From Methanobrevibacter sp. TLL-48-HuF1 (GTDB lineage Archaea > Methanobacteriota > Methanobacteria > Methanobacteriales > Methanobacteriaceae): DNA of 64,000 bases. The notes beneath the pieces were generated by a model. That model searched no databases, was not told the DNA's origin, and saw nothing but the letters and a program-made list of their open reading frames with translations. The stretch lies in the NCBI RefSeq assembly GCF_023617305.1, contig NZ_CP081485.1, positions 372,001 through 436,000 of the forward strand, given 5' to 3'. Made by a program: the position numbers and the translations under genes. Shown here one piece after another: positions 1 to 64,000 of the stretch (within the stretch, counting starts at the first letter, position 1; every line of letters starts with the position of its first letter).

Positions 1-2
1 TT

Positions 3-452
3 AAACATCAATTATGTATTTTTCATACTAAAAAAAGTTTAAATAAACAATTAAAAACTTTTAAAGACAGAAATCATATTTCTGACGAAGAATATCAAGA
101 ATGTCACAAACAACTGAAAATGATCAAAGATTTATTCGATTTAAATGATTATAATGAATTCAAAAAGGAAGTACACTCATTAATTAATAGTAAAGATGAT
201 TTTCATCCAGTTATTTATAAAATAATTAGAAAATCAATCTTTCCAAGATATAAAAGCTTCATTCACCACTTAAAAGATAAACGAATTGAAAAAACAAGTA
301 ACAAAATTGAAAATGCCTTTCAAAAAACAATGCCAAAATCCAGAAAACGAATATTCAAGACCAAACGAGGCGTTTTAAAACGAATATATCGCAGAGATCT
401 AATTTGGAATGACAATCGCAAAAAGGATTTTGAAAATCAACAAAGTTTTTGA
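3..452 (+). CDS. C-terminal part of a DDE-type transposase, cut by the window edge
   Basis: The reading frame is open from the first bases of the window, well upstream of the first Met at 120, so this is the 3' end of a longer gene. The residues before that Met include a His-Gln-Leu-Cys-Ile-Phe-His segment followed by Lys-rich sequence, which resembles the catalytic-core region of transposases common in Methanobrevibacter and Methanosphaera. The C-terminal third is very basic (KSRKRIFKTKRG, then RIYRRDLIWND), as in those proteins. The family assignment is from memory of the motif; the IS family is not determined. No terminal inverted repeat could be identified downstream. Whether the gene is intact depends on sequence left of the window. 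Confidence 0.6.
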   Translation, partial: KHQLCIFHTKKSLNKQLKTFKDRNHISDEEYQECHKQLKMIKDLFDLNDYNEFKKEVHSLINSKDDFHPVIYKIIRKSIFPRYKSFIHHLKDKRIEKTSNKIENAFQKTMPKSRKRIFKTKRGVLKRIYRRDLIWNDNRKKDFENQQSF

Positions 453-832
453 AAGAGTCTTGCAAACATATATTTATTATATTTTTTATTATATTATTTA
501 TATAAAATATATAATATATTTTTACTACGGATTCATTAACATTAACAACCACAATTAACAAATTGTTATTTTATTTTCATCACCTTTTCTTGCAGTTTAT
601 GGAAATCCTTATTTTTTTATACGCCCCCAAAAATTTATAAATAATCTATAACCAACTTTTAATTTAATGAATATGAGACCGTATCCACAAATTTAATTAA
701 ACATCCCATTCAAACATTATTATAGAAATGTTATGAGAGATGCAGTATAAGCAACTGATATTTAAAGTGATATAATGATGATTCATATTAACAACCAAGC
801 AGAAAATTAATAATCATAAACCTTGAACAGAT
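453..832. other. AT-rich gap between transposase tail and nifU
   Basis: Lies downstream of the transposase fragment (plus strand) and downstream of nifU (minus strand), so both flanking genes end here. It holds runs of A/T and several short palindromic stretches, but no open frame with coding character, tRNA or clear IS end. It may contain the right end of the insertion sequence, but I could not find it without the left end. Confidence 0.5.
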
Positions 833-1201
833 TTAATTAGACTTTTCATAATAGTTGTCAATAGCTGCCTTAAGTGCATCTGCAGCCAAATTGGAACAGT
901 GCATTTTAACTGGTGGAAGACCGTCCAATTCTTCTGCCACGCCATTACGACTAATTTTTAATGCTTCCTCCAATGTTTTGCCAATAGCTATTTCAGTAAT
1001 CATACTGCTTGTAGCAATAGCTGCTCCGCAACCGAAGGTTTGGAATGAAATATCGGTGATAACATCATCCTTAACTTTAATATAGATAGTCATCAAATCC
1101 CCGCAGGTTGGGTTTCCTACTGTTCCTACTCCGTCAGGATTTTCCATTTCTCCTGAATTTCTTGGATTTGCAAAATGATCCATAACTTTTTCACTGTACA
1201 T
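833..1201 (-). CDS. nifU: Iron-sulfur cluster scaffold protein, NifU/IscU N-terminal type
   Basis: Scaffold on which Fe-S clusters are assembled from sulfur delivered by the cysteine desulfurase encoded just upstream. From the chosen ATG at 1201, the three conserved ligand cysteines are visible: Cys33 in NPTCGD, Cys58 in GCGAAIATSS and Cys102 in HCSNLAADAL. Asp35, the residue that makes cluster transfer reversible in IscU, is also present. The length (122 aa) matches the stand-alone IscU domain, so the NifU C-terminal domains are absent. An in-frame GTG at 1210 lies inside the AAGGTG ribosome site, so ATG 1201 is preferred. It is the last gene of metY-nifS-nifU, 15 bp after nifS. Confidence 0.93.
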   Translation of the reverse strand: MYSEKVMDHFANPRNSGEMENPDGVGTVGNPTCGDLMTIYIKVKDDVITDISFQTFGCGAAIATSSMITEIAIGKTLEEALKISRNGVAEELDGLPPVKMHCSNLAADALKAAIDNYYEKSN

Positions 1202-1216
1202 ATTTAACACCTTAAT

Positions 1217-2404
1217 TTATTTACTTTGACCCATCATTTCTTCATATTTTTCATCAGAATTCCATAAAGGAGACATTTTCCTTAAAGTAGCTACTGACTC
1301 TTTAATTGCTTCTACTAAACCGTCAACATCATCGAAGTGAGTTTGAGAACCTAAAGATATTCTTAAGGAACCATGTACATCAACATCATCAAGATTAAGA
1401 GCTTTTAATACAGGAGATGCTTCTAAAGTTTTAGATGAACAGGCTGACCCTGTTGATGCCTGATATCCTTTTGCATCTAAAAGGAGAATTAATGATTCTC
1501 CTTCAATAGATGAGAATCTGAAATTAATGACATTAGGCAGTCTTTCATTCCTATCACCATTAAGATAAGATTTAGGAACTGCATCCAATACTTTTTCAAT
1601 AATTTCATCTCTTGTTTTAACTAATCTTGCATAATTTTCTTCCAGATTATTATTAGCTATTTCACATGCTTTACCGAATCCAACAATACCTGGAACATTT
1701 TCAGTACCTGACCTGATTCCTCTTTCCTGGCCACCACCATGAATAAGAGGAGTTATTCTAACACCTTTTTTAATATATAATGCTCCAACACCTTTTGGAC
1801 CATGGATTTTATGAGATGATAAGGATAATAAATCAACATTTAATTCTTCAACATCCACTTTAACTTTACCGAATGTCTGGACTGCATCAGTGTGGAAAAG
1901 AATTTTACGTTCTCTTGCTAATTTACCAATCTCAGCAATTGGCTGAAGAGTACCAATTTCATTATTACCATGCATAATGGTAATTAAGATTGTTTCGGGA
2001 GTAATAGCATCTTTAACATCCTCTACTTTTACAATACCGTTTTCATAAACCGGCAGGTAAGTTACTTTGAAATCTAAAGTTTCAAGGAAATGGAGTGTTT
2101 CTTTAACTGCAGGATGTTCAATTTCAGAAGTAATAATATGGTTTCCCTTACCTCTTAATTTTAAAGCTATACCTTTAATAGCTAAATTATCAGATTCTGA
2201 TCCGCCACTGGTAAATATTATTTCTTTAGGATCTGCATTAATAGCATCAGCTACTCTTTGTCTTGCTTCATCTAAACCCTTTTTAGCTTCACGACCAACA
2301 GAGTACAAAGTAGACGGATTTCCATAGGATTCTCTGAAATAAGGCTCCATTTCTTTTAGTACTTCTTCACTAACTGCAGTAGTTGCTGAATTATCCAAAT
2401 ACAT
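1217..2404 (-). CDS. nifS: Cysteine desulfurase (NifS/IscS family)
   Basis: PLP enzyme that removes sulfur from cysteine as a persulfide and passes it to the NifU scaffold. Visible features: His98 in IEHPAV (stacks on PLP), Asp173 in HTDAVQ, the PLP-binding Lys199 in SSHKIHGPKG, and the persulfide-carrying Cys322 in the loop STGSACSSKT. The 395-aa length is normal. The catalytic loop is a short GSACSS type, as in NifS/IscS group I enzymes. ATG 2404 follows a GGAGATTATAAG ribosome site. It sits 31 bp after metY and 15 bp before nifU, so the three genes probably form one transcript. Confidence 0.95.
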   Translation of the reverse strand: MYLDNSATTAVSEEVLKEMEPYFRESYGNPSTLYSVGREAKKGLDEARQRVADAINADPKEIIFTSGGSESDNLAIKGIALKLRGKGNHIITSEIEHPAVKETLHFLETLDFKVTYLPVYENGIVKVEDVKDAITPETILITIMHGNNEIGTLQPIAEIGKLARERKILFHTDAVQTFGKVKVDVEELNVDLLSLSSHKIHGPKGVGALYIKKGVRITPLIHGGGQERGIRSGTENVPGIVGFGKACEIANNNLEENYARLVKTRDEIIEKVLDAVPKSYLNGDRNERLPNVINFRFSSIEGESLILLLDAKGYQASTGSACSSKTLEASPVLKALNLDDVDVHGSLRISLGSQTHFDDVDGLVEAIKESVATLRKMSPLWNSDEKYEEMMGQSK

Positions 2405-2435
2405 CTTATAATCTCCTTTTATTTTTTATTAAAAT

Positions 2436-3773
<1,338 letters not shown>

Positions 3774-3864
3774 CTACAACCCATATTCTTAAAAATCCCA
3801 TATTTTATATCCCTTCTAAACTAAATATGATGTGCGTTATGATTTTCAATATAAATATATCACA

Positions 3865-3903
3865 TGTTATAGTGATATATAACAATAGTTATTTAACATA
3901 TAT
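3865..3903 (-). promoter_or_regulatory. Promoter/operator module 1 upstream of metY
   Basis: An inverted repeat TGTTATA-N6-TATAACA occupies 3865-3884. On the minus strand a TATA-box-like TTTATATA lies at 3896-3903, about 12 bp upstream of the palindrome, so the palindrome should overlap the transcription start. Binding there would block initiation. The same arrangement is repeated at 3962-4001 and resembles the cysK upstream region. Regulator identity is inference. Confidence 0.55.
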
Positions 3904-3961
3904 AAATGTTTGGGTAAACCTAAAAATAGGGCTTACGAAAAATAAATGAAATTATAATGTG

Positions 3962-4001
3962 TGTTATAATATCATATAACAATAGACATTTAAAATATAT
4001 A
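3962..4001 (-). promoter_or_regulatory. Promoter/operator module 2 upstream of metY
   Basis: Second copy of the module: TGTTATA-N6-TATAACA at 3962-3981 with TTTATATA (minus strand) at 3994-4001. The spacer length and TATA distance match module 1, and similarity continues between the elements (ACAATAG and ATTTAA blocks), so the two look like a tandem duplication about 97 bp apart. Module 2 lies directly after the adhesin gene's terminator. Confidence 0.55.
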
Positions 4002-4018
4002 AAGGTTTTTATTAAAAA

Positions 4019-4047
4019 AAGAAAAAGAGAATTTGGAATCCTCTTTT
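4019..4047 (-). terminator. Likely terminator of the 2065-aa adhesin gene
   Basis: Immediately after the adhesin stop codon, an A-rich/GAGA arm and a CTCTTTTTT arm can pair as a short stem around AATTTGGAATC, next to T runs in the transcript direction. Hairpin plus U-tract is plausible for this AT-rich archaeon. Confidence 0.4.
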
Positions 4048-7000
4048 TTAAGCAATTGTAATATTGTTTCCAACCTGATATTCGTTCCAGATAGATGTGA
4101 TGATATATTTACCTGGATTTAAACGGATATTTAAGTTAGCTATACCGTTTTCATCTGTTGTTTTATGGTAGAATACACCATTTACGTTAAATGATACATT
4201 TTGGTTAGCTAATGCTTTACCTTGACCGTCAAGTGTTTTTGCAGTGAAATTACTGCCGTCTAAGTATTTCATGTCAAGCTCTTTAGTAATTAAAGTTGGC
4301 AATACTGTAATGCTGTTGGAGACTCTGCAGCCTTCGTATTCAGCAGTTACAATGTAGGTGCCCGGACGTAACTTAATACCCAAACTGACAACTCCATTGT
4401 CGTCAGATACTCTGTGGTAAAAGACTCCGTTGATGTTGAAGGTTATTTCCTGATTAGCTGCAACTTTACCGTCTTTACCAATAACCTTAAGAGTATAACC
4501 GGATTCATTTAAGTAATATTTAACCAAATCAGAGTTATCAACAAGTAAAGATTTAACTGTAACTTTATTTGAGTTTTCCTCACCAGTAACAAGATTATAG
4601 TTGGTTATAATATATTCTTTAGGAAGCAATTGGATGTTTAAAGTAGCTATACCTTCACCATTAGTATTTTTAGTATAGAAAACACCGTTAATGTTAAACT
4701 TAACAGTAGCGTTAACTAAAGCCTTACCGTTGCTGTCCAGGAATAGTGCAGAATACTGAGTTGCATTTCTAAACATTTTAACAATATCCTGGCCAATAAC
4801 AGTAGATTTAATTGTTATATTACATTTAACAGAGATATTGTTGTAATTTGAAGTTCCATTAAACAGTACTAAACCTTCATATACTCCAGGCATTAACTTA
4901 AGTGCCATTGAAGCAGTTCCTTTATTATCAGTAATTTTAGTATAATTTACACCATTAATTACAAATATTAAAGTTTCATTAGCTATCGGATTACCTTTAT
5001 AATCAGTTAAAACTGCTGTAAATCTGCTTCCATCTTTATAAAACATAACAATGTCATTTGCTTTTAAGTTAACATTTTTATTAATATCTACAGTCATGTT
5101 AAGCTGTTTAGTATAATTAACATAGTTATTATCTCCAGAATAAGATACAACAACATTATAAGTACCATTATCCAATACATCAGTGGTAATTTTAGCAGTT
5201 CCATTAACTACAGTTGCATTATACTTTTTATTTCCAATGATTATTGTAACATTTCCTGTTGCATCTTTTGGCAGACTTACAGTTATTGTAGCATTTTCTC
5301 CACTTTGAACCCTGGAAATATCAACATCAATGTCATATTTAGCTATTTTGCCTACATTAAATGAGGTTATGTTTGTACTAGCTCCATAATTAGCATCTCC
5401 ACTATATTTAACTACAATGTCATATTTGCCGACAGGCAAGTCACTTACAATTAAACTGGCTTTACCATCTTTAATATTAACCGTAGTATTTTTATTGTTA
5501 ACACTAACAACCACATTACCTGTTGCATTTTTATTGACAAATACATCAATTGTAGCATTTTCACCTACAACAATATCATTAACGTTGATTAAAATAATTG
5601 AGTTTTCTTTAGCTACAATAACTTTAATATTAAATATTTCATTACCAGATTCTACAGTAATTGTATCATTGTCAGATATTGTGTAATTAACACTAGCTGC
5701 ATTATTAATAACTTTAGCCAGATTATCTGATAATGTGCCATTAATCGCACTGAATTTAACATTAAATTCAGGAAGAGTTTTAGTTAAATCATAAAGTTTT
5801 CCATCGTTGCCTTGATATTTATCAAATGTTGCTTTTATAACTTGATTTCCTGTGATATTTTCAATAATGTTTGGAGTTACACTCATAATAATCCAATTTG
5901 AAACATCTACATCCTCACATGGAGTATCTTCATCCCATTTACCTGCACCAACCACTTTTGAAGGATCATTATTAGTTCCCCACCAGTTGTATTGTGCATT
6001 AGCAGAAGGATTGTATCCGCAATTATAAATTACATAATTGGAGGAAGCATTTTCCAATAATACTGAATAATGAATGTTTAAATTACCATAATTATAAATT
6101 GCATTTCCATAATATCCATTACCTGCAGCATTGTCTTCAAATATGGAATTTAATATGTTTACATCACCTCTAGCCAAAATAGCTCCACCATCCTTAGCAG
6201 CCATATTATCTCTAAATGTGGCATTAGTTATGTTTACTTTAGAACTTAAAGACCATAAAGTAATAGCTCCTCCATTTCCTACAGTAACTCTGTTAGATTC
6301 AAAAATAGAGTTTTCAACTATAAGGTTTCCACTGGAAATATAAACAGTTCCCAATCTTGCAATATTATTGTCAAAATCAGAATCAACTATTTTTACAGTA
6401 CCTCCCGTTGAATAAACAATTCCATATGATGAAGTGCCTGAAGCGATATCATTGCCTGATACAGTTGAATTAATCAATGCAAGATTATTGCTGTTGTATA
6501 TTAATCCATGCCCAATATTATGAATTATTTTAGAGTTTTTGATTGTCATTACTCCAGTATTGTAAATAGCACTCATAGTATTAGCTAAAGCATCAGTTAT
6601 TTCATTATCATAAATGCTTATATTATTTAGTGTAAAATCAGCTCCTAAATTATAAACTGCACATCCAAAGTTGCTTTTTGCTTTGGTTAATTCCAAATTA
6701 GCTAAATTAATAACTGCAGATTTATTTGTTGTAGAAATTATTTTGCCATTATTATCAGCATCAATAATGACTTTGCCTGAACCAATTATATTTACAGACT
6801 TAGTTATTTCCAATCCATATTCCAGATAAGTTCCCGGCGCTATGTAAATTGAATATCCGTCACTTACTAATTCTAAAGCTTTTTTGATTGTAGCTACAGG
6901 ACTGGTTTGGCTACCATTGTTTTCATCATTTCCTTCCTTAGATACCCAGACATCTCTTTTAACTTCTTTTATAATGACATCAATGACTGAACTTTGATTG

Positions 7001-10000
7001 GCAGACTTTACAACAATTTTATTGCTGTTTTCTATAGTATATGAAAAAGTAACTAATCCGTTGACAGTATTTAGAATATTTCCATCAAAATCAATTGTTG
7101 TTTCCGGAATATGTTTTGTTAATGTATGAATTTTACCACCAACACCTATATAATGGTTGAAATCAACATTGACATTTATAGTTTCACCTTTTTCACCGGA
7201 AATACTTTCAGGAGCATTCATTATTACCCAATTTTTAATATCCTTTCCTGCAGGTGTGTTGGTTCCCCACCAGTTATAATCAAGAGAAATTTCGGATTTG
7301 CCGTCTTCTTCCACACTTGTATAATTAACAAATCTGTTGTTAGTGATAATACAATAATCCACATTTAAAGAAGATCCGTCTCCAAGATAAAAAATACTGT
7401 TTTCAAGGTTATTTCCGTCAACAACAGAATTTGACATTTTTAAAATAGTATTTTTAGAAATTGAAATTAAATATCTGCTGTTTACATTGTTTATTAGAGT
7501 GTTAACAATATCAACAGAACCTGAAGAAAGATACAATACTCCCAAATCAGTATTAACACTGTCAAATGTACAGTTATATATTTTAATATTATTGCCATAT
7601 ACTTTTAAAACTGCAGATCCGTCATTTTGTGAAAATACAATGTTATTAAATTCCACATTATCTGCTTTGCAGACAAATGCATTATTGGTCAAAATAACTT
7701 TACCTAAACCTGTAATAGATACTTCCTTATTTATTGTTATCTGACTTTGAGAATAAGTTCCTTCCATAACATATATTGTAGATGAATTTTTAGCCAGTTC
7801 AATTGCTTTAGCTATTGTAGCTACCGGAAAGTTTTTACTGCCGTCATTTGCATCATTACCATCAGCTGACACCCAAATCGCATCAATGACTTTGGAAATA
7901 ATCTTAATAGTAGCTATCTGGTTACCTGATTTTACAGTAATTGTATCATTATTATTTACAGTATATGGAACACTAGCTATTCCATTAACACTATATGCAA
8001 CATTGCTTAACAAAGTTCCATTGATTGTACTGAATTTAACAGTTATTGGAACATTTACAGCCAAATCATAAATTTTACCACTTGCATCTGTATAATGATT
8101 GAAATATACTCCCACATCAATTGTTTTACCTTTTTGAGCAGTTATATTATCTGGTGTGGTCATTATGATCCATTTACTGATTTTATCATTGGAAACAGTA
8201 TTATTTCCCCACCAGTTATAATCCAGAGCAATTGCAGCATTTCCTGATTTAACATTGAATATTTTGTTAACTTTATTATCAACAATGCTGGAATAAGATA
8301 CATCAAGAGCATTTCCATTTGTAAGCTGGAAAATTTCACTCTCAGAGCTGTCTCCAGCAGTATTGTTTGAAATTACCGTGTTTTTAATATTAATATTAGC
8401 ATTTGCACTTGATCCGTAAATAAGATACTGACCAAAACCAGTAGAAGTCATACCAACAGTATTATTCACAATTACAGTATTGAAAATAGTTAGTTTTCCT
8501 CTTGTTTCTATTACTGCCTGCATTGGACCTGATGAACCTCTAATAACAGTATTATTTAAAGTTACAACTGCATTTGAATCATCAATATAAAATATCCCCC
8601 TTAAATATGCATACTTATCATTTTCTACAACATTATCAGCTAATTTGGAATTTGAAATAGTTAATCCGTCAAAAATATACTCCCCGCTTCCAGAAACATG
8701 AATAATAGCTGATCTGGAAGCAGTTCCTACTACATTTTCAAAAGTACAGTTTTTAATTTCTGCATTTGCAGTAGTTCCTATGTCCATAGCACCATATCTG
8801 GCTCCAATATCTTTAAAAGTACAATTAATTACTTTAAGAAAACCATCACCTTCAATATATAATGCTGCAGATCTTGTTTCTTCAGATATTAAATTTGCAA
8901 AAGTAATGTTTATAAATTCCAAATTGCATCCGTCTTCAGTACATGAAAATGCACGGTTTCCAGTTCCTCTTATAATAACATTATTTCCTTCACCAATAAA
9001 TGACAGCGTTTTATTGATTTCTAAAACTTTTTGAGAATACTCCCCATCCATTATATGAATAGTATAACCTGATTTTGCTATTTCAATAGCTTTAGTTATG
9101 CTGGCTAATGGTTTGTCTTTACTGCCGTCGTTAGTATCACTACCTGTAGTTGCTACCCATAACTCATCAATACTTCCGTCAAGATTAATTTTAATATTTT
9201 TAGTATTGGAATCTTTAATTAAATTTTTACCAACACTTAACGTTGCAACACCATTAGCTTTAGGGCTAACACTAACTTCTGCAGCTCCTTTTTTGACAGT
9301 TATACTGTTCTGATTCAAGGTAGCATATTTTTCATCGATAATTGCATTAAGATTAAATACAGGCAGTTTTGTATTATTAAATACAATCTGATAAGCAGAA
9401 TCTCCAGAAATAGTATTATTACCGACAATACTTAATTTAGCTATTGTAAAATCACATTTATACAATATTCCAACAGAACCATAGGTAGCTGCATTTGTAC
9501 CCCAGTAATTATCCCTACAGCTTTTAATATATTCAATATTTACATGATTGATATTGTTTATAAAAACATTATTGTCAATAGTGTTTACATTCAATCCATT
9601 TTCAAGTAATGCATTGGAAATATTGTTATTCATTATTACATTACTGTTTATAAAAACAGAATTATATCCGCTGACTCTGAATATGTTAGTTGCAGTATTA
9701 TTGATAAAATAAGAATTGGTTACAGTTAATGAACCTCCATCAGCCCATATTAAACTTTTATATCCTGAATTTTGAAAAGTAACATTATCCAGTACAAGAT
9801 TACCTCCATTTTGATAAATTATTCCTTTATCATCTGCATTATAATTCAAATCAGTTATTATAATGTTTTTTAAAGTTAAAGTACCTTTATTAACAGCAAA
9901 CAGCCTTACATCTTTGGAATTGCTTCCATTTATTATGTGTGATGCACCATCAACAGTTGTATCTTTATCAATTATGATACCTGATGATAAAGAACCATCA

Positions 10001-10245
10001 CTTGAAGAATCATATTTATAATCCTTATCCAAACTTATGTTCGGATTTGCCTGAATATTCGAATTCAAATCACTAAATGTTCCAACATCCTCAGGAGCAG
10101 TTAAAACATCCTCAGAATATGTGGAATTAACTTGCAAGCCATCATTATATCCAACATTATTTAAATCTTCATTAGCATTAACTAATGACATGGAAAATGT
10201 TAAAATAATCATGATAACTAAAATAAATCTTTTTTTAATCATCAT
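4048..10245 (-). CDS. Very large adhesin-like surface protein with beta-helix modules and a four-unit C-terminal cassette
   Basis: Secreted 2065-residue protein of the Methanobrevibacter adhesin-like family. Residues 1-24 form a signal peptide (KKRF, hydrophobic core, then VNA). Residues ~60-1480 are parallel beta-helix repeats rich in Asn, Ser and Thr. Inside are three DUF1565-like module starts (W-V-x-x-x-G-x-D-x-N-D/N-G-S) near 359, 785 and 1097, and W-W/Y-G-T/N-N turns near 247, 677, 990 and 1425. Two Ig-like units (GENATI, NATGNV) follow at ~1545-1720. Four ~80-residue NGVFY repeats complete the protein (~1735-2065). No C-terminal membrane segment or sortase motif is seen. Two adjacent ATGs are possible starts; the second (10242) has the better spacing to GGGG. 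Role in cell-cell or surface attachment is family knowledge, not shown here. Confidence 0.88.
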   Translation of the reverse strand: MMIKKRFILVIMIILTFSMSLVNANEDLNNVGYNDGLQVNSTYSEDVLTAPEDVGTFSDLNSNIQANPNISLDKDYKYDSSSDGSLSSGIIIDKDTTVDGASHIINGSNSKDVRLFAVNKGTLTLKNIIITDLNYNADDKGIIYQNGGNLVLDNVTFQNSGYKSLIWADGGSLTVTNSYFINNTATNIFRVSGYNSVFINSNVIMNNNISNALLENGLNVNTIDNNVFINNINHVNIEYIKSCRDNYWGTNAATYGSVGILYKCDFTIAKLSIVGNNTISGDSAYQIVFNNTKLPVFNLNAIIDEKYATLNQNSITVKKGAAEVSVSPKANGVATLSVGKNLIKDSNTKNIKINLDGSIDELWVATTGSDTNDGSKDKPLASITKAIEIAKSGYTIHIMDGEYSQKVLEINKTLSFIGEGNNVIIRGTGNRAFSCTEDGCNLEFINITFANLISEETRSAALYIEGDGFLKVINCTFKDIGARYGAMDIGTTANAEIKNCTFENVVGTASRSAIIHVSGSGEYIFDGLTISNSKLADNVVENDKYAYLRGIFYIDDSNAVVTLNNTVIRGSSGPMQAVIETRGKLTIFNTVIVNNTVGMTSTGFGQYLIYGSSANANINIKNTVISNNTAGDSSESEIFQLTNGNALDVSYSSIVDNKVNKIFNVKSGNAAIALDYNWWGNNTVSNDKISKWIIMTTPDNITAQKGKTIDVGVYFNHYTDASGKIYDLAVNVPITVKFSTINGTLLSNVAYSVNGIASVPYTVNNNDTITVKSGNQIATIKIISKVIDAIWVSADGNDANDGSKNFPVATIAKAIELAKNSSTIYVMEGTYSQSQITINKEVSITGLGKVILTNNAFVCKADNVEFNNIVFSQNDGSAVLKVYGNNIKIYNCTFDSVNTDLGVLYLSSGSVDIVNTLINNVNSRYLISISKNTILKMSNSVVDGNNLENSIFYLGDGSSLNVDYCIITNNRFVNYTSVEEDGKSEISLDYNWWGTNTPAGKDIKNWVIMNAPESISGEKGETINVNVDFNHYIGVGGKIHTLTKHIPETTIDFDGNILNTVNGLVTFSYTIENSNKIVVKSANQSSVIDVIIKEVKRDVWVSKEGNDENNGSQTSPVATIKKALELVSDGYSIYIAPGTYLEYGLEITKSVNIIGSGKVIIDADNNGKIISTTNKSAVINLANLELTKAKSNFGCAVYNLGADFTLNNISIYDNEITDALANTMSAIYNTGVMTIKNSKIIHNIGHGLIYNSNNLALINSTVSGNDIASGTSSYGIVYSTGGTVKIVDSDFDNNIARLGTVYISSGNLIVENSIFESNRVTVGNGGAITLWSLSSKVNITNATFRDNMAAKDGGAILARGDVNILNSIFEDNAAGNGYYGNAIYNYGNLNIHYSVLLENASSNYVIYNCGYNPSANAQYNWWGTNNDPSKVVGAGKWDEDTPCEDVDVSNWIIMSVTPNIIENITGNQVIKATFDKYQGNDGKLYDLTKTLPEFNVKFSAINGTLSDNLAKVINNAASVNYTISDNDTITVESGNEIFNIKVIVAKENSIILINVNDIVVGENATIDVFVNKNATGNVVVSVNNKNTTVNIKDGKASLIVSDLPVGKYDIVVKYSGDANYGASTNITSFNVGKIAKYDIDVDISRVQSGENATITVSLPKDATGNVTIIIGNKKYNATVVNGTAKITTDVLDNGTYNVVVSYSGDNNYVNYTKQLNMTVDINKNVNLKANDIVMFYKDGSRFTAVLTDYKGNPIANETLIFVINGVNYTKITDNKGTASMALKLMPGVYEGLVLFNGTSNYNNISVKCNITIKSTVIGQDIVKMFRNATQYSALFLDSNGKALVNATVKFNINGVFYTKNTNGEGIATLNIQLLPKEYIITNYNLVTGEENSNKVTVKSLLVDNSDLVKYYLNESGYTLKVIGKDGKVAANQEITFNINGVFYHRVSDDNGVVSLGIKLRPGTYIVTAEYEGCRVSNSITVLPTLITKELDMKYLDGSNFTAKTLDGQGKALANQNVSFNVNGVFYHKTTDENGIANLNIRLNPGKYIITSIWNEYQVGNNITIA

Positions 10246-10459
10246 ATCCCCGTTAACTTCATTTTAAATTAATATACATTGAAACTTAAAGTTTTTTATT
10301 GAAATAAAATAATTCTTAAGTTTAATCAATATATTTATAATACAAGCATATTTATGATTTGTCAAAATATTTTGAGCAAATTAAGGAAAAATGTTGCAAA
10401 AAACAATAATTTAAATATAACACAAACATAAATTTACAAGTATAGGAGAGTGTAAAATT

Positions 10460-10984
10460 ATGAAAACTGTAGCAATCGTAGGAAGTCCTAGAAAAGACGG
10501 AAACTGTGATATTTTAGTAAACAAAGTATTGGAAAAAATTGACGGTGAAAAAAGCATTTACTATCTTAATGAATTAGATATTGGTTTTTGTAAAGCCTGT
10601 CAAGCCTGTCAAAAAGGCGACTGTGTAAAAGATGATGATGCAAGAAAAATCATTGATGAAATGCTTGAAGCAGATTTATTTATTTTCTCAAGCCCAATTT
10701 ACTATGGTCAAATGAGCGGACAAGCAAAAACATTAATTGACAGATTCTATCAAGTTTCACAAAATCCAAATAAAAGCTTAGAAGGTACAAAAGTAATAGA
10801 AATATTTACCCAGGCTCAACCAAGCGATGCATTTGCAGCCTACATTGATTCAATGAAAGTTATACCATTTGGATACATGGGTATGGAAATAATCGATACC
10901 ATTGTTGCAAAAGGAGCTGCTGGAAAAGGTGACGGATTAGAAGAAGCTATTGCACAAATAGAAAAAATAGGAGATAAATTATAA
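10460..10984 (+). CDS. Iron-sulfur flavoprotein (NADPH-dependent FMN reductase fold)
   Basis: Flavodoxin-like redox protein that binds FMN and probably one [4Fe-4S] cluster. The N-terminal GSPRKDGNCD loop (8-17) is the FMN phosphate site. Cys44, Cys47, Cys50 and Cys55 form the compact CxxCxxCx4C motif that defines archaeal iron-sulfur flavoproteins, and SSPIYYGQMSG is the second flavin-binding segment. The 174-aa length fits. It is divergent from the adhesin gene and convergent with cysS. Preceded by TATA-like TTTAAATATA and GGAGAGTG. The physiological partner (often ferredoxin, or O2/peroxide detoxification in methanogens) cannot be told from this window. Confidence 0.85.
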   Translation: MKTVAIVGSPRKDGNCDILVNKVLEKIDGEKSIYYLNELDIGFCKACQACQKGDCVKDDDARKIIDEMLEADLFIFSSPIYYGQMSGQAKTLIDRFYQVSQNPNKSLEGTKVIEIFTQAQPSDAFAAYIDSMKVIPFGYMGMEIIDTIVAKGAAGKGDGLEEAIAQIEKIGDKL

Positions 10985-10991
10985 ATCTCCT
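10969..10991. terminator. Bidirectional hairpin between the flavoprotein gene and cysS
   Basis: A 7-bp perfect stem (AGGAGAT / ATCTCCT) with a 9-nt loop spans the flavoprotein stop codon and abuts the cysS stop codon. Convergent genes 7 bp apart suggest a shared terminator. Confidence 0.45.
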
Positions 10992-12338
10992 CTAATCACT
11001 TATTTCATAACCTAAATCAGTTAGCTGATTTCTTATTTTATCAGACAATTCATATTGTTTGTTGTTTCTTAATTCTTGTCTAACATCTGAAATTAAAGTT
11101 AATAATTCATCAGAAGATCCTGTATCTTTTAAAACAAAATCAATACCTAAAATAAAACCAACATCATCTAAAAATTCACGAATAGCTGAAACATCTTCAT
11201 CAGCTAAAGAATCAATTTCACTTTTGGAATCATTTATTAATCCGAAAATAGCTGCAATAGCTTTTGGAGTGTTGAAATCATCATCCATACTTTTAAAGAA
11301 TTCTTCTTTAGCAATTTTTAATGGAGCATAATCAGAAGTGGCATTTTCTATGATTTCACATTCTAATGATTCATAATATTTTTTAATTTTATCTAAACTT
11401 TTTTCAGACTGATGAAGTGACTCTTTTGAAAAGTCAATTGGACTTCTGTAATGAGTAGACAATACAAAGAACCTGAATACATCAGCATCATATTCTTTAA
11501 GTAATTCACGAATCGTAATGAAATTATTTAAAGATTTGGACATTTTTTCTCCTGAAACATTTAAAAATCCGGTGTGTAACCAGTAATTTACCATAGGACT
11601 TTTTCCGCTAACTGCTTCCATTTGGGTGATTTCTGCTTCATGATGAGGGAATATTAAGTCAAGCCCACCTCCATGAACATCATATTGCGGTCCGAAGTAG
11701 TATTCAGTAATAGCTGTATCTTCAATATGCCATCCAGGTCTTCCTTCACCCCATGGAGAGTTCCATACAGGTTCATCTACATTTTCTCTTTTTTTCCATA
11801 ATGCAAAATCAATCGGATTTTTCTTAGTAGTTTTAGCTATTTCCCTATGGGATTCCAATTCTTCAATGTTTCTATTTGATAATTTTCCAAATTCCTTAAA
11901 ATTGTCTATTCCAAAATAGACTCCGTCTTCAGTTTCATAAGCAAAACCTTTATCAATTAATCTTTGAATCTGATCAATTATTTCGCCCATGTGGTCAGTA
12001 GCTCTTGCAAATAAATTAACTCCTGTGACATTTAATTTAGCCATGTCTTCAATATATCTTTTTTCAAACTTCTTAGCTATATCACCTGCAGGAATTCCAG
12101 TTTCTTTTGATCTTTTAATTATCTTATCATCAACATCAGTAATGTTCTGAATATAAAATACTGTATAACCTTTATATTCCCAGTATCTTTTTATTGTATC
12201 AAAAGAAATGTAAGTTCTTCCATGGCCAATATGAGCATCATCATAAACAGTAGGTCCACAAACAAATAAATTAATTCTATTATCATTCATGGTTTCAAAA
12301 CTTTCTTTACTACGAGTTAAAGTAGAATAAATTTCCAT
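10992..12338 (-). CDS. cysS: Cysteinyl-tRNA synthetase
   Basis: Class I synthetase that charges tRNA-Cys with cysteine. The HIGH motif (HIGH, 36-39), the zinc ligand in the preceding VCGPTVYD, and KMSKS (265-269) are all intact, as is the zinc site near GWHIED and PHHEAE. The 448-aa length is close to normal. A direct CysRS means this organism does not depend only on the SepRS/SepCysS route used by many methanogens. The tRNA-Cys gene lies 37 bp upstream on the same strand, followed upstream by cysE and cysK, so the whole cysteine path from serine to Cys-tRNA is gathered here. Confidence 0.97.
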   Translation of the reverse strand: MEIYSTLTRSKESFETMNDNRINLFVCGPTVYDDAHIGHGRTYISFDTIKRYWEYKGYTVFYIQNITDVDDKIIKRSKETGIPAGDIAKKFEKRYIEDMAKLNVTGVNLFARATDHMGEIIDQIQRLIDKGFAYETEDGVYFGIDNFKEFGKLSNRNIEELESHREIAKTTKKNPIDFALWKKRENVDEPVWNSPWGEGRPGWHIEDTAITEYYFGPQYDVHGGGLDLIFPHHEAEITQMEAVSGKSPMVNYWLHTGFLNVSGEKMSKSLNNFITIRELLKEYDADVFRFFVLSTHYRSPIDFSKESLHQSEKSLDKIKKYYESLECEIIENATSDYAPLKIAKEEFFKSMDDDFNTPKAIAAIFGLINDSKSEIDSLADEDVSAIREFLDDVGFILGIDFVLKDTGSSDELLTLISDVRQELRNNKQYELSDKIRNQLTDLGYEISD

Positions 12339-12375
12339 AAAAATACCTCAAAAAAAGCAATATAATTAATAATGA

Positions 12376-12447
12376 AGGCAAGCTAGGGATTTGAACCCCA
12401 GTATCATGGTCTGCAGCCACGCACCTAAGCCGCTCGGTCAGCTTGCC
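12376..12447 (-). tRNA. tRNA-Cys (anticodon GCA)
   Basis: On the minus strand, a 7-bp acceptor stem (GGCAAGC / GCTTGCC) encloses a D-arm with GAGCGG, an anticodon stem-loop CGTGG-CTGCAGA-CCATG with anticodon GCA, and a T-arm with loop TTCAAAT. The base after the acceptor (12376) gives U73, the discriminator typical of tRNA-Cys. CCA is not encoded and no intron is seen. It lies between cysS and the cysE-linked regulator. Confidence 0.97.
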
Positions 12448-12497
12448 ATAAAAAATAAAACAGTAATTAATAGTTTGACTATTATTACATATATAGT

Positions 12498-12884
12498 TTA
12501 CGATTTACATTCTGTAACTTCAGAACCTAAACAACCTTGACAATCTTCATCAAGATCATTTTTATCAATGTTTAATTGTTTTAAAACATCCCCAATTTCA
12601 ATATGTTTGCAAATAGAACATGTTCTACCAATTATTTCTGTTTTTTTAGCTTCACCATTATGTAATTGAATAGCTAATTCATTAACCATTTCTTTTACAT
12701 TTGAACTTAAAACAACACCACTACCTCTTTTATCAGTAATATACTGAGATACAGCAGGTTGAGTTATATCCATAAGTTCAGAAACATCCTTTTGTTTCAT
12801 ACCTAAAGCCAATAAATCTTTAGCTAATTCTGATCTAATTGCAGGTATTACATACCATACAACAATTTCACAAGGCGGTTTCAT
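12498..12884 (-). CDS. HTH transcriptional regulator with a cysteine-rich C-terminal domain (COG2522-like)
   Basis: A 128-aa protein. Residues ~18-53 form an XRE-type helix-turn-helix (KQKDVSELMDI, then TQPAVSQYIT as recognition helix). The second half carries CysXXCys pairs at 89/92 and 115/118 and further cysteines at 5 and 126. The arrangement could bind an Fe-S cluster or metal. It starts 9 bp after cysE (GGAG ribosome site), so it is cotranscribed with cysE and perhaps cysK. That context suggests a sensor of cysteine, sulfide or Fe-S status acting on the TGTTATA/TATAACA sites before cysK and metY; this is inference. No effector domain of known ligand specificity is recognisable. Confidence 0.8.
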   Translation of the reverse strand: MKPPCEIVVWYVIPAIRSELAKDLLALGMKQKDVSELMDITQPAVSQYITDKRGSGVVLSSNVKEMVNELAIQLHNGEAKKTEIIGRTCSICKHIEIGDVLKQLNIDKNDLDEDCQGCLGSEVTECKS

Positions 12885-12893
12885 GTTAATCTC

Positions 12894-13607
12894 CTATTTT
12901 TTCAATAAATCATCCAATTCGTCTTCATCATCTTCAGCTAAACAAATTGAATTTTTTTCATATAATATCTTAATGTGTTTATCATTTTCTTTAAGATGCT
13001 TTGTAAGAGTATTAATTGCATCAGCTACTGGATCTGGAAGCTTATTATGATCTAAATCAACAGTTTTATGGTGAATTTCAATATTTTCTGCATTTTTACT
13101 TCTAACAATTCTTCCGGGAACTCCGACACATGTGGAATCCGGAGGAACATCTTTTAAAACAACAGCACCAGTTCCTATTTTAGAATATTGGCCAACAGTA
13201 ATATTACCCATTACTTTAGCTCCAGCACCAATAATTGCTCCTTTTTCTATAGTTGGGTGTCTTTTAGTTTTTTGTGTGCTTGTTCCTCCAAGAATTACTC
13301 CCTGATAAATAAGTACATCATCACCAACAATTGCAGTTTCTCCAACAACAACACCCATTCCATGGTCAATAAAAACACGCTGACCTATAGTTGCACCGGG
13401 ATGGATTTCAATACCTGTTAAAAATCTGGCTAAATTTGAATTCATTCTAGCCAATAACTTTAAAGAGTGATTCCATAGATAATGGCTGACTCTATGCATA
13501 ATAATAGCATAAAAACCAGGATAACATAAAAATATCTCTAGAGTACTGCGTGCTGCCGGATCCTTCTCCTTTATTGTCTTGATTTCACTCTTTAATCTAC
13601 CAAGCAT
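12894..13607 (-). CDS. cysE: Serine O-acetyltransferase
   Basis: Acetylates serine with acetyl-CoA to give O-acetylserine, the substrate of CysK. The C-terminal half is a left-handed beta-helix of hexapeptide repeats (GATIGQRVFI, AIVGDDVLIY, AIIGAGAKVM, ITVGQYSKIG). The catalytic His of DHGMGVVVGETA is at ~82 and the second active-site His of KRHPTI at ~117, counted from the chosen start. The protein is the short form (about 237 aa), with a truncated N-terminal helical domain. ATG 13607 is chosen because GGGG lies 7 nt before it; an upstream TTG (13613) has worse spacing. It stands between cysK and the HTH regulator gene. Confidence 0.95.
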   Translation of the reverse strand: MLGRLKSEIKTIKEKDPAARSTLEIFLCYPGFYAIIMHRVSHYLWNHSLKLLARMNSNLARFLTGIEIHPGATIGQRVFIDHGMGVVVGETAIVGDDVLIYQGVILGGTSTQKTKRHPTIEKGAIIGAGAKVMGNITVGQYSKIGTGAVVLKDVPPDSTCVGVPGRIVRSKNAENIEIHHKTVDLDHNKLPDPVADAINTLTKHLKENDKHIKILYEKNSICLAEDDEDELDDLLKK

Positions 13608-13697
13608 TAACAAACCCCAAATTGTATTTAGAATATGTATATCTATAAAAATATAACATATAGTATATACATTTTCTATAATACATAATATATAAAT

Positions 13698-14645
13698 TTA
13701 TTCAAATAACCAGTCAACAGATAAATATCTTGAACCGTCATCAGGTAAAATAGCCAATATTCTTTTACCTTTATTTTCATCCCTTTTAGCTACTTGAATT
13801 GCAGCCCATGTTGCTGCTCCAGATGAAATTCCTGCAAAGATTCCTTCTTTTTTAGCTAAATCAAGTAAGGTGTTACCTGCATCTTCATCTTTAACAGGAA
13901 TAATCTCATCAATAATATCAGAATCATAAATAGACGGAACAAAACCTGCACCAATACCTTGGATTTTATGAGATCCTTTAACTCCTTTTCCTAAGGTTTG
14001 AGAAGACTCAGGTTCAACAGCTATAATTTGAACATCAGGATTTTCCTCTTTTAATACTTTTCCAATACCTGTAATAGTTCCTCCAGTTCCTACACCAGCA
14101 ACTACAGCATCAATTTTACCTTCAGTATCTCTTAAAATTTCTTTAGCAGTAGTTTTAGAATGAATTCTTGTATTAGCTTCATTATCAAATTGATGTAAAA
14201 CAATACCATTTGGAATTTCTTTTTCCAATTCATCAGCTTTAGCTATAGCTCCACCCATACCTTCTGAACCTGGAGTTAATACTAATTCTGCTCCAAAGAT
14301 ACCTAACAATTTCCTTCTTTCAATAGACATGGTTTCAGGCATGGTTAAAATTAATCTGTAACCTTTAGCAGCTGCAGCAAAACCTAATCCAATACCGGTG
14401 TTTCCACTAGTTGGTTCAATAATTACAGAACCTTCTTTAAGCAAACCTTTTTCTTCAGCATCTTCAATCATTGCAACTGCAACACGGTCTTTTACACTTC
14501 CAGTTGGATTGAAAGATTCCATTTTTACATCTACTTCTGCATCTAAATCTTCAGTTATATTATTTAATTTTACAATAGGAGTATTTCCAATAGCATCAAT
14601 AACACTATTTAAAACTCCTCTTTTTAATTCTGGGACATTTACCAT
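13698..14645 (-). CDS. cysK: Cysteine synthase (O-acetylserine sulfhydrylase)
   Basis: PLP enzyme that combines O-acetylserine and sulfide to cysteine. Lys52 in NPTGSVKDR is the PLP Schiff-base lysine, EPTSGNTGIGL is the substrate-binding loop, and GTGGTITG binds the PLP phosphate. The 315-aa length is standard. The C-terminus ends in WLFE rather than the common Ile-terminated tail, so CysE-CysK complex formation by the usual C-terminal insertion would act on the CysE side. It opens a cluster with cysE and the regulator gene 90 bp downstream. Its upstream region has several TGTTATA/TATAACA half-sites like those before metY. Bacterial-type cysteine synthesis is uncommon in methanogens and suggests acquisition. 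Confidence 0.95.
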   Translation of the reverse strand: MVNVPELKRGVLNSVIDAIGNTPIVKLNNITEDLDAEVDVKMESFNPTGSVKDRVAVAMIEDAEEKGLLKEGSVIIEPTSGNTGIGLGFAAAAKGYRLILTMPETMSIERRKLLGIFGAELVLTPGSEGMGGAIAKADELEKEIPNGIVLHQFDNEANTRIHSKTTAKEILRDTEGKIDAVVAGVGTGGTITGIGKVLKEENPDVQIIAVEPESSQTLGKGVKGSHKIQGIGAGFVPSIYDSDIIDEIIPVKDEDAGNTLLDLAKKEGIFAGISSGAATWAAIQVAKRDENKGKRILAILPDDGSRYLSVDWLFE

Positions 14646-14700
14646 AATTATTTCTCCTAATTAATCTATTTAAGGTATATTATAAAGGGTTATCATTAAT

Positions 14701-14779
14701 TGTTATATTTTGGAATACCTAATATAACAATAGTTATTGTTTATAACTAATGTTATATAACAATGTTTTTATTTATAAA
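14701..14779 (-). promoter_or_regulatory. cysK promoter with TGTTATA/TATAACA operator sites
   Basis: A perfect 12-bp palindrome TGTTATATAACA lies at 14751-14762, ten bases downstream (minus strand) of a TATA-like TTTATAAA at 14772-14779, matching the geometry of the metY modules. Further half-sites are TATAACA at 14723-14729 and TGTTATA at 14701-14707, and AACAATA-GT-TATTGTT forms a second imperfect palindrome at 14726-14741. A 16-bp stretch (14722-14737) is identical to 3877-3892 before metY. Confidence 0.55.
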
Positions 14780-14791
14780 TGTTTCGGAAAA

Positions 14792-15421
14792 TCAGCAGTA
14801 ATCACAAATATCTGATATTGGACACATTTCACATTGGGGACTCATCGGTTTACAGATAGTCTGGCCAAACTGAACCATTAAATCATTTAATTTAATCCAT
14901 AATTCCTTAGGAGCTATTTTAGCTAATTCCACTTCTGTCTGTTCAGGTGTTTTGGTATTTACCAAACCAATCCTATTGGAAATTCTATGAACATGAGTAT
15001 CAACAGGAATAGCTGGAAGTTCAAATGCATAAACCAGAACACAGTTAGCGGTTTTACGGCCCACCCCAGGAAGCTCAACCAGCTCTTTTAAATTATCTGG
15101 AACTTCTCCCCCATACTGATCAATTAAAATCCTTGAAACTTCCTTAATTCTAGCTGCTTTTACACGGTAAAATCCGGAACATCTGATTAACTCTTCAACA
15201 TCCTCAGTTGGAGCATCCACAACTTCATAAATGTCTTTATATTTGCCAAATAAGTTTTTAGTAGCCTGATCTGTGTTTTCATCTCTGGTTCTTTGAGATA
15301 AAATTGTTCTGACTAAAACCTTGTATGGATCATTATTTAGAAATTTTCTAATTTTATATAACTTATTTAACTCATCAACAATTTTAATAACCTTATCAGT
15401 TTTTGTTAGTTCCAACACCAA
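14792..15421 (-). CDS. nth: Endonuclease III (DNA glycosylase / AP lyase)
   Basis: Base-excision repair enzyme for oxidised pyrimidines. The helix-hairpin-helix LPGVGRKTA carries the catalytic Lys123, and Asp141 in VDTHVHR is the second active-site residue. The [4Fe-4S] loop is complete: Cys190, 197, 200 and 206 (Cx6CxxCx5C). The 209-aa length is typical. It begins 8 bp after aroA on TTG or the following GTG, with GGAAGTGG as a ribosome site, so it is probably translated from the aroA transcript. Confidence 0.95.
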
Positions 15422-15429
15422 ACCACTTC

Positions 15430-16755
15430 CTAAATTAACTCCAGTTCAACTCCAATTTCTGCCATAGCTTCAATAAAATTAGGAAAAGACACATCAAAAA
15501 CTTCCCCATTCGTAATTTCTATATCATGTTTCAGACCAACTAAAGAAAATGCCATAGCCAATCTATGATCTTTATGTGAATCAACAGTACCTGAATGGAT
15601 TCCGCCTTCAATAGACATGCCGTCTTCAAATTCTTTTAAATTACATCCTAATTTCTCAAGTTCTCTGCATGTAGTATCTATTCTATCTGTTTCTTTAACT
15701 CTGGCATGTTTAACACCAGTAATGTTAGTAGTTCCATTAGCCAGAGCTGCTAAAATAGCTACTGTAATTAATAAATCAGGAGCATTTGATAAATTAACAT
15801 CGATTCCTTTTAAATTACCCTCAGATGAAATTTCAACATAATCATCAGATATTTCTATTTTTGCACCCATCTGTCTTAAAATATCCAATATTAATTTATC
15901 TCCCTGTTTAGAATCTTTAAATAAATTTAATATTTTAGCTTTCCCACCATAAATAGCTACAGCTGCCAGCAAATAAGACGCTGATGAATAATCCCCTTCA
16001 ACTATATAATCACAGGATTTATATTCCTGTTTAGCTATGTTAAATTCATCAATGCGACAGTTTTTAAATTCCTTATCACAGTCATCATGGCGTATATAAA
16101 ATTCATTTTTAATTTTAACACCAAATTTAGCCATTATATCACAGGTCATATTTACATAAGGACGTGACTTGAATTCAGGAAGTACAAATAAATCAACACC
16201 CTTTTCAGACAAAGGGGCAGAAATTAGAATTGATGAAATAAATTGGGAACTGACATTACCTAAAATACTAGTTTCACCACCCACATAACCTGGTTTAATT
16301 AAAATAGGTGCTTTTCCATTGCCGTTGATGGAAGTTGCATTTACACCTAATGAAGCTAATGATTCGGTTAAAATTTCCATAGGTCTTGTCTGTAAAGATT
16401 CATCTCCCGTTAAAATAACTTCATTGTCAGCTAAACTAGCTATACTGGTCATTAATCTTAAAGTAGTTCCTGAATTACCTAAATCAATAGGAACTTCTGA
16501 TGAATTATGCAATTTACCATTGGTTCCAGTTATTTCCAGATAATCATCTTTTTTAGTAATATTTGCTCCTAAAGCCCTGCAAACATTAATAGATGATAAA
16601 ACATCCTGTGAAAAAAGTATATCATAAATTTTAGATGTTCCATTAGCTAAAGATGCCAATATAACTGCTCTATGAGAATAACTTTTAGAAGGTGGTGCTT
16701 TAACCTCACCTCCAATATTGGAAATATTTTTAACTTTAAGATTCATTGTTATCAA
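15430..16755 (-). CDS. aroA: 3-phosphoshikimate 1-carboxyvinyltransferase (EPSP synthase)
   Basis: Sixth step of the shikimate pathway: joins shikimate-3-phosphate and phosphoenolpyruvate. Key segments: PPSKSYSHR (Lys24, Ser25 and Arg29 bind substrate), [35 protein letters not shown] and DHRLAMAF. Length (441 aa) is that of a single-domain-pair enzyme. The start is uncertain: TTG at 16755 has AAGGTA at good distance, while ATG 16746 lies farther away. It is followed directly by nth. Confidence 0.96.
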
Positions 16756-16814
16756 TTCTTATTTACCTTATAATAATTATTATATTTATCTGATTAATTA
16801 AGTTAAATAAAAAA

Positions 16815-17543
16815 TTACTCTTTTCTTTGAAGTACAATAGCTATAAAATTCAAATATTTGCAGGCTCCTGCATCAATAGCTTTTTTATCACCTGCAGCAT
16901 ATTCATTGTTACAGTTAATCCAATCCTGCCAAAGTTCTTCATTTCCTTTCATCTGTTTAATTGAAATAATCCTTGATTTATCAGATTTATCAATTATATC
17001 TTCCCAATAATCCATATCATGAATATAATCTAGCTGTTCTTCATTCCAGGAAAGCAATAATTCATCAGGCAAATTATCATGACAGTCTTTTTTCATACCA
17101 GGAACTGCAATATACACATAACCTCCAGGTTTGATAAACGGAATTATTTTTTCATCTAAAAAGCTTGAATCTCTTCCAAAGTAATTATAGGAATCTGCAC
17201 AAATTATTGCATCAAAAAATTCATGAGCAAATGGCAGATCATTAGCATCCGCTTTGATAGGAATTATTTCATCACCTGAAAGCCCCATTTTATCAAAAAA
17301 TTTCTTGTTTTCTGTAGGGTCACTCCACAAATCAGTAGGGAAAACTTTAAAGCCATATTCTTTTACAAGAAATACTGAAGTTAAACCATTTCCGCTTCCT
17401 AAATCCATCACAGTAGCAGAATCTGAAATATTATGATTTACTAATAATTCTTCAACTAGTTTTAAAGGATTCGGACCCATAATTTTATTTTCAACTAAAT
17501 TTTTATCATACTTTATTGATTTCTCATAATTCAATGTAATCAC
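16815..17543 (-). CDS. SAM-dependent methyltransferase, class I
   Basis: A 242-aa protein with SAM motif I VMDLGSGNG at ~46-53, an acidic residue after the second strand (VFPTDLW), and the DAIICADSYNYFG segment as the post-II/III region. Then come a KPGGYVYIAVPG strand-loop and a divergent C-terminal part. The substrate is not recognisable; the fold is close to the methyltransferase type 11/25 group acting on small molecules. It stands alone between valS and aroA on the same strand, about 60 bp from aroA. Confidence 0.75.
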   Translation of the reverse strand: MITLNYEKSIKYDKNLVENKIMGPNPLKLVEELLVNHNISDSATVMDLGSGNGLTSVFLVKEYGFKVFPTDLWSDPTENKKFFDKMGLSGDEIIPIKADANDLPFAHEFFDAIICADSYNYFGRDSSFLDEKIIPFIKPGGYVYIAVPGMKKDCHDNLPDELLLSWNEEQLDYIHDMDYWEDIIDKSDKSRIISIKQMKGNEELWQDWINCNNEYAAGDKKAIDAGACKYLNFIAIVLQRKE

Positions 17544-17637
17544 TTAAAAAAATTGTTAATTTAATAAAAACAAATTAATTTTAGATAAAAGAAGAATAAA
17601 AAGTTTACTGTTAAAAAAAATAAGAATTGAAGTAAAA

Positions 17638-20355
17638 TTATCTCATTACTTCAACAATAACATCTAAATTTTCAGACTGCAGGATATCTACTTTTTTACC
17701 GGAAGCTCCTACAATTTCTTTTGAGATGTTTAATAAATCTTTACCCACAACAATATCTCCAATAGCTAATTCGCCAGATTCTTCTAATTCATCAGCTATT
17801 TTTTCAATATCAGTGGATTTTAAGTAACCGATGATTTTTCCGGCATCTTTTTTAAACATCGGTCCGATTTGAGACATGTCAGGTTCAACTTCAATGATTT
17901 TTTCATGAACTTCAGGTTTTCCTGTTTTAATAGATAAATCATCAATTTTAAGAGTTCCTTCAATATCCTGTGAAAATTCATCGAATATTTCAACTAAATT
18001 CTCATCATTAGTATAAACATTAACTTCAGACAATTGAGCGTTAAGAGGTATTTTTGAACTGGATTTGAATCTTCTTACTTCATCAATTAAATCTACAGTG
18101 ATATTACCTTTGTTTTCGTAATCTTCACTTACTAAATCCTCATTAACTTCCGGCCAGGAGGTTTTATGAATAGACTCGCCGTCACCAAAGTATTGGTAAA
18201 CTTCTTCTGCAAAGAATGGTACAATTGGAGACAATAATTTCAATGAAGTTTCAATAACATTTCTTAAAGTGTATTTAGCTGCTTTTCTTGATGAATCACT
18301 TACATCATCATTGTATAATCTGTATTTTACTGCTTCAATGTATTCATCACAGAAATCATGCCAGATGAATTTTTCAATTGATGTAATTGTAGTTGCAAAG
18401 TCATAATTTGCAAATGCATTATCTACAACTTTATTAAGGTTATTTAACTTAGATAAAATCCATAAATCAAGAGGATCAAAGTTACCTTTTATTTCATCGT
18501 AGCTTACCTCTTCATCAAATATCTGCATACTGATGAATCTGAATGCATTCCAGAATTTTCTTAAGAATCTGTAACCATGTTTAATGTCCTTCCAGTCAAA
18601 TATTACATCTGAACCAGGTACACTGTTAGCTGCCCATGTTCTTAAAGCATCTGCACCGTATTGCTCAATTACTTCATCAGGAGCAATTACATTTCCTCTG
18701 GACTTACTCATTTTGTATCCGTCTTCACCAAATACCATACCATTGATTACAATATCATCAAATGGTTTTTTACCTGTTAAAGCAAGACAACGAAGTGTTG
18801 TGTAAAATGCCCATGTTCTGATAATGTCATGTCCTTGCGGACGGATATTAGCTGGGAAATTGTTTTCATAACCTTCGTTAGGCCATCCTGCAATTGAAAG
18901 CGGTGAAATAGAACTGTCCATCCAGGTATCTAAAACATCCTCTTCTCCAATAAATTCCTCACATCCACAGCTGCATGCTTTTTTAGGTTTATCATGAGTC
19001 GGATCAACTGGCAAGTCTTCAACATCAGGAAGCATTACTTTTCCACAATCTTTACAGAACCAAACAGGTATAGGAGTTGCAAATAACCTTTGTCTTGAAA
19101 TACACCAGTCCCATTCCATAGAATCTGCCCAGTTAATCATACGGCTTTTCATATGTTCAGGAACCCAGTTCATTTCTTCTGCTGCATCTTTAGTTTGCTC
19201 GATTAATTTATTTACAGCTACAAACCATTGTTTTTTAACTAAAATTTCAATAGGAGTTTTACATCTCCAGCACTGACCAACATTCTGGTCAACTTTTTCC
19301 TGTTTTAAAAGGTATCCTTCTTCTTTCAAGTCTTCAATAGTTTTAGCTTTACAGGTAGCCAAATCCATTCCTTCATATCTTCCGGCAGCTGCAGTCAATC
19401 TGCCTTTTTCATCAATAGCATCAATAATTTCCAGATTATGTTTATTTACCCAGGCCACATCTGTTTTATCCCCGAAAGTACAAACCATTACTGCACCAGT
19501 ACCAAATTCAGGATCTACTTCTTCATCAGGATAAATTTTTACTTTCTGATGAGATAAAGGTACTTCAACATATTTATCAACTAAATGAGCATATCTTTCA
19601 TCATCAGGATGAACTACAACAGCTACACAAGCAGACATTAACTCAGGACGGGTAGTTGCAATCATAACACCCTCATCTTTAGGATTGGCCTCTTTACCTG
19701 AAACTTTAGAACTGGCTATATCATCATAAGAATCTTCCATAGCTGGCGGGAAATTGACATAGTTTAAAAAGGTTTCATTATCACTATACTCTACTTCTGC
19801 AAAAGCAATAGCTGTTTCACAACGAGGACACCAGTTAACCGGATGAATACCCTGATAAATTAATCCTTCATCATACATTTTTAAAAAGGAATATTGTGTC
19901 CTTTTCATGTATTCCGGAGTCATAGTAATAAATTCACGGCTCCAATCCTGTGAAAAACCTAAAGATTGCATTTGATTTTTCATTTTAGCTATGTTTTGAG
20001 TAGTTAACTCAATACAATACTCTCTGAATTTAGCTCTTGAAACATCATTTTTCTTAATTCCATGAGTTTCTTCAACTTTAACTTCAGTAGGAAGACCATG
20101 ACAATCCCATCCCTGAGTAAATAAAACGTCCAAGCCTTTTAATCTCCTGTATCTTGCATTCATATCAATGTAAACCCAATTTAACACATGCCCTAAATGA
20201 ATAGAACCAGTTGGATATGGTGGTGGAGTATCAATTATATATCTAGGTTTAGTTCCATCACCGAGGAATTTATAAAGCTCCTCATCTTCCCATTTTTGCT
20301 CCCAAATCTTTTCTTTTTTAAAATCATAGTCTTTAGGAATATTCTCACTTGACAT
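17638..20355 (-). CDS. valS: Valyl-tRNA synthetase
   Basis: Class I synthetase (905 aa). The HIGH motif appears as HLGH at 53-56 after PPPYPTGS, and KMSKS at ~547-551. A zinc-binding CKDCG...CSCGCEE segment precedes LDTWMDSS, and the editing (CP1) domain contains ATTRPELM and GTGAVMVC. The anticodon-binding domain follows after ~640, with a C-terminal extension in place of a long bacterial coiled coil. ATG 20355 fits the conserved N-terminus. It has its own promoter in the long gap upstream. Confidence 0.97.
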
Positions 20356-20827
20356 ATCTTTTCTCCAAATAATTAAATAAAAATAATATTATTAAATATG
20401 TATTTCTTTATTTAAAAATATATAAGAAAAACTGCAGGTTCTCATGAAATTTTGGCGAATTGAATTATATTGAAAATTAATATTTTAAATGTCTCTTTTT
20501 ATTTTAAAGTTATGAGATTTAACTTTTATTTACTCTGCTGAATTTTTTTCGACAAAAATATCCATATATCTGACTGATACATCTAAAGCCGAATCCCAAT
20601 AGAATTTAATCTAAGAATTTTAATTTCACCGGCAATGCAATGTTTTCAATAAATTCAGCATCATAAGATTTAAAATTAAATAAAACTGTGATTAAAATAA
20701 ATCACCATACAATTTCTGCTGTAAAAAAATTAGAAAATTTCGACGAAATCAATAAAACAGATACTTTAATAATGATTAACTACACTAAATAATAAATGTA
20801 TAAAAGAATATAAAAGGACTGTTAAAA
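20356..20827. other. 472-bp gap between divergent valS and a membrane-protein gene
   Basis: Contains the divergent promoters. AT runs resembling a TATA box occur near 20395 and 20800. A short open stretch on the plus strand (20667-20792, ending with TAA) has protein-like composition but no good start or homology that I recognise; it may be a gene remnant. Nothing else is supportable. Confidence 0.4.
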
Positions 20828-21187
20828 ATGGAATTATTATGGTTTTATGTTGCAATCGTACTAGCTATAAGCGACACAGTCCACACCCAAATCGTGTGGA
20901 AAATCTTTAATAAGTTCTACCTTATTTTAGGAGGAATAATTAACAATTCAGTAAATGCTCCATGGAAAACATGGATTATACATGAATTAATGGAAGCAGG
21001 ATTCCACTTTATTTTTGTGTCAATAGTATTTTTAAATTTAGAAATAGGAATATTAGCAGCATTTATTCATTTTGTAATAGATGTAAGCCACACATTACTT
21101 ATTAACAGTCATATGAATGAATTAGAACACAGGTCATTACATTTTGTAATTGAATCATTATTCTTCATAGCTATTTATGGATTATAA
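20828..21187 (+). CDS. Small multi-pass membrane protein of unknown function
   Basis: A 119-aa hydrophobic protein with about three to four membrane segments: ~3-17, ~52-74 and ~106-118, with a moderately hydrophobic stretch around 75-92. Several His and acidic residues (HELMEAGFH, HFVIDVSH, HMNELEH) line the segments and could bind a metal, but I do not recognise the family. AAAGGACTG precedes the ATG. It lies 25 bp upstream of pheT on the same strand, so it may share its transcript; a functional link is not implied. Confidence 0.65.
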   Translation: MELLWFYVAIVLAISDTVHTQIVWKIFNKFYLILGGIINNSVNAPWKTWIIHELMEAGFHFIFVSIVFLNLEIGILAAFIHFVIDVSHTLLINSHMNELEHRSLHFVIESLFFIAIYGL

Positions 21188-21212
21188 AAATAATTTTATT
21201 GGAGTATATTAA

Positions 21213-22874
21213 ATGCCAGTTATTACATTCAAATATCAAGATTTAAAAGATTTAGGAATAGATATGGAAAAAGACGAATTAATAAACACTTTACCAATGA
21301 TGTCAAGTGATATTGAAGACTTTGATGATGAAGAAATTAAAGTGGAATTTTTCCCGAATCGTCCGGACAATTTATCTGTAGAAGGAGTTGCCAGATCTTT
21401 TAAAGGCTTTATCAATCAGGAAACCGGACTTCCAAAATATGAAGTTGCACCATCAGATGAAAGTGTAATTGTAGATGCTGAAGTGGCTAAAATCAGACCT
21501 TACATTGCCTTTGCAAAAATCGAAGGTGTTGATTTTACCGGTGATAAACTTAAATATATTATGGATTTTCAGGAAAACCTTCACTGGGTAATCGGAAGGG
21601 ACAGGAAAAAAGTAGCTATTGGTATTCACAATGCAGATGTTGTATCCCAGCCATTCCATTATATAGCTACTCCTAAAGCTGAAAATGCATTTGTTGCTCT
21701 TGAAAAAGATACTCCAATGACTCCTGAAGAAATATTAACCCAGCATGAAAAAGGAGTTGCCTATGCTCATCTTCTTGAAGATTTTGATAAATATCCTTTA
21801 ATTTTAGACAAGGATAATCAGGTACTTTCCATGCCTCCAATCATTAATGGAGAACTTACAAAAATTGATGAAAATGTAAAAAACATTATTGTAGATGTAA
21901 CTGGAACTGATGAACGTGCAGTTAATCAGTGTTTAAACATTATCTGCAGTTCATTTGCAGAAGTCGGCGGAAAAATAAAAAGTATGGAAATTAAATACGA
22001 GGATAAAATCATAACTACTCCTGATTTAACTCCTCAGGTAAAAAATGTCCATGTTGATGTAGCTAACAGTTTAATTGGCGGAACTGACTTAAATGCTGAA
22101 GATATACAACAGCTATTATCTCAAGCACGTTTTGACTCAGAAATATTAAATGACAATGAATTGAAAGTTTATATTCCATCTTACAGAATAGATATTCTTC
22201 ACGAAGTGGATATTGTTGAAAACATTGCTGTACAATACAGAATTAATGATGTTGAAGCTAAACTTCCAGACATTTCAACAATAGCTTACGAACATGACTG
22301 GTTCAGATCAGAATCAATTATGAGAGAAGTTATGATCGGATTAGGATTTCAGGAAATTATGAGTTTAATGCTTACTAATGAAGATGCACACTTCACTAAA
22401 ATGAAACAAAAAGAAATCGACCATGTTCAGGTAGCAAGACCGATTACAATTGACAGAACCATGATTCGTACAAGCTTAATCAACAGTTTAATGGAATTCT
22501 TAGAAGACAATAAACACGAAGATTTACCTCAAAAGATATTCGAAATAGGTGATGTCTTATATATGGATGAAACCCAAGAAACCAAAGTAAGAGCTTCTAA
22601 AAAACTAGCTGGATTAATCTGCCACTCAAGTGCAAACTTTACTGAAATCAAATCTGTTGTAACCAGCTTACTTCAAAACTTAGGTTATTCCATGGAAATC
22701 AGTGACAGCGACAATTCCAGTTTTATAGCTGGAAGAGTAAGTGATGTAAAAGGAACTTCAGCTAATGGAAATGTATCCGGTTTCTTTGGTGAATTCTCCC
22801 CTGAAGTAATCACTAACTTTACTCTAGATTATCCGGTAATCGGATTTGAAATTGAATTTAACCCACAGGAATAA
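21213..22874 (+). CDS. pheT: Phenylalanyl-tRNA synthetase beta subunit
   Basis: Archaeal-type beta subunit (553 aa), shorter than bacterial PheT because the N-terminal tRNA-binding EMAP-like domain and the C-terminal anticodon domain are absent. It starts with the archaeal VITFKYQDLKDLGIDM and contains the FFPNRPDNLSVEGVARSF B1 segment and the B3/B4 editing domain (~100-270). The B5 domain follows (~275-345, VDIVENIAVQYRIND) and then the catalytic-like core (QEIMSLMLTNE, FEIGDV). It needs the alpha subunit PheS, which is not in the window. It follows a small membrane protein gene by 25 bp. Confidence 0.96.
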   Translation: MPVITFKYQDLKDLGIDMEKDELINTLPMMSSDIEDFDDEEIKVEFFPNRPDNLSVEGVARSFKGFINQETGLPKYEVAPSDESVIVDAEVAKIRPYIAFAKIEGVDFTGDKLKYIMDFQENLHWVIGRDRKKVAIGIHNADVVSQPFHYIATPKAENAFVALEKDTPMTPEEILTQHEKGVAYAHLLEDFDKYPLILDKDNQVLSMPPIINGELTKIDENVKNIIVDVTGTDERAVNQCLNIICSSFAEVGGKIKSMEIKYEDKIITTPDLTPQVKNVHVDVANSLIGGTDLNAEDIQQLLSQARFDSEILNDNELKVYIPSYRIDILHEVDIVENIAVQYRINDVEAKLPDISTIAYEHDWFRSESIMREVMIGLGFQEIMSLMLTNEDAHFTKMKQKEIDHVQVARPITIDRTMIRTSLINSLMEFLEDNKHEDLPQKIFEIGDVLYMDETQETKVRASKKLAGLICHSSANFTEIKSVVTSLLQNLGYSMEISDSDNSSFIAGRVSDVKGTSANGNVSGFFGEFSPEVITNFTLDYPVIGFEIEFNPQE

Positions 22875-22986
22875 TTCAATTTTCTAATTTCTCTTTTTTT
22901 AATTTTATTTTATCAGAGGATTTAAAGATAAATCAATTTCATAAAGCAATTTTTCCAATTATTAGGCAATTTAGATAATTAGCCCG

Positions 22987-23169
22987 TTAATACCACAGTT
23001 TTTTCATTTGAACATCAATTTCAGAGTAATTTACATCAGGATTATTTTGAGAAGAATTGTTAACTGAAATGTTTTGTGAATCTTCACCATGTTGTGGCAT
23101 TTGTTCAGCAGCTATCAAAACACCGCCAACAGCTATAATTACAATTAAAAATAAAACCCATTTATTCAT
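22987..23169 (-). CDS. Small secreted or membrane-anchored protein
   Basis: A 60-aa protein with one N-terminal hydrophobic segment (WVLFLIVIIAVGGVLIAA, ~4-21) followed by a polar Asn/Ser/Gln-rich tail. It may be cleaved after AA or remain anchored. A good GGAG ribosome site precedes the ATG, which overlaps closely with the end of the YjbQ gene (2 bp apart). This supports a real gene in a two-gene operon. No family recognised. Confidence 0.6.
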   Translation of the reverse strand: MNKWVLFLIVIIAVGGVLIAAEQMPQHGEDSQNISVNNSSQNNPDVNYSEIDVQMKKLWY

Positions 23170-23171
23170 AG

Positions 23172-23585
23172 TTATTCTCCAATTAAAGTTATGTTAACTA
23201 TCCTATTATGTCTTGGTCCATCTAATTCTATAAAAAATACTGATTGCCAAGTTCCTAAATTTAATTTATTGTTATATATTGGAACAGACTCACTAGAAGA
23301 AAGTAAAAATGATTTTAAATGAGCTTTAGCATTATTATCAATATTATCATGTTTATAACTAAATTTATTAGAAATTATATTGGATAATGCAAATTCCAAA
23401 TCTTCAAGTAGGCCTTCCTCATTTTCATTTACGCAAATAGCTGATGTAGAATGTTTAGAAAATAAATTTACAATTCCATTGCTGACCTTGGAATTAGTTA
23501 TTATTTCATTAATTTTAGATGTTATGTCAATAATTTCAAAAGTCTTATTTGTATCTAAATTAATCTCAATATTTTCAATTAGCAT
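23172..23585 (-). CDS. YjbQ / UPF0047 family protein
   Basis: A 137-aa single-domain beta-rich protein. The family signature is complete: FSKHSTSAICVNENEEGL near 43-60, KHDNIDNNAKAHLKSFL near 78-95, and the C-terminal LGTWQSVFFIELDGPRHNRIV. The family has been linked with thiamine-phosphate synthase activity in some members, but the physiological role is unsettled. Its promoter and first codons have a second degenerate copy at 25514-25590. Confidence 0.88.
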   Translation of the reverse strand: MLIENIEINLDTNKTFEIIDITSKINEIITNSKVSNGIVNLFSKHSTSAICVNENEEGLLEDLEFALSNIISNKFSYKHDNIDNNAKAHLKSFLLSSSESVPIYNNKLNLGTWQSVFFIELDGPRHNRIVNITLIGE

Positions 23586-23627
23586 TATAAAAATATTATA
23601 TGAAACTAGTATTTAAAAATTAAAAAA
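23545..23627. repeat. Repeat copy 1: 5' end and promoter of the YjbQ gene
   Basis: This 83-bp stretch covers the first ~13 codons of YjbQ and its upstream region. A diverged copy lies at 25514-25590, in the same orientation, on the far side of the ATPase gene. Shared blocks include TTATTTGTAT, AAATATTATAT and AGTATTTAAAAATTAAAAAA. Confidence 0.65.
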
Positions 23628-23910
23628 CAAATCAATACAGTGAAACTTAAATAGTTTTTTAATTTTTTGGCTTTGCAGACTTATTCTTGAGTTAGTAATT
23701 TATTTTCAAAGCAGAAAAAATCTTTCAGATTTTGGTTTTGAAAAATCAATGCTAAAAAAAATAAAGAAATAAACAAAGATATCATTCTAATCATCATTTT
23801 AAGTATTTTTCTCCATTCAATCAACTTACTATTTATTTTCATTAAAGACTTTTGCAAATATAAGTTATTATATGACGTATTCAGTAATTACTCAAAAACT
23901 CTCCCCCCAA
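23628..23910. other. AT-rich gap between the ATPase gene and YjbQ
   Basis: Downstream of the ATPase stop and upstream of YjbQ (both minus strand); with the repeat copy the non-coding stretch is 325 bp. I see no open frame with coding character and no RNA gene. A CTCCCCCC run near 23900 precedes the ATPase stop. Confidence 0.4.
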
Positions 23911-25365
23911 TTACATAAACGCAAATGTTTCAGGAGGTAAATAAATAATATTGTCCTCTTTGACAATATTTGATTTGGTATTTGAAATAATTATACCGTG
24001 AGGAGAATTATATGTACTAATAGCACGTTTAATTTGACTTTTATCCTTTTTACCACAGCTTACTTCAATTGGAATAGGTTTTTCTAATCCTCTTTGAACA
24101 ATAAAGTCAACATTTTTCCCACTACTTTTTTTATTGCTGTCATCATAGTATATTTTATAATTTATGTGATTTTTATTATCCAAATCATGGAAACTTGAAG
24201 CTACATAAGTTTCAAGCAGTTTTCCCATATATGCTGTTTCATCCTCAAAGGTAGCATTGCCTATATTTAATATAAGATTATGTTTTAAACTTGATGTTGC
24301 AAAAAAATATTCATAAGGTTTTGTTGTTCGTTTTACTGATGAAGTAAAGGGTTCAATATGAAATATTAATTGTGTTTTTTCAAGAATATTTAATACTTTA
24401 GTGACTAAAGCAATCTTGGCATCAAAATGATTTGAAAGAGAACCTTTTGAAACTTCACCAGGATTTTGAAAAGCAAAAAAATTCAAAATCTGAAAAGCAA
24501 GATATTGTGTATCATTATTTATACCTTCAATATTGGCCATATCCGTTGTAACAACTTTATCCACCATATCAACAATTTTTTTAGTTATATCATTAGTATT
24601 TTGATAAAATGAAGATGGAAAACCTCCAAATTCTAAGAAATTCTTCAATTCATACATATCATAGTTTGAAAAACTTGAATATATATTAATTATTCTTCTT
24701 TCTAAATCGGCAATATTTTGCACATTTCCGTCAAAAATCATTTGAATTAATGACTCTGAAATATCATTTTTAAAATTTCCATATTTTAATTTTAAATGTT
24801 CTGAATATGTTAACGGGTAAATTGGAATATTTAATAATCTCCTTGCAGCATCAGGATTATAAGAAAGTTTTAGTGCAGATGATCCACTGAAAATCATAAA
24901 AATATTTTTAGTGCCGTCAAATATTAATTTTCCATTTAACGCCCATTCTTTATCATACTGTGCTTCATCAATTAAAAGGAATACCGGTTTAGATAATGTT
25001 TCAATTATTGAATTATGATATGTTTCCAAATAGGAATTAACAACATTAAAAATATCAGCATTACCTATTTTTTTTAATCGGTCACAGGAAAAATACAAAA
25101 TATTTTCAGGAGATATCCCTTTTTCTTTTAGAAGATATTCATATACCTGAAATAGCAGAGTTGTTTTTCCAACATCACGCACCCCAGGTAAAACAATAAA
25201 ACGATTTATATCTTCCCCTTCAAGAAAATTATCAATATATTTTATAATATTATCATAATCAGAACGTTTGTTAAATTTTTTATCTTTGTATGTTAACTCC
25301 TGATTTAATTTCATAGGTACTGACAATATTTGATTTCTAATATATTTATTTTGCAATTCGTTCAT
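23911..25365 (-). CDS. AAA ATPase with DUF4143-type C-terminus (archaeal ATPase family)
   Basis: A 484-aa protein. Walker A is GVRDVGKTT (61-69) and Walker B FLLIDEAQ (129-136), followed by the sensor segment FMIFSGSSALKLS near 150-165. A winged-helix/DUF4143-like region (~210-340) is followed by a PD-(D/E)XK-like core: VDFIVQRG, PIPIEVSCGKKDKSQ. The usual E-x-K is E-V-S, so nuclease activity is doubtful. Such ATPases are abundant and mobile in archaea, with uncertain roles (possibly DNA-binding or toxin-antitoxin-like). The gene sits between two copies of the YjbQ 5' region and has a duplicated upstream element. Confidence 0.82.
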   Translation of the reverse strand: MNELQNKYIRNQILSVPMKLNQELTYKDKKFNKRSDYDNIIKYIDNFLEGEDINRFIVLPGVRDVGKTTLLFQVYEYLLKEKGISPENILYFSCDRLKKIGNADIFNVVNSYLETYHNSIIETLSKPVFLLIDEAQYDKEWALNGKLIFDGTKNIFMIFSGSSALKLSYNPDAARRLLNIPIYPLTYSEHLKLKYGNFKNDISESLIQMIFDGNVQNIADLERRIINIYSSFSNYDMYELKNFLEFGGFPSSFYQNTNDITKKIVDMVDKVVTTDMANIEGINNDTQYLAFQILNFFAFQNPGEVSKGSLSNHFDAKIALVTKVLNILEKTQLIFHIEPFTSSVKRTTKPYEYFFATSSLKHNLILNIGNATFEDETAYMGKLLETYVASSFHDLDNKNHINYKIYYDDSNKKSSGKNVDFIVQRGLEKPIPIEVSCGKKDKSQIKRAISTYNSPHGIIISNTKSNIVKEDNIIYLPPETFAFM

Positions 25366-25407
25366 TGTTTTGCCCCCTCAAAATAATAATTATTATCATA
25401 TATAGTC

Positions 25408-25459
25408 ATAGTTATTTATATATACTACTATTTTTAACAGTTATAGTTATTTATATATA
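25408..25459 (-). promoter_or_regulatory. Duplicated 17-bp promoter element before the ATPase gene
   Basis: ATAGTTATTTATATATA occurs exactly twice, at 25408-25424 and 25443-25459 (35 bp apart). On the minus strand each contains TATATATAAATA, a TATA-box-like sequence, 43 to 94 bp upstream of the start codon. Two alternative start sites or a tandem operator are possible. Confidence 0.45.
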
Positions 25460-25513
25460 ACTAACCTTTTAATCACCATAGTTTTAAAATTTAACTTTAC
25501 ATCTTCATTTAGT

Positions 25514-25590
25514 TTATTTGTATCCAAATTAAACCTAATATTTCCAATTATGAAAATATTATATAAAACAAGTATTTAAAAATTAAAAAA
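25514..25590. pseudogene. Repeat copy 2: degenerate copy of the YjbQ 5' end and promoter
   Basis: Closely similar to 23545-23627 over its whole length, same orientation. The start codon region is deleted (a GCAT-containing segment is missing). In the frame of YjbQ, residues comparable to its opening can still be read (INLDTNK versus FNLDTNK), continuing toward 25470 as non-homologous sequence. It is a relic of a partial duplication on the other side of the ATPase gene. Confidence 0.65.
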
Positions 25591-25612
25591 AGAAAAATGA
25601 AAAAAATGTTTA

Positions 25613-27439
25613 TCACATTTTATTTTTACGTTTATATCCTATTACAAATAAAACCAATAAAGCAATTACTGCAAGAATAATAACTCCAGAACTGTTCTGA
25701 ATTGCTTTAGCTATTTTATTTGGAGATACTAACTCATAAGATTTTCCTTCTTTTGATGAACCGTCATCACTTGGAGAATCACTGCTGCTTGAAGATTTTG
25801 CTGAACTCTGATCTCCGTTAGCCATAGCCTCTTTACCGCTTAAAGATTCATATTTCTGATAGTAATCAGAACTATTTGTTCCAAGGTACTGTGAAAATTC
25901 ATCAGAGTTTTTCACATTTGCAGAACCGCTGTCGCCAGAAGAAGTTGAACCATCACTAATTACTGAAGAATTGGTATTTCCACCAGAAGCATCTCCAGAA
26001 CCAGAATTATCACCAGTTTTATCACCTGAATTATCACCATCAGTATCAGAAGGTTTGCCGTCAGATCCTGTGTTATCTTTATTACCAGAATCAGAACTTC
26101 CGGAATCATCCTTTTTATTATAGGAAGTTACTTTCTGTTTTATTTTTTTAACTTCCTGATTATGTTCTCCGCCAACCTGAATTTCAACCTGATGGTCAAC
26201 ATTAGGATCTGCTTTAATTACTGCTTTACCATTCTCCAAAGTTGCAGTATACATATTACCGTCAACTTCAACCTGAACTGAAACAGTTCCGGCTTCTTTT
26301 ACTGGTGTATCTCCTTCAACCATTTGAATTCCTATACCATTAGGTAAAGATATTGCATTTAATCTTAGGATTTTTGCAAGCAATAACGGACAGACAAATG
26401 TATTTTCAGGGTCGTCAGAATTGAAAAAATTCGGACCTAATGTAATCATATTTTGTAAAGGATTGTTTTTAGCCTGAAAGTTTTCATTATGTGCAAATGA
26501 ATTATAGGACACATAAACTCCATTATTAGCTACTGCACGATATGAATCCCCAAATAAAAGACCATTACCAGATTCAAAACCACCTAATTCACAGTTGGGG
26601 TTTTGAATATTGTGGATAAGAGTATTTGCTTTAATTTCATCTCCCCATGACTGACAATTTATATAAATACCATTTGTATTGTAATTAAGGAAATTATGAG
26701 TATAGGAATTGTTAAAAGATTTGCCGTATAATGAAATTCCGTTAAAACTATTATTGCAGCAATAATTTGAAGTTATATTGGAATTATCAATATCATAAAT
26801 CTCAATTCCTGATCTGCCATTGAACATCATTGTGTTATTGGCTACATAACAACTGGAAACATTTTTAAGCTGAAGCCCGTTTTCCTGGGCATTATTTAAA
26901 ACATTTCCAAATAAAGTTACATTCTTTGAGTTTTTAACCAAAACATTATTTCCGGCATCAACAATAGAATTTTCCCTAATAATAGTATTGTCCGAATTAT
27001 CAACAATAACTCCATAATCTGATGATGCAGCTACAATATTAAATCCGGATAAGACACTGCCTGCACTATTTTTTGTGAAATAAAATCCAAAAGTTTTATC
27101 AATATTTAACTCCTGAGCTTTATTGGACAGCTCTCCAGATGTATAAACCGTACTGTTAACATTAGAGACAATATTTACTTTTTTGTCAACAACTAATGAA
27201 ATCCCCTTATATTCCTTGCTAACAAAATTAAAGGTATCTCCCTGTCCAGCATTATCCAACATTGATTGAATGTCATCATTGGATAAGTCGGAAGAAACAT
27301 CATAGATAGTAGTTCCCATAACAATGTCATCATTACTGTATTGTAATTCATCAGCTCCGTAGACAGATGAAACTAGGATTAAACCTAAAAGACATATGAT
27401 AAAAAGATTTAACAATTTTTTATATTTCTTTTCAACCAT
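25613..27439 (-). CDS. Membrane-anchored beta-helix surface protein (NosD-like)
   Basis: A 608-aa protein with signal peptide at 1-29 (KKYKKLLN, hydrophobic stretch, VYGA). Right-handed beta-helix repeats run at ~40-320 (N-T-I-I-R-E-N-S, N-V-T-L-F-G-N type turns). A small beta domain follows (~365-425). A low-complexity stalk of Ser, Gly, Asp and Asn lies at ~440-560 (GDNSGSGDASGGN). One C-terminal membrane helix (~584-601) is followed by a KRKNKM tail. This architecture fits anchoring in the membrane with the stalk crossing the pseudomurein wall. It differs from the two neighbouring adhesins, which lack a membrane anchor. It is divergent from the 1049-aa adhesin. Confidence 0.85.
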   Translation of the reverse strand: MVEKKYKKLLNLFIICLLGLILVSSVYGADELQYSNDDIVMGTTIYDVSSDLSNDDIQSMLDNAGQGDTFNFVSKEYKGISLVVDKKVNIVSNVNSTVYTSGELSNKAQELNIDKTFGFYFTKNSAGSVLSGFNIVAASSDYGVIVDNSDNTIIRENSIVDAGNNVLVKNSKNVTLFGNVLNNAQENGLQLKNVSSCYVANNTMMFNGRSGIEIYDIDNSNITSNYCCNNSFNGISLYGKSFNNSYTHNFLNYNTNGIYINCQSWGDEIKANTLIHNIQNPNCELGGFESGNGLLFGDSYRAVANNGVYVSYNSFAHNENFQAKNNPLQNMITLGPNFFNSDDPENTFVCPLLLAKILRLNAISLPNGIGIQMVEGDTPVKEAGTVSVQVEVDGNMYTATLENGKAVIKADPNVDHQVEIQVGGEHNQEVKKIKQKVTSYNKKDDSGSSDSGNKDNTGSDGKPSDTDGDNSGDKTGDNSGSGDASGGNTNSSVISDGSTSSGDSGSANVKNSDEFSQYLGTNSSDYYQKYESLSGKEAMANGDQSSAKSSSSSDSPSDDGSSKEGKSYELVSPNKIAKAIQNSSGVIILAVIALLVLFVIGYKRKNKM

Positions 27440-27681
27440 GTCAATCCACCATCAACATACATTATAAATCAATAATTATATTGATTAAAATTGTATATGA
27501 AAATCAAAGCATATAAATATTTTCAATAATTTAAAACACTATAAATCAGATTAAATGAAAAAATAACCATTTTTAAAGTAAATATAATTAAAATTCAAAT
27601 CGAAATATTTATCATATCACCAAACAAAGGATATACCATTAAATACATAACGTATTTAATATCATTAAATGAGGTAGAATA

Positions 27682-30600
27682 ATGAATAAAAAAGGATTGA
27701 TATTATCCATATTCTTAGCATTCATTGTTATTTTATCTTCAGGCTCTGTTTTTGCAGAAGACATAAGTAATGCAACTTCTGACGACAGCGTTTCAAGTCC
27801 AATGACAAATAATGCAGTTTATGGGGAAGTAACAGCATCTTCCAATTATACTGTTCATACTGGTTCAAATAGTACAACTATTCAAAATACTATAAACAGT
27901 ATGCATGACGGAGATGTATTGAATTTTGAAAAAGGTGAATATAAAGACATTTGCATATATATTGATAAAAATATTACTGTAAACGGTAATGGTGCACAAT
28001 TAATTGGTTATCAAACACCAGGAATTAACAATACAAATATTCCAGACATTGTTAAAAACACAACAAAAACTGGCGGATATGGAATAACTAATTTTGCAAC
28101 TGTTTATATTCTTAAAACAGCAAATGTAAAACTTAACGGATTAACCATGGTTGGTTTAAACAGTACAACTTATTCTAATGTTGTACTTTATGCCTATCAA
28201 GCTAAAAATTTAGAAATACTTAATAATACTATAATAGGATCTTCATGGGGTATTTATTTACAAACTTGTGTAAATACTACAATAAATCAAAATACCATTA
28301 AAAATCAATCAACAACTGGTATTTTAAACTTTGGATCTGCAAAAAGTATAATAAAAAATAATAAAGTTACAAATGCTATAAATCATGGTATTGACGTAAG
28401 ACACGGAAGCGGACCAAATGTAACTGTATTCAACAACACAGTTATCGGTTCAAAAGAAGGAATATACCTTATGCATTCCGGAGGACACAATGTATATAAC
28501 AACACCATTATCAACTGTACCATCAGTTCAATAACCTGTTATGGTTCTTCTGATATTTATATATACAACAATACAATGTTCAAATCCAGAATGGGAGTAT
28601 TGTTAGGTTCCGGATTTTCAAATATCACCATTGGTGAAAATACCTATAAATTAGCTAATTTACCTTACCCGCCTACTTTTGTATATTATGTAGGAATTGC
28701 AGATTCTGCATATCAAAGTCCACAAAGTGTAAGTGGAACTTATAGTGATATCAGTACTTACTCTCCAGCATATACCAATAAAACTGACATTGAAACTCCT
28801 AAAGACATTGTAATTGATTATAGTGGAATATTAAAACCTACAGGAACTACATATACTGTTCCTGTCGGCACCACAAGTGAAAATATTCAAAAAATGATTG
28901 ATTCAATGAAAGAGGGTGACACTTTATCATTTGAAAAAAACGGAATTTATGAAAATATTTGTATTTATGTTGATAAAAACATTAAAATACTTGGAAACAA
29001 CGCAACATTAATCGGATATGAAACAAAAGGAGTTAATAACACCAATATTCCTTCAAAAGTATGGAAAAAAACCAATGAAGGAGGATACGGTTGTGTTTAC
29101 TTATCAGTATTATATTTATTCAATACTGATAATGCAGTTGTATCTGATTTAAACATCATTGGAAAAGCTCCAGGATATAATCCAAATACTGTTAGTACAA
29201 CCACTGACGAATATAAAACCACTTCCCTTTACTCAGAATCTAATAAAAACATAACAATTACCAATTGTGATGTTAAAGGATCTTCATGGGGTATTTTCTT
29301 ACAATACAATAAAAATGCTGTTATTACAAATAACAACATCCATGACCAATACACCACTGGATTAATAAACTTTGGATCAGCTAACAGCATTATTGCAAAT
29401 AACACAGTTACCAATGCTGTAAACCACGGTATTGACGTAAGACACGGAACCGGACCAAATGTAACTGTATTCAACAACACAGTTATCGGTTCAAAAGAAG
29501 GAATATACCTTATGCACTCTTCCGGACACAAAGTATACAATAACACTATTATTAAATGTACTTTAAGCTCCATAACTGCATACGGTTCAGGTAATGAAGC
29601 AATATTCAACAACACATTAACAGGAAGCAGAATAGGCATAATTGTTGGTGGTGGATACTACAATGTAACTATCAGTAATAATAATTACAATTTAGACAGA
29701 TTACCATTCCCTCCATCATTCCCATATTACATTGTTCAAGCAGATAATAAATACCAAGATGCTGACAAAGCACAAGGAACTTACTATGACTCTGCAAAAG
29801 AACCACAAGCAGTTATTATCGTTGATGATGTTACAATGTATTATAAAAATGGAACTAAATTACATATTAATTTAAAAGACAATAACGGATACAACTTAGC
29901 TAAAACCAATATTACAGTTACTATAAATGGTGTTTCTTACAACAAAACCACTGATGACAATGGTGTTGTTGAAATGAACATTTATTTAAGACCTGGAGTA
30001 TATACTGCAACAGTTGCTTATGCTGGAAATAAAACACTTGGAGCAAACTCTGTAGATACCAAAATTACTGTTTTATCAACTATAACTGGAAATAACATAA
30101 CTAAAATGTATCAAAATGGAACTCAATTCTTTGCTACATTTGTAAATGGCCAAGGAAAAATATTAGCTAATACAAATGTTACATTTAATATCCATGGTGT
30201 ATTCTACACTAAACAAACTGATGCTAACGGAACAGCTAAGATGAATATTATGTTAAGACCTGGTCATTATATTTTAACTGCATATAATCCTGTTAATGGT
30301 GATGAACAAGGATTCAGTATAGATGTTAAATCTTTAGTTGAAGCTAGTGATTTAACTAAATATTACTTAAATGCATCTAAATTCCAAGCAACAATTTATA
30401 ACAAAGACGGTTCTTTAGCAGTAGATAAAAATGTAACCTTTAACATAAACGGTGTTTTCTACACAAAAACCACTGATAAAAACGGTGTTGCAAGCTTAGG
30501 AATAGCTTTAAGACCTGGAAACTATACTATTACAACTATGGTTGACGGTTTGGATATTGGAAACAAAGTCACTGTATTACCGACTTTAGTAACTAAAGAT

Positions 30601-30831
30601 TTAGATATGAAATACTTAGACGGCAGTAACTTCACTGCACAAACTTTAGATGGTCAAGGCAAGCCATTAGCTAACCAGAATGTATCATTTAATGTAAATG
30701 GTGTCTTCTATCACAAAGTCACTAATAAAGATGGTATTGCAAGCTTAGGAATCAGATTAATGAGTGGTGAATACATTATAACTTCCTACTGGAATGATTT
30801 CCAAACTGGAAACACAATAAAAATAGCTTAA
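27682..30831 (+). CDS. Adhesin-like protein with duplicated beta-helix modules and a four-unit C-terminal cassette
   Basis: A 1049-aa secreted protein. Signal peptide at 1-25 (NKKGLILSIF, then VFAED). Two tandem ~320-residue beta-helix modules (~50-375 and ~390-700) each run from a D/E-G-D-x-L-x-F-E-K start to a FP/YPP...PYY end. They are recognisably homologous, including GTNIP-like, SSWGI and HGIDVRHG blocks. Residues ~710-1049 are four NGVFY-type repeats of ~80 residues matching, unit by unit and in order, the end of the 2065-aa adhesin. No membrane anchor is visible. GAGGTAG precedes the ATG. Confidence 0.88.
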   Translation: MNKKGLILSIFLAFIVILSSGSVFAEDISNATSDDSVSSPMTNNAVYGEVTASSNYTVHTGSNSTTIQNTINSMHDGDVLNFEKGEYKDICIYIDKNITVNGNGAQLIGYQTPGINNTNIPDIVKNTTKTGGYGITNFATVYILKTANVKLNGLTMVGLNSTTYSNVVLYAYQAKNLEILNNTIIGSSWGIYLQTCVNTTINQNTIKNQSTTGILNFGSAKSIIKNNKVTNAINHGIDVRHGSGPNVTVFNNTVIGSKEGIYLMHSGGHNVYNNTIINCTISSITCYGSSDIYIYNNTMFKSRMGVLLGSGFSNITIGENTYKLANLPYPPTFVYYVGIADSAYQSPQSVSGTYSDISTYSPAYTNKTDIETPKDIVIDYSGILKPTGTTYTVPVGTTSENIQKMIDSMKEGDTLSFEKNGIYENICIYVDKNIKILGNNATLIGYETKGVNNTNIPSKVWKKTNEGGYGCVYLSVLYLFNTDNAVVSDLNIIGKAPGYNPNTVSTTTDEYKTTSLYSESNKNITITNCDVKGSSWGIFLQYNKNAVITNNNIHDQYTTGLINFGSANSIIANNTVTNAVNHGIDVRHGTGPNVTVFNNTVIGSKEGIYLMHSSGHKVYNNTIIKCTLSSITAYGSGNEAIFNNTLTGSRIGIIVGGGYYNVTISNNNYNLDRLPFPPSFPYYIVQADNKYQDADKAQGTYYDSAKEPQAVIIVDDVTMYYKNGTKLHINLKDNNGYNLAKTNITVTINGVSYNKTTDDNGVVEMNIYLRPGVYTATVAYAGNKTLGANSVDTKITVLSTITGNNITKMYQNGTQFFATFVNGQGKILANTNVTFNIHGVFYTKQTDANGTAKMNIMLRPGHYILTAYNPVNGDEQGFSIDVKSLVEASDLTKYYLNASKFQATIYNKDGSLAVDKNVTFNINGVFYTKTTDKNGVASLGIALRPGNYTITTMVDGLDIGNKVTVLPTLVTKDLDMKYLDGSNFTAQTLDGQGKPLANQNVSFNVNGVFYHKVTNKDGIASLGIRLMSGEYIITSYWNDFQTGNTIKIA
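28387..28475 (+). repeat. Near-identical 89-bp internal repeat, copy A
   Basis: Encodes GIDVRHG through EGIYLM-type residues in the first beta-helix module. It matches 29428-29516 at 88 of 89 positions, including third codon positions, while flanking sequence of the modules is far more diverged. Confidence 0.9.
29428..29516 (+). repeat. Near-identical 89-bp internal repeat, copy B
   Basis: Partner of 28387-28475 in the second beta-helix module; a single G/C difference makes Ser-Gly versus Thr-Gly. Likely product of recent gene conversion. Confidence 0.9.
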
Positions 30832-30833
30832 AA

Positions 30834-30867
30834 AGAGGTTAAAAACCTCTAATTTTTTCTTTTTTTC
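30834..30867 (+). terminator. Terminator of the 1049-aa adhesin gene
   Basis: Perfect stem AGAGGTT / AACCTCT with a 3-nt loop starts 3 bp after the stop codon (30834-30850) and is followed by a T-rich tract. Confidence 0.65.
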
Positions 30868-30884
30868 AAAAAATAATTTTAAAA

Positions 30885-31103
30885 TCAGTAACTGTTTCTT
30901 CTGGAATAAGCTATATAGACAATGAATATTCCTATTAAAAGAAGAACAATTTGTGGAAATATTGCAAATAAAACAACTGGGATCAATTTTAATTCTGCTA
31001 AAATCCATAAAAGAGCATAAATTATAATTAAAATTCCCATAAGCATAGCTATTTTATTAGCTATTTCCTTAAAATCATATGGAATTCCACCTGGTATTGG
31101 CAT
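30885..31103 (-). CDS. Small two-helix membrane protein
   Basis: A 72-aa protein with two hydrophobic helices (~16-35 and ~42-64) joined by a short loop, and a basic C-terminus (SRRNSY). AAGGTG precedes the ATG. It starts 10 bp after rpiA and is probably the last gene of the egsA-UPF0179-rpiA transcript. No known family recognised. Confidence 0.65.
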   Translation of the reverse strand: MPIPGGIPYDFKEIANKIAMLMGILIIIYALLWILAELKLIPVVLFAIFPQIVLLLIGIFIVYIAYSRRNSY

Positions 31104-31113
31104 TATAACACCT

Positions 31114-31779
31114 TTACAATTCTTTTATACCTTCAGAAGTACCAATTATAACTTTATCAACCATCTGAGTAAAAATACCATTTTCAACAACACCCGGAAT
31201 AGAATTCAAATCTATTTCCATATGCATCGGGCTTTCTATTTTTTCAAATTTGGCATCAATGACAAAATTTCCATTATCTGTTATGACCGGTCCGTCTTTA
31301 CGCTCACCCATTCTTATTTCACATTTTGCACCCATATCTTCCAAAGTTTGTATAACTACACGTGATGCATCAGGAATTACTTCTACAGGTACTGGGAAGT
31401 TTCCAATTTCTTCAACATACTTTGATTCATCTACAATTACAATAAATTTCTTTGCAGCATAATCTACAATTTTTTCTTTAGTGTGAGCTGCTCCTCCGCC
31501 TTTAATAAGATTAAGGTTTTTATCTACTTCATCTGCACCGTCAACAGCCAAATCAATGTCATGTTCTTCCAAGCTGGTAATTGGTATGTTCCATTGTTTA
31601 GCAAGCAGTAATGATTGAAAAGATGTAGGAATTCCCATAACATTTATTCCTTCATCAGCTATTCTTTTACCTACTGCTTCAATGAAATAATGAGTTGTAG
31701 ATCCTGTTCCAAGTCCTAAGACATCTCCATCTGTAACATATTCTGCCGCTTTATAACCTGCTTCTTTTTTAAGATTCAT
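31114..31779 (-). CDS. rpiA: Ribose-5-phosphate isomerase A
   Basis: Interconverts ribose-5-phosphate and ribulose-5-phosphate; in methanogens this links the ribulose monophosphate route to nucleotide synthesis. Signature loops: [10 protein letters not shown] (20-32), VDGADEVD and [15 protein letters not shown], which contains the catalytic Glu/Lys region, plus the FPVPVEVIP strand. The 221-aa length is standard for RpiA. It lies between UPF0179 and a small membrane protein gene, all on the minus strand with short spacings. Confidence 0.96.
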
Positions 31780-31797
31780 ATTAACATATCCTTATTT

Positions 31798-32235
31798 TTA
31801 AATAACAAAACCTAATGTAAGTTTATTAAGTTTATATCCTTTTTTACATTCACCTTTATGTTTTCCATGATTTTTTAAAACAATACATTTGTCCCCATCA
31901 ACTAATCCTTCAGGGAAGCAATAATCATGATATTCACATTCTTCGTCACAATCAACAGATTCATAAGAAAATGTAGACCCTTCAAAAACACTTTTTGAGG
32001 AAGAAAGTAATGTTATATTAGACCTGTCAACTTCTACCGGAATAACTATATTTTCAGCATGAACTGGGCACTTTTGTTCATTATCACGAACATCAATGAT
32101 TTTATATTTCCTATTTTTTTCTAAAGAGTCAACACAAGATGCTTTAAATCTACAACTTTCACATTCATCTACAGAACCATAAAAAATAAACTCATTACCC
32201 TTTTTTGCCAAATCTTTACCAATTAATGTAATCAT
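31798..32235 (-). CDS. UPF0179 family protein
   Basis: A 145-aa archaeal protein with many conserved cysteines in pairs: DECESCRFKASC near 24-35, KCPVH near 55, and DCDEECEYHDYC near 94-105, then GKHKGECKKGYKL. The pattern suggests metal or Fe-S binding. Function is unknown in the family. Its ATG overlaps the egsA stop codon (ATGA), so the two are translationally coupled. Confidence 0.88.
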   Translation of the reverse strand: MITLIGKDLAKKGNEFIFYGSVDECESCRFKASCVDSLEKNRKYKIIDVRDNEQKCPVHAENIVIPVEVDRSNITLLSSSKSVFEGSTFSYESVDCDEECEYHDYCFPEGLVDGDKCIVLKNHGKHKGECKKGYKLNKLTLGFVI

Positions 32236-33278
32236 TTTATCACTCCAGTTTTTAGAGCTAATTCATAAGCTGCATCTTCAGATATGCCATTATCTCCTAA
32301 AATAGTATATCTCTCCGGCCTAATAGTATGTGCCATTGTTAATGCATCAATAACATTTTCATCACTAATTCCCAATTCCTTAGCAGATGTTGGAGCCCCA
32401 ACAGCTTTTAAACTATTTCTAATAAATTTCCAGTCCCCACCGTATAAATACATCATCAAAATAGTTCCAACACCACATTGTTCACCATGTAAACAAGGCT
32501 TATCTAAAATCTTATCTAAAGCATGGGAAAATGTGTGTTCTGATCCACTAGCCGGACGACTGGAACCTGCAATACTAATAGCCATTCCACTACTAAACAA
32601 AGTTTTAACAACAAGACGTGCACTTTCTTCCAAACCCGGTTTAATACTATCAACATTATCAGTAATCATTTTTGCAGACATTATAGATAATGATGCTGCA
32701 GATTCACTATATGGCTCATTTTTTAAACGATGAGCTAACTGCCAATCCTTAATAGCCGTAAAATTTGAAATCAAATCTGCACAACCTGCAGATAATAATC
32801 TAAAAGGCGAATTTGCAATAATTTTACTGTCAGCAATAACAGCTATTGGTGCATGGGCTTTAGCAGATGTTGCAGTTTTAGGATTTTTTATTGAAGCTAA
32901 AGGAGATACAATACCATCATGTGAAGCAGTAGTTGGCATTGAAACAAAAAATACATTTTTATCAAATGAAGCTAATTTAGCTACATCAATAACTTTTCCA
33001 CCACCAACACCTAAAACAGTAGTATTCGGAGCAATCATTTCACTGACTTCATCTACTGAATCATAAGATACTTTCTCAACAATTTTAACATCTACTTCAA
33101 TGTCCTTATCTTCAAGACTTTCAATAACATGTTTTGCTGCAATATCATATGTATTCGGACCTGTTAGAACTAAAACTTTATTGTCTAAATGTAAATCCTT
33201 ACAAATTTCACCAGTTTCATATATAACATCCGGTCCGATGTATACTTCACGAGGCATTTGTATTTTTCTAGTATTCAT
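32232..33278 (-). CDS. egsA: sn-Glycerol-1-phosphate dehydrogenase
   Basis: Reduces dihydroxyacetone phosphate to sn-glycerol-1-phosphate, the backbone of archaeal ether lipids. GVGGGKVIDVAK is the NAD(P)-binding loop. Zinc ligands are expected at the Asp of SMPTTASHDG and the His residues of GSEHTFSHALD and LHGEQCGVG. The 348-aa length fits. ATG 33278 is chosen because GGGAGAT lies 5 nt before it; the TTG at 33290 would place the ribosome site inside the gene. First gene of the egsA-UPF0179-rpiA-membrane protein operon. Confidence 0.96.
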   Translation of the reverse strand: MNTRKIQMPREVYIGPDVIYETGEICKDLHLDNKVLVLTGPNTYDIAAKHVIESLEDKDIEVDVKIVEKVSYDSVDEVSEMIAPNTTVLGVGGGKVIDVAKLASFDKNVFFVSMPTTASHDGIVSPLASIKNPKTATSAKAHAPIAVIADSKIIANSPFRLLSAGCADLISNFTAIKDWQLAHRLKNEPYSESAASLSIMSAKMITDNVDSIKPGLEESARLVVKTLFSSGMAISIAGSSRPASGSEHTFSHALDKILDKPCLHGEQCGVGTILMMYLYGGDWKFIRNSLKAVGAPTSAKELGISDENVIDALTMAHTIRPERYTILGDNGISEDAAYELALKTGVIK

Positions 33279-33428
33279 AATATCTCCCAAACATATTATA
33301 CATTTGTATATTTTTAATTAGTAGTTATAAATAGCTTATCATTTAGGTATGACAAAATTTTCTTTAAATAGATTTAATAGGCATTAACAACTGATATATA
33401 ATTATTATAAAAATTTAATTAAGGTGAT

Positions 33429-34838
33429 ATGGTGGAAAATTTTAGTGAATGGTTTCATGACATATTAGAAGAAGCTAACATAACTGATTCAAGATATCCT
33501 ATTAAAGGAATGGCTGTATGGATGCCTTACGGTTTCCAAATAAGAAAATATACAACAAATCTAATAAAAGAAGTATATGATCATGATCATGAAGAAGTTT
33601 TATTTCCACTTCTTGTTCCAGAAACAGAACTAGCTAAAGAAGGATTGCATGTAAAAGGATTTGAAGATGAAGTTTACTGGGTTACTCATGGAGGTAAAAC
33701 TCAATTAAATGAGAAATTAGCCTTAAGACCAACTAGTGAAACATCAATCTATCCAATGTACTCACTATGGATTAGGTCCCATATTGATTTGCCATTGAAA
33801 TATTATCAAATTGTAAATACATTCAGATATGAAACAAAACATACAAGACCACTTATTCGTGTTCGTGAGATTACTACCTTTAAGGAAGCACATACTGCTC
33901 ATGCAAGCAAAGAAGAGGCAGATATTCAAGTTCAGGAACATATTGTAAAGTATAAAGAAATCTTTGATACATTAGGTATCCCGTATACTTTAACTAAAAG
34001 ACCTGAATGGGACAAATTCCCCGGTGCAGATTATACCATGGCTTTTGATGCAATTATGCCAGACGGAAAAACCCTGCAAATCGGTACTATCCATAATCTA
34101 GGTCAAACATTTGCAAAAACCTTCGATATAACCTTTGAAGATAAAGACGGAGAACATAAACTGGTTTATCAAACTTGTGCAGGTTTATCTGACAGAGTAA
34201 TAGCTTCTGCAATCGGAATTCATGGAGATGAAAAAGGATTACGTCTTCCACCGGAAATTTCACCAAAACAAATAACAATCATTCCTATTTTATTTAAAAA
34301 AGGAAAAGAAGAAGTTTTAGCTAAATGTGAAGAACTTAAAAAAGAGTTTGAATCTGCAGGATTACGTGTAAATATTGATGACAGAGACATCAGACCAGGT
34401 AAAAAATTCTATGACTGGGAATTAAAAGGAACTCCAATAAAACTTGAATTAGGTCCTAGAGATTTAGAAAACAACAAAACAATAGCTATGCGTAGAGATG
34501 AACTGGAAAAAATTGAACTTGATTTAGATGAAAATCTTGTTGGCAATGTAATTAGTTTAATTGATGAATTAAATGAAAACCTTGCTGAAAGTGCAAAAGA
34601 ATTCCATAAAGACCACATTAAATTTGCATCTGACATTGATGAAGTTAAAGAGTTAATTGAAGCAGGAAATGTTGTAGCAGTTAACTGGTGTGGAGATACT
34701 GCCTGCGGACAAAAAATAGAAGAAATCACTGGTTATTCTGTTTTAGGTATCTATGAAGAACTTGAAGGAGAAAGTAAAAAATGTATAATCAGTGATGAAG
34801 ATGCTAAATATGTTGCATTAATAGCTAAAACCTACTAG
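33429..34838 (+). CDS. proS: Prolyl-tRNA synthetase, archaeal/eukaryal type
   Basis: Class II synthetase (469 aa). Motif 1 region [16 protein letters not shown], motif 2 [28 protein letters not shown] (read as separate segments), and motif 3 [23 protein letters not shown] are visible. There is no bacterial editing insertion. The C-terminal zinc-like domain ([12 protein letters not shown]) is the archaeal/eukaryal extension. Start ATG 33429 lies close to AAGGTGAT, and GTG at 33432 is an alternative. It heads the proS-cofC-thiD transcript. Confidence 0.96.
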
Positions 34839-34848
34839 AGATGAAAAT

Positions 34849-35523
34849 ATGGATGACATTTATGGAATAATACCTGTCAGCAAATTTAAAGAATGCAAAA
34901 CCAGATTATCTCCATTTTTAAGTGAAGATGAAAGGGAAAAACTCCTGAAAGTTATGCTTAAAGATGTTACTGATACTTTAAGAAAATATACTGATAAAAT
35001 AATTATAATCAGTGCTGATGAAGATGTTTTAGAATATGCTAAAAGCTTAAACTTAAGTGTTTTAAAAGAAAATGAAAATTCAAATTTAAATAAAGCATTA
35101 AAACAGGCTATGGAATACTGTAAAGGCAAAACTAAAAAAGTAATCATAATGCCATCTGACATTCCCCTCATCGGTAAAACCAACCTTAAAATGGTAATCG
35201 ATTCAAGTAAACAGCTTGATTTCATCATTATTCCTTCAAAAGGAGGGGGAACAAACACTATAATTATGAAACCACTGGCTATCAGAACTAAATTTGGAGA
35301 TTTCAGTTATAAGGAACATGTAAATGCTGCAGACAGAAAAAACTTAAATCCTCAAGTTCACGACTCATTATTTATGGCTCTGGATGTTAATACAACTGAA
35401 GATTTAGGAGAAATAATGGTTCATGGTGAAAATACTGAAACCAGACGTTATTTAAAAGAGTTAAAAATAAATGTTGAGTCAGTACATGGCAGCGAACGTT
35501 TGAGAGTCACAAGAGGCAGTTAA
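34849..35523 (+). CDS. cofC: 2-phospho-L-lactate guanylyltransferase
   Basis: Coenzyme F420 synthesis: joins 2-phospholactate to GTP, giving the intermediate used by CofD. A nucleotidyltransferase fold begins with IIPVSKFKECKTRLSPFLS, the phosphate-binding loop. IIMPSDIPLIGKTNL carries the metal-binding Asp, and FIIIPSKGGGTNTIIM with FGDFSYKEHV completes the site. The 224-aa length is normal. It starts 10 bp after proS and ends directly before the ATG of thiD. F420 is needed in methanogenesis, which fits the organism. Confidence 0.93.
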   Translation: MDDIYGIIPVSKFKECKTRLSPFLSEDEREKLLKVMLKDVTDTLRKYTDKIIIISADEDVLEYAKSLNLSVLKENENSNLNKALKQAMEYCKGKTKKVIIMPSDIPLIGKTNLKMVIDSSKQLDFIIIPSKGGGTNTIIMKPLAIRTKFGDFSYKEHVNAADRKNLNPQVHDSLFMALDVNTTEDLGEIMVHGENTETRRYLKELKINVESVHGSERLRVTRGS

Positions 35524-36264
35524 ATGATTGTAATGTCAATAGCTGGCGTTGATCCATCTGGAGGAGCAGGTATTTTTGCAGATATCAAAACATTTCAGGC
35601 ACTTGGTGTTTATGGAACTGGAATTGTAACTGCACTTACTGCCCAAAATCCTCAAAAGATGTACTCTCTAAAAGCTATTGAAACCAGCTATGTTGAAGAG
35701 CAGATTGATGCTATTTTAGACACCTACAATGTTGAATATATTAAAACAGGAATGTTATATTCAACTGATATCATCAAGTCCGTTTCTAAAAAAATCAGAG
35801 AATATAATCTGAAAGCTGTTGTTGATCCGGTTATGGTAGCAACATCCGGAGGAGAATTAGCTAAAAATGATTTAAGTCAGAATTTACTTAAATATTTACT
35901 TCCAAAAGCTATTCTTACAACCCCAAATGTTTCTGAAGCTGAAAAATTAACCAATATTAAAATTACTAATGAAGAAGAAGCTAAAAAAGCTTGTGAAAAA
36001 TTAGGAAAAACCTGCAACAACATTATAACCGGTGGACATCTCAATGGGATAAATACCATCAATATTGACGGAAGTACCAGTATTTTTAAGCAAAAATTAT
36101 TAAAAACAGATAATTTACACGGGAGCGGCTGTAACTTCTCAGCAGCTATTGTAAGTTATTTAAGTCAGAAAAACGACTTGAAAACAAGTATTTTAAAAGC
36201 TTCAGATTATACTTACGAAAGTATAAAAAATGGAAAATATGGAACCCTAATAGCAAAATTATAG
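35524..36264 (+). CDS. thiD: Hydroxymethylpyrimidine/phosphomethylpyrimidine kinase
   Basis: Phosphorylates HMP and HMP-phosphate in thiamine synthesis. Motifs: SIAGVDPSGGAGIFADIKTF (ligand-binding N-terminus), VVDPVMVATSGGEL, TPNVSEAE, VITGGH-like TGGHLNG and the catalytic GSGCNFSAAIVSYL with the anion hole. Length of 246 aa suits the single-domain kinase, without the ThiN domain often fused to it in other archaea. The start codon abuts the cofC stop codon. Confidence 0.94.
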   Translation: MIVMSIAGVDPSGGAGIFADIKTFQALGVYGTGIVTALTAQNPQKMYSLKAIETSYVEEQIDAILDTYNVEYIKTGMLYSTDIIKSVSKKIREYNLKAVVDPVMVATSGGELAKNDLSQNLLKYLLPKAILTTPNVSEAEKLTNIKITNEEEAKKACEKLGKTCNNIITGGHLNGINTINIDGSTSIFKQKLLKTDNLHGSGCNFSAAIVSYLSQKNDLKTSILKASDYTYESIKNGKYGTLIAKL

Positions 36265-36267
36265 CTA

Positions 36268-37026
36268 TTAGAAATCTTCCACATTTAATTTATCAAGTAC
36301 TTCCTCTTGAATTTCAATAAATTCTTTGGATTCTCTTTTTCTAAGTCTTGGCATATCTACATCAAAGATTTCTTTAATTTTACCCGGATTTTTGTCCATT
36401 ATAACAATTTTATCTGCAAGATAAATTGCTTCATCAACATCATGAGTTACAAAAACAATTGTATTTTTAAATCTTTTCCAAACTCCAATCAGCTGTTCCT
36501 GAAGCATGTGTCTATTTTGCATATCCAATGCAGAAAATGGTTCATCCATTAGTAAAATAGGTGAATGATTAAGCAAAGATCTAATAATTGCAACTCTTTG
36601 TTTCATACCACCTGAAAGTTCATGTGGATAACTATCTTTAAAGTCAATTAAACCTACACTTTCAAGATATCTTTCTGCAGCCTTAAGATTTTCCTCTTTA
36701 GTTCTGTCTTTTTTGAGATTAAGGCCGAACATCACATTTTCCAAAACTGTCAACCATGGAAATAAGGAATATTGCTGAAAAATAACTGCTCTGTCACCAG
36801 ATGGTTTTTTAACAGTTTCACCATCTGCTATAACTTCCCCAGAAGTTGGTTGGTCAAGCCCAGCTATCAAACGAAGCAGAGTTGTTTTACCGCAACCAGA
36901 AGGGCCTAAAAGACAAACGAATTCACCATCTTCAATATTTAAATTAACATCATCTAAAACTTTTATATCATGATCCAAACCGCGACCATGAAAAGATTTA
37001 TTTATATTTTTAATTTCAATTGCCAT
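36268..37026 (-). CDS. ABC transporter ATPase, nitrate/sulfonate/taurine type
   Basis: A 252-aa ATPase with Walker A GPSGCGKTT, Q-loop FQQYSLFPW, signature LSGGMKQRVAI, Walker B ILLMDEP and H-loop FVTHDVDEA. Its nearest kin are SsuB/TauB/NrtD-type proteins. It follows the permease gene by 10 bp. Substrate cannot be stated from the ATPase: sulfonates, taurine, nitrate, cyanate, aminopyrimidine and molybdate-like ligands all occur in this family. In this window the periplasmic-binding component is missing. Confidence 0.9.
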   Translation of the reverse strand: MAIEIKNINKSFHGRGLDHDIKVLDDVNLNIEDGEFVCLLGPSGCGKTTLLRLIAGLDQPTSGEVIADGETVKKPSGDRAVIFQQYSLFPWLTVLENVMFGLNLKKDRTKEENLKAAERYLESVGLIDFKDSYPHELSGGMKQRVAIIRSLLNHSPILLMDEPFSALDMQNRHMLQEQLIGVWKRFKNTIVFVTHDVDEAIYLADKIVIMDKNPGKIKEIFDVDMPRLRKRESKEFIEIQEEVLDKLNVEDF

Positions 37027-37036
37027 TTTAAACTAC

Positions 37037-37777
37037 CTACCAGAATACTCTTTTTTCTATAAGTCCGAAGACATAATCAAGGACTAAACCAATTAAACCA
37101 ATAACCAACATACCTACAACAGTAGTACCAGTATCAAATAAATTTGTAGCTGTTAAAATTAAATATCCTAAACCGCTACTTGAACCAATCATCTCTGCAG
37201 AAATAGTACACATCAATGCTATTCCCACACCAACTTTAAGTCCGGAAACTATAGGAGGCACTGCAGAAGGTAAAATAACCTTTGTAAGCACTGTTTTATC
37301 ATCTGCACCTAATGTTTGTGCAGATTCAATTAAAACTTTATCAGTTCTTTTAACTCCGTCAATTGTGTAAATAAGAATTGGAAAAACACATCCTATAAAA
37401 ATAATAAATATAGCCGGAGCAGTTCCAATCCCAAACCACAATATTGAAAATGGAATCCATGCTATCGGAGGTATTGGCCTTAATATACTAATTACAAAAC
37501 TGCATAAAGTTTCTAACTTACTATACCATCCAAGCAATATTCCTAAAGGAATAGCTACAACAGATGCAAGTGCCATACCACCAAATACTTTAAATAAAGT
37601 ATCCATAGTGTCAACAAAAAGTTCTCCAGATTGCATTATATTCCAAGCAGAATGACAAACACTGCCCGGACTTGGTAAGAAATAAGGATTAACTAACTCT
37701 AAAACAGAAGTTATGATATACCAGATAATTATAATAAAAATTGGTAAAATTATCGGTGTGAACTTATCTTTATTCAT
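37037..37777 (-). CDS. ABC transporter permease, nitrate/sulfonate/taurine type
   Basis: A 246-aa BPD-type permease with about six membrane helices. The EAA loop is ESAQTLGADDKTVLTKVILPSAVPPI, with the usual G three residues before the end (written in pieces). N-terminal IILPIFIIIIWYIIT is the first helix. Partner of the adjacent ATPase. Typical operons of this family put a lipoprotein-binding component first; here the gene upstream is the divergent CPBP protease, so the binding protein is elsewhere or lost. Confidence 0.88.
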   Translation of the reverse strand: MNKDKFTPIILPIFIIIIWYIITSVLELVNPYFLPSPGSVCHSAWNIMQSGELFVDTMDTLFKVFGGMALASVVAIPLGILLGWYSKLETLCSFVISILRPIPPIAWIPFSILWFGIGTAPAIFIIFIGCVFPILIYTIDGVKRTDKVLIESAQTLGADDKTVLTKVILPSAVPPIVSGLKVGVGIALMCTISAEMIGSSSGLGYLILTATNLFDTGTTVVGMLVIGLIGLVLDYVFGLIEKRVFW

Positions 37778-37946
37778 TAAATCACTTACATAAAATTTTT
37801 TTTACAATTATTAATATTGATTGTATATTTATATAAATATTTCACATGATTTTAAGTAGATACTCACAAATCAAAATTGTATCCAAAGGTATATATACTG
37901 CAAAAAGTAAAATAAATGTTACATACAATAAAAGTGAGGTGTAGCT

Positions 37947-38882
37947 TTGGAAGCAAATAGAAGATTTTTTTCAAAGATTGGATTTAATTATTTTGCACTT
38001 GGAATAATCATATTTGTGCTGAATATATTCATCGGATTACTCATAAGCATAATTAATCCAAATCTTTTATCTAATCAAACAATGATGACATTTTTCTCAG
38101 CTATTTGGACTTATCTCTTACCTTTACCAATATTTATTTATATAATGAGAAAAACAGAAGCAAAAACTCTTGAAAAACATAAAATGACCATTAAAACATT
38201 TATAATATGTATATCCATTACAATGTTTTTAATGTGGATCGGAAATATGATGGGAGTTATTACAACTGCAGGAATCGGCTCATTAATACAGCATGAAGTA
38301 GCTAATCCAATTAATGATGTAATAAACAATTCCGGTTTAATTGCAAACCTAATTATAATAACTATAATAGCTCCAATATTTGAAGAACTCATATTTAGAA
38401 AGTTATTAATTGACAGAACTATAAAATACGGAGGTACAATTTCAGTACTGCTTTCAGGATTATTATTTGCATTTTTCCATGGAAATTTAAGTCAATTTTT
38501 CTATGCATTCCTTCTTGGAGGATTTTTTGCAATAATTTATATAAAAACAGGACAAATCAAATATACAATTGGATTACACATGATTATAAATTTCATAGGA
38601 TCAGTTGTCAGCTTATTTGTTTCACAACCATTATTAGATTTAGCTAATGGAAGTGTAATTTCACCGACAAGTGCATTTGGCGTTATTTTATACATATTAA
38701 TAACTTTAGGATTAACAGTTATGGGTTTAATCTACTCCATCAAGTATTTTGATAAAATCAGATTTGACGGAAGTGAAAAAGAAATAATTCTAAAAAATCC
38801 GGCCAGTACAATCCTTTTAAATCCGGGAATAATTTGTTTTATATTACTGATGTCTTATACCATATTTACATCAATAGCTTAA
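37947..38882 (+). CDS. CPBP-family intramembrane protease (type II CAAX-like)
   Basis: A 311-aa polytopic protein (about 8 membrane helices). Catalytic motifs: Glu146-Glu147...Arg151 in FEELIFRK, His in FAFFHGNLSQF, and a third motif with His in GLHMIINF. The start is TTG, with GAGGTG 6 nt before it. The family includes abortive-infection-like (Abi) proteins and prenyl-peptidase homologues; the substrate here is unknown. It is divergent from the ABC permease. Confidence 0.88.
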   Translation: MEANRRFFSKIGFNYFALGIIIFVLNIFIGLLISIINPNLLSNQTMMTFFSAIWTYLLPLPIFIYIMRKTEAKTLEKHKMTIKTFIICISITMFLMWIGNMMGVITTAGIGSLIQHEVANPINDVINNSGLIANLIIITIIAPIFEELIFRKLLIDRTIKYGGTISVLLSGLLFAFFHGNLSQFFYAFLLGGFFAIIYIKTGQIKYTIGLHMIINFIGSVVSLFVSQPLLDLANGSVISPTSAFGVILYILITLGLTVMGLIYSIKYFDKIRFDGSEKEIILKNPASTILLNPGIICFILLMSYTIFTSIA

Positions 38883-38901
38883 AAAAAATAAATTAAGAAG
38901 T

Positions 38902-41025
38902 TTATGCAGTTTCTACTACATTAACTTCTATTTCTCTTGGTTCTTTTAATACAGAACGTGTACTTAAAGCTCCTAAAAGCATAGTTGATAAATTATGTAT
39001 CAGTGAAGATGTAGAAGGAGTTATAATTCCAAACATACCTAATGCAATTAAAGAACCGTTAATAGCAATTATACTATGATAATTAGTATCTATTTTATTT
39101 AACATACCAACACTTAATCTTCTAAGTGTTACTAAGTCATATAAATCATCAGACAGTAAAGAAACATCTGCAACTTCTCTGGCAATATCTGAAGAGTTTT
39201 TCATTGAAACAGATACATCAGCAGCAGCCAATGCAGGAGAATCATTAATTCCATCTCCAACCATAATAATAGTTCTGCCTTCTTCTTTTAAACTTTCAAC
39301 AATACTTGCTTTATCTTCAGGAAGCACCTGAGAGCGATATTCAGTTATGCCTAATGCTTCAGCACCACTTTTTGCACCACTTTCACTGTCTCCAGTTAAC
39401 ATGATGACATTTTCAATGCCTAATCTTTTAAGCTCTTCAATAACATCCTTAGCTTCTTCCCTTACAGGGTCGTTAATACATATAATACCTTCAAGTTTAT
39501 TGTCAATAGCCAGATAAACAACTGAATATTCACAGATTTTTTCGTCAATGAGTTTTTCATCTTCTTTGGATATTTCTACACCTTCATCATCAAACAGGAA
39601 GTGTCTGCTTCCTATAACAGCACGTTTGCCATTATAACTTGTTGCAATACCATGAGCTACAATGTATTCAACTTCACTATGGTCTTCCTCATGTTTTAGG
39701 CCTTCCTCTTCAGCTTGTTTTACAATAGCAGTAGCAATACTATGTGCAAAATGCTCTTCAATACATGCAGACATTCTTAAAATTTCATCTCTGGAATAAT
39801 CTCCAAGAGAAATTACATCAACAACTTTTGGAGTTGCATTAGTAAGAGTTCCAGTTTTATCAAAGATTATTGTATCTGCAGTTGCGTATTTTTCAAGGAA
39901 TTTTCCACCTTTAACCATCATCCTATTATCTGAAGCTTCTTTCATTGCTGAAATAACAGATAATGGAGTTGTTAATTTAAGTGCACATGAAAAATCAACC
40001 ATTAAAACAGACAGTGCTTTTGTAGTATCCCTAGTTATTAAATAAGTAAGGAATGTTGTAAGGAAACTGTAAGGCACAATAGAGTCTGCCAATTCCTCAG
40101 CTTTACTTTGAGCATCTGCTTTCAATTCTTCTGAATTCTCAATAAGGTTGATAATTTTATTTAATCTGGTTTCTTTATCAAAAGAATAGACTTGAACAAT
40201 TAAATTGCCCTCTTCGACAACGGTACCTGCGTGAACTGTTTTTCCAGGCATTTTATGGACAGCCAATGGTTCTCCAGTCATGGCTGCTTCATTAACCATT
40301 CCTTCACCATCAACAACTTTACCGTCCACAGGTATTACATCACCCATATGAACTTTAATTTTATCATCTTTGTTGATTTCAGATATAGGCTGTTGTATTT
40401 CCTCACCGTCTTCATTTACTACCCATACAGTATCAATATTTAAAGTTAAACTTTCTTTTAAAGTATTTTTTGTTTTTTGTAGTGTGTAGTCTTCAAGCAA
40501 ATCAGAAATTGACAATAAGAACATCATGGAACTTGCCGGATCGAAATCTCTTTTAAGAAGTGATCCGGTAACTGCTGCTCCGTCAAGTAAAGCAACATCC
40601 ACTCTGAAACTTGTTAAACTATCTAAAGCATGCCACATATATTTAGCAGCTCTATAAACAGTCAATAAATTTCTAATTGGAATAGGCAATACAATTTTAC
40701 TTAATACCCTTCTCACAAGCATACCTGATAAATTAACCCAAAAATTATTAGTTAGCTCATTTGAACTCATATACATATCCGGTTCAATTTCAACCAGATC
40801 ATCAGCAGTTATTTTATCAAGTGCTTCAAAGACTTTATCTCTGTTTTTAACATCATCATAATAGATTAAAATACTTCCGTTTCTATGAGATGTAAAAACT
40901 TTTTTAATAAAATTATTTTCTAAAAGCAATGCAGAAATACCATAACCTTCTTTTTCAGTGAAGGCTGCTTGACCTGAACGAACTCTAATACGAGTTCCGT
41001 TATTATACATTACTTGGTATTTCAT
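38902..41025 (-). CDS. P1B-type heavy-metal-transporting ATPase
   Basis: A 707-aa P-type ATPase that should move a transition metal across the membrane. Phosphorylated Asp389 lies in DKTGTLT, with TGEPLAVH-type actuator motif TGEP, MLTGDSESG and GDGINDSPAL hinge. The usual CPC/CPx in the metal-binding helix is replaced by Ser346-Cys347-Ala348 (then LKLTTP). The N-terminal ~75 residues look like an HMA fold without its CxxC. That combination belongs to a less studied branch of P1B pumps. It is cotranscribed with a small partner gene upstream and lies behind DtxR-like operators. Metal identity is not known. Confidence 0.9.
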   Translation of the reverse strand: MKYQVMYNNGTRIRVRSGQAAFTEKEGYGISALLLENNFIKKVFTSHRNGSILIYYDDVKNRDKVFEALDKITADDLVEIEPDMYMSSNELTNNFWVNLSGMLVRRVLSKIVLPIPIRNLLTVYRAAKYMWHALDSLTSFRVDVALLDGAAVTGSLLKRDFDPASSMMFLLSISDLLEDYTLQKTKNTLKESLTLNIDTVWVVNEDGEEIQQPISEINKDDKIKVHMGDVIPVDGKVVDGEGMVNEAAMTGEPLAVHKMPGKTVHAGTVVEEGNLIVQVYSFDKETRLNKIINLIENSEELKADAQSKAEELADSIVPYSFLTTFLTYLITRDTTKALSVLMVDFSCALKLTTPLSVISAMKEASDNRMMVKGGKFLEKYATADTIIFDKTGTLTNATPKVVDVISLGDYSRDEILRMSACIEEHFAHSIATAIVKQAEEEGLKHEEDHSEVEYIVAHGIATSYNGKRAVIGSRHFLFDDEGVEISKEDEKLIDEKICEYSVVYLAIDNKLEGIICINDPVREEAKDVIEELKRLGIENVIMLTGDSESGAKSGAEALGITEYRSQVLPEDKASIVESLKEEGRTIIMVGDGINDSPALAAADVSVSMKNSSDIAREVADVSLLSDDLYDLVTLRRLSVGMLNKIDTNYHSIIAINGSLIALGMFGIITPSTSSLIHNLSTMLLGALSTRSVLKEPREIEVNVVETA

Positions 41026-41035
41026 GTTTTAAACC

Positions 41036-41296
41036 TTATTCGTCATCTTCAACATAAATTGCTTTTTTATCATCTTTATTAGCATCGACAACAATGTCTT
41101 CTGCATTTTGAACCATGTCCTGGTAACATTCTTCAGCATCTTTTTTTGCAGCTAAAACAGCAGCCATACCTTTAGTACAGCCTTCTTTTACAGCTTTAGA
41201 TTCGAGGATTTTTTTACCTGCAATAGCTGCAGCTATTCCTCCAACAAAAATTAATGCATGTTTATGTTCCATTACTTTATCAATGTATTCTTCCAT
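41036..41296 (-). CDS. Small membrane-associated partner of the metal ATPase (DUF6110-like)
   Basis: An 86-aa protein. A hydrophobic stretch (ALIFVGGIAAAIAG, ~14-27) is followed by KK and a helical segment rich in Ala, Lys and acidic residues (~35-75), ending in a strongly acidic tail (DKKAIYVEDDE). The shape recalls mycobacterial PacL/DUF1490 proteins, which work with P1B pumps in metal efflux; DUF6110 is my recollection of the family. GGAGGAAATAAT precedes the ATG, and the gene ends 10 bp before the ATPase gene. Confidence 0.75.
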   Translation of the reverse strand: MEEYIDKVMEHKHALIFVGGIAAAIAGKKILESKAVKEGCTKGMAAVLAAKKDAEECYQDMVQNAEDIVVDANKDDKKAIYVEDDE

Positions 41297-41326
41297 ATTA
41301 TTTCCTCCAAATATAATTATTATAAA

Positions 41327-41394
41327 ACCTAATTTATTAGGTCTACCTAAAATTTATATCTGTCATATTATATAAATATATTAGGTATTCCTAA
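41327..41394 (-). promoter_or_regulatory. DtxR/MntR-like palindromes around the metal-ATPase promoter
   Basis: ACCTAA-TTTA-TTAGGT (41327-41342) and TTAGGT-CT-ACCTAA (41337-41350) overlap. TTAGG-TATT-CCTAA lies at 41381-41394. Between them is a TATA-like TTTATATA (minus strand, 41369-41376). So one site would cover the transcription start and the other the BRE side of the TATA box. Half-sites TTAGG/CCTAA are those of DtxR-family metal repressors; no such regulator gene is in the window. Confidence 0.65.
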
Positions 41395-41468
41395 AAAAAA
41401 TAATATGGAAATTAAATAAATTTAAAAATAAGAAAAAATAAGAAAAAACAGATAAAAGAAGAATAAAT

Positions 41469-42374
41469 TTATTCTTTTTTATCATCTTTAAATAATTCGG
41501 CAATACCTGCAACTGAACCTAAAACACCACTAGATTCAAGAGGTAAAAAGACTTTACTTGCTTTTCCATCAGCTATTTTCTCAAGAGATTCCAAATACTT
41601 AATAGCTATTAAACCATCATCAGGATTTCCTTCATGGATCGCAGCATATACTTTTTCAATAGCTGCTGCTTCCCCTTCCGCTCTAAGAATTGCAGCCTGT
41701 TTATCTGCTTCAGCCATTTTCTTAATAGATTCTGCATTACCTTCAGCTTCAAGAATAGTTGCTTGTTTATCTCCTTCAGACTTTTTAATTTCAGATTGTT
41801 TATAACCTTCAGCTTCAAGAATAGATGCTCTTTTCATCCTTTCAGCTTTCATTTGTTTACTCATTGCATCAACAATATCCTGAGGAGGTTCAATTTTTTG
41901 AATTTCAACACGAACAACTCTACTACCCCACTTATCAGTAGCCTCATCCAATACTTCACGTAATTCTGCATTAATCATTTCACGGGAAGTTAATGTTTGG
42001 TCCAATTCCAAATCACCAATAATATTTCTTAAATTGGTTTGTGCAAGTTTGGTAATAGCCTGATAAAAGTCAACAACGTGATAGGTTGCATTAAAAGCAT
42101 CTACCACTTCATAAAATATAACACAGTCAACGACAACAACAGTATTGTCTTTAGTAATAACTTCCTGAGGAGGTACATCTACAACCTGCTCTCTTAAATC
42201 TACTTTTTGCAATGTTTCAATAAATGGAATTAAAACAACAATTCCACTACCTACAGTTCTCTGATACTTACCTAATCTTTCAATAACCCCTTTTTCATAA
42301 GGTCTTAAAATTTTAATACATTTAATTCCAATAATGGCCAACAATATAACAATTAAAATTGCTATTTCAATCAT
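41469..42374 (-). CDS. SPFH-domain protein (stomatin/prohibitin family)
   Basis: A 301-aa protein with an N-terminal membrane hairpin (IAILIVILLAIIGIKCI), the SPFH domain (~25-190, EKGVIERLGKYQRTVGSGI and REQVVDVPPQEVITKD), and a C-terminal coiled coil of repeated EAEG/KQA units (~190-245). Stomatins assemble membrane microdomain rings and often act with NfeD proteins. A NfeD gene starts the pair and ends 10 bp upstream. GGGAGG ribosome site. Confidence 0.93.
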   Translation of the reverse strand: MIEIAILIVILLAIIGIKCIKILRPYEKGVIERLGKYQRTVGSGIVVLIPFIETLQKVDLREQVVDVPPQEVITKDNTVVVVDCVIFYEVVDAFNATYHVVDFYQAITKLAQTNLRNIIGDLELDQTLTSREMINAELREVLDEATDKWGSRVVRVEIQKIEPPQDIVDAMSKQMKAERMKRASILEAEGYKQSEIKKSEGDKQATILEAEGNAESIKKMAEADKQAAILRAEGEAAAIEKVYAAIHEGNPDDGLIAIKYLESLEKIADGKASKVFLPLESSGVLGSVAGIAELFKDDKKE

Positions 42375-42384
42375 ATTATCCTCC

Positions 42385-42801
42385 CTAATCTATTTTTTTA
42401 ACAATTAACTTAATGCTGTCAATTCCAATAACTTCCACTTTATCATTAATGTTTAAGTCATCTTCACTATATCCGGACCATTCTTCACCAGCTACTTTAA
42501 TAACAACATTAGTTTTATTTAATTTCTTTAAAACAACACCTTTCTGCCCAATAAGTCTTTCAGCCGTTGCATTTTTACCTGCTTTTTTTGTTACTTTTTT
42601 AGCAAACTTTCTAGTGGATAATATTAAAATAAATGAAGAAACTGCAAATCCAATAAACTGAATATATGGATTAAAGCCTAAATAATTCAATATTATAGCT
42701 ACAATTGATCCTACACCAAACCATACTAAAAAAAAGCTAGCAGTAACTAATTCCATTATAAAAAAGACAACCATCAAAGTTATCCAAATATAAATATCCA
42801 T
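42385..42801 (-). CDS. NfeD-family membrane protein
   Basis: A 138-aa protein with three membrane helices (~5-75) and a C-terminal OB-fold domain (~85-138: IGQKGVVLKKL, GEEWSGYSEDDLNINDKVEVIGI). It is the short NfeD type without a ClpP-like protease domain. It pairs with the stomatin gene 10 bp downstream; the two are regularly adjacent across prokaryotes. Confidence 0.92.
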   Translation of the reverse strand: MDIYIWITLMVVFFIMELVTASFFLVWFGVGSIVAIILNYLGFNPYIQFIGFAVSSFILILSTRKFAKKVTKKAGKNATAERLIGQKGVVLKKLNKTNVVIKVAGEEWSGYSEDDLNINDKVEVIGIDSIKLIVKKID

Positions 42802-42904
42802 ATGAATCTTTTTTAATATTTTTTATAGCTATTTGTTTAGCTATCATATAATTTATTTGTAATTTATTATACTTAATAATTAAGGTGATTTTCATAAAAG
42901 AGAT

Positions 42905-42926
42905 AATTTAAATATAACAATTGTTA
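42905..42926 (+). promoter_or_regulatory. fdhD promoter with a 12-bp palindrome
   Basis: TATA-like AATTTAAATATA at 42905-42914 is followed by a perfect palindrome TAACAATTGTTA at 42915-42926. The start codon is 27 bp further on. The TATAACA half resembles the metY/cysK half-site, though spacing differs. Confidence 0.35.
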
Positions 42927-42952
42927 ATAATATCTAATAAGAGGCAGTTCAT

Positions 42953-43783
42953 ATGGAATTTATCAAAACAATAAATGCAATTAAATGGAAAAATGGGAAT
43001 TGCGAAAAAGTAGAAGAAAAAACTGTTGAAGATGAATATGCTTATTTATTTATTGATTATTTGCCTCCAAGAAAGTTTTCAGTTTATCCAAAAAACTTAG
43101 ATGACTTTGCAATTGGATATTGTCTTGGAGAAGGTTTAATAAAAACAAATAATGATATAAAAAATATAAAAATAAGTGAAACAAATGTATTAGTTAAAAC
43201 TCGTCTTAACCATACTCCTGAAGAGGACTTTGAGCAGGAAGGAATAGTCCAAAAAAGAAAAGGAGATTGCGAGCATGCATGCGTTTGCAGATTACTTGAA
43301 TATCAGGGAGTAAATTCCGATAATGCCGGAGGAATCAGATCCCAATTAAAAACAATAACTCCAAATAATTCCACTTTAAAAATAGATGCAACACAAATTA
43401 TAAAAGACATGGAAAATTTAAAAGAAAATGCTAAAATTTGGCAAGAAACAGGCAGTGTTCATGCAGCTCAATTAATTTATAAAGATAAAAGCATTATAAG
43501 AGAAGATGTTAGCAGACATGTAGCTGTAGATAAAGTTATTGGAGCTGCTTTTAAACTAGGATACGATTTAACACAATCATACCTTACATACAGTGGAAGA
43601 ATGCCTGCAGATATGCTTATAAAAGTAATAAGAGTGGGAATTCCAATTATCATATCTAATGCAGCACCTGCAGCTTCAGGATATGAAATAGCTGAAAAAG
43701 GCAATATAACCATGGTTGGTTTTGTTAGAAATAACAGATTTAATCTCTACAGTGCTCCGCAGAGAATAAATCTTGAAAAATAA
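42953..43783 (+). CDS. fdhD: Formate dehydrogenase accessory sulfurtransferase
   Basis: Passes sulfur from a cysteine desulfurase to the molybdenum/tungsten cofactor of formate dehydrogenase. Family motifs: FAIGYCLGEGLI (55-66), the cysteine region GDCEHACVC near 103-111, GSVHAAQ, REDVSRHVAVDKVIGAA and YSGRMPADMLIKV. The usual CxxC loop appears here as a CxxxCxC arrangement. Length 276 aa. No formate dehydrogenase genes lie in the window. Its stop codon lies inside a 38-bp repeat that marks the edge of an integrated element. Confidence 0.9.
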   Translation: MEFIKTINAIKWKNGNCEKVEEKTVEDEYAYLFIDYLPPRKFSVYPKNLDDFAIGYCLGEGLIKTNNDIKNIKISETNVLVKTRLNHTPEEDFEQEGIVQKRKGDCEHACVCRLLEYQGVNSDNAGGIRSQLKTITPNNSTLKIDATQIIKDMENLKENAKIWQETGSVHAAQLIYKDKSIIREDVSRHVAVDKVIGAAFKLGYDLTQSYLTYSGRMPADMLIKVIRVGIPIIISNAAPAASGYEIAEKGNITMVGFVRNNRFNLYSAPQRINLEK

Positions 43784-43811
43784 AAGAAGTAGTTTTTTCT
43801 ATTGTGTTTCT
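43774..43811. repeat. Left direct repeat (attL-like)
   Basis: Matches 45772-45809 at 37 of 38 positions (A versus G at 43788/45786). Contains the last codons and stop of fdhD (43774-43783) followed by a TTTTTTC run. Confidence 0.8.
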
Positions 43812-43919
43812 AATTTTTTACAATTTAACTTTTATTCCCCCAAGCTTTTAAAAAGTACTGTTTTTTACTTTTTATTAACTAACTTCATTACTCCTTAACT
43901 CAACTCGCAATTTTTTTAC

Positions 43920-44963
43920 TTATTTTCCTTCAATCCTTTTTATTTCTTTAATCATTTTATCAAAATCAGATTCAAAGGTTTTATCTTGTTTAACCCTAAA
44001 TTTCTCATATTCACTTTTTGCAATTTCTTTAGCTTCTTTTGAGGATATTTTTCCTTTATCCAATAATCTTGGTAATTCATTTAAAGTAATATAACTGTCT
44101 AACACATTTTTCCAATCTGCCATACTTGTAGGAATTTTTCTCATAGCTCTATTTTCAGCTAATGTTAAAAAACCATCCACTAAAGTATTTAATAATTTAA
44201 GTTCCTTTTCTTTTAGATAATTTTTTGCTATTACAACATCACTTTGAATTATTTTCCCATTAGGTGATTTGCTCCAAGAAGTCAATCCCATATGTGGTTT
44301 ATCACTGTCACTACGTTCTGAAATTATTTCTGCAGCAGTTTTTTCACTTACTGCATATATTAATTTATTTTGTACTGTAGCAAAAAATTCTTTTGTTATT
44401 TCAGATTCAAAATTATAATCATAACTTGTTGCATAAATATCAGTTATTTTCTGATTAAATCTTCTTTCAGAGGATCTAATTTCACGAATTTCTTCGAGTA
44501 ACTCCTCAAAATAATCTTTAGTAAATCTTCCCCCTTTCTTCAGAAGTTCCTTATCTAATACAAAACCTTTAACCATATATTGCTTTAAAATAGCATTAGA
44601 CCATTTACGAAACTGAGTGGCTTCTTTACTGTTTATTCTATACCCTATCGATATAATTGCATCAAGATTATACCATATTTGAGGCCTTCCTCCTTTTTTA
44701 GAGTTTATCAACTCTGAGTTGATAAACTCGGATTTCTCCTCAAATAATTTTTTGGAACTTAAACTAACTTCATTTTTATTTAACTCTCCATCCTGAACTA
44801 TATTACTGAAATGCTTAGATATATTTTGAGTACTTGTTCCAAAAATTTCTGCAATAACTTTTTGACTAGCCCATAATGTATCATCACCAATAATAAATTC
44901 ACCTTCAACAGATCCCTCTTCACTTTGATATAATAATTTTTCAACTAATTTAAATTCCACCAT
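43920..44963 (-). CDS. RhuM family protein (virulence/mobile-element associated)
   Basis: A 347-aa protein. An N-terminal HTH-like region (ASQKVIAEIFGTSTQNISKHF, here cut for length) leads into the family core KKGGRPQIWYNLDAIISIGYRINS and TQFRKWSNAILKQYMVKGFVLD. A helical C-terminal half follows (~150-347). RhuM proteins are found on pathogenicity islands and mobile elements of bacteria and archaea; the biochemical role is unknown, though a phage-defence or DNA-binding role has been suspected. The gene is the only intact cargo of the integrated element. AGAGGT precedes the ATG. Confidence 0.88.
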   Translation of the reverse strand: MVEFKLVEKLLYQSEEGSVEGEFIIGDDTLWASQKVIAEIFGTSTQNISKHFSNIVQDGELNKNEVSLSSKKLFEEKSEFINSELINSKKGGRPQIWYNLDAIISIGYRINSKEATQFRKWSNAILKQYMVKGFVLDKELLKKGGRFTKDYFEELLEEIREIRSSERRFNQKITDIYATSYDYNFESEITKEFFATVQNKLIYAVSEKTAAEIISERSDSDKPHMGLTSWSKSPNGKIIQSDVVIAKNYLKEKELKLLNTLVDGFLTLAENRAMRKIPTSMADWKNVLDSYITLNELPRLLDKGKISSKEAKEIAKSEYEKFRVKQDKTFESDFDKMIKEIKRIEGK

Positions 44964-45288
44964 AATTTATATAACCTCTACACTTTACTCTCCAAAAAAA
45001 ATTAATTATGTGTTTCTTGTTTTTATATTTATATTATAAGTTAATATAAATGTTTCTATTCAAAAAATTAACCTTAAAAATACAATATATTCAATAAAAA
45101 TAATAAAATGCAAAACATTATTCAGTATAAAAAAATAAAACACATTGAGTTCTAAATTTTAGTGTTTAATTAGTTTTGTGAAATGTTAAGTTATTGTTCA
45201 TTTTACAAAAAATACTATCACTTCATCCAAACCATTCATTTTATATTATAAAATATTTTCACTAAATTAATAAATCTTCAAAAACATG
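44964..45288. other. Non-coding part of the integrated element
   Basis: AT-rich sequence upstream of the RhuM gene and downstream of the integrase relic. It should contain the RhuM promoter. I see no open frame with coding character. Confidence 0.4.
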
Positions 45289-45529
45289 TCAACCACCTTT
45301 TAAGGTCTGTTTCATATGATATTCTTGTGTAGATTCAGTAAAAATCAGTTACATTTAAGTTTAAAGTTTCCATTCTAGCACAACCATTTGTACTCATAAA
45401 TAATATTGCTGCTTTCATTAAGTTGTCTGCAACATCTAATGCGACTTTTATTACTTCATGATCGGGCAAATCTTTATAATTTATTGGTAGCGTGATTTTC
45501 AAGCTTTGTGTGATTATGGGTGGTAGTCT
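45289..45529 (-). pseudogene. Tyrosine recombinase (integrase) fragment with a frameshift
   Basis: On the minus strand the translation reads YKDLPDHEVIKVALDVAD, then LFMSTNGCARMETLNLNVTDF. This is the first catalytic box of archaeal integrases, with its Arg in GCARMETL. After the Asp-Phe pair, one extra T in a T run shifts the frame. The next frame continues as TESTQEYHMKQTLKGG and stops at 45289. The HxxR and Tyr boxes are absent, so the gene is dead. Recognised from memory of Methanobrevibacter integrases. Confidence 0.75.
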
Positions 45530-45566
45530 CTGTTGGGGGCGTAATTGTATTTGAGGACCAGTTCTT

Positions 45567-45670
45567 CCTCTTCTTCAGCCCCCAATAATTAGTTCGCAAA
45601 ATGTTTTATTGTAAAATTTAGTGTATTGTTTTATTATTACTTTTATCCGTTTATAGGGGCTGAAGAGAGG
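45567..45670. repeat. Imperfect inverted repeat near the right end of the element
   Basis: CCTCTTCTTCAGCCCC at 45567-45582 faces GGGGCTGAAGAGAGG at 45656-45670, with ~73 bp between. It is unusually GC-rich for this window and may be a recombinase-binding arm or a remnant end. Confidence 0.5.
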
Positions 45671-45771
45671 TTTCTTTCTAACGAAAATTCTTTTAACAGT
45701 TTTCCATCATTGCCCATATTTCCTATTTTTACCTTTTTATTTTTTTTATTAAACTCTTATATGAAAGCATT

Positions 45772-45809
45772 TGAAAAATAAAAGAGGTAGTTTTTTCTAT
45801 TGTGTTTCT
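45772..45809. repeat. Right direct repeat (attR-like)
   Basis: Partner of 43774-43811. Contains the CMD gene stop codon (45797-45799) and its last four codons. Confidence 0.8.
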
Positions 45810-46123
45810 GCAACGCTATTTAAAATTTGAACAGCCTTACTGAAAGCAGGCATTCCAGAAGTTAAAAGGACAATTTTCAAAACATCCATTATTTCTTCTT
45901 TAGTAATGTCTAATTCCTGCATTCCACTTTTTATTTGTTTTTTAGTAGCTCTTGGATCTGCTCTTGAAGCTGTAATTCCAATAGCTATTAATTTTTGGGT
46001 TTTATAATCAAGAGCATGTCCGTCATAAACTACTTCACTTATATTTTTAACAAGGTCATAAAGGTCAGGATATTCTCCTTCAAGTTCATGAATTCCTTTT
46101 CCATAAAAAACTTCATCTTTCAT
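45797..46123 (-). CDS. Carboxymuconolactone decarboxylase-like protein without the CxxC site
   Basis: About 108 residues with the CMD fold (five to six helices; KTQKLIAIGITASRADPRAT, then SGMQELDITKEEIMDVLKI). In AhpD-like members the corresponding segment has CxxC plus His acting as a peroxidase-linked thiol pair; here it is ASRADPRAT, so thiol chemistry is not possible. ATG 46123 is chosen because AAGGTGA lies 8 nt before it; the GTG at 46135 is inside that ribosome site. It is convergent with fdhD, with the integrated element between. Confidence 0.82.
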   Translation of the reverse strand: MKDEVFYGKGIHELEGEYPDLYDLVKNISEVVYDGHALDYKTQKLIAIGITASRADPRATKKQIKSGMQELDITKEEIMDVLKIVLLTSGMPAFSKAVQILNSVAETQ

Positions 46124-46183
46124 ATAACCACTCACCTTAATTGATTGGTTATTATATAAAAAATAAGTTATATATAAATGTAA

Positions 46184-46609
46184 TCAGTTATTTTCAATAG
46201 CTTCACGAACTTTTTTAATAGCTATTTCCTTTTTAGCAGGATATGCTGCTATTTTGACTTTAAGATGAATTGAATCTCCAGAATCTACAATTTTAATTTT
46301 TTCATTAATTGCATCTTCCTTAGATAATCGTAAAAATAAATTTCCTTTATCATCAACTTTACGTTCCAAATCATTATTTAATTTATCAAGTTGATTTTGG
46401 TCTAATTCTAAAAGTAAATTAAAAAAAGCTTTTGTTTGTCTTTTCTTATCTACAACACCAGACAGTATAATGATTTTATCTTCCATTAATCCTTCTGCAT
46501 CTTCACTTTCAATTTCAGCATCTGGAAATATGTTGTAGATGGCCTGAGTTAATTCATCGAGATTTTCACTCTCATAAACAAACTCTCTAAATCTGATATT
46601 ATGAATCAT
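46184..46609 (-). CDS. COG1325-type RNA-binding protein (predicted exosome-associated)
   Basis: A 141-aa archaeal protein of the RNA-binding dimerisation-domain family, with an alternating strand-helix pattern (IHNIRFREFVYESENLDEL, EDKIIILSGVVDKKRQTKAFF, HLKVKIAAYPAKKEIAIKKV in pieces). It starts 30 bp after the L15e gene, which matches the conserved archaeal arrangement of L15e with this gene. An exosome role is a published prediction, not a demonstrated function here. Confidence 0.8.
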   Translation of the reverse strand: MIHNIRFREFVYESENLDELTQAIYNIFPDAEIESEDAEGLMEDKIIILSGVVDKKRQTKAFFNLLLELDQNQLDKLNNDLERKVDDKGNLFLRLSKEDAINEKIKIVDSGDSIHLKVKIAAYPAKKEIAIKKVREAIENN

Positions 46610-46639
46610 TTTATCAAAAAAGGTATTAAGAAAGGAGAT

Positions 46640-47194
46640 TTATTTTTTTCTCCTTGCTTGTTCACTACCTTTTCCTTTGGAAGTTAATCCACGTCCTTTA
46701 GTTCCAGCACTAGTTAAGCCTCTGAGAGCTCTGTTAGTGTGTTTTTTGGAGCAAATCCAATTGATTTTTTCATCATTAACAATAGAAGGACTTTGTGGAT
46801 CTACTAAGATAACTTCATAATATTTATATTTACCGTCAGCCCATACCCAGTAAGAGTTTAATACTTCTAAATTAGGGTATTTTTTAGCTACACGTTCTTC
46901 AGCAATCCTTTGAATGGATTTAGCTTGAGTAATTTTGTTTACACCCATTCTTTTAGGTTTACGTCCTCCGATAAAACGAGATTTCCTTCTTCCACCACGT
47001 CTTACTCTGGTTCTTACTAAAACGAAACCTTTTTTAGCTCTGTAACCTAAACTTCTAGCTCTATCAAGCCTGGTTGGTCTTTCAATTCTTTGAACTGCTG
47101 ATTGCCTTCTCCATTTAGGAGCTCTTTCCCACATTAATTCCCTTACATAGGATTCATCTGGGTTTTTCCATGCATCTCTAATATATTTATACAT
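46640..47194 (-). CDS. rpl15e: 50S ribosomal protein L15e
   Basis: Archaeal/eukaryal large-subunit protein of 184 aa, very basic. Characteristic N-terminus [20 protein letters not shown], the RWRRQ-like [24 protein letters not shown] core, and [12 protein letters not shown]. Ends in [19 protein letters not shown]. Normal length. Upstream region with a palindrome at 47237-47249 is shared with a divergent gene. Confidence 0.97.
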
Positions 47195-47236
47195 AATAAC
47201 ACCTTTTGTTCAGCTTTTTTAAAAAGCCACATCCAT

Positions 47237-47249
47237 GAGACATTGTCTC
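47237..47249. promoter_or_regulatory. 13-bp perfect palindrome upstream of rpl15e
   Basis: GAGACA-T-TGTCTC lies 43 bp before the L15e start codon. It could be an operator or a 5'-UTR hairpin. Protein binding or autoregulation by L15e is untested. Confidence 0.35.
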
Positions 47250-47399
47250 GAAAAAAGTTATGTAATCGTCAATAAATCAACGATAATGAAATATTTGTTT
47301 TATTTATTTATAAAGTTTTGGTCAAATTTATAAAGAAAAATTAGTGTTAACCAATTATTTATAATTAATTCCATATAAATATTAATGAGGATGAAAAGT

Positions 47400-47798
47400 A
47401 TGAAAATGCCTGATAAATTAGATTCAAAACTGCTGGCCCCTTGTGGAATAAACTGTATTAGCTGTGAAAGGTATCAAAATCCATGTGTAGGATGTTTAAT
47501 AGGTGATGACGGAAAAACTAAAGCTAGTTTAAAATGTAAAATAAAATCCTGCTTTGATACAAAGAATTTTAGCTATTGCGGAAGATGCAGTGAATTTCCC
47601 TGCCCCCAAATGAAAAAACACAGCAAAAAGTATATTAAAAGATATGATTTAAATACTTTAGAAAGTGCCAAAAGAATAAAAAATATAGGCATTGGTAAAA
47701 TAACAGATTCAGACCGTGAAAAATGGACCTGTCCCAAATGCGGAGGAGTAATTAAATTTCAAACTAAAAAATGCAGTGAATGTGACTATTCATTATAA
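47400..47798 (+). CDS. Cysteine-rich protein of the DUF3795 type
   Basis: About 132 residues. N-terminal APCGINCISCERYQNPCVGC and later CFDTKNFSYCGRCSEFPCP fit DUF3795, which probably binds zinc or an Fe-S cluster. A C-terminal zinc ribbon follows (CPKCGGVIKF...CSECDY). The ATG at 47400 has GAGGATG 6 nt before it, so the upstream ATGs at 47385 and 47391 are less likely. It is divergent from L15e. Role unknown. Confidence 0.75.
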   Translation: MKMPDKLDSKLLAPCGINCISCERYQNPCVGCLIGDDGKTKASLKCKIKSCFDTKNFSYCGRCSEFPCPQMKKHSKKYIKRYDLNTLESAKRIKNIGIGKITDSDREKWTCPKCGGVIKFQTKKCSECDYSL

Positions 47799-47810
47799 CT
47801 CTTTTTTTAA

Positions 47811-47949
47811 AAGTAATACTTATAGCTAAAATAAGCCAATAAAAGTAATACTTCCTTATTTTTTAAAAAATAATACTTAATATATAAATAAAATAAAAAA
47901 AAGTAATACTTAATACTTTTAGGCAAAATAAAGCATTTTAATAATACTT
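47811..47949 (+). promoter_or_regulatory. Array of AAGTAATACTT palindromes upstream of the ABC transporter
   Basis: Three perfect 11-bp palindromes AAGTA-A-TACTT lie at 47811-47821, 47843-47853 and 47901-47911. Partial copies (TAATACTT) occur at 47871-47878, 47911-47918 and 47942-47949. Several are about 32 bp apart, near three helical turns, so bound dimers could face one side of DNA. They lie 130-265 bp upstream of the transporter start. A metal- or nutrient-responsive repressor such as NikR is a possibility, not shown. Confidence 0.55.
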
Positions 47950-48076
47950 TTTTTAGTAAACCTTATTAATTATTATGATAATACAAATTATTAGGTTGTT
48001 ATTATATCATACTAAATATCGGATTGATATTACTAACAAGCTACTTTTTTAATAATTGAAACGAAATGTGAAAAAA

Positions 48077-49696
48077 ATGGATAGAAAATATCTTATAGGT
48101 GCAATACTTGCAATTATTGTTATAATTATAGGATGTGCTGTTTATCTCGGACAGTCACATGTAGAACGTGCTGATGACGAACTTGTAGTTGCAGCTTACA
48201 GTCACGGAGGAGAACCAGAATCTGGTTTTGATCCGATTTTAGGTTGGAACTATTATTCAGAACCTTTAATACAAAGTACTTTGTTAAAAATGAACAGAAA
48301 CATGACTTATAGAAATGATTTAGCCACTAATTATACTATAAGTGATGATTATAAAACATACACTGTTCAAATAAGAGATGATGTTAAATTTAGCGACAAC
48401 ACAACATTAGATGCTGAAGATGTTGCATTTACATATAATGAAGCTAAAAAAACTGGAGCTAGCTTAGACTTAAGTAATATGAATAATGCAACTGCAATAA
48501 ATCCAACTACTGTGCAATTTGATTTAAACAACTCAGATTCCACTTTCCTAGATAAATTAGCATATATTGGTATAGTACCATCTGATTCCTACAACAATGA
48601 AACTTATGGAAGCAATCCTGTTGGATCAGGACCATATAAATTTGCTCAATGGGATAAAGGCCAGCAAGTAATTTTAGAAAAAAATGACAATTATTACGGA
48701 GACCAACCTGAATTCAAAAAATTAACTATTCTTTTCGCTCAAAATGAAGCTGCATTTAATGCTGCTAAAAATAAAGAAGTAGATGTATCTGCTGTACCTT
48801 TAGCTTATGCAAAAGAAAATGTTGACGGATACAATATGTACCTTTTAGATACCATTGATGTAAGGGGAATTTCCCTACCAACTACAATGAATACAGGTGA
48901 AAAGAATCCTGACGGTGCCGATGTAGGTAACAATGTAACTGGAGATATCGCAATTAGAAAAGCTCTAAACTATGGTATTGACAGAACCAGCCTTTGTGAA
49001 GGTGCATTAAACGGAATCGGATATCCTAATTACGACGGAATTGCTCACCAATTACCATGGGCAAACAATGCAACTGCTATTGAAGACGGAGACATTGCAA
49101 AAGCAAATGAAACCTTGGAAAAAGCAGGATGGGTTGACAGTGATGGTGATGGAATCCGTGAGAAAAACGGGACAAAAGCATCCTTTGAACTATATTACTC
49201 ATCTGATGCTCCTGAAAGACAAGCAATTGCAGTTTCTGTTTCTGAACAAGCAAAAGAAATGGGTATTGAAGTAAAAGCTATTGGTTCTAATTGGGATGAA
49301 ATGGATGGAGTTAAAAATTCACAAGCCATTATCTGGGGATTCGGAAGTACTGACCCATCAACAATCTGGTCAGAATACCACAGTTCCCAGGCAGGTATTG
49401 GCTACAATAACCCAGCATATGTAAACGACAGTGTTATTGACCAACATATTGACAATGCATTTAAACAATCACGTGAAAGTTCATATTCCGAATGGTCTAA
49501 CGCAGTTTGGGACGGCAGCCATGGTATTTCACCACAAGGTAACGCATCATGGTTATGGATCGGTGAAATCAAATACGGATATTTCGTAGATGATAGTTTA
49601 GACATATCCAATGATACTGCTCTTTTACAACCTCACGGAGGAGACATATTTGGAAACATATATGACTGGAAACGTGTTTCATCAATAGAAAAATGA
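48077..49696 (+). CDS. Peptide/nickel-type ABC transporter substrate-binding lipoprotein
   Basis: Family 5 binding protein (about 540 aa). The N-terminus carries a lipoprotein signal with lipobox IIGC, so it is anchored by Cys20 counted from ATG 48077. Core signatures: WNYYSEPLIQSTLLKMN, YTVQIRDDVKFSDNTTLDAEDV, VGSGPYKFAQWDKGQQVILEKN (cut), and IAIRKALNYGIDR. Such proteins bind oligopeptides, nickel chelates or heme; the specificity loops do not decide between them. It heads a five-gene operon and is followed by an attenuating hairpin. A TTG at 48056 is a weaker start. Confidence 0.88.
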   Translation: MDRKYLIGAILAIIVIIIGCAVYLGQSHVERADDELVVAAYSHGGEPESGFDPILGWNYYSEPLIQSTLLKMNRNMTYRNDLATNYTISDDYKTYTVQIRDDVKFSDNTTLDAEDVAFTYNEAKKTGASLDLSNMNNATAINPTTVQFDLNNSDSTFLDKLAYIGIVPSDSYNNETYGSNPVGSGPYKFAQWDKGQQVILEKNDNYYGDQPEFKKLTILFAQNEAAFNAAKNKEVDVSAVPLAYAKENVDGYNMYLLDTIDVRGISLPTTMNTGEKNPDGADVGNNVTGDIAIRKALNYGIDRTSLCEGALNGIGYPNYDGIAHQLPWANNATAIEDGDIAKANETLEKAGWVDSDGDGIREKNGTKASFELYYSSDAPERQAIAVSVSEQAKEMGIEVKAIGSNWDEMDGVKNSQAIIWGFGSTDPSTIWSEYHSSQAGIGYNNPAYVNDSVIDQHIDNAFKQSRESSYSEWSNAVWDGSHGISPQGNASWLWIGEIKYGYFVDDSLDISNDTALLQPHGGDIFGNIYDWKRVSSIEK

Positions 49697-49727
49697 TTTA
49701 AATGATTCAAATCATTTAAAATCATTT
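49691..49727 (+). terminator. Hairpin between the binding-protein gene and the first permease gene
   Basis: AAATGATTTAAATGAT can pair with ATCATTTAAAATCATTT around a TCAA loop; it covers the stop codon. A T run follows. Likely a partial terminator or stabiliser that leaves more transcript for the binding protein than for the permeases. Confidence 0.55.
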
Positions 49728-49753
49728 TATTACTTTTTTTGGACAACGATATT

Positions 49754-50749
49754 ATGTCAAATTATGAAAAAATACTCAAATTTTTAGGATATCGGCTGGT
49801 AAGATTTATCATCCTACTTATTGCAATTATTATAATTAGCTTTATAATGGTCGATTTATCACCAATCAATCCTGTAAAGACTTATATCAGTAATATGATT
49901 GTCAGTCCCGAACAAGTTGCCGCATTGGAATCCTATTGGGGTGTTAATGAACCTATAACTGCCAAAATAATAAATTGGTTAGGCAATATTATTCATGGTG
50001 ATTTAGGAAATTCATTAATATTTAGAATACCTGTTATAGATGTTATTAAAGAGAAATTTTTCGCATCATTAATTTTAATGATGACATCCTGGGCAATATC
50101 AGGAGTTCTTGGATTTTTATTAGGAATTGTTGCAGGGTATAAAAAAGATACCTGGATTGACAAAGCAATTAAAGTTTACTGTTACATTTTACAGTCTGCT
50201 CCAACATTTTGGATTGCATTAATTATATTAATGGTATTCAGTATTCAGCTTGGATGGTTCCCTTCAGGACTTGGAGTTCCAATTGGAAGTTTAAGCCAGG
50301 ATGTAACTATATGGGAATGGTTAAACCGTTTAATTTTACCAGCATTTACATTAAGTATCTTAGGTGTAGCTCAAATTGCATTGTATACCAGAGATAAGTT
50401 AATTGAAGAAATGAACAGTGATTATTTCTTATTTGCAAAAGCAAGAGGAGAACACGGATGGTCACTTATTAAAAGACACGGAATCAGAAATGTTCTTTTG
50501 CCAGCAATTACACTGCAATTTTTAAGTTTCAGCGAACTGTTTGGAGGAGCAGTTCTTGTAGAACAAGTATTTACATATCCCGGAATTGGACAGGCTGCAG
50601 TTTCAGCAGGTTTAAGAAGTGATGTTCCATTATTATTGGGAATTGTCATATTCAGTGCAATATTCGTTTATGTAGGTAATTTAATAGCAGATATTATTTA
50701 CAACTTTGTAGACCCTAGAATTAAAGAAGGTGAAGAGGATGGTCAATAA
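49754..50749 (+). CDS. ABC transporter permease, DppB/NikB type
   Basis: First permease (about 331 aa), six membrane helices. Characteristic LVRFIILLIAIIIISFIMVDLSP start, PINPVKTYI, VNEPITAKIINWLGNIIHGDLGNSL, and the EAA-like loop ARGEHGWSLIKRHGIRNVLLPAI with the C-terminal Glu-rich tail. ATG 49754 is preferred over TTG 49739, although no strong ribosome site is seen. It overlaps the next gene by 11 bp, so translation is coupled. Confidence 0.88.
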   Translation: MSNYEKILKFLGYRLVRFIILLIAIIIISFIMVDLSPINPVKTYISNMIVSPEQVAALESYWGVNEPITAKIINWLGNIIHGDLGNSLIFRIPVIDVIKEKFFASLILMMTSWAISGVLGFLLGIVAGYKKDTWIDKAIKVYCYILQSAPTFWIALIILMVFSIQLGWFPSGLGVPIGSLSQDVTIWEWLNRLILPAFTLSILGVAQIALYTRDKLIEEMNSDYFLFAKARGEHGWSLIKRHGIRNVLLPAITLQFLSFSELFGGAVLVEQVFTYPGIGQAAVSAGLRSDVPLLLGIVIFSAIFVYVGNLIADIIYNFVDPRIKEGEEDGQ

Positions 50750-51587
50750 AAACAAAAAAACATCAAAATTAAATATGAATCTAAGAACAAAAACATTATT
50801 GACTATATCTTTAATAGTATTACTTTTAGTTTTAGTAATAATTACCAGCTTATCCATAAATCCCGGAGATATTAAAACAAATTTCCAGCTAATGAACCAG
50901 GCTCCGTCATTTGAACACTTATTCGGTACTGACTGGATAGGCAGAGATATGTTTACCCGTACATTAAAAGGATTAGGATTAAGTATCCAGATTGGAATTG
51001 TTGCATCAATATTAAGTAGTATAATAGCAGTGATTCTTGGATTATTGTCCAGTTTCAACAAATATTTTGATACTTTTGTTTCATGGATTGTAGATTTATT
51101 CCTGTCTGTGCCTCACATATTGGCAATAATTCTTATTTCAATTGCATTAGGAGGAGGGGCATTTGGAGTTACTGTCGGTGTTGCATTGACACACTGGACA
51201 TCCCTAACAAGAGTTCTTAGAGCTGAAATAAAACAGATTCAAACTTCAGAATATGTAAAACTATCTAAAAACCTTGGAAAATCTAAACTTTGGATAGCTA
51301 CAAAACAGATATTGCCTTTAATTGTAAGTCAGATAATAGTTGGAACTATATTAATTTTCCCTCATGCAATTATGCACGAAGCCAGTGTTACATTTTTAGG
51401 ATTCGGATTATCTCCTCACGAACCTGCTATTGGAGTTATCTTATCTGAATCAATGAAATATCTCGCAACTGGAAACTGGTGGTTAGCACTATTCCCTGGT
51501 TTATCTTTATTAATAATTGTATTGCTCTTTGATATAGTTGGAGAAAATATTAAAAAATTACTTAATCCGGCAAGTGCAAATAACTAG
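50739..51587 (+). CDS. ABC transporter permease, DppC/NikC type
   Basis: Second permease (about 282 aa) with six helices. FGTDWIGRDMFTRTLKG is the classical N-terminal signature of this half, and SKNLGKSKLWIATKQILPLIV with VTFLGFGLSPHEPAIGVIL forms the ATPase-contact loop. ATG 50739 follows AAGGTGAAGAGG and lies inside the previous gene; GTG 50730 would place the ribosome site inside the protein. Confidence 0.88.
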   Translation: MVNKNKKTSKLNMNLRTKTLLTISLIVLLLVLVIITSLSINPGDIKTNFQLMNQAPSFEHLFGTDWIGRDMFTRTLKGLGLSIQIGIVASILSSIIAVILGLLSSFNKYFDTFVSWIVDLFLSVPHILAIILISIALGGGAFGVTVGVALTHWTSLTRVLRAEIKQIQTSEYVKLSKNLGKSKLWIATKQILPLIVSQIIVGTILIFPHAIMHEASVTFLGFGLSPHEPAIGVILSESMKYLATGNWWLALFPGLSLLIIVLLFDIVGENIKKLLNPASANN

Positions 51588-51598
51588 GAAGTGTCAAG

Positions 51599-52531
51599 AT
51601 GAATAAACTATTAGATGTTAATAATGTATCAATCTCATTTATACAATACACAAAAGGATTAAAACAGCAAAATCTCAAAGTAATTACAGATTTAACCTTG
51701 GATATTGAAGAAGGGGAAATTTTAGCAGTATTAGGTTCAAGCGGATCTGGAAAAAGTTTATTAGCACATGCAATATTAGGCATTTTACCTGATAATGCTG
51801 ATTTAAATGGAGAAATAAAATATAACGGAAATGTTTTAAATCAAAAAGCAAAAGAAGAAATTCGAGGAAAAGAAATTTCATTAATTCCACAGTCCGTTAA
51901 TTTTTTAGACCCTTTAATGAAAATAGCTGACCAGGTTATTGGAGAATGTGAAACTGAAGAGGAATGCCGTGAAAAACAAATAAAACAAAGAAAAATATTT
52001 GAAAAATACGGATTAAGTGAAGATGTTGACAATATGTACCCATTCCAATTATCCGGAGGAATGGCAAGACGTGTTTTAATTTCAACAGCTCTTCTTTCAA
52101 ACCCTAAATTAATAATTGCTGATGAACCAACTCCAGGATTAGATCAAAAATCAGTTAAAGAAACCTTAAATTATCTAAAACAGATGGCTGATGACAATGT
52201 AGGGGTACTGTTAATTACTCACGACATTTATGCAGCTTTAGAAGTTGCCAACAGAATTTGTATATTTTATTCCGGTTTTGTAATTGAAATAGTTGATACA
52301 AAAGACTTTAAAGAAGGTAAAAACTTATTACATCCATATACTCAGGCATTATATGAAGCATTGCCTAAAAATGGATTTAAACTAACTAAAGGGCATCAGC
52401 CATTACACGGAGAAATTCCAAACGGATGTCCGTACTATGACAGGTGTGATTCTCCTTTAGAATACTGTAATGAAAAAAGACCTAACTTAATTAACAACAT
52501 CAGATGTTTTAAATACAATCAGGAGGAATAA
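51599..52531 (+). CDS. ABC transporter ATPase, DppD/NikD type
   Basis: First ATPase (310 aa): Walker A GSSGSGKSLL, signature LSGGMARRVLI, Walker B LIIADEPTPGLD, H-loop LITHD. The C-terminus carries the oligopeptide-transport extension with paired cysteines (GCPYYDRCDSPLEYC), which may hold an Fe-S cluster. It follows the second permease by 11 bp and precedes the second ATPase by 1 bp. Confidence 0.9.
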   Translation: MNKLLDVNNVSISFIQYTKGLKQQNLKVITDLTLDIEEGEILAVLGSSGSGKSLLAHAILGILPDNADLNGEIKYNGNVLNQKAKEEIRGKEISLIPQSVNFLDPLMKIADQVIGECETEEECREKQIKQRKIFEKYGLSEDVDNMYPFQLSGGMARRVLISTALLSNPKLIIADEPTPGLDQKSVKETLNYLKQMADDNVGVLLITHDIYAALEVANRICIFYSGFVIEIVDTKDFKEGKNLLHPYTQALYEALPKNGFKLTKGHQPLHGEIPNGCPYYDRCDSPLEYCNEKRPNLINNIRCFKYNQEE

Positions 52532-52532
52532 A

Positions 52533-53147
52533 ATGGAATTAATTGGAAAAAACATAACCTACAAATATCCTTCTTCAAAAAAATATGTTTTAAAAGATGT
52601 GGATATCACATTAAACAGCGATAAAATTACTGGACTAATTGGAGAAAGCGGAAAGGGTAAATCAACATTGTGTAAAATATTATCTAATTATATTCCAAAA
52701 TATGATGGGGAAGTTTATCTGGATAATCAGATACTTCCTAAAAATGGATTTTGCCCTGTTCAATTAATTTTTCAGCACCCTGAAAAAGTAATGAATCCAA
52801 AATGGAAAATGAAAGATATTTTAGAAGAATCCTGGAATGTCAGTGATGATTTAATAAGTGAATTTGGTATTCAGCAGTCATGGATGAGCAGATATCCAAG
52901 TGAGCTTTCAGGTGGAGAACTGCAAAGATACTCTGTTTTAAGATCACTGAATCCGAAAACAAAGTTTTTAATAGCTGATGAAATGACAACAATGCTTGAT
53001 GCAGTCACACAGGTGCAAATATTGGATTCAGTTATTAAAATTATTAAAAAAAGAAAAATGGGATTACTTATTGTAAGTCATGACTTAGACTTAATCGATA
53101 CCATTTGTGATGATAAAATTTATTTAAAAGATATTAATAATATTTAA
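52533..53147 (+). CDS. ABC transporter ATPase, DppF/NikE type, short form
   Basis: Second ATPase (204 aa): Walker A GESGKGKSTL, signature LSGGELQRYSVL, Walker B FLIADEMT, H-loop IVSHD. It is shorter than usual DppF/NikE proteins (about 260-330 aa). It ends shortly after the H-loop and lacks the cysteine-containing C-terminal extension present in its partner. The ATP site itself looks complete. It ends the operon and is convergent with the CBS gene. Confidence 0.87.
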   Translation: MELIGKNITYKYPSSKKYVLKDVDITLNSDKITGLIGESGKGKSTLCKILSNYIPKYDGEVYLDNQILPKNGFCPVQLIFQHPEKVMNPKWKMKDILEESWNVSDDLISEFGIQQSWMSRYPSELSGGELQRYSVLRSLNPKTKFLIADEMTTMLDAVTQVQILDSVIKIIKKRKMGLLIVSHDLDLIDTICDDKIYLKDINNI

Positions 53148-53159
53148 ACTATTAATATC

Positions 53160-53795
53160 TTATTTTCTAGCTTTTCCTACTTTACGGGCGATTACCAATT
53201 CCCCAACAGATATTAATCCTGCAAAGAAATTTTCAAGACCTTTGGTTGCCCAAATAGCCTCACCAAAAGTAGCTTCCCTTATTGTTGCTTCATAATCTTC
53301 AGGTTTTACTTTTTTACCGGTTGCCCTTTTAGAAACAATAGCTGCTGCAGCCATTAATTCATCCCATGTTACACCTTTTAACTGTTTGCACATTGCAACA
53401 TATAACTTGTAAACTTTAATATCATAAAGTGCAGACAAAAGTTCTACAATATCACAAGCACGAATCATTCCCACAACCTGATTATCATCATTTAAAACAG
53501 GTACAGTAACAAATTTATTGTTTGCTGTTTCTATAACTGCAAGTCTTGAAGGTGCATTTTCATTGATAGTAGTTATTTCTTCATAGGAACTCATGATTTC
53601 CTTAATTTTATCATTACCTTCACGCAACCCCTTAGTAATTTCAAAAGAAGTTACCCATCCAACCAAATGTTTATTATCATCTACAACAGGGCATGTGAAC
53701 CTACGTATTTTTTCCATGGTGATAGAAACATCTTTAACACTGTCCTCAGGACTTATATATACAAATTTTTTATCCATTAACTCTTTAGCTTTCAT
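53160..53795 (-). CDS. Tandem CBS-domain protein
   Basis: A 211-aa protein with two CBS domains (~7-60 and ~65-120: CPVVDDNKHLVGWVT, and PVLNDDNQVVGMIRACDI). A ~90-residue helical C-terminal part follows (LYVAMCKQLKGVTWDELM, then IVSKRATGKKVKPEDYE). CBS pairs sense adenine nucleotides. The gene starts 12 bp after the polyferredoxin gene and so probably rides on the end of the eha transcript, where it may tune electron flow (inference). Confidence 0.85.
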   Translation of the reverse strand: MKAKELMDKKFVYISPEDSVKDVSITMEKIRRFTCPVVDDNKHLVGWVTSFEITKGLREGNDKIKEIMSSYEEITTINENAPSRLAVIETANNKFVTVPVLNDDNQVVGMIRACDIVELLSALYDIKVYKLYVAMCKQLKGVTWDELMAAAAIVSKRATGKKVKPEDYEATIREATFGEAIWATKGLENFFAGLISVGELVIARKVGKARK

Positions 53796-53807
53796 AAAAC
53801 AACCCCT

Positions 53808-54632
53808 TTAGTCAATTTCAACAAAGTTCAACGCCCCAACAGGACAGTGACTTGTACAATTAATACATCTTATGCATTTATCATTATTCAATACCACTTT
53901 CTCTTCGTCTAACCAAATAGCTTCCACAGGACAGTTCTCTTCACACAAATAACAGTTAACACATTCGTCCTGATTAATTTCAAGATTTTTAGTGTGAACA
54001 ATAGGTCCAATAGTTCTGTCTAATTTAACAGAGTCATTTTCGCAAAATTGAACACAGGCCCCGCATCCAATACATAACTTTTTATTAATGACCGGATACA
54101 ATACATCATCTTCCAGTTCAATATCAACATCAATGTCTAATTCTTCAAAATAGGACTTGAACTCCAATGTGAAAGCATCAGTTGGGCAAAATTTAGCACA
54201 GTTATCGTAATTGGCAAGATCAGAATAATCAATAGAAATATCATTCATTCTAACTACTCTATGAGGACGACTAATACTAGCTAAATTATATTCAATAGCC
54301 TCATCACCTTCATCATGATTATATGAAACTTTATTGTCTATTAATTTAATAGCTGAAACAGGACATGTTTGAACACATATTTCACATTTAACACAATCAT
54401 GAGTGATTTTAGCTATTTTAAAAATATTAGCTGGTTCAATAGCATCAACCGGACATTGGTCAACACACATATTACATCTTATACAACGTGGTGCTATAGC
54501 AATGATTTCTTTTTGAGAAAAGAATTTATTTAACTCAAACTGAAAATCATCCCCACTATCATGTATTTCCACAGATTTTAAGAGAATTTCACGCTCCAAA
54601 CTACTTATCTGCTTATCAAAAGATATATTCAT
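53808..54632 (-). CDS. Polyferredoxin with at least five [4Fe-4S] motifs
   Basis: A 274-aa protein. Complete CxxCxxCxxxCP-type motifs occur at CIRCNMCVDQCP, CVKCEICVQTCP, CIGCGACVQFCE, CVNCYLCEENCP and CIRCINCTSHCP. A degenerate one (NCAKFCPTDAF, lacking the leading cysteines) is near residue 140. About 60 residues at the N-terminus are not Fe-S binding. It could deliver or accept electrons for the Eha hydrogenase. It follows the kinase gene by 61 bp on the same strand. Confidence 0.85.
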   Translation of the reverse strand: MNISFDKQISSLEREILLKSVEIHDSGDDFQFELNKFFSQKEIIAIAPRCIRCNMCVDQCPVDAIEPANIFKIAKITHDCVKCEICVQTCPVSAIKLIDNKVSYNHDEGDEAIEYNLASISRPHRVVRMNDISIDYSDLANYDNCAKFCPTDAFTLEFKSYFEELDIDVDIELEDDVLYPVINKKLCIGCGACVQFCENDSVKLDRTIGPIVHTKNLEINQDECVNCYLCEENCPVEAIWLDEEKVVLNNDKCIRCINCTSHCPVGALNFVEID

Positions 54633-54693
54633 ACTATTACCAACTGAATAATTTTTTATTTAATTTTTGTTTTTAATAATTAATAAAGATTAT

Positions 54694-55653
54694 TTAATTT
54701 ATAAATTCCTTTAAATCTTTTAAATTAGGGAATTTTTCCATTCCAAAACCTTCAATTGCCTTACTAGCTACCCAATTTCCAATTTTACAAGATTCTTCAA
54801 GAGAATAACCATTTAATTTACCGTATAAAAATCCGCTGTTAAAGCTATCTCCGGCACCTGTTGTATCAACAACACTGCATTCGTAGGTGCCAACATCACA
54901 TTCCTCACTATCAGTAATTGCAAAAACACCTTCGGAACCTTTTTTAACAACAACAGTCTGAATACCTTCATCCAAAATATGAACAGCTATTTCTTTTACA
55001 GACAATTCATCAGCACAGTCAATAGCTTTGTAATAATCTTCATACAATAATCTTAATTCATTTTCATTAATTAACAAAATATCTGTTTTATCCAAAATCG
55101 GCTTTAACTCTTTTAATCCTTTTTGAACATATAACATTCCAGGATCAAAGCTCAGTAAAGTATTATCATTAAGTTTGTCCAGCAGTTCGATTTGAGTCTT
55201 GAATGAATCGCCAACAAAGGAAGTGTAATGCATTATTTTACATTTTGAAAGATTCAATAAATTAATTTCATCCAGTACTATTTCATCATTAACTCCAGGA
55301 TCAACATAAAGACAGCGTTCACCTTTTTCATCAACAAAACCTAATACTTTACCGGTGTTGCCTTTATCTGCATAAATCAAATTATTAGTATAAACTTCAT
55401 TCATGGCCAAATTCAGTTCAATCAAATCTCCATCATCATCTTCAGCTATTTTACCAATTATGGATGTTGGACATCCTAATCTGGCCAGCCCGATTACAGT
55501 ATTTGCTGCAGATCCTCCAGGAGTATCTTTTTGAGATTTAATGAAACTTTCCTCATCCTTACATGCAATATTTTCTACTGTATGCAATTTGTCAACATTC
55601 AAAGCTCCAAAACCTATTACATCAACATTAATGTCACTGTCTAAAAATTCCAT
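54694..55653 (-). CDS. PfkB-family carbohydrate/nucleoside kinase in the eha operon
   Basis: A 319-aa kinase of the ribokinase group: N-terminal VIGFGALNVDKLHTV, GGSAANTVIGLARLG, and the C-terminal VDTTGAGDSFNSGF with the catalytic Asp. Substrate unknown. It starts 9 bp after the Ftr-like gene, so it belongs to the eha transcript. In other Methanobacteriales the last eha genes (labelled S and T) include such an Ftr homologue and kinase; the letter is not certain, so I give no symbol. Confidence 0.82.
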   Translation of the reverse strand: MEFLDSDINVDVIGFGALNVDKLHTVENIACKDEESFIKSQKDTPGGSAANTVIGLARLGCPTSIIGKIAEDDDGDLIELNLAMNEVYTNNLIYADKGNTGKVLGFVDEKGERCLYVDPGVNDEIVLDEINLLNLSKCKIMHYTSFVGDSFKTQIELLDKLNDNTLLSFDPGMLYVQKGLKELKPILDKTDILLINENELRLLYEDYYKAIDCADELSVKEIAVHILDEGIQTVVVKKGSEGVFAITDSEECDVGTYECSVVDTTGAGDSFNSGFLYGKLNGYSLEESCKIGNWVASKAIEGFGMEKFPNLKDLKEFIN

Positions 55654-55662
55654 TTTAAAACC

Positions 55663-56553
55663 TTATTTTAGAATATCTAATAAATTAATATTTTTGTCTC
55701 CAAGTTTTCCGTCATAATTACCTGCAGATATGCTAATTACACCATCAACTTCCAAAGCAGCATCAATTCCTGCTTTTACAGCTTCATTCATTGCATCTTC
55801 ACTTACTGCATTAATTACAATTTCAGGAATATAATTAACTTCACCAGGAACTTTAGATTCACTGCCTAAACGCTCTTTTAAAGAAGGACAGTAAACATGA
55901 TTTGTAGTAGGTCCGATTTCAGGATAATTAGTTTCCGGTTTTGAAGCTGCAGAACATATGTCAAATGGTGCAATAGCTCCGGCAACTGATTGAATTGCAT
56001 CAAGAGCTCTTTTTCCACCTTCCAAAACAGCTTCCTGAGTTTCACACAAATACCAGAAGTTGCCTCCCATAGTACCTTTGTTTAAAGATAATTTTTCTTC
56101 AATTTGGAAATCAGGTACTGCAATTGGAACATTAATCAATTTACGGCCATATTCTTCTACAGTCCATTCATAGCCGTCACCACAATGTCCGACAATATCC
56201 ATCATTTCTATATATTCATCACTTTTTTCATCAGGATAATCAAAAACCCTCATAAATGGTTTGACTAAAATATCCTGCCTAATCCTGTAAGATAATTCAA
56301 ATGCGAATTTTTCAACATTATCTCCACCAAGCCAGTATTGTACTACTGCACCGTATCTGCCGTCAGGAGTTTCGCTTTTTGCTAAGAATCCTTCAACTCC
56401 ACCTTCAACTCTTCCGATTACAGCACTTGGAGTGGATGTTGAATCATAAGCTGCTCTTTCAACTAATTCTTTAGTAGGGCCGGTTATTAAAGCTCTTACA
56501 TATTGGCCTTCAAAAGCTTCAAAAAATGTATTTTCTACTTTTTCATAACTCAT
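55663..56553 (-). CDS. Formylmethanofuran:H4MPT formyltransferase homologue (Ftr-like)
   Basis: A 296-aa protein with the Ftr fold across its whole length: [22 protein letters not shown] at the start, [50 protein letters not shown], and [12 protein letters not shown] near the C-terminus. Ftr transfers the formyl group from formylmethanofuran to tetrahydromethanopterin, the second step of methanogenesis from CO2. The gene lies in the eha operon, a location typical of a second Ftr paralogue; the classical ftr is probably elsewhere. Activity of this paralogue is not implied. Confidence 0.88.
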
Positions 56554-56575
56554 TATATTACCTTCTTAATAATTA

Positions 56576-57622
56576 TTAACCTAATCCACCAACGTCTTCG
56601 CCACGGATACGATTTCTCATTTCAATACTTTCTTTCAATATATCTTCAAAATTATCCGAATCAACTATTTTAATAAGTGGATATTTAATATTTTTAAATA
56701 TTCTAAAAAATTCTTCATTAATTTGTGAATCAATTTTATAATCTTCAAATAACTTTTTAATATTATCTGAATTATTATAATCATCAATAAAAGTTAAAAC
56801 TGATTTTTTATCATTGTTAGCATAAATATTAGCTATTACTGCTGTTGCAATTGCACTTGGAGATACGATAGCTATTTGAGCTTCCCTTAACGGATAATCA
56901 TTACCGTTAAAAGATATGCTGATTCCGTCATGCTCACGGGCAAATCTCAATGGTTCAACATCCGTAATGCTGTCTCCAATATAGAGAATTTCATTAATAT
57001 TAATATTGTCACGGGATATTATGTCATCAATAGCTAATTTTTTACCTTCACCGCCAATAACATCAATATTTTTAATATTTTCATAAATCCCCATTTTAGG
57101 AATTTCACTGAAAAAAATATCATCAAACAGCTCATATTTTTTAGGATTTTCCAGTATCTGCTTTTTAAATTCAGCAATTTTAAGTATTTCTTCATCAATA
57201 AGATTTAACTCATCCATATCAACATCAGTATAATATGTGTTTTCAAATGGAAATTCCATAAAATTAGATACTGCTTCAATATATTGGCCATAGCTAGTAC
57301 TAACTATGTAAGTATTCATAGCACTTTGAAGGTATTTTAATAGGAATCTTGAATCGTTAACTACATAGATATGTTCCCGTGAAAAATTAATCAAATCTTC
57401 ATTTTTAAGATTTTCAACAACAAAAAATGGCAAAATTAATTTCAGTGTGTTGCCTGCTTTATAATTATCTTTTTTAACTTCATCTACAAGATAATCATCA
57501 TATAAACTAAGAATTTTAAATAATTCATCTCCATCCTCAATGAAATGTGCACATAACTCAAAAGCATTGTCATTTAAAGTTAATGGACCTTCACAGTCTG
57601 TAATAAATGATTTTTCAAACAC
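56576..57622 (-). CDS. ehaR: HAD-like hydrophilic subunit, EhaR type
   Basis: A 348-aa protein. The N-terminus FITDCEGPLTLND resembles HAD motif I, but the second Asp is Glu (Asp9-Cys10-Glu11). A later YIGDSITDVEPL fits motif IV. Motif-based phosphatase activity is therefore uncertain. Start is GTG at 57622, with GGTGAT before it. It follows ehaQ by 4 bp. The name follows the order in the eha operon (R after the two polyferredoxins). Confidence 0.75.
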   Translation of the reverse strand: MFEKSFITDCEGPLTLNDNAFELCAHFIEDGDELFKILSLYDDYLVDEVKKDNYKAGNTLKLILPFFVVENLKNEDLINFSREHIYVVNDSRFLLKYLQSAMNTYIVSTSYGQYIEAVSNFMEFPFENTYYTDVDMDELNLIDEEILKIAEFKKQILENPKKYELFDDIFFSEIPKMGIYENIKNIDVIGGEGKKLAIDDIISRDNININEILYIGDSITDVEPLRFAREHDGISISFNGNDYPLREAQIAIVSPSAIATAVIANIYANNDKKSVLTFIDDYNNSDNIKKLFEDYKIDSQINEEFFRIFKNIKYPLIKIVDSDNFEDILKESIEMRNRIRGEDVGGLG

Positions 57623-57626
57623 ATAA

Positions 57627-58997
57627 TCACCTGAAATTAACTAATTTTATTGCAGTTACAGGACAAATTGCCTCACACTGTCTGCAATAAATACAGTTTT
57701 CCTCATTAAAAGTAACTTTATCCCCTTCAAGTATCAATGCATCAGTCGGACAATTTTTAACACAAATTCCACAGCTTTGACATTTCTCACTGGCCAATGA
57801 AAAGTCAGCTTCCCTTTGGCCTTTCAGATCAGACCTGCTGAAGAACAAATCACATCCTTTACTATGGAAATAATCATCATAAGCTCGGATTGCTCCAAAC
57901 TGACAGTCTCCAACACATCTTCCACAGTAAACACATTTATTTTCATCTATGACAATTGGTTTTGGAGCATCAAGTGATATTGCACCAGTCGGACAACTGT
58001 TTAAACATTCACCACATGCAATACATTTTTTGTCAAATACTTCAATGCCTCGGTTTATCAAATAAGATTCAAACAGCTTGCCAAATTTTTTAATTTCAAT
58101 ATTTTCCCCTAAACTTAAATTCAACTCTCTGCTCATCATGTCATTGACATTATATTGAATATATCCCTCATAATCAGCATCATCAAATTCCAAAGATAAT
58201 GTTTTTGATATTTTCTTAAGAGAACCGTTTAATCCAATTAAATCAATAGATAATCTTTTCATATCCTTATCTACAATTTCAGAAACCATGTCATAAGACT
58301 TAATCTCACTATATAATTTAAATGCTTTTTTACGTGAAGAATATTTAATAGCTGTTGACGGACAGGAATGCATACACTCCTCACATCTTGCACAGTATCC
58401 AGGATTAATATAAGGCAATTTATTAGTTTTGGAAACATTGATTGCACCTGCTGCCGGACAAACTCTGGTACAAGTCATACAACCGATACAAATATCCTGG
58501 TTAACAATAATAACTTTTCCGCCTTTAACTGTTTTTGGAAGAAGCTGACCATATTTAATTGCATCAGTCGGACAGACTCTAAAACAATATCCGCATCTGA
58601 CACAGGTATCAGGATTTATTACACTGTAAGCTTCTCCAGTGTCAACTGCATGAATTTTAATTGAACCTGTTTTACATGCCTGAACACATGCCCCGCAGGA
58701 TTTACATAATTTTGTGTTGATATTTGGAACGTTTTCCTTAATTGGTTCTGCAATATCCACATCCATATGTATTGCATCATAAGGACAAGCATTACGACAT
58801 AATACACAACCAAAACAGGTACTTTTTATTTTAGTAAAACCGTCATTAGGATCAACATATATTGCTTCAATCGGACAGGACTCAAGACATGGCTTGTCTG
58901 TACAATTTGCACATTTGCTCTGATTAATTGAAGATTCAACATCTACATCCCTTAAAGGTCTTGGAGTTTTAGTATAACTATCAATCATAACACTCAA
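57627..58997 (-). CDS. ehaQ: Polyferredoxin with ten [4Fe-4S] motifs (EhaQ)
   Basis: A 456-aa electron carrier. I count ten cysteine motifs: a first of the form CANCTDKPCLESCP, then CFGCVLCRNACP, CKSCGACVQACK, CVRCGYCFRVCP, CIGCMTCTRVCP, CARCEECMHSCP, CIACGECLNSCP, CVYCGRCVGDCQ, CQSCGICVKNCP and CIYCRQCEAICP. Ten motifs match the published description of the larger Eha polyferredoxin. A ~100-residue spacer without Fe-S motifs (~210-310) separates six from four. Its ATG overlaps the ehaP stop by 4 bp. Confidence 0.9.
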   Translation of the reverse strand: MSVMIDSYTKTPRPLRDVDVESSINQSKCANCTDKPCLESCPIEAIYVDPNDGFTKIKSTCFGCVLCRNACPYDAIHMDVDIAEPIKENVPNINTKLCKSCGACVQACKTGSIKIHAVDTGEAYSVINPDTCVRCGYCFRVCPTDAIKYGQLLPKTVKGGKVIIVNQDICIGCMTCTRVCPAAGAINVSKTNKLPYINPGYCARCEECMHSCPSTAIKYSSRKKAFKLYSEIKSYDMVSEIVDKDMKRLSIDLIGLNGSLKKISKTLSLEFDDADYEGYIQYNVNDMMSRELNLSLGENIEIKKFGKLFESYLINRGIEVFDKKCIACGECLNSCPTGAISLDAPKPIVIDENKCVYCGRCVGDCQFGAIRAYDDYFHSKGCDLFFSRSDLKGQREADFSLASEKCQSCGICVKNCPTDALILEGDKVTFNEENCIYCRQCEAICPVTAIKLVNFR

Positions 58998-60037
58998 CCC
59001 ATAACTACCTCTTCATTTAAATTTGAAGCTTTGACTGTAACATTTACTATCTTTTCACCATTTTCATCCTCTTCTAAAGAGAATTTGGAAATGAAATATT
59101 TAATTGTTGAAAACGGACAGGACTGATAACAAATACTGCAGCGTAAACATTTATTTTCATTTCTCACAATAGTGTCATTCTTTTCATCAAAGGAAATTGC
59201 TTTAGTAGGGCAATCCGGAATACACATTTGACATTTCTTGCAGGTTTCACTATCCCAGTCAATAATTCTAATTTTAAGTCTGTTAATAGCATTAGTTAAT
59301 ATTTCTAAAGCTATCTCTTCATCAGATATTATTTCCAATGCTTTATCAAAAATATCGGAAAGAGGGAAATTATACTGTAAAAGCCTGTCTTTTTTCAGGG
59401 ACCTTAAATCCTCTTCCTTATTGTTAATGTATTTTTCAAGAAAAGTTACAACCTGAGCTATCAGCTCTTTTTGATCTTGGATATTGTCAACGAAAACTCC
59501 TTTCATAGCACCGTTTACCGGACAAACATCAAGACATTCTCCACATGAAATACATTTAAATGGATTTACAACAACCTTGCCGTCATCTTCAACATGGATT
59601 GCTCCGACAGGACATTGTTTCATACATTTTTTACATCTGATACAAAGATAATCGTCAATGATAAATTGTCTTTTAGAAGGAATAATATTAAATTCAGGCT
59701 TCAATAAATGATTTTCCCCACATTCTAAAGTTTTAGGTTCAGTCGGACAGACTTCTGCACAAAAACCGCATCTGATACAGGCAGATTTATTTATTATCGG
59801 ATAAGTAATGCCTTCCTTTGTTTCATCATCCTCATCACGAACTAATTTAATTGCATTTGGAGACGGACATGAAGAAATGCAAGCACCACAACCAATACAA
59901 TATTCTTTAATTACATTTGGAAAGTTTCTAAATCTGGATGGTTTTTCTACAATTTCCGGACTGGTTTTGGCATTAGTAAATCCCTGTGCCCATGCTTTTC
60001 TGGCAAAATCATAAATATACCACATCAAAGAAGACAT
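58994..60037 (-). CDS. ehaP: Polyferredoxin with six [4Fe-4S] motifs (EhaP)
   Basis: A 347-aa protein with six motifs: CIGCGACISSCP, CIRCGFCAEVCP, CIRCKKCMKQCP, CISCGECLDVCP, CKKCQMCIPDCP and CLRCSICYQSCP. Six matches the smaller polyferredoxin of the eha operon. Between motifs four and five is a ~75-residue helical spacer. It starts 1 bp after the ehaO stop codon. Electrons from the hydrogenase module probably pass through this protein to EhaQ or a soluble ferredoxin (inference). Confidence 0.9.
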   Translation of the reverse strand: MSSLMWYIYDFARKAWAQGFTNAKTSPEIVEKPSRFRNFPNVIKEYCIGCGACISSCPSPNAIKLVRDEDDETKEGITYPIINKSACIRCGFCAEVCPTEPKTLECGENHLLKPEFNIIPSKRQFIIDDYLCIRCKKCMKQCPVGAIHVEDDGKVVVNPFKCISCGECLDVCPVNGAMKGVFVDNIQDQKELIAQVVTFLEKYINNKEEDLRSLKKDRLLQYNFPLSDIFDKALEIISDEEIALEILTNAINRLKIRIIDWDSETCKKCQMCIPDCPTKAISFDEKNDTIVRNENKCLRCSICYQSCPFSTIKYFISKFSLEEDENGEKIVNVTVKASNLNEEVVMG

Positions 60038-60038
60038 T

Positions 60039-61163
60039 TTACCTTACCTCAAAAATATTTTTAGTAGTTGTATTGCCTTTTTTATCAGTAATAGCAACTC
60101 TTTCTGCACATGCAACACAAGGATCACTTGATGCATAAGTGGATACTGCATCTGCAACAGTAGCAACATCCTTAATCATATATTTTGCACAGGAATCCAT
60201 ATTTGAAATACTTGGAGTCCTGATGGAAATATGTTTAATTAAATTACCGTTGGTTTCAATCATATAACTTACTTCACCACGAGGAGCTTCATTTCTCCAT
60301 TCAGCATATCCTGATTTAATATCAACAGGAACACGAATATCTCCTTTAGGCATGTTTTCAATAGCTTGCCTGATTAAACTGATACACTCAGGTATTTCAT
60401 CAATCCTGTTTAAGGTTCTTGCATAATTGTCCCCTTCTTTTCTCCAGATGGTTTTAAAATCAAAGTGGTCGTTGTAAGTATAATGGTCTTCCCTTAAATC
60501 ATGCTTTAATCCGGATCCTCTTCCAATAGGACCTACAGCTTTTCCTTTAATAGCTTCTTTTTTAGTCATTACTCCAACATTGCGGGAACGCATTCCAATA
60601 GCTGGACCTTCTGCATAAATCTCTCTTAATCTTGGAATTCTCTCTTCAATAATTTTTAGATTATCAAGAATCGGTTTGAAATGACGTTCGTCAGCATCCA
60701 TTTTAACACCACCAACTACATTCCAGCCCATATTAACTCTGTTTCCAGTTAATAGTTCAATAGCATCCATTGCATACTCCCTTATATCTAAAGATTGCAT
60801 ATATAATGTTTCATGATCAATAGATTTGAAAAATGTGGAATTACCAAGTAAATGACTTTGAATTCTGTCTAATTCATTTGTAATAACTCTTAAAAACTGA
60901 GCTCTTAAAGGAGCATAAACTCCAGATATCCGTTCAATAGTTTCTGCAAATGATTGAGTATGCTCATAAGAACATATTCCGCAAACCCTTTCAGCTAAAT
61001 AAATACCTTTTTGCCAGGTTTTACCTTCTATTATCTTTTCAATTCCCCTATGAACATAACCATATTCAATTTCAGCTTTAACTACTTTTTCACCCTCAGT
61101 TTGAAGTTTTAGCCTTATCGGTTCTTTTAAATATGGATGAATCGGACCAATAGGTAATATCAT
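60039..61163 (-). CDS. ehaO: Eha [NiFe]-hydrogenase large subunit
   Basis: Catalytic subunit (374 aa) of the group 4 energy-converting hydrogenase. Both nickel-binding pairs are intact: Cys61 and Cys64 in [11 protein letters not shown], and Cys349 and Cys352 in [10 protein letters not shown]. Thirty residues after the last pair are typical of group 4 enzymes; the C-terminal processing peptide is not obvious. [13 protein letters not shown] and [11 protein letters not shown] form the conserved N-terminus. Complex I homologue: NuoD. It overlaps ehaN by 4 bp. Confidence 0.95.
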
Positions 61164-61609
61164 TTCTTTTCCCTCCCACGATTAGCAATAGCCTGTGGAC
61201 CTACAGCTAAAATTGCTTCTAAAATTTCATTAGGTCTTGGTGGACAACCAGGTATCTCTGCATCAACAGGTATAAAATCAGAAGCAGGAGCATAAACTTT
61301 TCCACCTTCCTGATTAAATACATCTCCTGATTGTGGACAGTTCCCAACAGCCACTACTATTTTTGGTTCAGGAGCTTTATCATAAACTCTCTTTAAATTA
61401 TCAACCCATTGCTCAGTAACAGCACCAGTCAATAATAAAACATCAGCTTCACGAGGATTGTTATGAACATAAATACCATATTGCTCTAAATCATATCTTG
61501 GAGAAGTTAATGCAACCAGTTCAACATCACACCCATTACATCCCCCACAATTCACAATACAAACATGAATTGAGCTTTTTCTCACAACATCCTTAATAGC
61601 ATTTAACAT
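61160..61609 (-). CDS. ehaN: Eha [NiFe]-hydrogenase small subunit
   Basis: A 149-aa NuoB-like small subunit. Cysteines for the proximal [4Fe-4S] cluster: Cys21-Cys24 (with Cys27 nearby), Cys91 in VGNCPQSG and Cys122 in IPGCPPRP. It passes electrons from the nickel site of EhaO to the polyferredoxins. The length is that of stand-alone group 4 small subunits. GAGAGG precedes the ATG. A 47-bp gap separates it from ehaM. Confidence 0.94.
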
Positions 61610-61656
61610 CTATAAGCCTCTCAAATTATTAATTATTATATTTATACTATTCATTA

Positions 61657-62049
61657 TTAATTAATATTTATATTCTTTAATAAATTAAATAACTCCTTTC
61701 TGCCATCATCTAAAGCAATATCATAAGATTTCCCACTAATAATCTCATCAGCTACTTTATTTTTAATCTCATCACCCTGTTCTACAGATAACAACTCCAA
61801 TGTATCTACATACCATGGCAATCTTAAATCAGCATCCAATCGTTCAAGCAAACATTTCTGATTAGCAATTTCCAATGTTCCATGTAATGCTTCTAAAGAA
61901 GACATATCTAATAAATCCATGAATAAATCTCCTAACTCTTCAGTTGTACAGCCAAATTCTCTTGAAAAAGGAATTATGATATCTTCTTGCCATTTAAAAC
62001 TTCTAATCACTCTTTTTTTCATTAAATTAAGTTTAGCTTTATTATCCAT
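61657..62049 (-). CDS. ehaM: Hydrophilic Eha subunit M (DUF1959-like)
   Basis: A 130-aa soluble, mostly helical protein without cysteine motifs (two cysteines only). NLMKKRVIRSFKWQEDIIIPFSREFGCTTEE in two parts and the later DADLRLPWYVDTLEL segment are the parts I remember as conserved in DUF1959/EhaM. Position between ehaL and ehaN agrees with the operon order. Structural or assembly role only guessed. Confidence 0.75.
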   Translation of the reverse strand: MDNKAKLNLMKKRVIRSFKWQEDIIIPFSREFGCTTEELGDLFMDLLDMSSLEALHGTLEIANQKCLLERLDADLRLPWYVDTLELLSVEQGDEIKNKVADEIISGKSYDIALDDGRKELFNLLKNININ

Positions 62050-62059
62050 ACAATCACAA

Positions 62060-62359
62060 CTAGATTAAATGCATTATCAAATAAACAATAACAGCAACAA
62101 CAATTCCCACCAATGTCTCCATTCTACCATATCCCGGTCTTTCACCCATTACAAAACCGGCTAAAAGAAGACCAATAGCTATTAAACTTTGAGAAAATTG
62201 ACAATTAATTGCCAACACCCAACCAATAACTGAAACTACACACATAACTACATTCAAACCTTTAACAACAAAAGGTTCTCCATGCTGTTTATAACTGTAT
62301 AATAATCCCAGTATTGACCCTATAATAAATGTAAGTAAATAAATTAAAAATTCAAACAT
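62060..62359 (-). CDS. ehaL: Eha membrane subunit L
   Basis: A 99-aa protein with three to four hydrophobic segments (~3-19, ~33-53, ~57-70 and ~80-98). Name by operon position between ehaK and ehaM. GAGAGGAT precedes the ATG. No functional residues recognised. Confidence 0.7.
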   Translation of the reverse strand: MFEFLIYLLTFIIGSILGLLYSYKQHGEPFVVKGLNVVMCVVSVIGWVLAINCQFSQSLIAIGLLLAGFVMGERPGYGRMETLVGIVVAVIVYLIMHLI

Positions 62360-62369
62360 AATATCCTCT

Positions 62370-62627
62370 CTAAATTGGTCTAAATCTTATTATAAATAAA
62401 CATATGATAATTATAAAAGTTATAACAAAAAATAACTTTTCCAAATTCTCAATATGGTGAGAAAAATGTCCTTTAAGAGTTAAAATAATCAATGCAGTAC
62501 ACATTACCATTAAAATAATCATATATCCAATTAAAGTTGTATGAAGGAAAGTAGTTATTAAAGTAAGAACTACTGCACCAAATCCCACTAAAGAAGTTAA
62601 ATATATTGTAGATTTATCATTCATCAT
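62370..62627 (-). CDS. ehaK: Eha membrane subunit K
   Basis: About 85 residues with three hydrophobic helices (~8-25, ~29-50 and ~62-82). Name by operon position. GAGGT lies before the ATGATG at 62627-62622, so one of these is the start rather than the upstream TTG at 62642; the gene then begins just after the ehaJ stop. Confidence 0.7.
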   Translation of the reverse strand: MMNDKSTIYLTSLVGFGAVVLTLITTFLHTTLIGYMIILMVMCTALIILTLKGHFSHHIENLEKLFFVITFIIIICLFIIRFRPI

Positions 62628-62634
62628 CTCAACC

Positions 62635-63495
62635 TCATACAAATATCATTAAAAGTGTTCCAACAAAACAAATTGCTCCAATCGTTATTTGAGTCATGAC
62701 AGAATGGTTTGGATTCAACATTGGAGTTACAGCATTAATAAATCCAGTGATAAATGTTATAATTATCATTCCTAAAGCATAATAAACTGGAGATAACGGT
62801 CCAAAGAATATTGTTAAAAATACCCAAAGCATTACATACCATGAAACGGACTCTGAAAACATTATGAATCCTTTTAAAAATCCAAAATGTTCTGTTTCGA
62901 ATCCGGAAACTAAATCTTTACCTTTTGTAATTCCAAATGGAGAATAAGGAGATTTAGATATAATCAGCATAAAGAACATTAATGCCGCTAAAGGAATAGA
63001 AAATGCCAAAGGACCATGAACACCCTGATATGCTATGATTTTTCCAATATTCATAGAATCTGTTTTTAAATAAACAAGAACAATAGCGGCAAATAATGGA
63101 AGTTCAGTAGCTGCAGATAAAACTGCCCTTACACAACTCAATTTACCATAAGGAGAACCTGAACTTGAACCTGAATTATGCTCCACGATTTTATAGACAG
63201 CATAAACACCAAACAGGATAAGTAATGAATTATGAGTTACAGGACCTACAATAACACCAACAACCCAAATTATAGCTAAAATAACAACAATACCAATATA
63301 AAATGGCATTGCAGCAGTTTTTGGAAATGAAGATTCTTTAAAAAAGAACTTTAAAGAATGTAATAAATGCTGAACTATTGGAGGGCCTGGCCTAAGCTGA
63401 ATACGAGCCATGATTTTTCTGTGCAAACCTAAAAGCAAACTACCTGCAAGGAATGCGATTATTACATTAATTAAAATATCTGCCATCAAATTCAT
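62635..63495 (-). CDS. ehaJ: Eha membrane subunit J (NuoH-like)
   Basis: Conserved membrane subunit of 286 aa with seven to eight helices, homologous to NuoH/HyfC, which connects hydrogenase module and ion channel. The loop [19 protein letters not shown] is the signature near the N-terminus, followed by FFKESSFPK. Later [14 protein letters not shown] gives the acidic quinone-site equivalent. Name by operon order and homology. Confidence 0.92.
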
Positions 63496-63502
63496 AATAC
63501 CA

Positions 63503-63718
63503 CTAATATCCTGTAAATGGTTCTTTTATCCTTTCTTCCTTATCATCTTTTCTTGGTTTAGCCATTGTTAATAAACCTAAACCTAAAATCCATAATGGAA
63601 TTCCGAAAATAGCTATTACATACACAATCCAACTAGCCATATCAAATATTAAAGCAGCCAATATAGCTAATGTAGAGATTAGCAATAATATAATACTTAT
63701 AATTTTTTGAATATCCAT
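63503..63718 (-). CDS. ehaI: Eha membrane subunit I
   Basis: A 71-aa protein with two hydrophobic helices (~5-25 and ~29-52) and a charged C-terminus ([15 protein letters not shown]). Name by position between ehaH and ehaJ. Start ATG 63718, 7 bp after the ehaH stop. Confidence 0.72.
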
Positions 63719-63725
63719 ACTCTCA

Positions 63726-64000
63726 CTACCATAAAACTAATAATAAAATTTCCACTGCTCTAATAATAACAAATAATGAACTTAAATGAATAATAACTAA
63801 AAATGGAGAACCGGGAGTTCTAAACATTTCAGCTTTACTTGCAAAGAACGGTGCAACACCACACTCCCCTAAAATTCCAAGTAACATCAATAAAGCACCA
63901 AAAATCATCATTGGAGTTGCATGCATTTGATTTAATACTAACAAACTTAATGTTCCGGAAGAAGCAAGAACAATAGCTGCTCCACCAAATAACGGTAAAC
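63726..64000 (-). CDS. ehaH: C-terminal part of Eha membrane subunit H, cut by the window edge
   Basis: The frame is open to the right edge of the window and contains no clear start, so only the C-terminal ~91 residues are present. The TTG at 63944 is internal. Three hydrophobic helices are visible. The segment [22 protein letters not shown] looks like a truncated antiporter-type subunit. Position before ehaI and ehaJ gives the name. Confidence 0.75.

Follow-up and report, generated by a model that had tools for sequence, protein, structure and literature searches.

The 2.0-kb insert between fdhD and CMD in Methanobrevibacter sp. TLL-48-HuF1 is most likely a collapsed MSTV1-like provirus with an intact RhuM gene

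In the genome of Methanobrevibacter sp. TLL-48-HuF1, an insert of 2.0 kb lies between the convergent genes fdhD and CMD, with two direct repeats at its borders. Does this locus hold a small element complete in itself, or the remains of something larger? The initial annotation described an integrative element with RhuM as its single cargo. Our analysis of the surrounding window (the whole 64-kb stretch of DNA studied) bore this out only in part: the insert contains blocks collinear with Methanobrevibacter smithii tailed virus 1 (MSTV1, PP537965; named Msmi-Pro1 in PMC8371274), and most of its integrase gene (int) is deleted. On these sequence comparisons, the int-proximal end of an MSTV1-like provirus, shortened by deletion, is a better reading of the insert than a small element complete in itself. 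Its parts and flanks are as follows.

42953..43783, plus strand: fdhD, left flank, with its stop inside the left repeat (ORF; PF02634, 1.2e-55)
43773..43811, plus strand: left direct repeat, attR-like, far from int (repeat search, genome counts)
43812..43919, no strand assigned: 108 bp from the left repeat to the RhuM stop, with a 20-column likeness to the MSTV1 right end that is too weak to count
43920..44963, minus strand: RhuM gene, intact, 347 aa, PADLOC candidate PDC-S05 (ORF; PF13310, 8e-97; PDC-S05, 1.1e-127)
44914..45204, minus strand: start of RhuM with the non-coding DNA upstream of it, at 88% identity to MSTV1 3261-3548
45211..45253, minus strand: scrap matching MSTV1 2415-2459 (84%; the score of the wider stretch was reached in 0 of 500 Markov-sampled sequences)
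45263..45282, minus strand: 20 bp that match the MSTV1 integrase gene exactly at its end, FEDLLI (DNA and protein comparison)
45341..45526, minus strand: integrase pseudogene piece, residues 103-164 of 384 (53% over 62 aa; whole-window E 2.4e-15)
45763..45774, minus strand: int-proximal motif TCAAATGCTTTC, one mismatch to TCAAATGCTCTC (the window's sole match with at most one mismatch)
45771..45809, plus strand: right direct repeat, attL-like, next to int (repeat search, genome counts)
45797..46135, minus strand: CMD, right flank, with its last codons and stop inside the right repeat (ORF; PF02627, 1.3e-8)

The repeats, 39 nt each, are identical at 38 of 39 positions and lie 1998 bp apart from start to start. 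Among the seven families of direct repeats of at least 30 nt listed in the window, this pair is the most alike (97%; the next reaches 93%). The left copy contains the fdhD stop (43781-43783) and the right copy the CMD stop (45797-45799), as the initial annotation had described, and its calculation that collapsing the two copies would leave these stops 15 bp apart agrees with the coordinates. At the borders of the insert, each host gene retains its own stop and a short T-rich stretch behind it. With up to three mismatches allowed, a 36-mer of the repeat matched its own genome (G000, 1,951,395 bp) twice in the forward and never in the reverse direction, and gave no match on a backwards control. 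The 32-bp core of the repeat is present in one of 67 genus genomes, its own, and its absence from the other 66 rules out a common terminator, the alternative that the initial annotation had raised against itself; the genome holds a single pair. The annotation had also proposed to look for the repeat beside other integrases, and exact searches for the core in viral contigs and genome contigs, collections that may omit records near the window's genome, returned no match. The flanking direct repeats of a tyrosine-recombinase element (attL/attR) are present at this locus.

The insert is absent in two relatives. In the closest, G006, fdhD and CMD adjoin with 2 bp between their stops (from coordinates and sequence), and the single site aligns with the repeat copies on either side, without 13 bp of the repeat's middle. 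In the more distant G005, the two genes are convergent across a 14-bp spacer of different sequence. The expectation of an empty site in which CMD follows fdhD directly was therefore correct, but its literal form, with one copy of the repeat, was found in neither relative, as neither site carries the full 39-mer. Since the G005 spacer is 14 bp and the collapsed spacer of the window 15 bp, a 13-bp deletion in G006 would be the simpler reading of its shorter junction. CMD lay inside the fetched flank (at most 1.5 kb) in one of 29 fdhD loci (L004, of L004-L032), a set that leaves out G005, so the empty-site comparison rests on two relatives. In G005 (contig C53, locus L197), two separate stretches of the fdhD gene itself align, residues 1-98 and 116-276, both in a single open frame, and the inner stretch between them differs or is missing.

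A blastn search of the insert against phage records matched seven of them, MSTV1 best. Five blocks of insert DNA follow the int-proximal 3.9 kb of MSTV1 (0.5-3.9 kb) in the same order and orientation, corresponding to MSTV1 504-573 (int), 1224-1243 (int end, 20 bp identical), 2415-2459, 3261-3548 (88%) and 3780-3872 (RhuM). In the insert, two of these belong to int and one to RhuM; of the remaining two, one falls between the two genes and the other mostly upstream of RhuM. The collinear homology expected of an MSTV1-like provirus thus runs from int to RhuM, together with one discordant feature: the copy of the virus in G006 gives a further short block at 45245-45276 (33 columns, 6e-4), which is out of order and in opposite orientation. 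This G006 provirus is 100% identical to PP537965 over 11,769 bases; the host given in that record is M. smithii ATCC 35061. A candidate homology to the right arm of MSTV1 was rejected as too weak, as 35 of 1000 Markov-sampled sequences scored as high. At the protein level, where 23 of the 53 MSTV1 proteins were tested, the insert was matched by the integrase and the RhuM-type protein; one further protein (h36308) matched the window far from the insert. As for the structural genes expected of such a provirus (terminase, portal, capsid), no structural protein of MSTV1 within this tested set matched the insert, and the terminase had no match in G000 in a search run without a positive control.

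MSTV1 thus resembles the insert in its related integrase, in the gene order from int to a RhuM-type gene, in the 88% identical DNA upstream of RhuM and in having integrated at the 3' end of a protein gene on the int strand. It differs in its length of 38.8 kb, in a RhuM-type gene of just 143 aa, and in its 11-bp core, GTAGACACGAC, which sits at a different target gene, so that its attachment site is not shared with the insert. This core was read by eye from the MSTV1 junctions, and a script search found no exact repeats of at least 14 at the MSTV1 ends. The virus is reported as active in the part of PMC12134362 that deals with it, and Msmi-Pro1 is placed in a heavy-metal cation efflux gene in the corresponding part of PMC8371274. 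The same part describes prophage psiM100 of Methanothermobacter wolfeii as having an AT-rich intergenic att and no tRNA, and by this description it, too, is like the insert.

An intact integrase next to one att, expected of a working tyrosine-recombinase element, was not found; the insert holds a pseudogene. The integrase fragment reported in the initial annotation is real (53% identity to the MSTV1 integrase over 62 aa, 3e-17), but its description as frameshifted understates the damage, since most of the protein is missing. Approximately residues 103-164 and a copy of the last six codons remain of 384. The missing stretch, approximately residues 165-378, is where the later catalytic residues of this family, the tyrosine among them, would lie. 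Judging from what it retains, this integrase is unable to work as it stands. A further, N-terminal piece proved to be a low-complexity match (1 of 500 Markov-sampled sequences) and was left out of the parts listed above. A search of G000 with a 55-aa integrase piece matched the relic itself alone; the same genome has three PF00589 matches.

The right-hand edge of the insert can be compared with those of related elements through a motif, TTACTTNTCAAATGCTCTC, that recurs upstream of related integrases. Its 12-base core, with at most two mismatches, was found in 33 of 42 integrase loci, where it precedes the estimated int start by 46 to 67 nt; the 42 were chosen mostly from the top of the match list for the integrase piece and are not independent. 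Random stretches of the same loci did equally well in at most 2.4% of draws. Further upstream, the loci differ in sequence; nine loci lack the motif (L115, L125, L127, L131, L132, L135, L136, L142 and L149). In the window, the motif and the right repeat share 4 bp at the repeat's inner edge, and the motif lies about 57 nt ahead of the likely int start. One occurrence with at most one mismatch compares with 0.48 expected, and at least one was found in 36 of 100 shuffles; given such chance matches, its place alone is telling. Because the repeat was found without using the motif, this place supports the right copy as a putative attL at the CMD 3' end. In many loci the motif reads YFSNAL or similar, as the coding end of a single host gene might; this idea was abandoned because most frames upstream are short and they do not resemble one another.

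A search of the 42 loci for direct repeats returned long repeats at six (L094, L095, L114, L120, L121 and L122); it missed the short core of MSTV1, and draft contigs and the 20-kb limit may explain misses. At L114, L120, L121 and L122, a direct repeat of 31-33 bp containing the motif lies on both sides of the integrase gene, about 1.27 kb apart. L094 (6185-12893) and L095 (7328-13522) have 32-bp repeats in common and two modules whose order is swapped between the two genomes: one with the integrase and an MCM-like ORF, the other with an ABC-transporter-like ORF and RhuM (named by eye). Of the two modules in each genome, one is flanked by the two repeats found there.

Where do such elements integrate? 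In 9 of 31 loci, a same-strand ORF of at least 600 nt has its end no more than 60 bp from the motif, compared with 1.23 expected at random places taken from the same loci; the other 22 show no such ORF end. The 31 are those with the motif and enough flank, and include several near copies. MSTV1, placed at the 3' end of a protein gene on its int strand, follows this arrangement, and in the window CMD lies on the int strand and ends about 15 bp before the 19-base motif. No tRNA was reported at 34 integrase loci, in a check without a positive control, and the sole tRNA found in the window is at 12376-12447, away from the insert's att-like repeats. The repeat pair and this tRNA scan support the proposal of att-like repeats at a gene end other than a tRNA; the target is better described as the CMD 3' end on the int strand, as in MSTV1, than as the terminator of convergent genes. 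Resting on 9 of 31 loci plus the window, gene-end targeting without a tRNA appears as a recurrent property of this integrase subfamily, though 22 of the 31 are without it. In four genomes (G025, G054, G041 and G037; loci L192, L193, L194 and L195), the CMD start has an integrase of the same subfamily about 0.1 kb away and divergent from it, with the same element end joined to CMD as judged by eye; the loci L194 and L195, which look alike, themselves stop inside CMD at a contig edge. The CMD 5' end thus also looks like a recurrent target.

The RhuM gene noted between the repeats in the initial annotation was confirmed as an intact ORF of 347 aa (PF13310, 8e-97). Both PF13310 and PADLOC PDC-S05 cover most of the protein, residues 8-343 aligning nearly full length with PDC-S05 profile positions 11-336 of 342, and RhuM is accordingly a candidate defence gene, its defence role being that of a database candidate. 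A toxin-like role is proposed in the relevant text of PMC3710099, and the passages of PMC12988326 and PMC13356809 that name PDC-S05 use or count it, no more. Homologues, fragments included, occur in 49 of 67 genus genomes. None of RhuM, fdhD and CMD was found in viral contigs, searched for close relatives only; RhuM had no match in PHROGs and nothing useful in PDB by sequence. Its predicted structure is poor (mean pLDDT 59.8), and the best PDB match of this model, DdrC (E 2.1e-3, TM 0.25), is a lead only. A perfect 14-bp inverted repeat lies within the coding sequence at 44701-44729, and its likeness was seen in L097, L098, L099 and L101.

The two parts of the RhuM locus point to different sources. 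In its coding part, identity reaches 73% to the RhuM genes in other genomes, compared with 48% to the MSTV1 fragment, whereas the upstream DNA is of the virus type (88-89% to MSTV1/G006); the weaker, mostly short upstream matches in 48 further genomes were taken for AT-rich noise. The locus would then be a mosaic, as if one allele had replaced another behind a control region that stayed constant. Compared with 22 relatives, third codon positions of RhuM differ most, and the seven closest (69-73% identical) have a dN/dS of about 0.12-0.16, their dS of 1.2-1.8 being near saturation; dS could not be computed in 5 of the 22. Third positions also differ most between the broken integrase piece and MSTV1 (0.26, 0.34, 0.56), so that the pattern reflects a long past and is no proof of present selection on RhuM. 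Selection may nonetheless be what keeps the gene.

How, then, should the insert be explained? That repeats, integrase piece and RhuM all fall within 2 kb would suit a small integrative element whose whole content was int and one RhuM cargo, with only int decayed since, and L095 offers a RhuM-bearing module between direct repeats without an integrase of this subfamily. We consider this unlikely: the MSTV1 scrap at 45211-45253 and the detached integrase C-terminus show that DNA between int and RhuM was lost, and the same gene order in MSTV1 belongs to a 38.8-kb virus. Slightly less probable still, and compatible with a provirus, is that the segment remains mobile in trans, its repeats being functional att sites at which the integrase of a superinfecting relative excises the 2 kb with RhuM. 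The 38/39 identity of the repeats speaks for this, as do the shared 32-bp repeats and swapped module order of L094 and L095, but the integrase piece matched only itself in its own genome. A duplication by repair or slippage around a captured RhuM gene, with no att site, would account for the G006 and G005 sites that differ from the repeat; with an integrase relic adjoining the repeat and the int-proximal motif at its edge, we regard it as very improbable.

The reading that we favour with good confidence is that the insert is a degenerate, collapsed MSTV1-like provirus. Against it we count the difference between the repeat and the MSTV1 att, the closer similarity of the RhuM coding part to other genomes, the weak right-arm likeness, the empty sites without the full 39-mer, the discordant block in the G006 copy, the failure of all tested MSTV1 proteins but the integrase and the RhuM-type one to match the insert, the 22 loci without a same-strand gene end and the frequency of chance motif matches in shuffles. 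Direct observation covers the repeats, the absence of the insert in two relatives, the MSTV1-collinear blocks, the broken integrase and the intact RhuM gene; we infer the order of events, where the crossover took place and that the missing DNA amounted to a whole virus. An MSTV1-like temperate virus would have integrated at the CMD 3' end by means of its tyrosine integrase, so that a copy of the att-like 39-bp repeat came to lie at each border. Internal deletions would then have removed the structural and replication genes and most of int, so that the provirus could no longer excise itself, while RhuM and its virus-type upstream region remained. RhuM may have been kept because it protects the cell against related viruses.

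Tentatively, and with more doubt than belief, we suggest a wider picture: RhuM would be a domesticated antiviral gene left by the virus and still driven by the virus control region, and the integrase would belong to a Methanobrevibacter subfamily that has the constant end motif TTACTTNTCAAATGCTCTC next to int and enters many protein-gene ends (3' ends, and the CMD start in four genomes), so that the element edge could be read from sequence. A literature search listed no paper on this insert. The host archaeon is closely related to the human gut methanogen Methanobrevibacter smithii. If the reading is right, the locus would show, in a near relative of the main human gut methanogen, a provirus that has decayed until a single candidate defence gene is left intact. 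It would also provide a simple sequence mark for the element edge in a widespread archaeal integrase subfamily, one that would make the host target sites of many Methanobrevibacter elements findable.
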